A DNA stretch of 64,000 bases from Xestospongia bergquistia (lineage: Eukaryota; Porifera; Demospongiae; Haplosclerida; Petrosiidae), in the NCBI GenBank assembly GCA_963965975.1, contig OZ014412.1, positions 1,800,501 to 1,864,500 on the forward strand, given 5' to 3'. Every line of letters begins with the position of its first letter. The first letter of the stretch is position 1. A program made the position numbers and the translations under genes. The notes under the pieces were generated by a model that saw only the letters and a program-made list of their open reading frames with translations, had not been told where the DNA came from and searched no databases. Below, piece after piece: positions 1 to 64,000 of this stretch.

Positions 1-523
1 TTTCTCCTAACATATACAGCAATTATCCCTACTATCACTAATACTATTACTATTATCAGTATTATTATGAAGATACTTATAACACTAACAGCTACTGGAA
101 TAATATTTGAAGATGACACTAGAAAGTAATATAAGTTAACATATCACTGCATTGTCCAGTAATTGATGAGTTAGTAAGTGAGGAGGACCTACAGTAGATG
201 TGATTATATTGAAGGAGATATATTATAGTATTTATACTTACCAAATGATATCAGTTGTACTGATAATGATATAACAGTAGGTTGTGTGACGTTCCAAATG
301 GTATCTGTACATTATTTTCACTGAAGTAATTATAAGAGCACTCAAATGTTATAGTACTACCAACAGGAGCTAGTACTTGAGATGATAGACAAGGACCTCT
401 GATAGTTACTCCAGTAGAGCCACTATATACTGGACTAGTACAGGTTTGTTGTTGTCTAGTACAGAAAGAGAAAAGGAAAGAACACATAAACAACATGGCT
501 TTATCTTTAATGTTAGAAATCAT
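1..523 (-). pseudogene. Receptor A: internally deleted Ig-FN3 receptor relic
   Basis: The minus strand starts with a signal-like segment and an Ig-domain beginning (CTSPVY, RGPC, FECSY) at 523-242, matching the first exon of the intact receptors in this window. The exon jumps from the C-strand region to the exon end, losing the middle and 3' part of the Ig domain and shifting frame. The FN3 exon survives only as its first ~45 nt (about 160-205). It is then joined directly to a hydrophobic stretch that matches the membrane exon of receptor G (about 1-120). The second FN3 and stalk are missing. This is an internally deleted copy and unlikely to be functional. Its 3' end lies outside the window. 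Confidence 0.7.
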
Positions 524-1136
524 GATTATGAGGGAAAATGAGTATGTCTATTGATTAAACATTGTTGGTACATCTCTAAACAATGAACTGACATCAACAT
601 TACTGAGGATGACTTTGTTGAAGTTGCCCTAATTAAAAATAATAGTATTATTTAAGCTAAATTCTGAAATTCAATAGTTGAAATAAAACTAGTTAGTAAC
701 AAGAATACATTTGGATACCAAAATGCAATAGAAATCTTCAAATGAAGTAATTAGATAATTGACAAAAAGGAATTACTATACACATATGGTATGCTACAAA
801 TAAATTCAAAAGAAGAAACTATTCATAAAAAAACTTGCTAGAAAAATGTTAGGATAAAAGCTAAGATATTTGACACCCTTGACTACTTAAGATGGATATG
901 TTATGTTATGATATGTAAGGGAAAATTTAACAATAAATAGATAAATGGATAAATGGATGGATGGAAGAATAATGATAGATGAATAGGTTTTGTAGGTAGA
1001 CAGACAAACTTACAATAATTATCACAGTTAATAAAGTATATTGAGTACCAGTAATATGGATATATATACTTAAATATATTTAAAACATCTGCCTGTGTAT
1101 AAGCTCAATTGAATATGACACTATGAACACTCACTA
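524..1136. other. Gene-free stretch
   Basis: AT-rich sequence between receptor relics A and B. I see no open frame with coding character and no structured repeat beyond short AT runs. Confidence 0.5.
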
Positions 1137-1700
1137 TCAAATAACTTCATCCGTATGTATCATTCTGTGCATTATATTAAAGTAAATTGTTATAAATAAC
1201 TGCTTAACATTGTTATAACACTGACAACTACTGGAACAATAAGATTTGATGAAGTTATTTGATAGTGATGATGACAGTGACAAAATTAATAATTTAAATA
1301 AAAACATTACTTGATGTGCATTGATAATAACAGTAGGTTGTACTGAATTATTATAATTTGTTAAGCTACACAGTCCACATTGAACATCCACTGAATCTTA
1401 TTTTGTTAATAAAAGAACAAATGTATTGATTCCATTGCAATCATTACTATTGGCAGTCACCATCATACCACTATTTAGTGATACTTTCACATCAACAATA
1501 GGTAGAATATCAATAATATTCCAGAATATAAGATAAGGTCCAATGTAACTATATTAATAAGAGCATTCAAACAGCAGAGCATTACAAACAGGAACTACAA
1601 TTGGAGATGATGGACAAGGATCTCTAATATTTACTCCAGAGTTATTATATACAGGGCTAGTACAGGTTTACCCATTACAGAGATAGAGAAGAAGAGAAAA
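1137..1700 (-). pseudogene. Receptor B: decayed Ig exon with membrane-exon scrap
   Basis: On the minus strand, about 1680-1370 aligns with the receptor Ig exon (CTSPVY-like start, a WNI motif, then DVQCGLC at the exon end). Stop codons and frame breaks run through the middle, and the signal peptide is disrupted. Around 1250-1180 a fragment matches the start of the membrane exon (NLIVPVVVSV-like). No FN3 exons lie between them. This is a remnant of the same family as A, C and E-I. Confidence 0.6.
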
Positions 1701-2787
1701 CAATTAATCTTTAATTGTTAGTAGGTGTGATTATTAAGATAAATGGTATGTTCATTGATATCCTTCATATCTTATTACAATGGACCATACAATGTAATGT
1801 TATATAATTCTACAATTTGTGATAAATGTAAAATATGCAAACTTTTTCTAAGTGAAGAGTTATTTAGTTTTCTTCTTATTATAGTCACATATTGTATTGA
1901 GCGAGGCTGACTCAGCATGTTGCTGATACTATAATGCAGGATGATTTTTATTGAAAAAAAATAATAGTTATAATTTATAATATACAATGATTTGGCCTTG
2001 CAGATGGTACAAGTTGATCAATGCTCCATGCAAAATGTTATTTGTTTATTTGTTCTACAAACTATTTTACATAAATTAACTGTGCAAATTAAGACAAACA
2101 TCATTTGTTATTACTTGTGAAGCATAACTTTGTCACTATACATGTTTGAACAAGTTGTGTCATAAACGTGTACACGTATTTATATACACATACAAAGAGA
2201 TATTTGATATTGACCTCTAAAGATATTAACACTGTCCTTAAGACAACTATTATTTTAAGCTCTTTAACACAAAGTAATAATTGTATCATTTCTGGTATAA
2301 AATCTACATGAACATGTAGATTATATAACGAGGTGTCAATTTAACTCTGATGTCTGCTAAATGGAATGTACCATCTGATATGCTAGTTGCTATATAAACC
2401 ATGTAGTATGTGGGAGATAATGGCTGACTAAACACTAAATATTATAAATGCAAAAGACATCACATTATCTGCATATTCATTATTATTTCCTCTCTTTGCA
2501 GATTGACAGTTTTATGATGGCAGTGTTCTATTTATAGGCTCAAAAAGGTAGAAAGGGTTAAATAAATGGGACAAAACAATGAAGGACCACAACACATTTC
2601 ATACATTATTTGATGGTCACATCAAACTCATTAATCAAATTTGTTTACTCTCGAGTTTTTGGGTGGTACATATAACAATAACTATAAATATAACATACTA
2701 TTCAGCACAATAACACTACCAGTCAGAGCAAAGTTTTGGAATTGCATTGAATGAGAATTGGCTCCAACTTTCCAACCACAAATCTAT
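1701..2787. other. Gene-free stretch
   Basis: AT-rich sequence with no supported gene. The short open frames on both strands lack family similarity or usable splice contexts. Confidence 0.45.
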
Positions 2788-2970
2788 GATATAATATAGT
2801 TGGTTATGAGTATACGACCTGTATCAAACTGCAAATGATATAATATAGTTGGTTATGAGTATATGACCTGTATCAAACTGCAAATGATATAATATAGTTA
2901 GTTATGAGTATATGACCTGTATCAAACTGCAAATGATATAATATAGTTGGTTATGAGTAACTGCAAAGTC
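2788..2970. repeat. 49-bp tandem repeat, about 3.5 copies
   Basis: A unit of about 49 bp, starting gatataatatagttggtta and containing gacctgtatcaaactgcaaa, repeats head to tail with only a few substitutions. The last copy is truncated. No coding potential. Confidence 0.85.
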
Positions 2971-4041
2971 AACTTCCTGCAAAAAATATACCTAACAGAC
3001 AATAGTGGACAATAGTAGGTTCTCTTTATGGATACATGAATGGACACTCTGTAGTAGAACAATTAACAAGTAAAGGGAAAGAGCGCCAAGTAATGACCAA
3101 ATGAGTGATATTACTGGTCATTGTGGTCAGAATGGTAATCACTGTTACAGCTTCATTATAATTTGTGGTCTCTTTGAGCTAATGACCAAGATGAGAGTAT
3201 ATCCTGGAAGTCTGCTCACAGACCAAGTTACTCATTTGAGCGGACGCATGAGCTGATGTACAAAATATTAATGTGTCAAGTATCTCAATGAACAATGCAT
3301 TGTTTTATGGGGGTATAATATAAGTTGATTACCCGTGATCGTATTGTGTGTAATTTGATTGCTATTGATAAGGAACATTAATTGTCGTTGCAAGTTGAGG
3401 TAAGCACAAATGAGAGCTGTGCCCAGTGGCAATGTTGATTACAATAACTTTAAATAAAGAATTGATGCTATATTGTTGAAGTTCACTTGCTCTGTGATAT
3501 CAATATGAGCTTTGATTGAAAATATGTTCAGTAATTTCATAGTGAGACTAAATCAATATATGTACTATATACTACTATTAAAATTAAGTTTTCATAAGAG
3601 TGTGGGTACTGGATCCTCCCATTAGAAAGCTATAAGTTACACTGATAAGAAATTACATTACAGTTACCACACACAGACACAATTATGTCAGTTATAACTA
3701 AATTAAATTGTAAGTCATCTACTATCTCATTCATCAGACGGCCTCTTTAGTCACAATATGTGACATACATCCCCTCCCTTCTCTATGACCCCTTGTATAT
3801 GTACTTTGTACTAGTGTCAAAGTCAAGTGTACAAAACATAGCTGGATTGTTTGCCACACCTAATTTAGTACAGTATAGTACAGTGAAACCTCTCTTATCC
3901 AGACACGATCAACTAATTGTCACTATAACAGGGGCATCTTCATTTAAAAGGGGCAACAAATTTTACTAACACTGAAGTGCCCTGTATCATAGGTGTCCTT
4001 ACAAAGAGGTTTCACTGTAGTGAGAGATATAGTCACTATAC
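2971..4041. other. Gene-free stretch
   Basis: No convincing gene. A minus-strand exon may continue into this area from the orphan exon pair at 4042-4497, but I could not identify a following exon with confidence. Confidence 0.4.
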
Positions 4042-4230
4042 CTTGTGTTGACTTGGAGTGAGGACTCTTGGTAGTGATTTTAGTTTGGTGCTTGTGATTT
4101 TGAAATCGAGGTGGTACCTCACAATAATAATAGCGCGAAGACACACTACCGTTAGCAGAGCTACCACTATTGCCTGCTACATGAGAACCACTAGACTGTG
4201 AAGGACCAGATGAATTATTGTTCTAGAGTA

Positions 4231-4263
<33 letters not shown>

Positions 4264-4497
4264 ATCAAAAAATCTGGCTCATTAATTCACTTTCTCACTC
4301 TTTGTTTTGTTCCACCACCACCTCCAGTGTTCCCTTCTTTCTTTCGACTCTTATCAGATGAGTCATCTTTCCCTCATGTCTTGGAAGTCCCACGTCCTTT
4401 ATTACCTGTGCTACTGTTATTACTGCTACTAGCACTACTATTAGTATTAGTACGGTGTTGGTCAGCTCCTTTGTGTCCATCCATGTGTATCACCTGT
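4042..4497 (-). pseudogene. Orphan pair of exons, Ser/Lys-rich, with one in-frame stop
   Basis: Two adjacent minus-strand exons fit together. The upstream one (about 4497-4293) is Ser/Asn/Gly/Lys-rich and ends at a GTGAGA donor. After a short CT-rich intron ending CTCTAG, the second (about 4222-4042) encodes a Ser/Gly-rich stretch, then SRYYYCEVPPRFQN and a basic region, and ends at a GTATAG donor. Both are in phase. A TGA lies inside the first exon (after a GRGTSKT stretch) in an otherwise continuous frame, so this is either a broken copy or a sequence error. The flanking exons of the parent gene were not found, and I do not recognise the protein. Confidence 0.4.
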
Positions 4498-4516
4498 ATG
4501 TGTGTAAGAGAAAGAG

Positions 4517-4540
4517 AGGGGGGGGGGGGGGGGGGGAGGA
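4517..4540. repeat. Poly-G tract beside GA repeat
   Basis: An uninterrupted run of about 19 G follows agagag repeats. Such runs can form G-quadruplexes and are error-prone in assembly. Confidence 0.8.
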
Positions 4541-5440
4541 AATAATCATCACTACTACAAGTGAATTAAAGAATAATTAACAAATTACCTTTACACAAGT
4601 TCTTTAGAAAAAAAAACTATCCTAAAATTACCCAGTACATACTTCACAGGAGATTAATAACAAAAATATTTTAATAACATTTGAGTCTTTGGAGCTTTGT
4701 CTATTGTAAAGTAACAGTTCCTACATTCATATCCTCCAATATATATATATATTTGCAATGCAGTACATGCCCCTCCTCCATCTTTTGTCAGCCACTCTTT
4801 GTATGCATGCCAAATACTCCTAAGATGGTTTTTCGTGTACATACAAGAGATAAGGGCAACAAAATAAAATATGCATCTATTGTTGCTAAACAATTCAAAT
4901 CACTACACACTGTAATAATTGATCAATTATGATCATGACATGAAAATAATTCCATAATTTCAGCTTCCATACTACAATTTTTATAACTCTTTACATCTCA
5001 ATCCAACACCATCAATTAATCTTAAGACAAATCTTTTAAAAACACTAACTTGAGCTTCATTCTATAACTGACTACATGTAATAAGGTACTATATATCATT
5101 ATAAAAGCTTGCTTTATTTACTGTAACAATAAAACTTAGCTTCGAAGGAAATAAATCTGATGCCATGACAACAAGGAAAAGAAACAATAAGATTTCCTCT
5201 CGTGAACAAAGTGTCATTATCATACTTGTGGCACAATAGAAAGTACCAAAATTTAGTTCAAACTTAATTATCTGTATCTGACATGTAAAACACAACTATA
5301 ATATTATTAGAGATAACATCAGTATCATTAGTTTTATAACCTGTTTGTTCCTGACAGAAACAGCAAAGAAGAGATTTCATGCATCAACTAAATGACAAGT
5401 GACTTGTGTTGATCCAAAAGAGAAATTAGTGGCCATCACC

Positions 5441-5481
<41 letters not shown>

Positions 5482-5586
5482 CAAACAGGAGACTACAAAA
5501 CTTTGCATCATCTACTACCTATGTTAGTCATACAGCTATATGTTACAAGCATACATGATACTATATTTAAATACATATAGCAACAA
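4541..5586. other. Gene-free stretch with (GA)n at 5442-5477
   Basis: No supported gene. A perfect GA/AG microsatellite of about 36 bp lies near 5442-5477. A short minus-strand open segment near 4770-4870 has some coding character but no family match. Confidence 0.4.
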
Positions 5587-5812
5587 CCATGAATTCAGTT
5601 CAGCTCTATTGGAGGGATTACACCATTTCTACCACAGACAATGAATCCAATTTAGGTCTACAGGAACTATTATATCATTTCTCTCTATTAGTATACCACA
5701 ACCAATGAATTCAGTCTAGCTCTACTGGAACCATTACAGCATTTCTCTATTAGCATACCATAACCAGTTCAGCTCTACTTGGAAACATTACACCATTTCT
5801 CTATTAATATAC
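5587..5812. repeat. Diverged ~60-bp tandem repeat, about 4 copies
   Basis: Units containing ccaatgaattcagtctagct, a ctactggaa core and catttctctattag recur about every 60 bp with substitutions and small indels. Confidence 0.7.
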
Positions 5813-6713
5813 CCACTATAATATCTGCTACAGAACTTAAACATTATTACAACACCACATTGCTACCTTCAAACAATTTTAGAGCAGTAACTGTGTTTAT
5901 TCATAGTTACAGTGAATACACTGTCACCATGGCAACAATTCAAAAAAAAAGAGAGGAAATATACAAGTGTTAGTAACATTGTACAGTTACCTAGTGTCTA
6001 TTAAATTAACAGCTACTAGCATTTAGAGTCTAAGGAAGACAGTCACATGTCTATCCATTGGATCATAGTTGTAGTTTGTAGTAATATTGTCGTCAAAATC
6101 TCAATAATAATTTATTTATCTTATACAAGCAATATTCATTTTAAAATGTCATACTGGTTCATTCTATGACAGTAATATACTTTAATCATTCGCTTGTTGC
6201 TAAATTTGTTACGATAAACATATATATTTTAAATAAGGTATTAGTTAGCTATAGCTCTGGTCATTTTGTAATAAGCCTCTATACCAACTTGAGCATCTTA
6301 CAGACATGTTTTGCAGCAATATACTTTATTATTGTTGTGACTAGTTCAAAGTGGTGATATAACGTAATAATTAATTAGCTTACTAATATAATTTCTGATG
6401 TTGTGACATTAATACTTTGGTACAGTTAGTGATTCTGATGCCATTGGTTAGCTATAATATTGTTGTGGGTGTGGCAAGTGTTATATTCCCCCGTTCTACA
6501 TGTACATGTCTGTACATATCCAGTAGTTATTGAACCATAAGACCATATGAAATAATTTCCATTACATTTATATTAATTAACATGGTGACTAATGAGTTAT
6601 TTAATTAAGAGTGTAGTGCAAATTTAAAGGAATACTACAAGAAGTCTTAGATTTGATTTAAATGTAAAATTAATAGTAAAAATAAAATCTACTAGTCAAT
6701 TCATTATTTAAAT
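5813..6713. other. Gene-free stretch downstream of receptor C
   Basis: AT-rich sequence with no supported gene. It contains the likely 3' UTR and termination area of receptor C, which reads leftward. Confidence 0.45.
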
Positions 6714-8442
6714 TTATTTCATAGTAAATTCTTGTTGTACATGAAGTACTTGAGAGGTATTGTTGACCTTCTAAAATTGATTTAAAATTAAAAGATTATT
6801 AATTTATTAACATACCTTTCTCTTCATATACACAGCTATCCCTACTATTAATAATAGTATTACTATCAGTATTATTATGACAAGAGTTGCTGAAACACTA
6901 ACAACTACTGAAACAATAACATTTGATGATGACACTAGAATAAGAAATGATTTCAATATACTACAATATCATAAACACATTACTTGGATTAGTAGTTGGT
7001 GGAATAAAAAGAGAAGAAGAAGCAGTAGTACTGGAATATGAATTAGGAATAACTGCAAGAGAGAAAATAATATTACAATAATTGTGATAATATACTGACC
7101 ACCTTTAGTTGTAGTCAATGACATAGTTACAGTAACTGATGATGTTGATGGTTCAGGTTGATTGTTCTGAGGATATATACCAGTCGTTACTATATACAGA
7201 GAACAATGATAATTTATTTGAATAACATTGCTTACTTAAGAATTCAGTCAAGTTAGTAAATTCTGTTCTATCTCTTCCAACAGAGTTGATCACTTCAATA
7301 GCTATATACCATGTAGTATTATCAATAACTGACTGTATATTAACACTCATATCATAGACTATATTATTTGTTACAGTATCAATGTTAGGAGTTAATATTG
7401 GAGTGTTGTAAAGTTGATTGCCACAACAATCTTCTTGTATGAGATGATATGTATAATTTAAAGGATCTTCATTACAAGATACAGTTACCTACAGTATAAT
7501 ACATTAGTGAACAGTCTATATAAGAATGCAATTAATATAAGAATGTAATTACATAACATACATTGAAACTTAGCGATATAACTTCAGAGGAATTTGATAT
7601 GATTAGTACATCAGAAATATCTGGACCTGTAATGTAAGTAAAAGAACAATTACAATATGACATGTTAATACTATACATTACCTGATACTATCGTAAAGTT
7701 ATCTTCAGCAATAGCTAGTTCACTATAACCATATTGTGTACCAGCAGATACACTCCATTGTAACTGACTACATTCAATATATGATATATTATCTTTATGT
7801 AGAGTTATGTTAGTTGAGTTAGTTACTGTAGTGAATATTACTGATATATTATCAGAGTTAACTACTGTTATACTGTACTGGAACTGAATATAGTCCATTA
7901 ATGGAGGAGACCATCTTAATATCACTGCATTGTCCAGTAACTGATGAGTTAGAAAGTGAGGAGGACCTACAGAAGATGTGACTATATTAAAGAAGATATA
8001 TTATAGTACACTTACCAAATGATATCAGTTGTACTGGTAATGATATAACAGTAGGTTGTGGGGCAAAAAGACAGTTAACATTTACAGTTGCTTTACACAG
8101 TACACATTGAACATCCAGTTGTTCTTCTTTGGTTATTTGAAGTGTAACTGTAGTGTATCCATTACCACCAGTACTAATGAGAGTCACAATTATACTGCTA
8201 TTTGGTGGGTTATTTCCATTAATAAGAAGTTCAATATCAGTAATATTCCAGTATTGACTATAGGTTCCAGTATTATAACTAAAAGAACAAACAAATGTTA
8301 CATTACTACCAACAGGAGCTATAACTTGAGATGATGGACAAGGTCCTCTAAGAGTTGCTTCAGAGTTACTGTACACTGGACTAGTACAGTCTTCTCCATT
8401 ACAGAGATAGACAAGAAGAGAACATAAGAACAGCCACTTCAT
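6714..8442 (-). CDS. Receptor C: Ig-FN3-FN3 single-pass membrane receptor
   Basis: Eight exons close perfectly in frame: 8442-8016, 7966-7682, 7626-7562, 7488-7236, 7189-7103, 7052-6984, 6934-6816 and 6770-6714 (453 aa). A signal peptide (MKWLFLCSLLVYLCNG) precedes an Ig-like domain with the expected B-strand Cys (TFVCSF), core Trp (YWNI) and F-strand Cys (DVQC). Two FN3-like modules follow (about residues 143-343; the first has LRWSPP and SAGTQYGYSE). Next come a Ser/Thr/Pro-rich stalk, one membrane helix (about 400-428) and a short basic tail ending QQEFTMK without a tyrosine motif. There are many N-glycosylation sequons. It is probably a cell-surface recognition or adhesion receptor. Ligand unknown. 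The neighbouring PCBD gene is divergent. Confidence 0.85.
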
Positions 8443-9074
8443 GGTCTGTGGGAGTGAATAAATAAATAGCTTAGACTAAGAGTATAAGTTGATTGGCATT
8501 CCACTAGCAGTATAACAATATTAAATATTATCTATTTTCATTCCATAGTAAATGGAGTATAACAGTGGGTGACTTCAGAGTGAGTTATTCTCTATAGAAT
8601 AACAATTATAATAATTGATTATGATTTCTACATAATATTATAATACACTATCCAACAGATCAAGACATCAACAAACTAAAACTCAGACCATCCACTTAAT
8701 AACTAGTCAATGAAAATAGCTACCTTATAACTCTATAACTGTAATATACAACATTAATTATACCAGCTATATATATTAATTATATAACTATAATATACAA
8801 GGAAATCATAGCAAGTAATGTTCCCTCAATTGTGTACTAGTAATAATTCCTTTTTCATCTTATTATAATGGTTATCATACTGTAATGAATAGCAGATCTG
8901 CTATGATGCAGTAATCACTACTATCTATAAGACATTACGATGTTCATAACTTGATTGTTTATTTAGTAGAGTAACAATTAATAGATAATTAATAGTGGGT
9001 GTGTTATGTTTTGTCTATTATCAAAAGGGAGAGGTCTAACTATTAATAGTCTGATATTAGTAAACTCATTGAGA
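8443..9074. promoter_or_regulatory. Divergent intergenic region between receptor C and PCBD
   Basis: About 630 bp separates two genes transcribed away from each other, so it should hold both promoters. No distinct TATA or other motif stands out from the AT-rich background. Confidence 0.4.
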
Positions 9075-9460
9075 ATGGTACGTTCCATATATCACATAAT
9101 ATACTAACTTATTCTATTCCTATTATTCCTATTATGTCATAGTCTTCATCTCCTAGTTCAAAACGTGCTAAACTAGAAGATCCTGATAGAGAGTCAATGT
9201 TAGCTCCTCTTATTTCTGCTGGTTGGTCAATAGTGGAAGGACGTGATGCTATTAAGAAAGATTTCAAGTTTAAAAATTTCAATGAAGCCTTTGGTTTCAT
9301 GACACGTGTTGCACTCAAAGCAGATCAGATAGATCATCATCCTGAATGGTTTAATATGTACAATAGTGTCAGTATTACATTGAGTACGCATGTTTGTCAT
9401 GGACTGTCTAGTATGGATATCAAACTAGCAACTTTTATTGACTCTGTAGCTGGACAGTAA
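9075..9460 (+). CDS. PCBD1: Pterin-4a-carbinolamine dehydratase (PCBD/DCoH)
   Basis: PCBD dehydrates 4a-hydroxytetrahydrobiopterin to quinonoid dihydrobiopterin, recycling the cofactor of aromatic amino acid hydroxylases; vertebrate homologues also bind HNF1. The protein shows the family signature: EGRDAI, then [24 protein letters not shown] with the active-site histidines, ITLSTH, and the C-terminal DIKLATFID. My model is exon 1 = the ATG alone (9075-9077), an intron 9078-9142 (GTACGT...TACTAAC...ATAG), and exon 2 at 9143-9460. It gives 106 aa, close to the ~104 aa of animal PCBD1. Starting at the internal Met at 9197 would lose the conserved N-terminal helix. It is convergent with TRAPPC10 copy 1. 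The paralogue (PCBD1 or PCBD2) cannot be told from this. Confidence 0.88.
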
Positions 9461-9588
9461 CCAATGATACTCTAGGAGTCACATGTAGGGGTGTGGCTAG
9501 TTTAGTACTAGTTAATTTTGGACATTAATTTTCTGATTTCTTCTCACAAAAAAAATTAAAATTTGATTGATAGGCACTTTATACAAAA

Positions 9589-11459
9589 TTATTTAAAATT
9601 GTTGTCCATCACCTCCTGATATCTCTGAGTGTCATCATAACATTGAGCTCCTGTCAATTTCATCCACTCACTCTCCTTCACATTATCCACCTCATCAGTA
9701 CCTTCAACTCTTGAAAACCTTTCCAAAGCTAAAGAACAAGATGGTGGTAATAAACTACCAACTTGTTTAGGAGTAGCGGCCACTTTAAATGAAACACTCT
9801 CTGCTATAAGTGGTGCGTTGATGACACCTTTCTTTGAACTGGTCACTGACCAGTGGGTGGAGTCAGGATGGAGTGTATAATGAAGTTTATCAGGACATTG
9901 TTGGTTGGAGTCTCTAAAATCTTTAGTTTTATTAGAGATAGTATATATTATAAATACAGGTTGTCCCTGTGTAACAGGCTGAAGAGGAAAGAGTGACTCT
10001 ACACGGACCTTTAAATGATAGATTGTCTCCATGTTAGATACCATAAAAATATACTCTGCAGTACATGATAGAGTGTTACTGTCATCCTAAATGAATAGAA
10101 TGGATTGGTAAGTAGTGTTATATCAGATACAATGATAGAAATATAGACAATGATATCACAGTTATTACACATTGAAATAAAACAGTATAATGTTGTATAT
10201 ATATATCAGTACATTAATACAACACTAATGAACTCCTCAGTGTGTGTGTGTGTGTGTGTGTAATGGAGTGTTTGTATAGTACAGTATAAATTTACTTACA
10301 TTATCAGGATGATAATATATTCTAAAACATCCTGAAAACATACTCATTGACTCAATACTTCCTATAAAATAACACATTAATATATTATAATACATACTAA
10401 CAACAATAGTCTACTTTCATTATGATTATCACAATAACAATAGCAATTATAATTTTTTTATTTAATACCTTTTTTGTGCTGCCATAAAAATGAGAATGTA
10501 TCTCCTGGATAGAACACCTGTCAATATAATAATAACAATATGTACATATACCCAATATACATGTACATATACCCAATACACATGTACATAAACACAATAT
10601 AAACATACATATTAGAAAATAGTTGTACCTTAGGAATGCTGCCATTAAGTGGTATTAGGTCTAGTGATGGTGCTAAGAGGGCGTGGCTATCAAGATACAG
10701 TGGTAATGGACAAGAATTGACTATTAAAATTTGTAAGAAAGTACTGTGGGTGTGATCAATAGTCACATGACATAGAGAACATGTCACATGACTTACCTTT
10801 CACCTGCTGAGTATTCATTATGGCTAAAAGTAAATGGTTCGTACACTATTACTGGTAACCTAGCAACATGAGGAGGATTTAACCAATTACAATGAACCTC
10901 AAGTTCATATTGCCAAGCTGACAAGTACTCAGTGTTGTCATGGTCATGGAGAGTTGTGGGTAAAGTTGACTGATTTTGATATTGTGAGGAGAAAGTCATA
11001 TCAAAGGAGAGCATGATGGCACTAGAGGGAGCCACTGATGATAATGTAAGGTTGAGTTGGTTGGTAATCACAGGACTTCCATGATCAACTGGCTCTAATT
11101 CTACAGTGGGTGGAGCTACTAATGCTAGCTTGGCCCCCTCATTAATTGTAGTCTCATCACCTGTAGTGATTGTTAGTTGAGACATTATTGTAACTCCAGC
11201 TATAATAACTGAAATGAGTTAAGAAAGGGTTAATGATAATGTAGGTGTGGCTAACCATCTGATTGTGGTTTTAAAGCGACACTAATATCTACTTTATCTG
11301 GTAAAATATTAACAGTAGCTTGTTGACTTGTTGCCATAGGAACCACAAGACAAAAATCCAATGCCCCTGCTTTTAATATAATTTGATAAGGTAGATATGA
11401 ACCTGGCATGGTCATCTATGTGTGAGTGTGTGTGAGTGTGTGTATGTGTGTGTGTGTGT

Positions 11460-11495
<36 letters not shown>

Positions 11496-14400
11496 ATAAG
11501 AGAGAGAGAGGTCTTATACACACGTCATTAATCCTTACCTTTCCAGATAAAGTGATAGTGTTCATTCCTGGTATAACCATTATATCCATGACAACCAGAC
11601 GATAGTTTGATGATATTATGCATTCATCATCTTCGTTAGAAAGATGAGACGATGAGTAATAAACCTGTATTATTAACCAGATATAACTAGATAAACCAGT
11701 ATATTAAACTGGTTTTACTTTGTGTAATTTAGATCCTTCATCTCCTCCAATACGTCGTGATGTTAATAGTTCTTCTTCCTTTGGTCCTGGATCTAATGAG
11801 ATCTCTGTAAAGAAATCTAAAAGGTTCTCTAATTAACTGATGACAAATGAAATATTAATATAATTACCAGTTGCTTCTTCATAAGAGGAAGATTTGTCTG
11901 TTACCATGGAAACAGTCTGGTTCTGAGATATTGGATCAAATATAACAGAAGCCATTGTCAGTCGTATTGCCTATATTGTTTAACACATGTAGTCACATGA
12001 GTGTCACATGATCTTGCCTTAGGACCATGATAATCGAGGGTCATCTTTAATGAGAGGGGTTCTCCCCGATGACATTCTAGACTCTCAAATGTTAGAGTGT
12101 TAAGATAAAATAATGGTTCCCATGACAACAACTTTTGATAATGTGACTTCTCCCCTATGTGTATCAATTGATCCATATAGTGGGCAGGGTCATGGGTGGA
12201 GTTTTCATGTTTGGGTGTGGTGACCAATACAAGAAGAGAATAGACCTCCCTTTGTTAATGATGATGTCATTATAATGTCATTATGAATCATACATACTTA
12301 TCCTCTTGTCGTAGTTTTTGCTGACAGTGAGCTAATATAGAATAAGCTGATGATGAGAGTTGGGGCCAATGTTGAACTGAATGTAGACTAGTAACATCGC
12401 AGAGAAGTTGCTCCGCCTCTCTGACCATTCCCACTTCCCTTAATTAGCATGTTAATGAGTATTAAATTAAATATGTACTTAATTACTTGTGAAATTCAGC
12501 CATTCTAGTACCAATACTAAATGCCATTCGTCTCCTACCAGCATGTTTAAATGCACCAATAACCATCTCACCTAATGACTATAACCCCAAGGGGATAACC
12601 CTGTAATTAGTATACTAATTAATGAGCAATTACCATAAAAGCATTCTTGAATTTCTCTTTAGATTTCAATACATCAGTTAATCTAAGTCCTTGATCATCT
12701 GCTTTAATATCTAGAGATCACATGACAGTCATATGACAATAATGAATGTGGTCATTTACCATCATTTATAGGTATACCAGCACAGATTGTATCAATAATG
12801 GTATCTTTAGGATCACCAGTAATTTGAGAACCAGGTAATAAATGACAGAGTAAGCCAACAGCTCGTAACTAGAGGAAATTGACTGACTATGACTGTCCAA
12901 TCCATCCATCCATCCATTAACCTATCCATCCATCCATTCATCCATCAATCTATCCATCCATTCATCCATCCATCCATCCATCCATCCAATCTTCCATTCA
13001 TTCATTTCCTACCTTTTCCCAGGCATAATGCCACAGTTCAGCTCTTACTAATATTAATGTAGCAGATGATGTTGTTGCTAATATTTCAGGATCTATTTTA
13101 ACCATCATGGATTCTACACACTCAAGACATGACATGTATGCCCAACTATTAAACACACCAGGTGGGAGGAGTAACTGAGTGGGGTCTGTAATAATTTAAT
13201 GATATTCATAGTTAGATGGGTACCTTCAAACAATTAATAATTCTAGCTATACAATGAAGTGTTTGAACACAACAATCGTACACCCCTTCAATTAAACCAC
13301 GCCCACATAATGTATGAATTCGTCGTACAAAGAGGAATGTCCATATATAAAGAATATGTGCTTTACCAGTTAATATATCAGGAAGATACTAGAAGGGAAC
13401 AAGGATACACCTCTCCTCTCTCTCTCTCTCTTGTACCTTCCAAGCGATCTGGGTATCAGCAAGATGAGGGTAGCCCCATTGCTGTATCTCTATATTTTCT
13501 ATCTGAACTAACCACGGTGGTACTATACAAATCATGTGACCATAATGTGAAAATCATGTGATCAACTAACCATTTTTTCTTTGAGACAGTTTAGTCATAG
13601 CAAACTCAAATGCTTCATGAGAGAGAGCATAGAGTAAAGAAGCTTGTAGAGGCTCTCGAATCATTTCATAAGCTATCGCAACAGACAGCTAAGGAAAGAA
13701 GAACCACATATATTTAAATATTATAGATATTTACTTTTCTACAGATAAGATTGTATACTTCTTCAGGAAAGACTGTTTGTATTCTTTTTCCTTTTAATTC
13801 ATTAGCAACAACTGATACATTACTTAGAAAATTATTGAGTGAGAGACGATTCACTTCATTAGTAAAATTAGTAAAAGATTCAACAATTCTGTTCTGATCA
13901 GCAGAAGCCAACCTCAAGTTAATGATGCTATAAATAATACTTTAAAAACAAACCACTCCCATTGACCACACCCACCTGCATTTATTACGGAAATCCTTAT
14001 TTACCAAGTCTTCTACTGGTTCTAATTTACTGGTTTTCATTTTGGGGCGTCGGCTACGTACTTCAGCAGTAACACAATAAACAATTAGTAATTTATCAGA
14101 TCCTTTTATTTTGTTAACATCACTTATCCATTGTTTAATATTAGGACATACCACACTATTATACATACTGGTCTCCTAGTGAGAGAGAATAGGTCAACAG
14201 TTTATTGATCCATCAGTAAGTCAGTCTATCCATCTATTTAATCTATTCATCCATCCATCTGTGTATTCATGTATCCATTCATTCATCCATTTGTCCATCA
14301 ATCCACTTCTTACAGAGCAGTCTGTCCAAAAGGTATGGAGAGTTGGTTCTTGATGTACTAAGTTAAGATATGATGGCTCTTTCTTGTTCTTACAGAAAAT

Positions 14401-14667
14401 TTGAAATTGTAAGAACTCCACTCCATTACAAAATGAGGCAAATGCTGTCTCGTCCCTTTAATCATATGATATAATGTATTATATTATGATATTAATGACT
14501 TACTTGGAGTAACCATCTCTCTGTAATGACTTAAATTTAGTCTGTAATTTCCTCTGCATTACAGGACCAATCAAATCAATATCACCAAAAACTAGTAAAT
14601 TTATATATATACATATATAGTATATTATGATATATAACTCACTAGTTATTACTGGTTTAGGCTCCAT
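9589..14667 (-). CDS. TRAPPC10: TRAPPC10-like trafficking complex subunit, copy 1
   Basis: TRAPPC10 is a subunit of the metazoan TRAPPII complex, which activates Rab GTPases at the Golgi. Multi-exon gene: exon 1 14667-14643 (MEPKPVIT, like the vertebrate MENKPIVT start), exon 2 14591-14504, then exons with LHTFWTDCS, IKQWISDVNKIKGSDKLLIV and LVNKDFRNKC, matching the trypsin-like N-terminal region. A central exon carries LLLPPGVFNSWAYMSCLECV, strikingly like vertebrate VPPGALDCWVFLSCLEVL. The C-terminal exons hold the beta-sandwich region (VESLFPLQPV, YTLHPDSTHWSVTSSKKGVI). The last exon lacks 17 bp present in copies 2 and 3, so the protein ends in a different short peptide (QEVMDNNFK). I saw no internal stop but did not verify every exon. 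Introns hold microsatellites. Confidence 0.82.
11419..11498. repeat. (TG)n microsatellite in TRAPPC10 intron
   Basis: An interrupted tgtgtg tract of about 80 bp in an intron of TRAPPC10 copy 1. The same place in copy 2 holds a long (GA)n instead. Confidence 0.85.
12897..13003. repeat. (CATC)n microsatellite in TRAPPC10 intron
   Basis: ccatccatccat units, partly interrupted, within an intron. A shorter version lies at the equivalent place in copy 2 (about 40855-40890). Confidence 0.8.
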
Positions 14668-14924
14668 TTCATCCTCTATGAGGTGGGGTTTCTTTAAGAG
14701 AGGTGTGGTCTTGTCTCTTCCAGTGTCCTTTTTTGTTGGTCTAAGATAGAATATTCGAAATGATTGTTTAGTAGTTCCTCATAAGTCTAGTTTGTGTTAT
14801 TGTGTCAGCTGTTCTTCATAGACTAACATCTTAGTATACGGAGTTAGTTAGCCTTATGTTGCATAACAAATTTTAGAATATTTCCGTTCACGTCCGTATC
14901 TCATATGATTTATTAATAATTATT

Positions 14925-15020
14925 AATAATTAATCATTAATTTTGTTATGCTAAAAATTAATTGTGTTCAATTGATATTAACATAATCAGGTTATTATTG
15001 TTCATATATTCGTAATCTTC
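14925..15020 (-). pseudogene. Relic of the last exon of a J-type receptor
   Basis: The minus strand reads PDYVNIN then a stop, with flanking bases that match the last ~20 codons and 3' side of receptor J (42945-42990). Homology stops abruptly at about 15015. It sits upstream of TRAPPC10 copy 1, just as J sits upstream of copy 2, and marks the end of a duplicated block. Confidence 0.65.
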
Positions 15021-15066
15021 CACTCCCACTGACCAGACTAATGTTTCTATATTAACAGGTACCTCA

Positions 15067-15871
15067 TTAACCAGGCATATTAACAACATTCTCTAACTGA
15101 GGAGAGAGTGTATAGAAGGAGGTTGGTAGAGGGGAGGGTAAAGGAATGACATTGACAGCTGGCTCAGGTCTGGCATAATTTATACTAGCTGACATTCTCT
15201 ACAACCACATGTACTTATTATTATATCAATGACACATCATGTAGTACAATATATTGTATATTATAAATACATGTATTGTTTAATGTAATATGTAGATTTA
15301 CTCACTTGGTCAGTCAAGAGTTCAGTGTATGCTGAATTTGTCGGGACATTCTCTCAAGGGAAGGTTTGAAGTCTTTCTGGTGTCTGAATGGTTGGAACAC
15401 TTTGAGGCTAAGAAATTTAATCATATAATTTAAATATAATAATAATAATATGTTATATTAAATAATAAAGTAAATAATTACTTTAATTACTATCACAATG
15501 TATAGTGGTAGTAGTGGTAATAGATTAACTACACTTACACTACCAATAACCAAACATCACATGTTGAGTTACTGGAAGAGTGAGTGTAGTGAATCCATTA
15601 CCACCACCACCACTTATAGTCAAACTAATACTGGTATTTACTGGTACATTTAGACTGACAATTGGCACAATGTTAGTAATATTCCAGAGTGTAAAATAAT
15701 TTCCAGCGTAACTGAAAGAACATTCAAACAGCACAATACTACTAACAGGAGTTGAGATGATGGACAAGGTCCTCTAATTGTAGCTCCAGAGTTACTGTAA
15801 ACTGGACTAGTACAGGTTTGTCCATTAGAGAGATAGATAAGAAGAGAACATATAAACACTATTAGATTCAT
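15067..15871 (-). pseudogene. Receptor D: broken Ig exon joined to ITIM-like tail exons
   Basis: The Ig exon at 15871-15540 is nearly identical to receptor I (MNLIVFICSLLIYLSNGQ against MKLIVFICSLVIYLSNGQ). It lacks 7 bp after the CPSSQ codons, which breaks the frame, and homology ends before the F-strand Cys. No FN3 or membrane exons follow. Two tail exons come next: about 15407-15306, containing SAYTELLTDQ and one TGA, and 15198-15067, starting RMSASINYARPEP and ending NMPG-stop. SAYTEL fits the ITIM pattern S-x-Y-x-x-L. As it stands this cannot make a receptor. Confidence 0.75.
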
Positions 15872-16245
15872 TTTGTGGGTGTGATGAGGTTAAATAAAAT
15901 TGTCTCTGTAGAATAAATTATTATGAAATTTTAAGGTAAATCTTATTAACTTTTAAAACCAATTATATATTCAAACCAAAATACAGTGTCTATTTAGGAA
16001 AATTAACAAAAGAACAATATTACAATGTGATATAGTAATGTGATGAATTTTGAATTAGATTACCTTAAGTACTATAATATTATATTTGAAAAAGTCTAAT
16101 CACTTCCACTCTGAGAGGAATACCAAACTAGTAATTGTACTAGTGTTGTATAGTTGCCAAGAATAATACTACATAATCCTCCTTTTCAATAATGTTGTTA
16201 TACCTCCATTAATAAAACTACTTAAACATACAAATGAGAGAGGAG

Positions 16246-16857
16246 GCCACACCGGTTTATAGCCATTTCGTCTAATCCCGTTTCGTCTAATCCCATTTTG
16301 TCTACCATAATGTACAATTGTCCCATTTCGTCTAAAAACTAAATTGATTTCAATGACAGTAATTCAAAGATACCCAATGGTTATATGCCCTAAGAAGTTC
16401 TTTGTAATATATAATCTCCTGCTTCATGCTTTTCCTTAATAGTTTTCAGTCTGTTCTCATGGTTTCTGTACTTTCTTGTTCTTCTTGAAAGCCCTCTTGC
16501 AGCCAGTTGCATTAAACTGACTTCTGTCAAAGCTTGTGTTCTTGTAGTCCACTCCTAAAACTGGGGTTCTTCGATTGAGTATGTACCTATAACCCTGGTG
16601 TATAAGTGATCTAGCTCCTCTTGTTGTTGTAACAAACTCCATTGATTCAATATATTGTATGTATGAAATGGCTCCTCTTAAGTACTCTACCTTTCAAGAT
16701 ATCAAAGCCTTTACACTATTAGTTCTTTGGAATTAGAATTCCAACACCTTTACACTATTAGACACTATTAGACTAAATGGGACAAAAGTCCATTTTGTTA
16801 GACAAAATGGGATTAGACGAAATGGGATTAGACGAAATGGCATGACACCGCCACACC
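16246..16857. mobile_element. MULE-like DNA transposon, 596 bp, with 8-bp target duplication
   Basis: The element spans 16254-16849. Its ends are inverted repeats of about 55 bp built from catttcgtctaatcc units (the left end starts GGTTTATAGCCATTTCG, the right end read in reverse starts GGTGTCATGCCATTTCG). GCCACACC is duplicated on both sides (16246-16253, 16850-16857). The uninterrupted site is present once at about 37267-37274 in the duplicated flank. Inside, the minus strand at 16642-16457 encodes a segment resembling a FLYWCH zinc finger (MEFVTTTRGARSLI, GYRYI), a domain often carried by Mutator-like elements. There is no transposase, so this is a non-autonomous copy. Confidence 0.8.
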
Positions 16858-16876
16858 CATGCAATTTAGCTCCTTT

Positions 16877-16990
16877 CCTTTGATTGCATAAAGACAGCTT
16901 GCACTCAAACTAAATCAGATAAGATCATTGTTTTAATGTATACAATAATATTAATGTCAGCATTACATTGATATATGTCAAAAACTATAT
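16877..16990 (+). pseudogene. PCBD relic 1
   Basis: About 110 bp align with the core of the intact PCBD exon (about 9284-9390: cctttg, ttgcactcaaa, atcagata, ttaat, gtcag, attacattga). Many substitutions, stops and a deletion of the DHHPEW region are visible. It keeps the same position and orientation next to a TRAPPC10 copy as the intact gene does. Confidence 0.7.
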
Positions 16991-17750
16991 ACTCAATTTT
17001 GTCACACAAAAGATTAAAAAAAGTTGATTTGTTTCATTAAAAATTTGATAGGCACTTCATACAAAATTATTTAAAAATGTTGTCCATCACCTCCTGATAT
17101 AACATTTACATAATATCTCTGAGTGTCATCATAACATTGAGCACCTGTCAATTTCACCCACTCACTCTCCTTCACATTATCCACCTCATCAGTACCTTCA
17201 ACTCTTGAAAACCTTTCCAAAGCTAAAGAACAAGATGGTGGCAATAAACTACCAACTTGTTTAGGAGTAGCAGCCACTTTAAATGAAACACTCTCTGCTA
17301 TAAGTAGTGCGTCAATGACACCTTTCTTTGAACTGGTCACTGACCAGTGGGTGGAGTCAGGATGGAGTGTATAATGAAGTTTATCAGGACATTGTTGGGT
17401 GGAGTCTCTAAAATCTTTAGTTTTATTAGAGATTGTATATATTATAAATACAGGTTGTCCCTGTGTAACAGGCTGAAGAGGAAAGAGGGACTCTACACGG
17501 ACCTTTAAATGATAGACTGTCTCCATATTAGATACCATAAAAATATACTCTGCAGTACATGATAGAGTAATGCTGTCCTCCTGAATGGATAGATAGATAG
17601 AACAATGGATTGATAAGTAATGTTATATCAGATACACTGATAGAAATATAGACAATGATATAACAGTTATTACACATTGAAATAATACAGTATGATGTTG
17701 TATATATATATATATATATCAGTAGATTAATACAACACTAATGAACTCCT

Positions 17751-17754
<4 letters not shown>

Positions 17755-17817
<63 letters not shown>
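17755..17817. repeat. (GT)n microsatellite
   Basis: About 60 bp of near-perfect GT in a TRAPPC10 intron. The tract is about 20 bp in copy 1 (10241-10260) and about 30 bp in copy 2 (38153-38182). Confidence 0.9.
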
Positions 17818-17820
<3 letters not shown>

Positions 17821-18084
17821 AATGGAGTACTTGTATAGTACAGTATAAATTTACTTACATATTCAGGATGATAATATATTCTAAAACATCCTGATAACAT
17901 ACTCATTGACTCAATACTTCCTATAAAATAACACATTAATATATTATAATACATACTAACAACAATAGTCTACTTTTATTACGATAACAATAATTATAAA
18001 TTGTTTATTTAATACCTTTTTTGTGTTGCCATAAAAATGAGAATGTATCTCCTGGATAGAACACCTGTTAATATAATAATAACA

Positions 18085-18300
18085 ATATGTACATATACCC
18101 AATATATATCTACAATACATATGTACATATACCCAATACACATGTACATATACCCAATATACATGTACATATACCCAATATATATCTACAATACATATGT
18201 ACATATACCCAATATACATGTACATATACCCAATATACATGTACATATACCCAATATACATGTACATATACCCAATATACATGTACATAAACACAATATA
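18085..18300. repeat. 21-bp minisatellite, about 10 units
   Basis: Unit acatgtacatatacccaata plus one base, head to tail, with a variant block (tatatctacaatac) that itself occurs twice. Copies 1 and 2 of TRAPPC10 hold only 2-3 units at the same intronic place (about 10540-10600 and 38453-38515). Confidence 0.85.
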
Positions 18301-18924
18301 AAAATACATGTTAGAAAATATTTGTACCTTAGGAATGCTGTCATTAAGTGGTATGAGGTTTAGTGATGGTGCCAAGAGGGCATGGCTATCAAGATACAGT
18401 GGTAATGGACAAGAATTGACTGTTAATATTTGTAAGAAAGTACTGTGGGTGTGATCAATAGTCACATGACATAGAGAACATGTCACATGACTTACCTTTC
18501 ACCTGCTGAATATTCATTATGGCTAAAAGTAAATGGTTCGTAAACTATTACTGGTAACCTAGCAACATGAGGAGGATTTAACCAATTACAATGAACCTCA
18601 AGTTCATATTGCCAAGCTGACAAGTACTCAGTGTTGTCATGGTGACGGGGAGTTATGGGTAAAGTTGACTGATTTTGATATTGTGAGGAGAAAGTCATAT
18701 CAAAGGAGAGCATGATGGTACTAGAGGGAGCTACTGATGATAATGTAAGGTTGAGTTGATTAGTAATCACAGGACTCTCATGACCAACTGGTTCTAATTC
18801 TACAGTGGGTGGAGCTACTAGTGCTAGCTTGGCCCTATCATTAATTGTAGTCTCATCACCTGTAGTGATTGTTAGTTGAGACATTATTGTAACTCCAGCT
18901 ATAATACCTTTAGATACCTAATGA

Positions 18925-19168
18925 TTAACCAGGCATATCCTCTAACTGAGGAGAGAGTGTAGTAGAAGGAGAGAGAGGGGAGGGTAAAGGAATGACGTTG
19001 ACAACTGACTCAGGTCTGACATAATTTATATTAGCTGACGTTCTCTACAAAAGAAGTCCACAGTACTCATTGCACATCATGAAGTATGACATATTGTACA
19101 TATTATAAACTCATGTAATGACATTTGAGAATTACTCACTGATCAGTCAAGAGTTCAGTGTATGTAGA
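18925..19168 (-). other. Orphan receptor tail cassette 2 (STYTELLTDQ exon plus NYVRPE exon)
   Basis: Exon at about 19168-19137 encodes TSTYTELLTDQ and ends at a GTGAGT donor. The exon 19044-18925 follows a TTTTGTAG acceptor and encodes RTSANINYVRPES, a Pro/Ser-rich stretch and EDMPG-stop, with no internal stop. S-T-Y-T-E-L fits the ITIM pattern. No ectodomain or membrane exon adjoins it; it is wedged inside the broken TRAPPC10 copy. Confidence 0.6.
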
Positions 19169-19639
19169 AGTTATCGGATCATGTGATTATCATGTGAAAA
19201 TCATATGAATAACTTATAATTCTTTTTCTGAGACAGTCTAGTCATAGCAAACTCAAATGCTTCATGAGAGAGAGTATAAAGTAAAGAAGCTTGTAGAGGC
19301 TCTCGAATCATTTCATAAGCTATCACAACAGACAGCTAAGGAAAGAAGAACCATCTAATATTTAAATATTATAGATATTTACTTTTTTACAGATGAGATT
19401 GTATACTTGTTCAGGAAAGACTGTTTGTATTCTTTTTCCTTTTAATTCATTAGCAACAACTAATACATTACTTAGAAAATTATTGAGTGAGAGACGATTC
19501 ACTTCATTAGCAAAAATAGTAAAAGATTCAACAATTCTGTTCTGATCAGCTGAGGCCAACCTCAAGTTAATGATGCTATAAATAATACTCTTAAAATAAA
19601 CCACTTCCACTGACCACACTATCTTTTTTATATTAACAG

Positions 19640-20030
19640 GTACCTCACTATAACCAGGTATATCAACAACATTTTCTAACTGAGAAGAGGATGTAGTAGG
19701 AGGAGGTAGAGGGGAGGGTAAAGGAATGACATTGACAGCAGGTGTGGCATAATTTGCACCAACTAACGTGCTCTACAAAAGAAGTACTTACTTATTGTAT
19801 CAATCACACATCATGTAGTATGACATATTGTACATATTATAAATACATTGGTCAGTCAAGAGTTCAGTGTATGCTGAAGTTGGGACATTCCTGACATCTC
19901 TACAAAGGATGCACATATATACTTATTGTATCAATGACATATTGTACATTATAAACATATGAATTGTTTAATGTAATACGTAGATTTACTCACTTGGTCA
20001 GTCAAGAGCTCTGTATATAGCGTGAATTTA
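19640..20030 (-). other. Orphan receptor tail cassettes 3 and 4 (YTELLTDQ exons)
   Basis: An exon ending at 19994 encodes FTLYTELLTDQ with a GTGAGT donor. A second at about 19885-19846 encodes NVPTSAYTELLTDQ, but its donor has decayed. A third exon (about 19772-19640) encodes GANYATPAVNVIPLP and DIPGYSEVP and remains open. Together with 15.1-15.4 kb and 18.9-19.2 kb this makes four copies of the YTELL exon and three of its partner exon. The start of receptor E is 100 bp away on the other strand. Confidence 0.55.
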
Positions 20031-20130
20031 ATCATGTAATAATAATAATAATATGTTATATTAGAGAAAAAAATAAATAATTATTTCAGCTGCTGCATAT
20101 ATTTACATATTTTGAATAATTTAATAATTT

Positions 20131-21742
20131 ATGGGCGTTGTCCAACTCGTGGTAACTGCAGTATCAATGATGCTAATACTGTTGTTCTGTTCTCTACTTG
20201 TCTGTCTCTGTAATGGACAAACCTGTACTAGTCCAGTATACAGTAGCTCTGGAGCTACAATTAGAGGACCTTGTCCATCATCGCAAATTATAACTCCAGT
20301 TAGTAGTATGCTGCTTAAATGTTCATTCAGCTATAGTGGGAACTATCTTTCATTTTGGAATATCACTGATATTGGATTTATTTTCGGTGTTAATTCACCA
20401 AATAATAGCAGTATTAATATTACAATAAATAGTAGTAGTAGTAATGGATTCACTACACTTGCACTTCCAGTAAACAAACTACATTCAGTGGATGTTCAAT
20501 GTGGACTGTGTCATGGAATAAACTGTTTTCAAAGTCCATTTCAAGTTACTGTTATATCATTACCAGTACAACTAATATCATTTGGTAAGTAAGTACTATA
20601 ATATATCTCCTTTAATATAGTCACATCTATTGTAGGCCCTCCTCACTTACTAACTCATCAGTTATTGGACAATGCAGTGATATTAAGATGGTCTCCTCCA
20701 TTAATGGACTATGTTCAGTTCCAGTACAATATAACAGTAGTTAACTCTGATAATATATCAGTAATGTTCACTACAGTAACTAACTCAACTAACATAACTC
20801 TACATAAAGATAATATATCATATATTGAATGTAGTCAGTTTCAATGGAGCGTATCTGCTGGTACACAATATGGTTATAGTGAACTAGCTATTGCTGAAGA
20901 TAACTTTATAATAATATCAGGTAATATTAAGATTATGTTGTAATAGCTTTATTTCCTTGTTTCAATACAGCCCCAGATATCACTGATGAAATAATTGTTT
21001 CTATTATCTCTGAAATATTATCACTCAATTTCAGTGTATGTTACTTCAATATATTACTTTATTAAAAGTAGATTATTATAAACCACTATAGGTAACAGTA
21101 TCTTGTAATGAAGATCCATTAAATTATACATATCATCTCATACAAGAGGATTATTATAGGAGACAACTCAACAACACTCCAATATTAACTCCTAACATTG
21201 ATACTGTAACAAATAATACAGTCTATAATATGAGTGTTAATATACAGTCAGTTATTGATAATACTACATGGTATATAGCTATTGAAGTGATCAACTCTGT
21301 TGGAAGAGATAGAACAGAATTTACTAACTTGACTGAATTCTTAAGTAAGTAATAATTTATTTCATTTAATGATTTGCTAATAATCTCTATTGTATCAGAT
21401 AATACTTCTGGGAATATTTTACCAACATCATCAATAACCACAAATATCAGTAAAAAGTTATATATTTATAAACATTATTATTATTATTTCTTTCCTTAGA
21501 TATTCCTACTTCATTTATTATTACAGTTTCTCCTTCTCTGCTCACTTCATCTATTACTAATACAAGTATGTTCCTTTCATGTATAATATAATATATGTAT
21601 AATTACTTGTTCTTTAGAGTTGTTAGATTTTATTGATGTTCAAGTAGTTGCTGTTGTTATCATCCTCATAATAATACCGATAGTAGCAAAAGTTCTTGTT
21701 TGTTTTTGCTTCTTACGCTATATGAGTATGAGTAGAATATGA
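20131..21742 (+). CDS. Receptor E: Ig-FN3-FN3 single-pass membrane receptor
   Basis: Seven exons close in frame: 20131-20584, 20636-20920, 20971-21035, 21092-21344, 21399-21449, 21500-21565 and 21618-21742 (432 aa). The first Met gives a long signal region; the internal MMLILLFCSLL at about 20167 is an equally good start. The Ig domain has LKCSFSY, FWNI and DVQCGLC, followed by two FN3 modules (LRWSPP; DPLNYTYHL ... NSVGRDR), two Thr/Ser-rich stalk exons and a membrane helix (VVAVVIILIIIPIVAKVLV). The tail of about ten residues (RYMSMSRI) has no signalling motif. The Ig domain is almost identical to receptor H, though the membrane exon is not. All exon joins are phase 1 except the 65/253 pair. 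Confidence 0.85.
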
Positions 21743-22719
21743 CAACAGCAGTATTGAGGTAAGTATTCATATAATTATATTATGTGAAAGAATTGATAAC
21801 ATTATGATCATATACCAGTATGGTAGCTTAAACTCTGGTATTATAACTAGATATTACAATGTGTGTTATCACTTAATGTATAGTCTTAAGGATACATCAT
21901 GATGTTAGACTTTATGATAGATTATATATGTGTACATTGATGATAATGTCTATTTTTCTATAATAGGTTCCTAATCCAAGTCTATAGTACTTGATGCTGT
22001 TAGCAGTCTCACTATACATATTCACAGTAGCTTAAATGTATGTATGCATGTATAGTTTAAACTTTTATTGAGATGTTTTCAATTTTTATGTAATGGTAAA
22101 GGCACAACAAGTAGTCATAAATGTGGTAAACGATGTAATCAACGTGTCTAGTCATTTCATTTTAGATAGTTATATAATATAATATAATGAAATATTTGTG
22201 TTGATTTCTCAGTTATGTTAACATTATTATAGTAAATCCTCTATTTATACTTTGTGTCCTTTGTCTTGTAATTGTTGTCTGTTGTTTTTGTTAAAAAAAA
22301 TCGTTTCTAATTTATTAATAATTACAGATAATATTATTTTAATAATTACCAATAATTAATTATGAGTGTTTTGCAATATTCATTATACATATTGTATTAG
22401 ACAATACCCTAAGAAGCAAAGATAAAGGAATTATTATAATATATGTACATGTATATACATAATATATACATGTACATATACCAGATGATCCCTTAGGTAG
22501 TATTACTTGTATAATGTATATTCCTTTACTTTGTTTAATGTATAAATGCTACTTTTATACTGGCTACTAGGAATTGACATTTCCTCTTGTGGATGTCACA
22601 TCACAGACAGACATAATTTGAATGTACAACATTAATAGCAGGAATTGGGACTATACAAAATTACTAAAATGTAATTATTAGTATCACAAACATTTATGTC
22701 ACTTTCAAAAATGACATTT
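21743..22719. other. Convergent intergenic stretch between receptors E and F
   Basis: Holds the 3' regions of two convergent genes. No gene is seen, only palindromic ATATGTACATGT-type repeats near 22440-22480. Confidence 0.45.
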
Positions 22720-23022
22720 TCAATTTCTCATCTTCTTAGCATTTTTCACTGTAGTAATGGTAAGTGTAGTAAAGGTTTCTGTGGTAGTGTCTAAATAAAC
22801 AGAACTATACATTAATGTATTAGTAATACATGTTATTACTATGTAATATAATGTTATAAGTATATTACTCCTAACAACAAGTATTATGTTAACAATAACT
22901 CAAAGTACCTTTTAATTTATATGTATACCATCTCTTCTTAAAGTACATAATACATAATACACATAACAAGATACCAGTGATCAGTACTAGTCCAAGAACT
23001 CCACCTACTACTGCTATTATAA

Positions 23023-23515
23023 TGATCACCTGAATGGTCATAATAGGATCAGTAGTAGGTATAGGTTGAGTACCTAATAGACAATGTAACTATCACATGT
23101 CCAGCGTTACATACTATTACATAGTATTACATACATTACGTAGTATTACATACATTACATATGTTTTACATACATATGTAATAGTATTACTACTATGTAC
23201 AAGAGAGGATGTTTGTGATGTTACTACAACGTGACTGATCATGAAATGAGAATGAAGTATGAAGTGATGTAGTAATAGTAACTGTGAAAAGCGGTCATTA
23301 TATAACACTTCAATAATAATAATACTGTCCTGACATATAGAGAAAGTTAGTTAGTCCAAAACCACATCCATATATAATGATAAGTATACAGCATTGATTA
23401 ATAATAATTAGTTTTAGTTACATGTTACATGTTGTGACATACAATGAACTCATATAATATATGACCATATATGGATATATTATATGTCATCAATGTACTA
23501 CATATAATGTTCAAA
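23023..23515. repeat. ~485-bp duplicated block, copy 1
   Basis: Nearly identical to 26486-26970 (runs of more than 200 bp with no visible difference). It covers the beginning of receptor F's membrane exon and the adjoining intron, including a possible Ser/Thr-rich stalk exon. Confidence 0.85.
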
Positions 23516-23539
23516 ATGTAAATTAACAATAATAATAAT

Positions 23540-23576
<37 letters not shown>

Positions 23577-23846
23577 TCCTAGTCACTCTACTCAGCTCAC
23601 TGAAGCTTTTTGTGAGTTTTCTCTCTCATCCAGCATCCAGGCACCAAGAATGGTCTTCACCTGATGCTATTGATTCCCTCTCCACCAATGCCATCACATG
23701 CTTTCACATGCTATGTGAAAAGTAGGCAACATATATACATTATCAATAATAATAATATTATACTTGTTTTCTTGACTGTTCTTGATATAGAGGAAGTTAG
23801 TGATGATGTAAATGAGTGACAAGGTCTAGAATACATACCTACATTG

Positions 23847-23848
<2 letters not shown>

Positions 23849-23888
<40 letters not shown>
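23849..23888. repeat. (AT)n microsatellite
   Basis: Perfect TA/AT run of about 38 bp inside the receptor F intron, next to exon 23914-24166. Confidence 0.9.
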
Positions 23889-23889
<1 letters not shown>

Positions 23890-25345
23890 CATGTAAAATA
23901 AATTATTACTCACTTATCAATTCTATCAAGTTAGTAAATTCTGTTCTATCTCTTCCAACAGAGTTGATCACTTCAATAGCTATATACCATGTAGTATTAT
24001 CAATAACTGACTGTATATTAACACTCATATCATAGATTGTATTATTTGTTACAGTATCAATGTTAGGAGTTAATATTGGAGTATTGTTGAGTTGTCTCCT
24101 ACAATAATCTTCTTGTATGAGATGTTATGTATAATTTAATGGATCTTCATTACAAGATACTGTTACCTATAGTAGTTTATAATAATCTACTTTTAATAAA
24201 GTAATATAATGAAGTAACATACACTGAAATTGAGTGATAATATTCCAGAGATAGTAGAAACAATTATTTCATCAGAAATATTGGGAGCTGTGTTGATAAC
24301 AAGGAAATAGGGCTATTACAACATAATATCAATATTACCTGATATTAGTATAAAGTTATATTCAGCAATAGCTAGTTCACTATAACCATATTGTGTACCA
24401 GCAGATACACTCCATTGTAACTGACTACATTCAATATATGATATATTATCTTTATGTAGAGTTATGTTAGTTGAGTTAGTTAATGTAGTGAACATTACTG
24501 ATATATTATCAGAGTTAACTACTGTTATATTGTACTGGAACTGAATAGAGTCCATTAATGGAGGAGACCATCTTAATATCACTGCATTGTCTAGTAACTC
24601 ATGAGTTAGTAAGTGAGGAGGACCTATAGTAGATGTGACTATATTAAAGGAGATATATTATAGCACTTACTTACCAAATGATATCAGCTGTACTGGTAAT
24701 GATATAACTGTAAGTTGTAGTGGAAAACATTCTCCACCTTCACATAATCCACATTGAACATCTAATGAAAAGTCTTCATGGCTTACTGGAAGAGTAAGTG
24801 TAGTGAATCCATTACCACTACCGCTAACAGTTACATATATACTGCTATTTGTTGGTGCATTCTGACTGATAATAGGTTCAATATTAGTAATATTCCATAC
24901 AGTAAGATAGACTCCAGTATAACTATAAGAACACTCAAACTTTACAGTACTTCCAACAGGAGCTATAACTTGAGATGATGGACAAGGTCCTCTGATAGTA
25001 GCTCCAGAGTTACTGTAAACTGGACTAGTACAGGTTTGTTCATTACTGAGGTCGAAAAAAAGACAGTAAAAGAACAGCTGGAAAAGTCCAATCTTCATGA
25101 CTTTCAGACTTAAAGTAATAATAATTAATTAAAAGTAGGTGTCAATCTGAAGTTAAATGTGGGCGAGGCACGTTATCACAATAACTTATAAACTCTCTCT
25201 AACAAGATACTAAAATTATTAAATTTAGCGTATTATTAGTGGTACTTTCTATTAAATAGAATTCTTCTCTTGTATAATATAATATACTAAACAAATCTAC
25301 ACGTTTGTCTAAAATCTAATCATTATTAATTTCATTATTAACAAA

Positions 25346-26030
25346 CCTTTCTCCTAACATATACAGCTGTTATTCCTACTATCACTAATATTATTACTAT
25401 TATCAGTATTATTATGAAGATAGTTATAATACTAACAACTACTGGAACAATAATATTCAATGATGAATTTGATGTAAGGGTCTACTGGTTCCCATCATAG
25501 CTATATTCCCAGGCAATGATTGTGCATGTACATACTATTTATCCCCTAGATTGTAGAAATGGTTCAGCATGAGTGTGATTTATGAAAATAAAAATTGAAC
25601 CCATTTTTTCTACTTACCATACTATTGGACAATTAATCTTACAACCCAAACTTTCATGTGTACATAAATGAATATCCATATATCTATGAATGGATAAGTA
25701 GAATACATGAATAGATACAAAGAGATGCTTAAATCAATAAATACCCTATAGTGAGTGACAAATTGATGACCATATTACAGTTAGTACAACTAAGATCATA
25801 AACAATAATATAATAAAGAATAAGAATAAGCATAGTGTATCCATTACTACCACCATATAAAGTCACAAGGATACTGCTATTAGGCGAATTCACATTGATG
25901 ATAGTTTGAATATCAATATCAATATTCCAAGATGAAAGATAGCTCCAAGTATAGCATAAGAACACTCAAATGTTATAGTACTACAAGCAGGAAGTAGTAT
26001 TTGAGATGATGGTCAATTATATTTTCTTAA
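25346..26030 (-). pseudogene. Receptor G: relic of Ig exon and membrane exon
   Basis: On the minus strand, about 26010-25729 recalls the Ig exon (FECSYA, SWNID, NSPNSSILVTL), but the frame is broken and the signal peptide and exon end are lost. About 25475-25346 encodes a membrane exon (NIIVPVVVSIITIF, basic VRRK end) with an altered donor. No FN3 exons lie between. It shares the membrane-exon type with relic A. Confidence 0.65.
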
Positions 26031-27270
26031 TGATAACATGTACAATTTTTGTCCAGATTTATACTATATTCATATATTGTTGAGTAACTAATAAGATGTT
26101 ATATAATAGTAATGACAATTGTCATGATGATGATGAACGAATATCAATAATAATTAATAACAATATATATGATATGATATGATAAATACTTCTTGTAAAG
26201 TTATTTATTAAACATTATGTAATACTGGCATATTCTAAGACATAAGACACACATTATACAGAACATGTGATGTATCTAACAGATCTTTGACATATCTTGG
26301 AGAATGAGATGTCAGTAAATAAACTTTACAAGTAAAGCATTTGATATTTCATGTATAGCATAAGTGCTATGTCTATCATATGTACAGTACAGATATTATG
26401 TCTATCACGTGTATAGCATAGGTACTGTATCTAACTCATTATGTTGGTAATACTGGTTAGCTATAATTTAGTCAGGTTAGATATCACCTGAATGGTCATA
26501 ATAGGATCAGTAGTAGGTATAGGTTGAGTACCTAATAGACAATGTAACTATCACATGTCCAGCGTTACATACTATTACATAGTATTACATACATTACGTA
26601 GTATTACATACATTACATATGTTTTACATACATATGTAATAGTATTACTACTATGTACAAGAGAGGATGTTTGTGATGTTACTACAACGTGACTGATCAT
26701 GAAATGAGAATGAAGTATGAAGTGATGTAGTAATAGTAACTGTGAAAAGCGGTCATTATATAACACTTCAATAATAATAATACTGTCCTGACATATAGAG
26801 AAAGTTAGTTAGTCCAAAACCACATCCACTTATAATGATAAGTATACAGCATTGATTAATAATAATTAGTTCTAGTTACAGATACATGTTGTGATGTACA
26901 ATGTACTGATATAATAATATATGACCATATATGGATATATTATATGTTAGTAATGTACTACATATATACAATCAATATATGACAAGATGTGGGATATATA
27001 CCTACGTTGACAATATATATGTAGATCATATGAAACAAATTGTTACTCACTTATTAATTCAGTCAAGTTAGTAAATTCTGTTCTGTTTTAGTTGTAACTC
27101 TTTACATTATTAATATATTAAATATGAGTAGAACAGACTCATTAACTAATGAGGCTCAAACCACAAGCAGCTGTAAATATTTAGTGAAAGTACAGGTCAT
27201 TATCAAAGTTATAATTATACTATGTTAATGTATTTTATTTAGCACTACAATATTACATGTATAACACAGC
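26031..27270. other. Gene-free stretch with second copy of the 485-bp block
   Basis: Contains the duplicate at 26486-26970 and short decayed pieces of the tail exon (about 26280-26318, KSLT-type sequence lost). No complete gene. Confidence 0.5.
26486..26970. repeat. ~485-bp duplicated block, copy 2
   Basis: Copy of 23023-23515, detached from any receptor membrane exon. Its high identity indicates a recent duplication or gene conversion. Confidence 0.85.
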
Positions 27271-27274
27271 TACC

Positions 27275-28580
27275 TTAGTAGGTTGGCTTGCTATAGTGTC
27301 ATCATGTTGGATCTAAAATAAATATATATATACAATAACATAATACTATATAGACAATAACAAAGGTATATACTAAGGTACATGGTCTCAGAACATACTA
27401 TAGTTAGGATCTTTTCAAGCAAACATTAGGATTATATATCTAAATAATACGAATTATGACATTATGATAAAATATTAACACATATATTATCAGCAAACAT
27501 GATATCATATATATAACAGTAACTAGGACATACCTGTTGACTATTAATATAATCTGTTTTAGTCTTTGACATATCTTGAGGAGTGAGATAGTCAGCAACA
27601 CACTAGAAAGTGATAAACACTTCTAAGATACACAGTCTCAAGATATGTGATAGTTAGGAAGTTTTAAAACAAACATTAGAATTGTGTATATAACTAATTA
27701 TGACAATATGATATAATATACACACACATACATTATCAGTAAGTGCGATATCATAGTAACTAGAAATACAGAACACATCTCCTGACTATTAATATAATCT
27801 GCTTTAGTCTTTGACATATCTTGAGGAGTGAATAGTCAACAACAACTATATATGTCAGTGAGGAGATATATAGTTAGTGTTACTATATTGTACCTTATGA
27901 ACTGAACTATGACCTTCTTCACTAAACATATTGTTATTTAAAATAATCAATAAATATTACATACTTACTTTATGTTTACATTTTCTGTGATAGTGTCTAA
28001 ATAAACAAAATTAGTATGTAATTATGTCATTATGATGTAATGTAATATATGTCATTATGATGTAATGTAATGTTATGGTACATTATCAAGTGTAAGTACA
28101 GGTCATTGTCAAAGCTATAAGTATACTATGTTAATGTACTATAATATAGTTTATTGAACACTACAATGTCACATGTACAGTAACAAATGATACAATAGAG
28201 TAACATGTAGTAATAGTAGGTTCTATGACTATCACATGTATAGCACAGGTACTATGTCTACCTCAGTATGTTGTACTGGTTAGATATAATATAGTCAGGT
28301 TGGATATATCACATGTACAGTTGCAATAGTAAAATGATATCATATAGAGATGCACATTATATAGAACACACCTCTTGACTATTAATATAATCTGCTTTAG
28401 TGTTTGATATGTCTTGAGGAGTGAGATAGTCATCAACACACTATATATGTCAGTGAGGAGATATATAGTTAGTGTTTAATATATTGTACCTTACTTTGAT
28501 CCTCTTCACTAAAACATATTGTTATTTAAAATAATGAATAAACAATACATACTTTGAGTTTAAATTTTCTGTGGTAGTGT
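27275..28580 (-). other. Array of orphan cytoplasmic-tail exons (YLTP / YINS type)
   Basis: Three exon types recur on the minus strand with good splice sites. Type 1: 28580-28553 and 27996-27969 (TTTENLNS-like, matching the receptor F tail exon). Type 2: 28508-28490 (NEEDQSK) and about 27917-27890. Type 3: 28440-28372 (VDDYLTPQDISNTKADYINS), about 27604-27536 (VADYLTPQDMSKTKTDYINS) and about 27845-27777 (1-nt deletion and lost donor). A fourth exon at about 27313-27275 reads IQHDDTIASQPTK. Types 1-3 join in phase. No ectodomain lies upstream on this strand before receptor I, which has its own tail. These are remnants, or detached alternatives, of a longer F-type tail. Confidence 0.65.
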
Positions 28581-28981
28581 CTAAATAAATAGAAATCTAC
28601 ATCAATATATTAGTAATGTATGTTATTAGTAATAATATATTATTAGTATGTAATATGTGTCATTGTACAATGCTATACCTTAATTGACCAATCAGATGTA
28701 TCAATGTATTAAATATGCAACCCATTGTGAGTAGAGCAGTCTCATTAACTAGTAATGTAATTTATGACCATATATGGATATATTAATGTATTATATGTCA
28801 TTAACGTACTATATACATATGATCGATAAAATGTTAAAGGAATTACTGTCATTTAAAAGATATGATCATGAACATACTAATAGCTGATCTTTACATTATT
28901 AATATATTAAATATACAACCTCATTGTAATATGGTCATAATAATTAGAAGTAGATCAGTCTCATTAACTAATGAAGTTCAA

Positions 28982-28994
28982 ATATAAATTAACA

Positions 28995-29051
<57 letters not shown>
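28982..29051. repeat. (TAA)n microsatellite at LINE boundary
   Basis: About 55 bp of ataata repeat directly before the retrotransposon fragment. Confidence 0.9.
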
Positions 29052-29054
<3 letters not shown>

Positions 29055-30182
29055 GCTTCTTTGCCAATCTCACTTGGTGGTTTTGGTATTCGTCAAGCAT
29101 CTCTTCATGCCCCAGCGGCTTTTGTTAGCTCTTGGGTTCAATCAACTGATCTCATAATTGGAATTCTTAACTGTGTCACTCCATCTTCTCCCCATCTCTT
29201 CTCAGCTTTAGAGTTATTATCTGCTTCTGCTAACAGACCGGAGTGGTCCTCTTTGGACAATATTGACTTTCCCATCCGTCAACACCAGAGTTATTGACCA
29301 GGCATCCTTTAATATCCTGATGACACAGCTCCAGACACTCGGTCAAAGGCTTTGGCCTTGTCATCTTCTGTTCATCATGCTGGAGATTGGCTGAAGGTGG
29401 TGCCTTCTAAGGCTCTTGGTCTGCATATTCAAGATCGTGATTTTCGATTGTGTTATGGTATTGGCTGGGTGTTCAAATATGTCAGGAAGGATGGACTTGC
29501 CTAGTTTGTCAGGTGATGACTGATGGCTTTGGTGACCATCAAGTTGGTTGTAGAGGCAATGGGGACCTCATTCATCAACATAACTCCCTCAGAGATACCA
29601 TTTTTTCTGCTGCCCAATCAGCTGCTTTAGCTCCTAGGAAAGAGGTTCCATCTCTAGTATCATCGTCCAGCTCTCGTCCAGCTGATATCTTCTTCCCTTG
29701 TTGGAAGCGGGACTGCATTTGATGTCACTGTTATCTCTCCTCTTCAGCAGCTTACCATTCAAGGTGCCTCTGTTACTCCTGGTTATGCGATCACTGTCGG
29801 AGAGGATAGAAAGTTCCATATACATCTGGAAAACTGTTTAGGTGCTGGTGTCTCCTTTGTCACTCTGGTGGTTGAGTCACTGGGGGGATGAAGCAATGAA
29901 GCAATCGATACCCTCAGGCTGATTGGCAAACAACAACCACAACGTATGGGTCTCCCACCATCTCATTCAATCAATCATCTCTTTCAACGCCTCTCTATTG
30001 TTCTTTGTTGCGGGAATACCTGCATGTGGGCGTCCCGAATGCCCATCCATTGCCATCTGAGGATGGGATCGAATGATTAATTTCGTTTACACATAATATT
30101 GTTATGGTTATTATAAAATTATAATAATAATAATAATAATAATAATGATAATATAATAATAACAATGATAATAATAATAATG
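29052..30182 (+). mobile_element. 5'-truncated non-LTR retrotransposon (LINE) 3' end
   Basis: The plus strand encodes, with frameshifts, the C-terminal part of a LINE ORF downstream of the reverse transcriptase: LGGFGIRQASLHAPAAFVSSW, a Cys-rich segment (CLVCQVMTDGFGDHQVGC), RPADIFFP and a final GVSFVTLVVESLGG...CGNTCMW region ending in a stop near 30079. A short 3' UTR runs into an (AAT)n tail at about 30117-30182. A 5' end inside an AT-trinucleotide run and a microsatellite tail are typical of such insertions. Inactive. Confidence 0.75.
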
Positions 30183-31305
30183 ATGACAATGATGAAAAGA
30201 GTTACAATAATAATTAATAAATAGATACAATATGAGTACTTCTTGTAAAATGACTTTTGAACATTAATTATGTAATACTGACATATTCTACAGTATTCTG
30301 CTGACTCATTGTTGGCACTAAATCCATCATTACATATTTTGATGTCAACTCTATAACAAATAAAGGATATATAATATCAAATAGAGGATAATCCTTTTAA
30401 TTAACAATTAATTATGGCTATGTTGTTACTAGGGAATGTGGACATTTTTAACATAACCAAACAATTTATATAACAGGAATACAATATGTCATGTGACTAC
30501 TGTTATCTATCCATCCATTTATCAAACAGTTGATATATATCCATCCATAGTTATATAAACATGTTATTAATGTACACATATTGTTTTCCATATGGTATTG
30601 AACATTTAGTTTTAGTTTCAAATACATGTTATGACATACAGTGTAATATATGACCATATATGGATATATTATATGTCACTAATGTACTACATATATATGA
30701 TTATAGTGTTGTCAGTAAAAAAGGAAATGCTGTTATTTAAAATATGAAATATGTCACAGTGAACATACTAATTAATTAATATTTATTACATTACTTAATA
30801 AACATTTTTATACCCTCATTGCAAGGTAGTCATAATAAGTAAATGGTTTTGACAAATGAGATCAAAAAACCAGCTGTAAATATCAAGTCTAAGTACAGGT
30901 CATTGTCAAGTTACAAGTATATTATTTTAAAGTACTGTAATATAGAGCACTACAATACCCACATGTATAACACTGATACTATGACTATTACATCTATAGC
31001 ACAAGCTCTATGTTTACCTCCTTAGGTTGGTAATACTGGTTAGCTATAATGTGCATATAAATAAAAAGAATAACATTGATAATAAGTAAGCTATGAATTA
31101 AGATAATACTTACTATATATGAGCTAATAACATGAAAGTCAATAAACTGACTATATAAACAATAACTTCCTATTACTTACTAAATACACAATCTTGGGAA
31201 ACATGATACATTAGGATTGTGTTTATAACTAATGACATAAATTAGGACAATATGATATAATATACACACATACATTATTAATAAACAGGACATCAGGGAA
31301 AGTAA
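30183..31305. other. Gene-free stretch
   Basis: AT-rich, with short pieces similar to other intergenic parts of the cluster (for example the accatatatggatatattatatgt block also seen near 23465, 26925 and 28770). No gene supported. Confidence 0.45.
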
Positions 31306-32510
31306 GAGCTATTCAAACCTAAAAATAAAAAGGTATCTCTATCTTTGTCATCAGTCATTAATAAAATCTTTGAGAAAGGGTTATTACTTACATCCATAGA
31401 TAGGACACTTACTCCATCACATATCCTTTATTCTGAATTGAAGTTTTGTTGACATATAGAGAAGGTGGCTCAAAATACTTTCTATTATAGCTCTGCTTAA
31501 TGCATAAAACCTTTTGACATAGTCTGGCAGTCCAGTCTCTACCTCAAACTATATAAATAACATGAGTATAGTTAATGGTAATTTGTGGCTAACACTTTTA
31601 ACTGGTATCGTTGACTTCATTCTGCAGTCTTGTGGATTAATTCTACCTCTCATTACTTTTCCATTGTTCAGGGTCTAAGACAAGGGTGCCGTCATCTTAA
31701 TATTGGCAGAATAAAGTAGTGACTAATGGAGGTTGATGATTGTCTTGAATGGGAGAACTAATAGTTCTATCACTGTAAGATGGCCCGGACCAACTACTAT
31801 TCACTTGGTAAGTAATTGACTATATTACTGTTGAGATAAGTTCAGGGGAAATGGAGAGATTTTCATAATCAACAGAGTATTCTTCAATGACATTAAGATT
31901 TTCAAAATTTTTTTGGTCAGTCACTCTAATCAAAAGAGGCTAGATGTTCAACGTTTAGCACCCAAGCATTGAGAAAATCATTGTTACTGACTGCTGAACT
32001 ATCAGTGGTCTTAGATTTTATCTTGATTAACTCTAATTGTTTGGATGCAATTATTAATGTCTATATCTAAAGAAGAGTAAAACTTGTTTTGATTATATTT
32101 ATGCAGTTATCTTCAAAAGACACAATTTACATCTTCATACTGCTTCCTAAATTTGTTGTTAGGATCATCATTTCATTTACTTCATTTTATCCATAGTTTG
32201 TGGAAATCAGATCTGGCAATAGATGAAAATTTTAAAGTTATTTTCGTGACTACAGACTCAATTGATTTCTTATCCCAATTGGAAGGAAGAGGTAAAAGAC
32301 GTACTGAGATTCTATCAGCAATACATTTTTAAAAGTGATTCAGTAGCTCTAATCCCATTGAAAGAGGTATTTTTTGGACTTGCTGAAGATTTGGGCAATT
32401 GATCGGTGTAATAGAGGTAGAAGTAATTTGTGCCAAAACAGAGAAATGGTCTGATGCATCTAGAGGACAGTCCATTAAAACAGAGGACTCAAAGATGAAT
32501 GAGAGAATGG
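31306..32510 (-). mobile_element. Degenerate non-LTR retrotransposon fragment (endonuclease region)
   Basis: Near 32480-32400 the minus strand reads LMDCPLDASDHFSVLAQI, resembling the end of the APE-type endonuclease of LINEs, where S-D-H-x-P/S is conserved. Downstream (about 32300-31430) are broken coding-like segments such as FEVETGLPDYVKRFYALSRA. Many stops. The better-supported part is the SDH motif; the rest is inference from continuity. Confidence 0.45.
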
Positions 32511-32604
32511 TCTCGGGTAGCCAGCCCCTCCCCCCTTGCTGAGGCAGGCTAGAGCTTGCATGAATTTAATCAGGCGTGGCCAGCATGTCAGCATGGTATA
32601 TTAT

Positions 32605-34693
32605 ATGGTGGAGTCAAAACTCTTAGTCCTTACTTTTCTTGTCTATCTCTGCAATGGACAAACCTGTACTGATCCAGTATATAGTAACTCTGGAGTAACT
32701 ATTAGAGGACCTTGTCCATCATCGCAAATTATAACTCCAGTTAGTAGTATGCTGCTTAAATGTTCATTCAGCTATAGTGGGAACTATCTTTCATTTTGGA
32801 ATATCACTGATATTGGATTTATTGTCGGTGTTAATTCACCAAATAATAGCAGTATTAATATTACAATAAGTAGTGGTAGTAGTAATGGATTCACTACACT
32901 TACACTTCCAGTAAACAAACTACATTCAATGGATGTTCAATGTGGACTGTGTAATGGAATAAACTGTTTTCAAAGTCCATATCAAGTTACTGTTATATCA
33001 TTACCAGTACAACTGATATCATTTGGTAAGTAAGTACTATAATATATCTCTTTTAATACAGTCACATCTACTGTAGGTCCTCCTCACTTACTAACTCATC
33101 AGTTACTGGACAATGCAGTGATATTAAGATGGTATCCTCCATTAATGGACTATATTCAGTTCCAGTACAATATAACAGTAGTTAACTCTGATAATATATC
33201 AGTAATGTTGACTACATTAACTAACTCAACTAACATAACTCTACATAAAGATAATATATCATATATTGAATGTAGTCAGTTACAATGGAGTGTATCTGCT
33301 GGTACACAATATGGTTATAGTGAACTAGCTATTGCTGAAGATAACTTTATAATAGTATCAGGTAATGTTAACATTATAATATAGAGTTAACATGTAAGCT
33401 ACATATCTTTAATACAGCTCCAGATATCTCTAATGAACTGATTGTTTCTGGTTCATCTGAAGTTATATCAGTTAAATTCAGTGTAAGTTAAACTGACTAT
33501 TAATACTAACTATTAGTTCACTAATGTATAATATTTTAGGTAACAGTGGTATATTGTGAAGATCCATTAAATTATACATATCATCTCATACAAGAGGATT
33601 ATTGTAGGAGACAACTCAACAACACTCCAATATTAACTCCTAACATTGATACTGTAACAAATAATACAGTCTATGATATGAGTGTTAATATACAGTCAGT
33701 TATTGATAATACTACATGGTATATAGCTATTGAAGTGATCAACTCTGTTGGAAGAGATAGAACAGAATTTACTAAATTAACTGAGTTGATCAGTGAGTAA
33801 TAATTTATTCATTTAATGATTTTTCAATTTTTTTCTATTGTATTAGGTATTACTTCTGGGAATATTCAATCAACATCATCATTAATAACCACATATAGTA
33901 AAGATTTATATATCATTGATAATTATTGATTATTACTTCTTTCCTTAGTTACTCGTACTTCATATACTATTGATGTTTCTTCTCTGTTCACTCCATCTAT
34001 TACTAACACAGGTAATGTTCCTTTCATGTATCAATCATGCAGTAGCAATACCTATCTAGTCAATTGAAATATAGTGACAAAAACACTTGATAGCTTGTTT
34101 AAAAGTGATCCAAAGTTTTTGATTCTTTGCTTAATGTTTTTATAATGACTTAGTTATAGATTAACACAAGGTTTCTAGGCATCACATATACAAATAGTCA
34201 AATGTAGGATTTGTTATTTCAATTTATATAGTATGATATTAATGTAAATTTGTTGGAAAATCTTTAAAAAATTGAAATAACATTTCTGAATCTTCCATTG
34301 AGTACTCAGAGATTTGCTAAACAAATACTTATTTACAACTATTACTGGTTATAACAATTAATGATATGAAATTTTGAAATCCATTTTTGTGTATTTACAA
34401 CTAATCTCCATCAAATTTATATTGTAAACATTTTCTTGTAATATACATATATTTGTATAATTATTTTCTTCTTCAGATCTCACATCATCAAATAATATTG
34501 TTCCAATAGTTGTTATTGTTGTTATTGTTGTAACTATGTTCATAATAATACTGATAATAGTAGGGATCATAGTAGGCCTAGTACCATCTATTAAAAGAAG
34601 GTATGTTAATAATTAATATATGAATCTTAATCTTTATAATAATTATTGTTCTTTCTCAGACATCTGAAATTACCTTGTGTACAAAGAGTGTGA
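32605..34693 (+). CDS. Receptor H: Ig-FN3-FN3 single-pass membrane receptor
   Basis: Eight exons close in frame from the Met of VESKLLVLTFLVYLCNG: 32605-33025, 33077-33361, 33418-33482, 33540-33792, 33847-33897, 33949-34011, 34477-34600 and 34660-34693 (431 aa). Upstream in-frame Mets exist (32593 and earlier) but add no better signal peptide. The Ig domain (LKCSFSY, FWNI, DVQCGLC) is nearly identical to receptor E. Two FN3 modules, two Thr/Ser stalk exons and a membrane helix (IVPIVVIVVIVVTMFIIILIIVGIIVGLV) follow, with a short basic tail ending LPCVQRV. Only the intron before the membrane exon is long (465 bp), which may mark where the 3' end was swapped. Confidence 0.85.
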
Positions 34694-35120
34694 TGTAGAC
34701 AAATTAGATGAGTAACTTACTCAAGTCATTGGTAGAATTTTATTTTAATTATTAATTCTAATTTATAATCTGTTATTTTTAATCTATAGCTTGTCTATAA
34801 TGATTCATATTACTTATTATTACATCAACATATTTTTGTAATATTGTACTTAATTGATATGTTGTATACCAGTTACTGTTCATATTAATATTAGTTGTAG
34901 AACATATTAATCTTAAGAACTTTTAAATAGATATGTATGTATGCAGTAGCAAATAATATATTTTGTGACTTCTTTACTTTATCACATACTTCAAAAGATT
35001 ATATAACATACATACATTATCAGGTATAACATATTTGAATTTATAAATACTTAATACAACAAATATAGCATCTTATTGTATGCATACAAGTATATGAGTA
35101 TATAAACAATCACTCAATAA
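34694..35120. other. Convergent spacer between receptors H and I
   Basis: About 430 bp of 3' flank for two convergent genes. No gene seen. Confidence 0.5.
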
Positions 35121-36888
35121 CTAATCATATAGTATATTTTCATAGTTGGGTGTATTGTTTGTAACATGTCTTGTAAAGAACTCCCTTGTACCATATGCTG
35201 GACAGTCTTGCATCTGAGGATCTGGTATAGATAAGGATTTCTGAGAGAGAAAAGTTAGTTTAGATTGATTTTTTGTTAACATACCTTTCTATTAACATAC
35301 AAAGCTATTCCCAATACCACTGTTACTATAACTACAAATATTGTTAACATGAAGACAGACATAACACTGACAACCAACAGAACACTATTTGATGTAACTA
35401 TATGTAATAAGAGAATTGAATGTTTTGGATATGATAATAAAACAGTATTACTTGAGTCAGTATTTGATGGAGTCTGTAGGAAAGGTGTATTGGAATATAT
35501 AGTAAGAATGGAATATGAAGAAGAGACTGTGAAGGGTGAGGTAAGTAGCAACATTATCAATAATAGTAGTACTTTTTCTCCTGACTGTTCTTAGTATAGA
35601 TGAAGTTAGTGATAATCTTGCTAGTCGAATTGAATGACACACTCCAACTGCATTGACTATATATTTGATAAATAGACCATAAAAATTAAGTATACTATTT
35701 ACTTATGAATTCAGTCAAGTTAGTAAATTCTGTTCTATCTCTTCCAACAGAGTTGATCACTTCAATAGCTATATACCATGTAGTATTATCAATAACTGAC
35801 TGTATATTAACACTCATATCATAGACTGTATTATTTGTTACAGTATCAATGTTAGGAGTTAATATTAGAGTGTTATTAAGTTGATTACCACAACAATCTT
35901 CTTGTATGAGATGATATGTATAATTTAATGGATCTTCATTACAAGATACTGTTATCTAAAGAATAATAAAAATAATAATATGTACATGTGTTTAAATTAA
36001 TGTACTGTGAAATTTAATAATATAAATCCTGAAGAATTTAACATTATGACTTCATCAGAAATATCTGGTGCTATATTTGAAATTGAACAGTTATGACAAA
36101 TTAACTCCATTTTATAACTTTATAAGTATACCTGATATTATTATAAAGTTATCTTCAGCAATAGCTAGTTCACTATAACCATATTGTGTACCAGCAGATA
36201 CACTCCATTGTAACTGACTACATTTAATATATGATATATTATCTTTATGTAGAGTTATGTTAGTTGAGTTAGTTACTGTAGTGAATATTACTGATATATT
36301 ATCATAGTTAACTATTGTTATATTGTACTGGAACTGAACATAGTCCATTAATGGAGGACACCATCTTAATATCACTGCATTGTCCAGTAACTGATGAGTT
36401 AGTAAGTGAGGAGGACCTATAGTAGATGTGACTATATTAAAGGAGATATATTATAGTACTTATTTACCAAATGATATCAGTTGTACTGGTAATGATATGA
36501 CAGTAACTTGTAATGGAGTTAAATAACAGTCTATTCCATTACACAGTCCACATTGAACATCCAATGGTTCATATTGAGTTACTGGAAGAGTGAGTGTAGT
36601 GAATCCATTACCACCACCACCACTTATAGTCAAACTAATACTGGTATTTACTGGTACATTTAGACTGACAATCGGTACAATATCAGTAATATTCCAAACT
36701 GTAAAATAATTCCCAGTGTAACTGAAAGAACATTCAAACAGCACAATACTGCTAACAGGAGCTATAACTTGAGATGATGGACAAGGTCCTCTAATAGTAG
36801 CTCCAGAGTTACTGTAAACTGGACTAGTACAGGTTTGTCCATTAGAGAGATAGATAACAAGAGAACATATAAACACTATTAACTTCAT
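35121..36888 (-). CDS. Receptor I: Ig-FN3-FN3 receptor with tyrosine tail
   Basis: Six exons close in frame: 36888-36468, 36416-36132, 36070-36006, 35955-35703, 35526-35285 and 35240-35121 (461 aa). Signal MKLIVFICSLVIYLSNG; Ig domain with LFECSFSY, VWNI, DVQCGLC; two FN3 modules as in the rest of the family. A single 242-nt exon carries both a Ser/Thr stalk and the membrane helix (VLLVVSVMSVFMLTIFVVIVTVVLGIALYV). The tail of about 40 residues has CPAYGTREFF and ends NYENILYD. YENI has the pY-x-N layout preferred by Grb2-type SH2 domains. The Ig exon and 5' flank are the template of fragment D. Downstream exons lack known ITIM or ITAM spacing. Confidence 0.85.
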
Positions 36889-37293
36889 TTTGTGGGTGTG
36901 ATGAGGTTAATTAAAATTGTCTCTGTAGAATAAATTATCATGAATTTTAAGGTAAATCTTATTAACTTTTAAAATCAATTATATATCAAACCAAAATACA
37001 GTGTTTAGTTAGGACAATTAACAAAAGAACAATATTACAATGTGATATAGTAATGTGATGAATTTTGAATTAGATTACCTTAAGGACTATATATAATATT
37101 ATATTTGAAAAAGTCTAATTACTTCCACTCTGAGAGGAATACCAAACTAGTAATTGTACTAGTGCTGTATAGTTGTCAAGAATGATACTACATAATCCTC
37201 CTTTTCAATAATGTTGTTAACATACCTTTATTAATAAAACTACTTAAACATACAAACGAGAGAGGAGGCCACACCCATGTAATTTAGCTCCTT

Positions 37294-37397
37294 TCCTTTG
37301 GTTGCATAAAGACAGCTTGCACTCGAACTATATTAGATAAGTTCATTGTTTTAATGTATACAATAATATTAATGTCAGCATTACATTGATATATGTC
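37294..37397 (+). pseudogene. PCBD relic 2
   Basis: Decayed piece of the PCBD core exon, almost the same as the relic at 16877-16990, so both arose by duplication of an already broken copy. It retains cctttg-gttgca-gcttgcactcg and gtcagcattacattga matches to the intact gene at 9284-9390. Confidence 0.7.
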
Positions 37398-37488
37398 AAA
37401 AACTATATACTCAATTTTGTCACACAAAAGATTAAAAAAAGTTGATTTGTTTCATTAAAAATTTGATAGGCACTTCATACAAAATTAT

Positions 37489-42591
<5,103 letters not shown>

Positions 42592-42944
42592 CTTATCCTC
42601 TATAGAGAACACTACCACTTCATTAAAAGGAGGTGTGGCCTCTTTACAAGAAGTGTGGTCTTGTCTCTTCTAGTGTCTGTTTTTGTTGGTCTAAGATAGA
42701 ATATTCGAAATTTCGAAATCGAAACTGATTGTTTAGTCGTTTCTCTTAAATCTAATTTGTGCTATTGTGTGAGCTGTTCTTCATAGACTAACATTTTAGT
42801 ATACGGAGTTAGTTAACTTTATGTTGCGTTTCCTAACAAATTTTTGAATATTTCCGTTCACGTCCGTATCTTATATTGCAAGAGATTTATTAATAATTAT
42901 TAATAATTAATCATTAATTTTGTTATGCCAAAAATTAATTATTT

Positions 42945-45605
42945 TTAATTAATATTAACATAATCAGGTGTTATTGTAACAAGTTCATAAGATGTATTCT
43001 GTGTCATTGTTATCTGATATTGTTTAGTATCTTCATATGATATATTATGTTGTATAGTTATATCATCATCAATACTATTACACTCTATAATATAATATAA
43101 TTAGATTATATTACATGTATACATGATATACATACTCTGTATCTTCTTTATATAATAAACACCCACACAAACAACACTAACAATACTAATTAGGATTATC
43201 ACAATAATACTAATGATACTAGTAACTATTATAACTAAAGAAGTGATATAAACTAATCATATAATATTATATACTAACCATTACTAGAAGTTGATTGAGT
43301 TGGTTCATTAGAAGGAGATGAAATCATCAAAGATGTTATAACTAGATAATATTAATAATAAAATATTAATGTTAGATCATCACATTTAATTATATTATAT
43401 AGTTAATTATATTATATAACTCACTATATCATTATCAGTAATATTCAATATATATCTTACCATCAACAGTAATAGTAGATAATAATACTGATATAGTAGA
43501 AGTAATAACTTGTGTAGATGATGACTCTATTACTAATATATTCTGTTCTTTATATACAACTACATTATCTGAAGAATTATCATTCTCAATATCATAGACA
43601 TAGAGATCATATAATCCAGTAACAATGTTCACACATCCAGTAGATGTACTAGCTGTGATAGGACTTCTTAAGAACTGCTTTTCAAGTATAATAATATCAT
43701 TTTGTAATAAGTTGATCAGACATCCTAACTCTGTAGCTCCATTAATATAGTAACATATAATACATATAGAACCAGGATTAATATTAACTATCACATTCTG
43801 TATACCATGAGTAGCTATAATAGATAATAATAATAATAATAATAATAATATATTATTGTACTTACTAAAGTTAACATCAGTGATTGTATTAAATGTTCCA
43901 TCAAGATTACTAAGAGTAACTTCACCAATATATGTCATATCAGGACTTAATATAATAGAGTTAGTTATATTAAGAGATGCTCCACTAGTTAATACATTAC
44001 TCATTATAGTATATATCACTTCACCAGTAGTAGAATTCTTTATATCTACTATACCATTAGTAGGGTATTCTCCAGGACAAAGGTGAGTTACCTAATAGAA
44101 ATAATATTATACTATATAAGGAAATCATTTACAGTTATCATAACAGTAATGTAATATAATAGTAGGTTTATATTACCTAATATATTGTGTGTATTATTAT
44201 ATACTGATGTATGTAATATATCATACTATGTTAACTATATAGACTATTGTATACCAGTACATGTAGAAGTGAGTTATATATTAAGTTATATTATGTATAT
44301 ATTTAACTAATATATAAACATACATTATTAATACATCTATTGTTATTATAATATCTTACATTAACTAATATAATAATATGGACCATATTTCCTGATATTA
44401 CTGGAGTAACAGTCATAGATATCAATGAACTGTTATGAGGTACTGTAATAGAAAGTGAAAATAAAATTAATATAATACACATATAAATACTTTGTTTACT
44501 AATAATAATATATCATAATAAATAATTAAGAACATACCTTTTGGGAAATAAAATGATACATTAGATATGATACCATTACCAGCTGTATTAATAGCAAATA
44601 TATCTACTGTTATTTCAGTACAAGGATTAGTTTCATTAGATCCACTTTGATATGATAATTGTAGGGACTCTGTGAAATATGTCTCTATTTCATTTGTTAG
44701 TGTGTTAGTAATAGTAATATTGTAGACATTAATATATGTATTATCAAGAGTATATGGAGCAGACCAAGATAATATTACTGTATTAGTACTAGTAATATTA
44801 ACAGTTAGATCTCTAACACCATCTAATAAACCTATAATGAGATAATAAAATAAATGTAGTTTTAGATATAATACATGATATATACCTTGAATTAATAATA
44901 ATGCAGTATTGCTAATATCATCAGATAATGGTGATGTAGTAATGGCAACACAAGATATATTAGTATTATTGTTTCCTTCTCTTGGATCAACTAATAAAAC
45001 TCTTCTTCTTATTGTATTATTGACATGCTCTGTATCTTGTTGATGAAACCCTTTATTTGCGATATTAGCATCATCAGCTGGTATATTGTTAACACGAAAG
45101 TTTATGAATTCAGCTCTAGCTTCACAACTGAAGTTAACTTGTCCTGAGTTTACAGTAGTATTCACAGATAATGGATGAACTAATATCACTAAGAGAGAAG
45201 ACAGAATAGTAATAATACTATCAGATATTGTCAATTCCTTACTAGCATCCTGACATATAATACAGTTCAAATGTATGAGGATTATGACTAAAAAAATAAA
45301 CCTGTGAACAAATATGATAATTGTAGGGACTCTTTATACAATATATAGATAATATAAAAAAATATTTAACTAGCAACTGATGTATTGTCAAATGAATACA
45401 TTGAATTAGCTCAAAACAAGCAAGTAATAATAATAATAATAATAAGTAAGTAATGTAATAAATTTTGGATCTACAAAAATTAAAAACGAGTTAAGAATAT
45501 CACAGATCACAATATTAGAGTGAGTTATAAATATGGTTCTGCACAAACGATATTATTATTATTTAACTTGCTGACTTGTACTACTCACCTCCAACAACAT
45601 CTCAT
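42945..45605 (-). CDS. Receptor J: Ig-FN3 receptor with ITSM-like tail
   Basis: Ten exons close in frame: 45605-45589, 45301-45243, 45188-44886, 44831-44538, 44442-44360, 44091-43866, 43814-43461, 43341-43279, 43234-43136 and 43084-42945 (545 aa). A signal peptide (MRCCWRFIFLVIILIHLNC) precedes an Ig-like domain (NFSCEA ... NISCVA) and an FN3 module (ILSWSAPY ... AGNGIISNVSFYF). Two further extracellular segments follow, the second Cys-containing (CIICYY, TGCVNIV), then a short Ser/Thr stalk, one membrane helix (about 467-490) and a 46-residue tail. The tail contains TSYELV (Tyr 532), which fits the ITSM pattern T-x-Y-x-x-V, and DYVNI (Tyr 541). It is head to head with K. No domain database was consulted. 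Confidence 0.78.
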
Positions 45606-45678
45606 AGTTCTTTGTGTCCGCAAAACATAGAGCCACTCCTAATAATCTCCAAGGGAGGAGTGGCTAGATCTTAACCAA
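45606..45678. promoter_or_regulatory. Short bidirectional promoter region between J and K
   Basis: Only 73 bp separate the start codons of divergent genes J and K, so both 5' UTRs and core promoters are squeezed here or overlap the J 5' introns. A related sequence (gcaaaac, ctcc, ggagtggctag-like blocks) lies upstream of L at about 52215-52280. Confidence 0.5.
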
Positions 45679-48072
45679 ATGGCTGTTATCTTAGCATTGT
45701 TATCTTTGGTGTTCATCTCATTCTCATTATTTTATTCTTCAGTTTGGTCCTGTGGTAAGTAAAAACTATTTCTCTTTCAGTATTCAATTTATCATTACTG
45801 TTTGCAATTGTTCAGAGTTTGTAGAAGACCCAGTCTCAATCAATAGTACTGTAGGTGCTACAGTTAACATATCATGTACTGCTAAAAACTGTGGTAATAA
45901 AGGTATAAGAGTTATAAAAGGTAAAAATGACATCACCAATGACTGTGGTGATCCTTGTAATGGCACTTACTGTCATTTCATCTGCACTTTGGAGCTAACT
46001 AGCAATGATAATGGAGACATTGTATATTGTCAAAGTCTTGATCCTTATGTAAAATCTAAGGAGGCTATACTAGAAATCCAGAGTAAGTTGATAGTTAGTT
46101 AATTAAATAGTTACCATTCTACAATTATAGGTTATTTAGATCCAGTAAATAATATCAATATCAAAGATGTTAATGAGTCCATTATAACATTTGTATGGAG
46201 TCCTCCATTTGTATTAGATGACATCATTATTACATATATGATATCATTAGGATATATCAATGATACTCCATTCATTGAGAACATTACTAACACTAATACA
46301 TGGAGTGTTAAGTCACAATATTTAGATCATTGTAGACTAGTTAATATATCAGTTATAACTTATGCTGGTACATTAATATCTAATACTACATATTGGACTG
46401 GACCAATACCTTATCGTAAGTATAACAAAATTATAAGATATAAATTATATATATCATAGCTCCTCCCCCTGGATTACTTGTTAATGCAATAACAAAAGTT
46501 AGTGAATTAACAAATGGAAATGTCTCCTGTTGTACTATATTTAAGGTCAGTTATTATAATAATAATAGATAAGTTGTTTATAGTAGTTATTATAAGAGGT
46601 CACAAAACTGTCCTGGACAGAAGAGTACTTATGCTCATATATACGTCAACTATACTAATGAACATAGATTAAAAGAGTACATAGTTCCAGTACATCATTA
46701 TAATGATAGTATAACTGTTATTGGAGAATGTGGTAGTTCAGAATTTTCACTATTTGGAAATGATTACATTTATATGATTATGAACCTGGGAAATATAGCA
46801 GGAGAAACACATCAAAATACAATTTTCACTCAAAGTAAGTCAACTTTTTGGAATGTAATGTGATATATTAATAATTATATTCATTAATCTAATGACTATC
46901 ATTACTAGGTACTTATGAAGTTCAAGGATTAGATCACTTTACTAGTAATAATAGTGTTGAGTGTTTTCAATGTCATATCATTGATGGTTCTAACTCTCAA
47001 TATTGTTACATTAAACTTACTTCAGATGATTATAGTAATACTACTAGAGTACCAAAGGAAGTTATTGATTGTCATAATGAGTGGATTCCTAATGGTACAT
47101 ATAATATATGTGTAACAGCTATGCAGCCTACACCTCAACAACAACAATGTGATGTGTTTAGTACATCTGTATCTATTTATGGAACAGGTAATGACATCAT
47201 TATTAGTAATGTTCCATGATATATTTCACTTTTATATAACTCCTACTTCAACAGTTATTCCTTCTCCTACAGTCACTCCAACTAATAGTTCTGGATTTTG
47301 TATGTACATGTTGTTATAATTATCACTTTTAAATTAATTTATTATTTTATAATAGCCTGGATATACATTGTGATAGCAGTTGGTGGTGTAGTTGGAGCAA
47401 TTGTACTTATATTGGTGACACTGTTGTTAACCTATTATATTCAAAAACGGTGCAAAAAAAGACCAAGTATTGTTACAAGTGTTGTATCAAGTAAGTAATA
47501 TATACTAATGATAATTTTTATTTTATTATTAGATGGTTATGGCACAACTCAAAGCACATCTTCCACTAGCCCACAGTAATTTGTTGATATCATGTACACA
47601 TAATATGTAACATATAAACTATTTTATTTTATAGTCAATCTATCAGTAATTCATCTGGTCCTGATATGTAAGTGGCATATCATAAAGAATATTTAAAATA
47701 ATCACTTAATATTTTATAGTGAGAGCAACCAACAAAAAGCATTATCTCATCCTACTGATAATATTAATAACAAGGTACTAACTATTTTTTGTTGAAAATT
47801 TATTAATAATCTTTTGAAGACTACTGATACATCAACTGTTTCATATACTGCAAATTCTGAACAAGTTCTAATACCTGAAGTTGATCCTAGTGACGTTTAT
47901 CTCTCAGAACCAGAGTTCTCACATGTATGATGTCATTTTATCATTGATTACAATTATATTATGTTTCCTATAGACGCCAACTGGTGGAACAGAATTAGCA
48001 ATAAGCTTGACAAGTCAGACTAGTCAATCAAGTTCTGACACTGATAAAAAGAAAATTGCTGAAAAGCCTTAG
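45679..48072 (+). CDS. Receptor K: Ig-FN3 receptor without ITIM
   Basis: Thirteen exons close in frame: 45679-45754, 45816-46082, 46131-46415, 46460-46545, 46597-46834, 46909-47187, 47255-47299, 47356-47490, 47533-47575, 47635-47667, 47720-47774, 47820-47924 and 47974-48072 (581 aa). Signal MAVILALLSLVFISF; Cys-rich Ig domain (NISCTAKNC ... IVYCQSL); FN3 (FVWSPPF ... VITYAGT); two more FN3-like segments rich in N-sequons; Pro/Thr stalk; membrane helix (IYIVIAVGGVVGAIVLILVTLLLTYYI). The tail of about 130 residues is Ser/Thr/Asp-rich with VSYTANS and DVYLSEP but no ITIM or ITAM pattern. Its ectodomain is near identical to L. The donor after CCCACA (47576) is weak; if unused, the protein stops at that TAA. 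Confidence 0.8.
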
Positions 48073-50309
48073 GAGTCAATGAAGTCACTAACAATACAAT
48101 AGTTTTTTAATTTATCAGTATTTGTATTGTATCTCTAAGATATTTTAGACTCACGATTTTTATTGCAAACAATACTTACTTTATGATGTTAATAATTGAT
48201 GCACTGCAAATATGAGAAATAATGAACATGTACTTGTGATATTTAAATGATCAGGTTTGTGATGTTTATGTCAATTGTAAAATTCATACAATACATTCCT
48301 AATTAGTATGGAAAAATATCTGAGATCTCAGCATGCTGCATGAGGTTTATATTATTTATATCTCTGATTGAAATTTCACTACATATACTCTTTGTAATGT
48401 ATACATTTACATATAGTGGTATAGTACCATTCTCTACATCATATACATAGACTGTAACTACCAGCTGGAAGTTTATCGATACAATCTTGTATAGTAAGAT
48501 CATTAGGATTATATTTGACACATGATTTGTTCTTTGAAATCAGTCAGATATAACATGAATTGTTATGAATAAAAGGAACACCTGTTAATTAATTTCAATA
48601 TCATTTGAAAGTATACTATAATTGTATGGATGGATTTGTGGACTCCATGTCACTTTTCTCGTTTCTTTCAATTTTGACAATGTCATCCATCAATCCTTGA
48701 ATATATCTTTCTATTTTCAACATGTTCTTCTGTCACTATATATCACTCACTACATGTACATGTACTATATCACCACATGTACATGTACTATATTCCTACA
48801 TATATACTATATCAGTACATATACATGTACTATATTCCTACATATATACTGTATTACCACATATACATGTACTATATTCCTACATATATACTATATTACT
48901 ACATGTACATGTACTGTACACCTGCTAATTATTTTTAATGTCATTTGATCACATGCTCTAATATTATATTATATATGTACATGTAAATTTTAAGGATAAG
49001 ATAAGGCAAACACTTGCCAGGTGTATCTGTGACAATGCAATCACAATAGTACATGCTTTGAACTGTTTGAACATGAACTTCATGAGATACTGATGAATTG
49101 GATTAGATATAAACTCATACACCTTCTGATCATGTGATCTACTGTGATATGTGTTTGAGGAAAGAAATGTTGAGTTCCAAAGATTTTATATCAACTTAAC
49201 ATTATCATATACACAATTAAGTTTGCTGTCAAATTATATACTGTAACTACCTAGTTTTAACATACAGTAAAGTTGTTAATAGATCTATCACATCCAATGT
49301 TATAATCAACATAATGTAAAGTTATATTGATATACATATACTGACAGTTATTGTAAATATTCAATGTATATAGATAATATATTAACATGTTCATAATGTG
49401 GTTGTTCTCAACCAAGAGCCTTCCTGTAGATATAGCATATATAATCAATAAACTAAATACACTGACAAGTATACACTGTTAATAAAACCTCATGTTTTTT
49501 TATACTTTCATTATGTATTAATTGTTATATTGTTGTCATATAGTAGTATAAGGCTATTGGTAAAGAGAACAACAACAATTGTAAACATTATAAACTTAAC
49601 AATGACAATGCATGTTTAATAGCTACTAGTTACTTATACAAATGCAGTTAGTTTATTGATTGATAGTTGGATGACTTGAATTGGACCAACAGACAGACAA
49701 ATGATGAATAAAAAGTTTAAAGGTCTAAAGGACAAATTAATATAGTTCATATTGGAGAAATTTAATAGTTTATATAATTGTAAGCACCATTCTCCATTAG
49801 CTATGGTATTTGTAATCAGATGGTGTTATTTGTGAACCCTTTGTTCAGTAGATTATGTCATGATACTGATGTTAAAAATATTGTGATTAATAGAGGTATT
49901 ATTGAATAAGTTACAATCTAAGCCTTTAGCACCTGGTTATGTCCAGGCAACCTTAACTTCAAACAGCGTGAGTTACTTCAATAAAGCTCATATATTTCAA
50001 ACTTTTGTCTTAGGAACTTGTAATGGTCATTCAGCTGGGAACAGGTAGTCAGGAAAATACTTTCCATTTTATATTGTCATTATATTTTAATATTTCACTA
50101 TTTCAATATAATAATTATATATATATATATATTACTCTAATTATTATACACACACACACACATATATATATATTGTAAGGCAGAGTGACATTCACTTTGT
50201 AACAGTGAGCACTAATTAACTGTTCACTTGTACAAAGTCAATGTCACTGTTAATATAAATAACAGGTGCTATAACTACTCCTTACATATGAACATTTTTC
50301 TTTGCAGGA
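48073..50309. other. Intergenic stretch downstream of K
   Basis: No gene seen. It is homologous in patches to 55.6-56.88 kb (for example aaagaaatgtt-agttccaaagatt and the aacagtgagcactaattaac block just before the SRCR gene), showing it is part of the duplicated unit. Confidence 0.55.
48757..48915. repeat. 42-bp minisatellite, about 3.5 copies
   Basis: Unit catgtactatattcctacat followed by atatactatattaccacatata, repeated with minor changes. Confidence 0.8.
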
Positions 50310-50989
50310 ATGGAAGCTATCATCTTTACAGTACTATTTCTTTCATGCTCCTATCTTTTCTATTGACAAAGGATGTTTACAGAATGAATTTTTGCATGGT
50401 AGCCAGTACTGCAAGTAATAGTGACTTCTTAATTTACTGAATCTAGATCTATCAGCTCCTATTGAAGGAAATGTTAGACTAGTGAATGGAACAAACTACA
50501 ACAGTCAGGTTGGACGTGTTGAAATATACTCTTCAGGAGCCTGGTATTCTGTCTGTGCTGATCATGATCTTTGTACTGATGCTGCAAAAGTTATATGCAG
50601 GCAATTAGGATACTCAGATATTGGTATGTTTCATTGACATAGACGTATTGTATTCAATATGTGTTATATTTGTAGGTGCTCAAGTCTATGGATTAGCTTT
50701 ATATGGTCAAGGAAATGGTACAGTTGGTTTTCAAAATGTATCTTGTCTTGGAACTGAACTCATGATCAATGTTATAATTACTTCATGTAATTATACCTCA
50801 CCATCAACCTATTCTCATAGTATGGATGCAGCAGTAAGCTGTCAACAAGATTCAATATGTCTATCAATTGGAGGTCATTCTGGATGCTGTGATGGACTCC
50901 GTGTATCTGAATGCTGCATAGGAAAACCTCACAATTGTTGGTGTGACTCTGTTTTGTTATTTCTATCGAGACTGTTGTCCTTGTATTAA
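50310..50989 (+). pseudogene. M1: broken SRCR plus somatomedin-B-like secreted protein
   Basis: The signal exon begins MEAIIFTVLFLSCSYLF and then hits TGA at 50364-50366, and the donor seen in M2 (AAG|GTATG) is destroyed. The SRCR domain remains open in exons 50447-50623 ([41 protein letters not shown]) and 50676 onward (ALYGQGNG, VSCLGTE, AAVSCQQ). In the following Cys-rich segment (CCDGLRVSECC, NCWCDS) an extra T at about 50952-50955 shifts the frame relative to the somatomedin-B-like continuation. The 3' exon of M2 is absent because homology switches to the J-like relic at about 50,995. Confidence 0.75.
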
Positions 50990-50994
50990 TGCTA

Positions 50995-51320
50995 TTTGTT
51001 AATAAATCTCTTCTTATTATTGTATTATTGACATATTCTGTATCTTGTTGATGAAAACCCTTATTGAAAATGTTAGCATCATCAGCTGGTGACAAGAAAG
51101 TTTATAAATTGTGCTCTAGCTTCACAAGTGAAGTTAACTTGTCCTGAGTTTACAGTAGTATTCACAGATAATGGATGAAATAATATCACTTAAAAGGAAG
51201 AGACAGGATAGTGAAAATATTATTAGATATTGTCATCTTCTTTCTAGACTTCCTGACTTATAATACAGTTCAATTGTACAAGGATTATGATCAAATTAAT
51301 TAGAAAAATAAAACTGTAAA
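50995..51320 (-). pseudogene. J2: 5' relic of a second J-type receptor
   Basis: Matches part of J exons 2 and 3 (for example PADDANI, KGFHQQDTE, VNNTI on the minus strand; tcacaagtgaagttaacttgtcctgag). It has a 10-bp deletion in the Ig domain and lacks every exon after the Ig domain and the first exon with the start codon. It lies upstream of L exactly as J lies upstream of K. Confidence 0.8.
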
Positions 51321-52280
51321 CACAACATGTACAATGCAAGTTGTCATAATAATATAACGATGCTATAATATTATTATATACAACTTGTAGAAAATATAAA
51401 TAGTTATTTGACCAGAAACTCATATATTGTTTAAATGAATACACGAATTAGTTTAAAGCATAACAATTAACATTCTAAATTAAATAATACATTTTAGATC
51501 TACAATTAAAAACAAATTAAGGATCTCACAGATCATAAATATTAGAGTGAGTTATAAATATAGTTTTTTTAACTGATTAATAATTCAAAAGTATTGGACC
51601 CTGTACAAAGCTTGAGGTTAGTATACTTCAGTATACTGTCATAATATAAACAGGCTAAATTTCAGGGTTCTAGAGCATCTGTGAAAGAGGTGGATAAAAT
51701 AGAAGTCAGGGGATTTCCTTGTTAGCTGTTAAGGTAGTGAGGTAGTGGTTTATTGATTGATATCTTTAGAGCTGAGCAGCTTAAAGATAACTTTTTATAA
51801 CATAGCTAATATGTATATTTTGCTATAATATTATGTTAACTTCAAAACAGCAGTCAAACATTGGCAGGTTTATGTGTTTAGCTTCAAATCTTTACTTGTT
51901 GTAGTTTATCGTGTCTGCTTGCTAGCAAACCAAGGTTCAAACCTCCAAGTTGTCTGTGAATTATTTAGACAAAATCAAAATGTCAAAAATTCAAAAAGTA
52001 TCTCTTTAAAATTACCTCTCTTCATAGTTTAGAAAAGGTTCTTATAATTGTTACTGTTAAAATAGTAACATAACCTACCAGATTCTAAAGTAACAACATT
52101 GTCTCATTTTAAAAAGTCAAACTATACAGCTCTCAGAATGTTGCCTCATTGTTTGCTATGGGGAACCCGGTTCACTTCCTGTTGTCCAAATAAATGTAAC
52201 GCCTTTTTTCCTGCAAAACGCAGCTACGCCCTATAGTCTCCCAGAGGAATGGCTAGAGCCTAGATCTACTCTTGACCCAA
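51321..52280. other. Gene-free stretch upstream of L
   Basis: Contains sequence inserted or diverged relative to the J/K promoter (about 51.58-52.15 kb has no counterpart in unit 1). No gene supported. The last ~70 bp resemble the K promoter. Confidence 0.5.
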
Positions 52281-55200
52281 ATGTCTATCTTAGCTTTGTT
52301 CTCTTTAGTGTTCATATCTTTCTCGCTATCTTTTTCTTCAGTTCAGTCCTGTGGTAAGTGGTTCTCCTTTAGTATTCAATTTATTGTTACTGTTTTTCAG
52401 AGTTTGTAGAGGACCCAGTCTCAATCAACAATACTGTAGGTTCTACAGTTAACATATCATGTGCTGCTACAAACTGTAGTAAAGGTGTAAGAGTGATAAA
52501 AAGTGAAAATGACATCACCAATGACTGTGGTGATCCTTGTAATGGCACTTACTGTCATTTCATCTGCACTTTGGAGCTAACTAGCGATGATAATGGAGAC
52601 ACTATATATTGTCAAAGTCTTGTTCCTTATGTAAAATCTAAGGAGGCTATACTAGAAGTACAGAGTAAGTTGATAGTTAGTTAATTAAATAGTTACCATT
52701 CTACAATTATAGGTTATTTAGATCCAGTAAATAATATCAATATCAAAGATGCTAATAAGTCCATTATAACATTTGTATGGAATCCTCCATTTGTATTAGA
52801 TAACATCAATATTACATATATGATATCATTAGGATATATCAATGATACTCCATTCATTGAGAACATTACTAATACTAATACATGGAGTGTTAAGTCACAA
52901 CATTTAGATCACTGTAGACTAGTTAATATATCAGTTATAACTTATGCTGGTACATTAATATCTAATACTACTTATTGGACTGGACCAATACCTTATCGTA
53001 AGTATAACTAAATCATAAGATATAAATTATATATATCTTAGCTCCTCCCTATGGATTACTTGTTAATGCAATAAAAAAAGTTAATAAATTAACAAATGGA
53101 AATGTCTCCTGTTGTATTATATTTAAGGTCAGTTATTATAATAATAATAGATAAGTTGTTAATAGTAGTTATTATAATAGAAGTCACAAAACTGTCCTGG
53201 ACAGGAGAGTACTTATGCTCATATATATGTCAGCTATACTAATCATGAACATGGATTAAAAGAGTATATAGTTCCAGTACATCATTATAATGATAGTATA
53301 ACTGTTATTGGAGAATGTGGTAGTTCAGAATTTTCACTATTTGGAAATGACCACATTCAAATGATCATGGACCTAGGAAATATGGCAGGAGAAACACTTC
53401 AAAATACAATTTTTACTCAAAGTAAGTCAACTTTTTGGAATGTAATGTGATATGCTAATTATTATATTCATTAACCTCATTACTAGGTACTTATGAAGTT
53501 CAAGGATTAGATCACTTTACTAGTAATAATAGTGTTGAGTGTTTTCAATGTCATATCATTAATGGTTCTAACTCTCAATATTGTTACATTAAACTTACTT
53601 CAGTCACTAATGATTATAGTAATACTACTAGAGTACCAAAGGAAGTTATTGATTGTCATAATGAGTGGATTCCAAATGGTACATATAATATATGTGTAAC
53701 AGCTATACAGCCTACACCTCAACACCAACAATGTGATGTGTTTAGTTCATCTGTATCTATTTATGGAACAGGTAATGACATCATTATTAAAAATGTATCA
53801 TTATATAATTATAATCTGTATTTATAGTAACTCCAACTGTTACACCAACTGAGCCTTCTAAACCTTGTATGTGCACTATAATTATTGTCATTTATAAATT
53901 TAATCTTTATGAATTTTATCATAGTTTGGATATTTGGAATAGCTGGAGCAGTTATACTCATTATTATTATTATTATACTTATACTTTTTAAAAAATCTCA
54001 AATTTGTAAGAGGAGAAGTGAACCAGATGAACCACTAAATGGACAAGGACAAAACAGTATATGTAGTAAATTATTAGTATGAGTTTATTGATGATTTGAT
54101 TTTGTTTTCAGATAGTTATAGAAGAGATTCACAAAGTACATCACACACTCCTAGGTAGGTATCTCAACTTTTTAATATCATCTATATGTAATGTAACATG
54201 TAACAAAACTTTCTACAGTGCTAATCATCAATCCATCAATAATTCCTCCAGTCCAAACAATAACATTAGAGAGTAAGTAACTCGAAAAGCATTCATAGTA
54301 ATGATTTATTTTTCTAAGTGACAGCCACCAGATAACTACTTCACCTCAACCTATTGCTATAACAGTGGTACAAACTAGATCAATTTTACAATGACATATT
54401 ACAGTAATATTGGTCATTTAGGGTACTTGTGACCATGATTCATCTGTTAGATTTACTGCAGGTTCTGAGGAACAAGAAGACATAGATTATGACTATTCAG
54501 AACTTTTACAGGTATATTTATTTTATACTGATTATTTTGCATTGCTTTAAATTAAATTTTGTTTAGACACCCACTAATGCTAGCAATGCAGATCAAATGC
54601 ATGTAGAGACTGGTCTACCTGGAGCTAACTATGATGTTGATGAAAGAGCCATGTCTGAAGATGAGAATGGAAAGAAACCTGTTGTTGTGTCAGGAAGAAT
54701 ATCTAGGTATAAATATAATATAATTCAAATTAATAATTTTAATATATCATCATTAACTCAGTATTAAAAGAGATGGGAGCTCTGTAAACCCTTCTGACTA
54801 TTCTGAAAGTGCTCCATTACTCTCTCAGGAAATGGTACCAGTAAAATGCATAAAACTATATTCTATTTATGTCATAGAAAACAGAACCAGTTGTTTATCA
54901 AGATCTTAAGCAATTTTCTAAAAAGCGACCTCAAGCTCCTCCCTCAAGAGTAGAATATGCTGATATACATCATTTTCCACCAAAAACAGAACAGCATCCT
55001 CCATCTTATGATGATATAGAGCCATCAATACCTAGTGTTACTATAATACCAGCTAATGTACATGATGATGATATACCATCTCCTATACCAGCTAATGTAC
55101 AAAATGATGATATACCACCTCCTATACCAGCTAATGTACAAGATGATGATATACCACCTCCTATATCAGCTAATGTACAAGATGATGATATACCACCTCC

Positions 55201-55540
55201 TATACCAGCTAATGTACAAGATGATGATATACCACCTCCTATACCAGTTAATGTACAAGATGATGATATACCACCTCCTATACCAGCTAACGTACAAGAT
55301 GATGATATACCACCTCCTATACCAGCTAACGTACAAGATGATGATATACCACCTCCTATACCAACTATTGTACAAGATGATGATATACCACCTATACCAG
55401 CTAATGTACAAGATGATGATATACCACCTCCTATACCAGCTAATGTACAAGATAATGATATACCACCTATACCAGCTAATGTACAAGATGATGATATACC
55501 ACCATCTTGTTATGAGAGATCCTCTGTTACATACTTATAG
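52281..55540 (+). CDS. Receptor L: Ig-FN3 receptor with two ITIM motifs and a Pro-rich repeat tail
   Basis: Fifteen exons close in frame: 52281-52353, 52401-52664, 52713-52997, 53042-53127, 53181-53421, 53487-53771, 53828-53866, 53925-54056, 54112-54154, 54219-54272, 54319-54367, 54422-54511, 54567-54706, 54762-54834 and 54878-55540 (838 aa). The ectodomain copies K (signal, Cys-rich Ig, FN3, two FN3-like segments). Membrane helix about residues 427-447 (GIAGAVILIIIIIILILF). The tail of about 390 residues holds DYSELL, then in the last exon VVYQDL (Tyr 625) and VEYADI (Tyr 645), both canonical ITIMs 20 residues apart. A PPSY WW-binding motif (Tyr 662) and eleven DDDIPPPIPANVQ repeats follow, ending SSVTYL. 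In vertebrates such motifs recruit SH2 phosphatases. An inhibitory role is inference. Confidence 0.83.
55065..55505 (+). repeat. 39-bp coding minisatellite in L tail, 11 full units
   Basis: Unit DDDIPPPIPANVQ (39 nt). Two units lack one Pro codon (36 nt), so every length change keeps the frame. The first unit is IPSPIP and the last is cut by the C-terminal SCYERSSVTYL. Confidence 0.95.
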
Positions 55541-56881
<1,341 letters not shown>

Positions 56882-57709
56882 ATGGAAGCTATCATCTTTA
56901 CAGTACTACTTCTTTCATGCTCCTATCTAGTCTATACCCAAGGTATGTGTATATGGAATATTGCTTTGTATGGTAGCAAATACTGCAAATAATAGTGACA
57001 TCTTAACTTGTTGAATCTAGATCTATCAGCTCCTATTGAAGGAAGTGTTAGACTAGTGAATGGAACAAACTACAACAGTCAGGTTGGACGTGTTGAAATA
57101 TACTCTTCAGGAGCCTGGTATTCTGTCTGTGCTGATCATGATCTCTGTACTAATGCTGCAAAAGTTATATGCAGGCAATTAGGATACTCAGATATTGGTA
57201 GTTTTATTGACATAGACATTTTGTATTCAATATATATTATACTTTAGGTGCTCAAGTCTATGGCTTAGCCTTATATGGTGAAGGAAATAGTACAGTTGGT
57301 TTTCAAAATGTATCTTGTCTTGGAACAGAACTCAATGTTACTTCATCTAATTATACCTCACCATCAACCTGTTCTCATAGCATGGATGAAGCAGTAAGCT
57401 GTCAACAAGATTCAATATGTCTATCAATTGGAGGTCATTCTGAATGCTGTGCTGGACTCCATGTGTCTGAATGCTGCATAGGAAGACCTCATAATTTGTT
57501 GGTGTGACTCTGTTTGTTATTTCTATCAAGACTGTTGTCCTGGTATTAATGCTACTTGTCCTGGTAAGTTTTAACACACATATGGTGTCCACAATGACTG
57601 TAATAATTTTGCAGGCCCAAATGGTGGTGGTAGTGGCTTGCCTTTAGGCATGTCATGTTCTAATGTTGGTGATATTACTTTTGTTAATACTTATGTATAT
57701 GTTATATAA
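56882..57709 (+). pseudogene. M2: SRCR plus somatomedin-B-like secreted protein, one frameshift
   Basis: Exons 56882-56942 (signal MEAIIFTVLLLSCSYLVYTQ), 57021-57197 and 57248-57563 (one SRCR domain: [57 protein letters not shown]) and 57615-57709 (Gly-rich end, VNTYVYVI-stop). After the SRCR domain comes a Cys-rich module (CCAGLHVSECC) whose continuation, one base out of frame, has the CxC...C...DCC...C spacing of a somatomedin B domain. The extra T is within ttt at 57495-57497 and leads to TGA at 57505. As it stands the product would be a secreted SRCR domain only. Frameshift or base-call error both possible. Confidence 0.7.
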
Positions 57710-59145
57710 CCTGTTAATAATGGAACTTGCAAAAATGGAAACCAATGGAAAAGTCTAAAGTTTGGACTTAACAAAATGGATTTATTCCTTTGATAGTACT
57801 AGTAGTTGTGTGTTCTTGTTTCTTTAGTAGATCTTAAATAATTATAATGTATTAAAAATGATTCTTTAGTTGTTAATTCTACATTTCAAACTATATACAA
57901 ATTTTCATAGTTTGTTTATATAACATTTTCATTTAACTTTATATAACATTTAAACTTATAATAGCTTTGGATAACAAGAGTAGTATCTATATTACTATAT
58001 AATGACATGGTCTTTTATGATATCACTATATCTTATGTAATGTATTATAACATTAGTAGTTGATAGTATGACTACTCATTAATAACATATATAGCATTGA
58101 AGAAAAGAGTACATCATAACTAAAATTATATACAAGTATACACATACAGCAATTTATCTAATGATACTCACTAAATTACTATTGTTATTTACTACATAAG
58201 ACATGTTAAAGGTAGGTTTATACAAGTGGCAAACAGTCAGTACTATGTAGTAGAAGTCAAATATTATCAACAGTTGTCATCTTTATTGGCCACAATGGGA
58301 GAAATTTCACTATCATCAAAATGAGAATATGGTGGAGGCTTCTTGTATATTTTCTTGACTTTTGATTAGTTGTTATGAATGAGACATATGCATTAACAGA
58401 CAATACCAGACATGATAGAATTATAATAGAATTACTTGTCCCATTTCCTGTGATACGTATGTTGTAATAAATAATATATTTGTCACATGTACAATAAAAT
58501 AAGAGATGATCATGACCTGTATACTATTTGTAACTGTCACATGATTTGTTACTATAGATATTATTTGTATTTATAACAGTATAAGTTTTTATTGTAATAT
58601 GAAATGTATCTTAAAATTAATACAAGGATTCAATGGCCTCACAAAGATGGAAGGAACATGCAACTGACATTCAAAAAGCCATTGCAGATTAAACAACCAC
58701 ATTAGCCTGCTCATGACCATACTTGGACTCTTAAATATTTGTGAAATCATGAAGAAAATAAAGTTAACTCTCTAATTCCTTATATGGTCACATTCAAAAA
58801 AGGATTTTGCTTGATTCTGCAATATGTAGTTTGTACACTCCTTCCTCCTTTGTGAGTCTATAGGCTCCTGTTAATACTTATTAATTAAAATAATAACACT
58901 GAAAAGCTAATAAATACATTGTCACATTTTTTATGCATTACAATTCACAATACACACTACTATAGTTATAAACTACATGAGACATGTCTAAAAAAAGTTT
59001 ATACAAATCAAACATCATAAGTTTTATGAAGTAGAATTCAAACAATTCTATTTTATGCTATAGAAATCAAGAATTAGTCATTTTCATCATCCAGTAGTGA
59101 TTCTCGTCTCATTACGACTGATACAACAGACACTGAGTTAGTTTC
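57710..59145. other. Gene-free stretch
   Basis: AT-rich, no supported gene. Patches at 58140-58380 and 58930-59100 resemble each other (tatacaa, ttatgaagtagaa(gt)tcaaa), suggesting a duplicated 3' flank of the 1417-aa gene type. Confidence 0.45.
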
Positions 59146-62100
59146 TCATATAAAAGAAGGGGACCCAGGACACATTAAAGGAACTTCTGTATCATCAGTA
59201 GACAGAGCTGGTGGAGGCTTCTTGAATATCATCATAATTTTTGCAATTGGTGATTTTAAACAAGATTTAGACAGACGATCCCAGACATGATAGAGGATAA
59301 TACCGCAGAATACAACAAATGATACTGATACTAAAGCAACACTTAACACTCGACTTGATTTCGATTTTTCACAGGTTTGTACATTTACATAAGCCATAAA
59401 CATGAGGTTAAGAAAAAAAGACATCTCTAGACAAGCCAAAGGTAAATGCCAATATATTCCCTTCAAAAGAAAGTGCATTGATAAAATAACAAATAAAATA
59501 GATGCTAACACATCCAAAATTATGGTACTCTCAGTATCTAGAGACACAACCAGTGCTAAGACAATACGAACAAGTAATAAAAATCCAGTCCAAAAACGAC
59601 ACTTGTCCTTATATGGACCCCCATATGCATCAAAGAAAGGTTTCATATATGTCAACAACTTTTGACAGCAACACATGTATTTTGATAGAGGTCCTTCAAA
59701 TAATGGTATAGTAAGAAGGTAGAAGGTATATGGAACAATAAGTAAAATGAGTACAGCCAGTGAGAAGAAGAACAATGGTAGATGACAATAACCTCCTACA
59801 TATTGGACATTAGCATCAATGTACCACCTCAATAATGTGACATTATTATTTCCATTACACTGAATATTAACAAAATAAAGGGCTTGGAAGACAGTACGTA
59901 TCAGTTTAGTATAAGAGAGAAGGATCATAGTGGCTAGTACTGGAACTGCATGTGAGCCCACAAGTCGAACCACTTTGCTGGAATATTGTGATAATATTAT
60001 GATGAGTATTAAAAGAAACCAAACATAGCCTGGAAAGATAAATTGTAGCCATGTCTTACTACAAGAATCCATACCATCAATGAAACAAGTCTCGATACTC
60101 AGATCTAGATTGATCCAGGAGATGAATTGACTAAAAAGTTTCACGTGACCATTTGGAAAGAAGATGGGTTCATATATTTTGACAACATTAGCATAGAATA
60201 TAAGTCCATTGATTGTACCAACAGACACAGTTAAGTTCAAAGCAATAAGAAAAGTTACTAATACTATACCAGCTAAAGCAAATAGAATGATAAGAACTAT
60301 GTAGTTGTTAGTACATTGTCCACATTGATTGGAACCTAACATGAGACTAAGCCCTTCAGAACATTGTCCACAGAGTATGCCAGATCGATTGAGAAGACAT
60401 TGTGGATCAGGAGAGTTGATTTTAATTTGAATTGTTCCATCATTGCAATAATCAAAGGGACAGTGAGGATAAACAATAAGGCAGTCTGAGTCATTTTTAT
60501 AACCAATCCACATATCACCATCTCTAGTTATAATTTGAGTGTTAATATCACAAGTTATTGAAGGTGAACTTAATTCAGACCTGCAAACACAAGTGTCCTT
60601 AATCAATGGAAACCCAATTGGACAGGACTCAATTGTAACTTCGAAGACTTTAACTAAGGGGTCTGATGAAGGTTCACTGATTGAACTTTCAAGTGTTACG
60701 TAGACTTGTGTTGTGTTCAATGAAGGGTTTGCTCTTAACACAAAGGTTACATTGGTACAAGTTGCATTTAGTCTATTGTTGTCATATTGTACAATATCAT
60801 TAGATGAATTATCTGTTGTCAATTTTATCATACCCTTTGTTAAGCCATCTTTTATACCAACAGTAGCTAGTGATATAGTGACATCAATTCCAGGTATGCT
60901 AGTTATATTGATGTTTGTAATAGAGCAATTTTGTTTGTCTGATTCACAAAAACACACTTGGATAGGATCTGATGACACTGCTGATAGACCTGTCTGTTGA
61001 GGGTAGTCAAATGTACAATCAAAGTCAAAGTCCAAACAATTAGATATTTTACCTCCATACAAGACGTTGCCAGATATGTCAGCTGTATTGTTAACAAAAT
61101 ATAATACTGTCTTATTATCACAATAAACATAATAAGGAATAACATTAAAAGAACAGTCTGTCTCGGTGGTTAAATCAAAACTTTGTAACACAAAGATCCC
61201 TCCACCTGACTCACTGGCATGATTATTGACAAATGATACATTGCAATGTTCTTTTAGTACTAATCGGGAAGAGTCATATAAAGCAATGCCTCCACCATAA
61301 ATACCTGAATTGTTTACAAATGTGTTGTTTTTATCAAATGTTAACCAGCTATTAAAAGAGAGTAAACCAGTTGTGTTATGATTACTAACCTCAATTTGGT
61401 CAAATTTAACATTTTCAATGTTGATTATTAACACAGCAGATTGATATTTAACAAGCTTTTTCGGTATTTTATTGTAATGAAATAAAACATTTGTAAAGAG
61501 AAGATTAATTGTTGAAGTATCTTGAAAAGCAAAGAGACACAGTCCTGATCCATAGTATGCAATATTGTTGTATATAGTGCAGCTACTAAACTCAATACTA
61601 CCACTTCCATTACTCAAGTTAATGAATACTCCTCCTCCATATTGCCAAGCAGTATTGTTGTATATAGTGCAGTTATCAAACGCAGTACTACCACTTCTTT
61701 TATACAACCTAATATATATTCCTCCTCCATATATCTGAGCAGTATTGCCGTATATAGTGCAGTTATCGAACTCAATACTACTATTTCCGTTATACAAGTT
61801 AATGTATGCTCCTCCTCCAAATATCTGAGCAGTATTGTTGTATATAGCGCAGTTACCAAAGTCAATACTACCATTTCCATACTTCAAGTCAATATACGCT
61901 CCACCTCCATAGAACTGAGAAGTATTGTTGTATATAGTGCAGTTATCAAACTCAATACTACCATTCCCATTGTACAAGTCAATATACACTCCTCCTCCAT
62001 ACATCTGAGCAGTATTGCTGTATATAGTGCAATTATTGAACTCAATACTACCACTTCCATTATACAACTGAATGACCACTCCTCCTCCATATTGCTGAGC

Positions 62101-63399
62101 AGTATTGTTGTATATAGTGCAGCTACTAAACTCAATACTACCATTTCCATAATTCAAGTTATTGACCACTCCTCCTGCATCTGTTAGAGCAATATTGTTG
62201 TATATAGTGCAGTTATCAAACTTAATACTACCCCTTACATTATACATGTCAATATACACTCCTCCTCCTCCTCCATATAACAGAGCAGTATTGTTGTATA
62301 TAGTACAGCTACTAAACTCAATACTACCACTTCCTTCATACAAATTGATTTGTGCTCCTCCTCCTTCTATCAGACCAATATTGTTGTATATAGTGCAGTT
62401 ATCAAACTTAATACTACTACTTCCATTTTGCAAGTAAACAATCACTCCTCCATATAGCCAAGCCATATTGTTGTGTATGGTGCAGTTACTAAACTCAATA
62501 CTACCACTTTCATTATACAAGTAAATGAACACTCCTCCTCCATATGTACTATGTGAAAACCTACTGTTTTCAATGAATATCTCAGCTTTATTAGCACCAA
62601 CATATGACAAAGAAAAGCCATATCCTGAGCCCAATGTAAAGTTTGATTTCACGATATTAACTCTGGACACTCTATCAAGCTGGTCATCAGAGAAAATTCT
62701 TGTGTTGCCTACAAAAGTCTTTGTACCTCCATTATTAGTGAATGTGGAATTGACAATTAACACATCAAAAGCATTGTAAAGAACGAGTCCATCACCTGAA
62801 CCATTCTGGATGGATACCCAATCCAATGTTATATTATGTGTGCCAACAAAGAGCAAGCTAATATTAGTTTGTTTGTAAGTAATATTGTAAGACCCTCCAC
62901 AGTTTGCTATTGTTAACGATCTTAACACAACATCTGTGCTACTAGTAAATTGAATGCCAGCTCTATTGTAATTACTACATCTTAGTACTGAAGTATGTTG
63001 CATAACTGTCTCATGAAAACCTTGCTCTATATGACCTAGTCCCTGTAGAGTTATATTACTTACATTATTAATCTTCAATGTACTTTGTAGAGTATGAGTT
63101 CCCTCTAAAAAGTAGAAGATTGTATCATCAGTGAAGTAAGATTCATAATCAGCAGTATAGTAGGAGAGGTTGTGACAAGGTATGTCAGTAAAATTACAAG
63201 GTACTCCATTAGGAGCTGCAGAGACATAATATTCAGAAGCAGTAACATATCCACTGCAGATATACAATATAACTGATATTGTATAACAGATATGACACCA
63301 GATCATGATGGGAGCAGGTTCAACAGTGAAAACAGATAGAAATAAAGAGAATGAACTGACAAACAAGTAAGATAATTCAATTTGTATTGCTGCATCCAT
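59146..63399 (-). CDS. Intronless 1417-aa beta-helix, multi-pass membrane protein
   Basis: One uninterrupted frame. A hydrophobic signal-like segment follows the internal Met at 63306 (MIWCHICYTISVILYICSGYV), which may be the true start. The ectodomain (about 50-900) carries 11 tandem 30-residue repeats with NCTIYNNTAQ and YGGG cores plus related flanking units, as in parallel beta-helix proteins of the pectate-lyase/Pmp type. A Cys-rich linker (CVCRSEL, CDINTQ, GILCGQCSEGLSL, CGQC) precedes about eight hydrophobic helices (for example IVLIILFALAGIVLVTFLIA; WFLLILIIILSQY) and a cytosolic tail rich in Lys and Pro. I do not recognise a named family; function unknown. Lack of introns contrasts with all neighbours and suggests retroposition or an intronless family. 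Confidence 0.85.
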   Translation of the reverse strand: MDAAIQIELSYLFVSSFSLFLSVFTVEPAPIMIWCHICYTISVILYICSGYVTASEYYVSAAPNGVPCNFTDIPCHNLSYYTADYESYFTDDTIFYFLEGTHTLQSTLKINNVSNITLQGLGHIEQGFHETVMQHTSVLRCSNYNRAGIQFTSSTDVVLRSLTIANCGGSYNITYKQTNISLLFVGTHNITLDWVSIQNGSGDGLVLYNAFDVLIVNSTFTNNGGTKTFVGNTRIFSDDQLDRVSRVNIVKSNFTLGSGYGFSLSYVGANKAEIFIENSRFSHSTYGGGVFIYLYNESGSIEFSNCTIHNNMAWLYGGVIVYLQNGSSSIKFDNCTIYNNIGLIEGGGAQINLYEGSGSIEFSSCTIYNNTALLYGGGGGVYIDMYNVRGSIKFDNCTIYNNIALTDAGGVVNNLNYGNGSIEFSSCTIYNNTAQQYGGGVVIQLYNGSGSIEFNNCTIYSNTAQMYGGGVYIDLYNGNGSIEFDNCTIYNNTSQFYGGGAYIDLKYGNGSIDFGNCAIYNNTAQIFGGGAYINLYNGNSSIEFDNCTIYGNTAQIYGGGIYIRLYKRSGSTAFDNCTIYNNTAWQYGGGVFINLSNGSGSIEFSSCTIYNNIAYYGSGLCLFAFQDTSTINLLFTNVLFHYNKIPKKLVKYQSAVLIINIENVKFDQIEVSNHNTTGLLSFNSWLTFDKNNTFVNNSGIYGGGIALYDSSRLVLKEHCNVSFVNNHASESGGGIFVLQSFDLTTETDCSFNVIPYYVYCDNKTVLYFVNNTADISGNVLYGGKISNCLDFDFDCTFDYPQQTGLSAVSSDPIQVCFCESDKQNCSITNINITSIPGIDVTISLATVGIKDGLTKGMIKLTTDNSSNDIVQYDNNRLNATCTNVTFVLRANPSLNTTQVYVTLESSISEPSSDPLVKVFEVTIESCPIGFPLIKDTCVCRSELSSPSITCDINTQIITRDGDMWIGYKNDSDCLIVYPHCPFDYCNDGTIQIKINSPDPQCLLNRSGILCGQCSEGLSLMLGSNQCGQCTNNYIVLIILFALAGIVLVTFLIALNLTVSVGTINGLIFYANVVKIYEPIFFPNGHVKLFSQFISWINLDLSIETCFIDGMDSCSKTWLQFIFPGYVWFLLILIIILSQYSSKVVRLVGSHAVPVLATMILLSYTKLIRTVFQALYFVNIQCNGNNNVTLLRWYIDANVQYVGGYCHLPLFFFSLAVLILLIVPYTFYLLTIPLFEGPLSKYMCCCQKLLTYMKPFFDAYGGPYKDKCRFWTGFLLLVRIVLALVVSLDTESTIILDVLASILFVILSMHFLLKGIYWHLPLACLEMSFFLNLMFMAYVNVQTCEKSKSSRVLSVALVSVSFVVFCGIILYHVWDRLSKSCLKSPIAKIMMIFKKPPPALSTDDTEVPLMCPGSPSFI
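61540..62535 (-). repeat. 90-bp tandem repeat inside the beta-helix gene
   Basis: Eleven units of about 90 bp (30 codons, two slightly longer), recognisable by tatatagtgcagttatcaaa about every 90 bp. Units are highly alike at DNA level, indicating recent expansion or conversion. Confidence 0.93.
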
Positions 63400-63762
63400 T
63401 TATAGATTGGAAAGACTATACGTTGACACCACTCCTTGTTATATCATAGTAAATCATACAGTTTGTTATAAAACTGATATGAGTGAACTACTCCAGATAA
63501 CTAAGTGTAACTTATATGATGTTTACTATTAGAATCTTTCAGAAGTCAACAGAGTTACCATAACTTTAAAATTAGTGGTCATGTTAGAAGAAAACCTTCA
63601 AAACATACAATTAAACAATCAATAGCAACTTTGACAATTTAATGACAATTGTATAAATTAACTTCTGAAGCTAAACTCTCTATAACTCTCATCATCACTA
63701 CTGTTGTGGATAAAGTGAACACTTAATGTGATAGCTGTAATTTCAAACCAGACCACATTGCT
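63400..63762. promoter_or_regulatory. Divergent intergenic region
   Basis: About 360 bp between the start of the beta-helix gene (leftward) and a gene start at 63763 (rightward). Presumably contains both promoters. No clear motif. Confidence 0.4.
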
Positions 63763-64000
63763 ATGGCACAACTTCAATGTAATCCAAATGAAGTTGATCT
63801 AGTCACTTTCATAGCTAGACTTTTTAGAAATATTACAAACACCACTGTCCTCAGTTACATACAAAATTGGTTGAACTCTCAACATCCAACTATCAATATT
63901 GTTGGTGTTGACTTTACTGTTGATCCATCTTGTAATGTACAAGGAGCTACTACTTTTGATGATGACTTCTGTTTAACACAACATCCTAGTACTGATAGTA
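63763..64000 (+). CDS. Start of an unrecognised protein, cut by the window edge
   Basis: Open frame from ATG 63763 to the window end (79 residues): MAQLQCNPNEVDLVTFIARL, then NWLNSQHPTINIVGVDF, CNVQGATTFDDDFCLTQHPS. No signal peptide and no intron visible so far. Codon use looks genuine, but I do not recognise the family. Confidence 0.5.
   Translation, partial: MAQLQCNPNEVDLVTFIARLFRNITNTTVLSYIQNWLNSQHPTINIVGVDFTVDPSCNVQGATTFDDDFCLTQHPSTDS

Follow-up and report, generated by a model that had tools for sequence, protein, structure and literature searches.

Clustered receptor genes sharing an ITIM-type tail exon with one constrained motif in the sponge Xestospongia bergquistia

Results

Structure of the receptor gene L

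The 64,000-nucleotide stretch of Xestospongia bergquistia DNA analysed here (the window) carries a 15-exon receptor gene, L, its ectodomain twin K, and a receptor gene with a tail of another type (the B tail) that lies divergent to K; the coordinates of these genes and their features are collected in Table 1. An initial annotation had described L as a 15-exon Ig/FN3 receptor whose last exon encodes two ITIMs, VVYQDL and VEYADI, on the cytosolic side of a predicted helix, and after them a PPSY motif. Splicing by hand gave the same 15 exons, joined by 14 GT-AG introns of agreeing phase in one open frame. The product has 840 amino acids; a start of exon 5 at 53181 instead of 53184, one codon earlier and matching the neighbouring gene K, would make it 841. 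Read by eye from the translation, L appears to have a type I layout: a hydrophobic start in exon 1, the Ig and FN3 folds described below, and a hydrophobic stretch of about 20 residues in exon 8 followed by the basic residues KKSQICKRR. By this topology the two ITIMs fall on the presumed cytosolic side, as had been proposed. Both motifs were found in exon 15 where the annotation had placed them. They are the two matches in L to the consensus (S/I/V/L)xYxx(I/V/L), their tyrosines are 20 residues apart, and the PPSY motif does follow them. Exon 15 begins with KTEPVVYQDLKQFSKKRPQAPPSRVEYADIHHFPPKTEQHPPSYDDI and then enters a 39-base repeat; the copy number of the 13-residue unit varies among paralogues of the ITIM exon.

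Table 1. Genes and features of the receptor locus, in window coordinates
Feature	Position	Strand	Basis or remark
B-tail receptor, divergent to K	42945..45186	-	extent from Ig exon to stop
B tail, NTSYELV + PDYVNI	43085-42948	-	translation
Gene K, ectodomain twin of L	45679..48072	+	13 exons, 581 aa; DNA match to L
Decayed Ig region of B-tail receptor, upstream of L	51000..51565	-	75% to 44992-45538, broken frame
Receptor gene L	52281..55540	+	15 exons, GT-AG introns, consistent phases, single open frame
L, exons 1-4	52281-52353, 52401-52664, 52713-52997, 53042-53127	+	spliced by hand
L, exons 5-8	53184(or 53181)-53421, 53487-53771, 53828-53866, 53925-54065	+	
L, exons 9-12	54112-54154, 54219-54272, 54319-54367, 54422-54511	+	
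L, exons 13-15	54567-54706, 54762-54834, 54878-55540	+	
Predicted Ig domain, N-terminal, exon 2 of L	52401..52664	+	AlphaFold and Foldseek, without Pfam match
Predicted FN3 domain, exon 3 of L	52713..52997	+	AlphaFold and Foldseek
Predicted transmembrane stretch then basic residues, exon 8 of L	53925..54065	+	by eye from translation
DYSESAPLL, exon 14 of L	54762..54834	+	translation
ITIM 1, VVYQDL	54890..54907	+	exon 15 of L
ITIM 2, VEYADI	54950..54967	+	exon 15 of L
PPSY (PPxY), overlapping a YxxI motif	54998..55009	+	exon 15 of L
39-base (13-residue) tandem repeat IPANVQDDDIPPP, 11.9 copies	55046..55503	+	inside exon 15 of L; Tandem Repeats Finder

Predicted folds and divergence of the ectodomain

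Pfam named no domain at E<=0.1 in the spliced L protein (682 aa, up to the repeats), and in pieces of sibling genes it gave FN3 matches in three of five (E 1e-4 to 1.3e-3, under the curated cut-off). Structures were predicted with AlphaFold from 12 (exon 2) and 13 (exon 3) window and locus sequences. The best of five models reached pLDDT 82 for exon 2 (range 82 to 37) and 85 for exon 3 (range 85 to 35); in each run the lowest-scoring model stood at about 36. With the exon 2 model, the 50 Foldseek matches listed were antibody variable domains, light chains among them, or Kirrel-type Ig domains (best E 1.7e-4, TM up to 0.72); with exon 3, the top entries among the matches listed were FN3 domains (best E 3.4e-5, TM 0.78). 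The Ig and FN3 domains of L are supported by predicted fold, not by profile, and on that footing the Ig/FN3 assignment of the annotation stands.

The ectodomain exons of the sibling genes have diverged to very different degrees. The N-terminal Ig exon is the most diverged (nine genes; dN 0.239, dS 0.342). Positive selection on it is not supported, dN being below dS and exceeding it in 3 of 36 pairs. Divergence is low in the first FN3 exon (11 genes; dN 0.073, dS 0.059; dN>dS in 32 of 55 pairs), in the FN3b exon (12 genes; 0.026 and 0.044) and in exon e6 (12 genes; 0.039 and 0.051). Judged by these distances, the Ig exon is old and diverse and its neighbours look recent or homogenised.

The tail exon belongs to a family in which ITIM 2 is constrained

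The tail of L comprises 395 amino acids with 10 tyrosines. Shuffling it 20,000 times produced at least one ITIM match in 41% of trials and at least two in 8.9%, so the two strings in L are weak evidence by themselves. Conservation among paralogues is stronger evidence than the motif match. A query of 61 residues from exon 15 returned 31 matches in the genome (146.46 Mb, 21 contigs), the two weakest at E 0.14 and 0.58, and all on contig C2. Twenty-nine lie within C2:423,920-934,386 (0.5 Mb); the others are L itself and one at 1.98 Mb. L is not a lone receptor, and its tail exon is common to a gene family, a point that the annotation had missed. The motif it singled out is real, and is more interesting as part of this family.

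We aligned 26 of the 31 copies; the five omitted were partial or frame-broken pieces or, in one case, not retrieved. The ITIM 1 consensus is present in 17 of 21 ungapped copies (17/26 overall, five being gapped or without the site). The ITIM 2 consensus is present in all 25 aligned copies that reach the site, a conservation that covers paralogues of one genome. Both are matched in 16 of the 26 copies, two of which contain stops. Exon 15 as a whole evolves with pN/pS near 1.1. Pairwise pN/pS is 0.13 for the three core positions of ITIM 2, 0.88 for the core of ITIM 1 and 1.26 for the rest of the exon, and column permutation gave P 0.018 for ITIM 2 (weakening to 0.037 when the two stop-bearing copies are removed), 0.33 for ITIM 1 and 0.034 for all six core positions. 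Parsimony counts of nonsynonymous and synonymous changes on a tree of 23 copies were 3/7 for ITIM 2, 10/2 for ITIM 1 and 205/36 for the rest of the exon (Fisher P 2e-4 for ITIM 2, 0.005 for all six core positions), and 0/3 for the ITIM 2 tyrosine alone (P 0.004). These P values serve as guides, the tail copies being recent and of common history. Taken together, the substitution patterns point to constraint on ITIM 2; ITIM 1 is often present but without measurable constraint. The equal weight that had been given to the two ITIMs is not upheld, since the evolution of ITIM 1 differs little from that of the remaining exon.

L is a chimera of two receptor classes

The DNA of K (45675-47364) and of L (52277-53933) is 89.4% identical over 1705 columns, and the match stops at the start of the helix exon; by eye, K has no ITIM. 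From 54791, within exon 14, onward, L is 87-89% identical by blastn, intron 14 included, to three receptors at C2:889-940 kb (L021, L024 and L037) whose exon 14 (SDYSES...LL) and exon 15 resemble those of L and whose ectodomain differs. Because it joins K-type ectodomain DNA to exons 14-15 that match another receptor class, L is a chimera. Exons 9-13 of L and K are still alike by eye, so the swapped part is exons 14-15, which may have been gained by L or lost by K. Among 21 loci examined, 11 (L023, L025-L028, L031-L036) have the exon order Ig, FN3, FN3b, e6, ITIM exon, and the tail exon occurs under at least three ectodomain classes on the same contig.

The decayed B-tail copy upstream of L mirrors the intact one upstream of K, so a divergent gene pair was probably duplicated, giving rise to K and L. 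The intact B-tail receptor and K are close as well as divergent and may share a promoter (window 45186-45679). Other features of the neighbourhood include duplicated pieces of an SRCR-domain gene (50148-50999 and 56719-57559), 91% identical, that flank L, and a minus-strand open frame of 1417 amino acids (59146-63399). This frame contains a 90-base repeat in about 11 copies (61559-62545; GSIEFxNCTIYNNTAQxYGGG), and several hydrophobic stretches lie toward its C terminus.

Similar ectodomains carry alternative tails

Across the genome, 45 places match the FN3b exon of the cluster, the weakest three being partial or containing a stop. We examined eight of these loci for tails. In all eight the FN3b exon is 90-95% identical to that of an ITIM gene (L025), and the ITIM exon was not found within 2.8-2.9 kb of any of them (the second gene of L051 being only partly covered). 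Four (L049, L050, L052, L055) have instead the short B tail, ...SYELVTITPDYVNIN, with SYEFV in L049. L053 and L054 share a tail of another kind, and in both the hydrophobic stretch has an Arg close to its inner end. L056 has two helix exons, with tails that are short or provisional.

Genome-wide, the B tail has 22 matches, 19 of them strong. In the seven B tails that we read, the residue at -2 of the first tyrosine is T in five and A in two, and the second motif is YVNI in six and YVDI in one. We take the TxYxxV of this tail to fit the ITSM pattern, and YVNI presumably recalls a Grb2-type site. A canonical ITAM was rejected for the B tail, as the spacing of YELV and YVNI is 5 residues and the last residue of YELV is V.

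Two features of paired receptors are found here. Very similar ectodomains appear on different tails (89% for L and K, 90-95% for FN3b), and the genes are clustered, with 29 of 31 tail exons in 0.5 Mb. No charged helix residue was seen in K or in five B-tail genes read, and a proven activating partner of the adaptor type was not found among K, these five genes and the siblings examined. At L051 (1430-1540; G000:C2:1914429-1914539), provisional splicing gives YYAVTVVCKAIILLFLLV, in which the hydrophobic stretch contains a Lys and the frame closes four residues beyond the helix. In this it resembles an adaptor-using activating receptor, and we regard it as a lead.

SHP-type phosphatases and SH2 kinases are encoded in the genome

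Searches of the genome for SH2 and PTP domains revealed at least eight loci of the SHP-type order SH2-SH2-phosphatase: an array at C3:1.265-1.284 Mb, one gene each at C3:916 kb and at C7:8.318 Mb, and, seen as partial exons, a locus with introns at C6:200 kb. Seven open reading frames are intronless and full-length, and three more in the array are fragments. WPD and HCSAGIGRTG are found in five of the seven; in the other two WPD is replaced by WPE, together with HCSSGIGRTG in one and QCSNGIGRTG in the other. Pfam recognised two SH2 domains and Y_phosphatase in every one of six submitted (six of the seven intronless full-length frames), and the C7 protein matched SHP-2 structures at 1e-196 over 517 residues. 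With tandem SH2 and PTP domains and the catalytic Cys and Arg, the predicted proteins belong to the SHP phosphatase family, and as encoded they could read the motifs of the L tail. The tandem intronless genes of the array (G000:C3:1265376-1283546; L041, L042), some with an altered WPD or P-loop and some fragmentary, are as expected of a multiplied retrocopy.

SH2 domains give 81 matches genome-wide, ten of them in a kinase array at G000:C6:1622265-1697212 (L046, L047), of which one open reading frame was checked by Pfam; we call these kinases Src-type in the sense of SH2 plus kinase only. Tyrosine phosphatase domains give 194 matches, with arrays on C5, C9, C10 and at C2:6.8-6.9 Mb, some near FN3 matches, and it looks as if receptor-type phosphatases are greatly expanded. 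A further array, at C9:1.50-1.52 Mb, is cathepsin-like: four other pieces read have CGSCWAF, and one gene reads GFCHSSYAFSITGAIEGAYALAT, with Ser for the catalytic Cys, the mark of silicatein, which supports a siliceous sponge as the source and agrees with the sponge-like character proposed in the annotation. Two qPCR primers of A. queenslandica (PMC5118744), which may span introns, had no match in the genome when one mismatch was allowed. This silicatein-like exon (G000:C9:1517820-1518070; L061) within tandem cathepsin-like genes is a possible view of the origin of silicatein.

Candidate readers of the tail

Our favoured reading, which we hold to be fairly probable, is that L has an ITIM-type tail read by SHP-type phosphatases. 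YxxI/L is also an endocytosis motif, acidic dileucines act in trafficking, and PPxY is a motif of NEDD4-type ligases. A tail devoted to trafficking, with no role for an SH2 phosphatase, would account for the presence in L of YSEL, YQDL, YADI, YDDI and ESAPLL, and for the retention of PPxY, which is intact in 14 of 22 copies and keeps its tyrosine in 19. Sorting by YxxI/L does not need a hydrophobic residue at -2, however, and all 25 copies that reach ITIM 2 have V, I or L at its -2 position, which has changed mostly silently (two nonsynonymous and four synonymous changes at this position alone, P 0.007). Given also the several SHP-type genes of the genome, we consider a purely trafficking tail unlikely.

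The tail tyrosines might instead recruit other SH2 proteins (Src-type, Grb2-type or inositol phosphatase), in which case the tail may be activating or a switch. The 81 SH2 matches offer many such readers, and the B tail, with its TxYxxV and YVNI recalling ITSM and Grb2 sites, would fit a cluster of this kind; but a VxYxxI whose -2 residue is hydrophobic follows the SHP-type pattern, and the genome does contain SHP-type genes, so we rate this reading as decidedly unlikely. We find it very doubtful that the motifs are no more than neutral relics, spread by gene conversion through a cluster with fast turnover: two chance matches in 8.9% of shuffles, the exon-wide pN/pS near 1.1, an unconstrained ITIM 1 and stops in 2 of 26 copies would all suit it, but the ITIM 2 core is constrained relative to the rest of the same exon, and conversion affects both alike.

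Discussion

Under the SHP-type reading, L would be a type I membrane receptor with Ig, FN3 and further ectodomain exons, one helix, and an ITIM-type docking site in its cytosolic tail. Ligand binding or clustering would lead a Src-type kinase to phosphorylate the tail tyrosines, chiefly that of VEYADI, and a tandem-SH2 phosphatase of the SHP type would then dock there and dampen nearby signalling. The tail exon is a common cassette, joined on L to a K-type ectodomain most simply via recombination. Siblings with near-identical FN3 exons have other tyrosine tails, so one outside can be wired to different insides, much as in vertebrate paired receptors.

In PMC3533184, paired receptors are described as similar ectodomains on different tails, with activating members using an adaptor, and the vertebrate examples (KIR, LILR, PILR, SIRP) are clustered genes in which one tail of a pair has ITIMs. 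The sponge genes are alike in joining similar ectodomains to different tails, one of them with ITIMs, and in being clustered. No sequence relation was seen, however, Pfam naming no domain in L, and the helices of K and five B-tail genes are uncharged, a Lys occurring only at the sibling locus L051. Two invertebrate families are alike by description. Hydractinia Alr is a clustered family of Ig type in which, according to the reviews PMC12065747 and PMC11999971, some members have an ITIM or ITAM; it shares clustering, Ig type and ITIM with the L family and differs in being cnidarian. The Botryllus fester co-receptors (FcoR) are presented in PMC12065747 as clustered multigene Ig receptors with ITIM, hemITAM or core tyrosine motifs. 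Unlike the sponge L family, they are tunicate proteins with an ectodomain of Ig, sushi and two Ig domains, and in some loci they swap motifs by alternative splicing, whereas in the sponge different tails sit on different genes.

On the phosphatase side, the sponge proteins resemble SHP-1 and SHP-2 (PTPN6 and PTPN11) in SH2-SH2-PTP order, SH2 arginines and the catalytic Cys and Arg, and differ in having at least eight loci, of which seven are intronless and two of these have WPE for WPD.

We tentatively propose that this sponge possesses combinatorial receptors in which Ig/FN3 ectodomains with a strongly diverged N-terminal Ig are combined with a small set of tails, one an inhibitory ITIM tail read by the expanded SHP set and another of opposite or switch type (TxYxxV and YVNI). 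This paired-receptor logic might serve recognition of self and non-self or of microbes, and could have been inherited from the first animals or have evolved independently in sponges.

The review PMC12065747 states that ITIM/ITAM-type signalling in self-recognition is common to cnidarians through mammals, and describes no conservation among the candidate allorecognition proteins of sponges, cnidarians and ascidians. We found no description of ITIM receptors in sponges in a literature search from which subscription papers were mostly absent, and the words ITIM and SHP do not occur in a sponge immune transcriptome paper (PMC12723187). Sponge receptors that are clustered, have a constrained ITIM tail as well as alternative ones, and occur together with several SHP-type phosphatases would extend the ITIM/ITAM logic to sponges, where on/off receptor signalling of immune style may exist. 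The L family would supply named candidate receptors for sponges.
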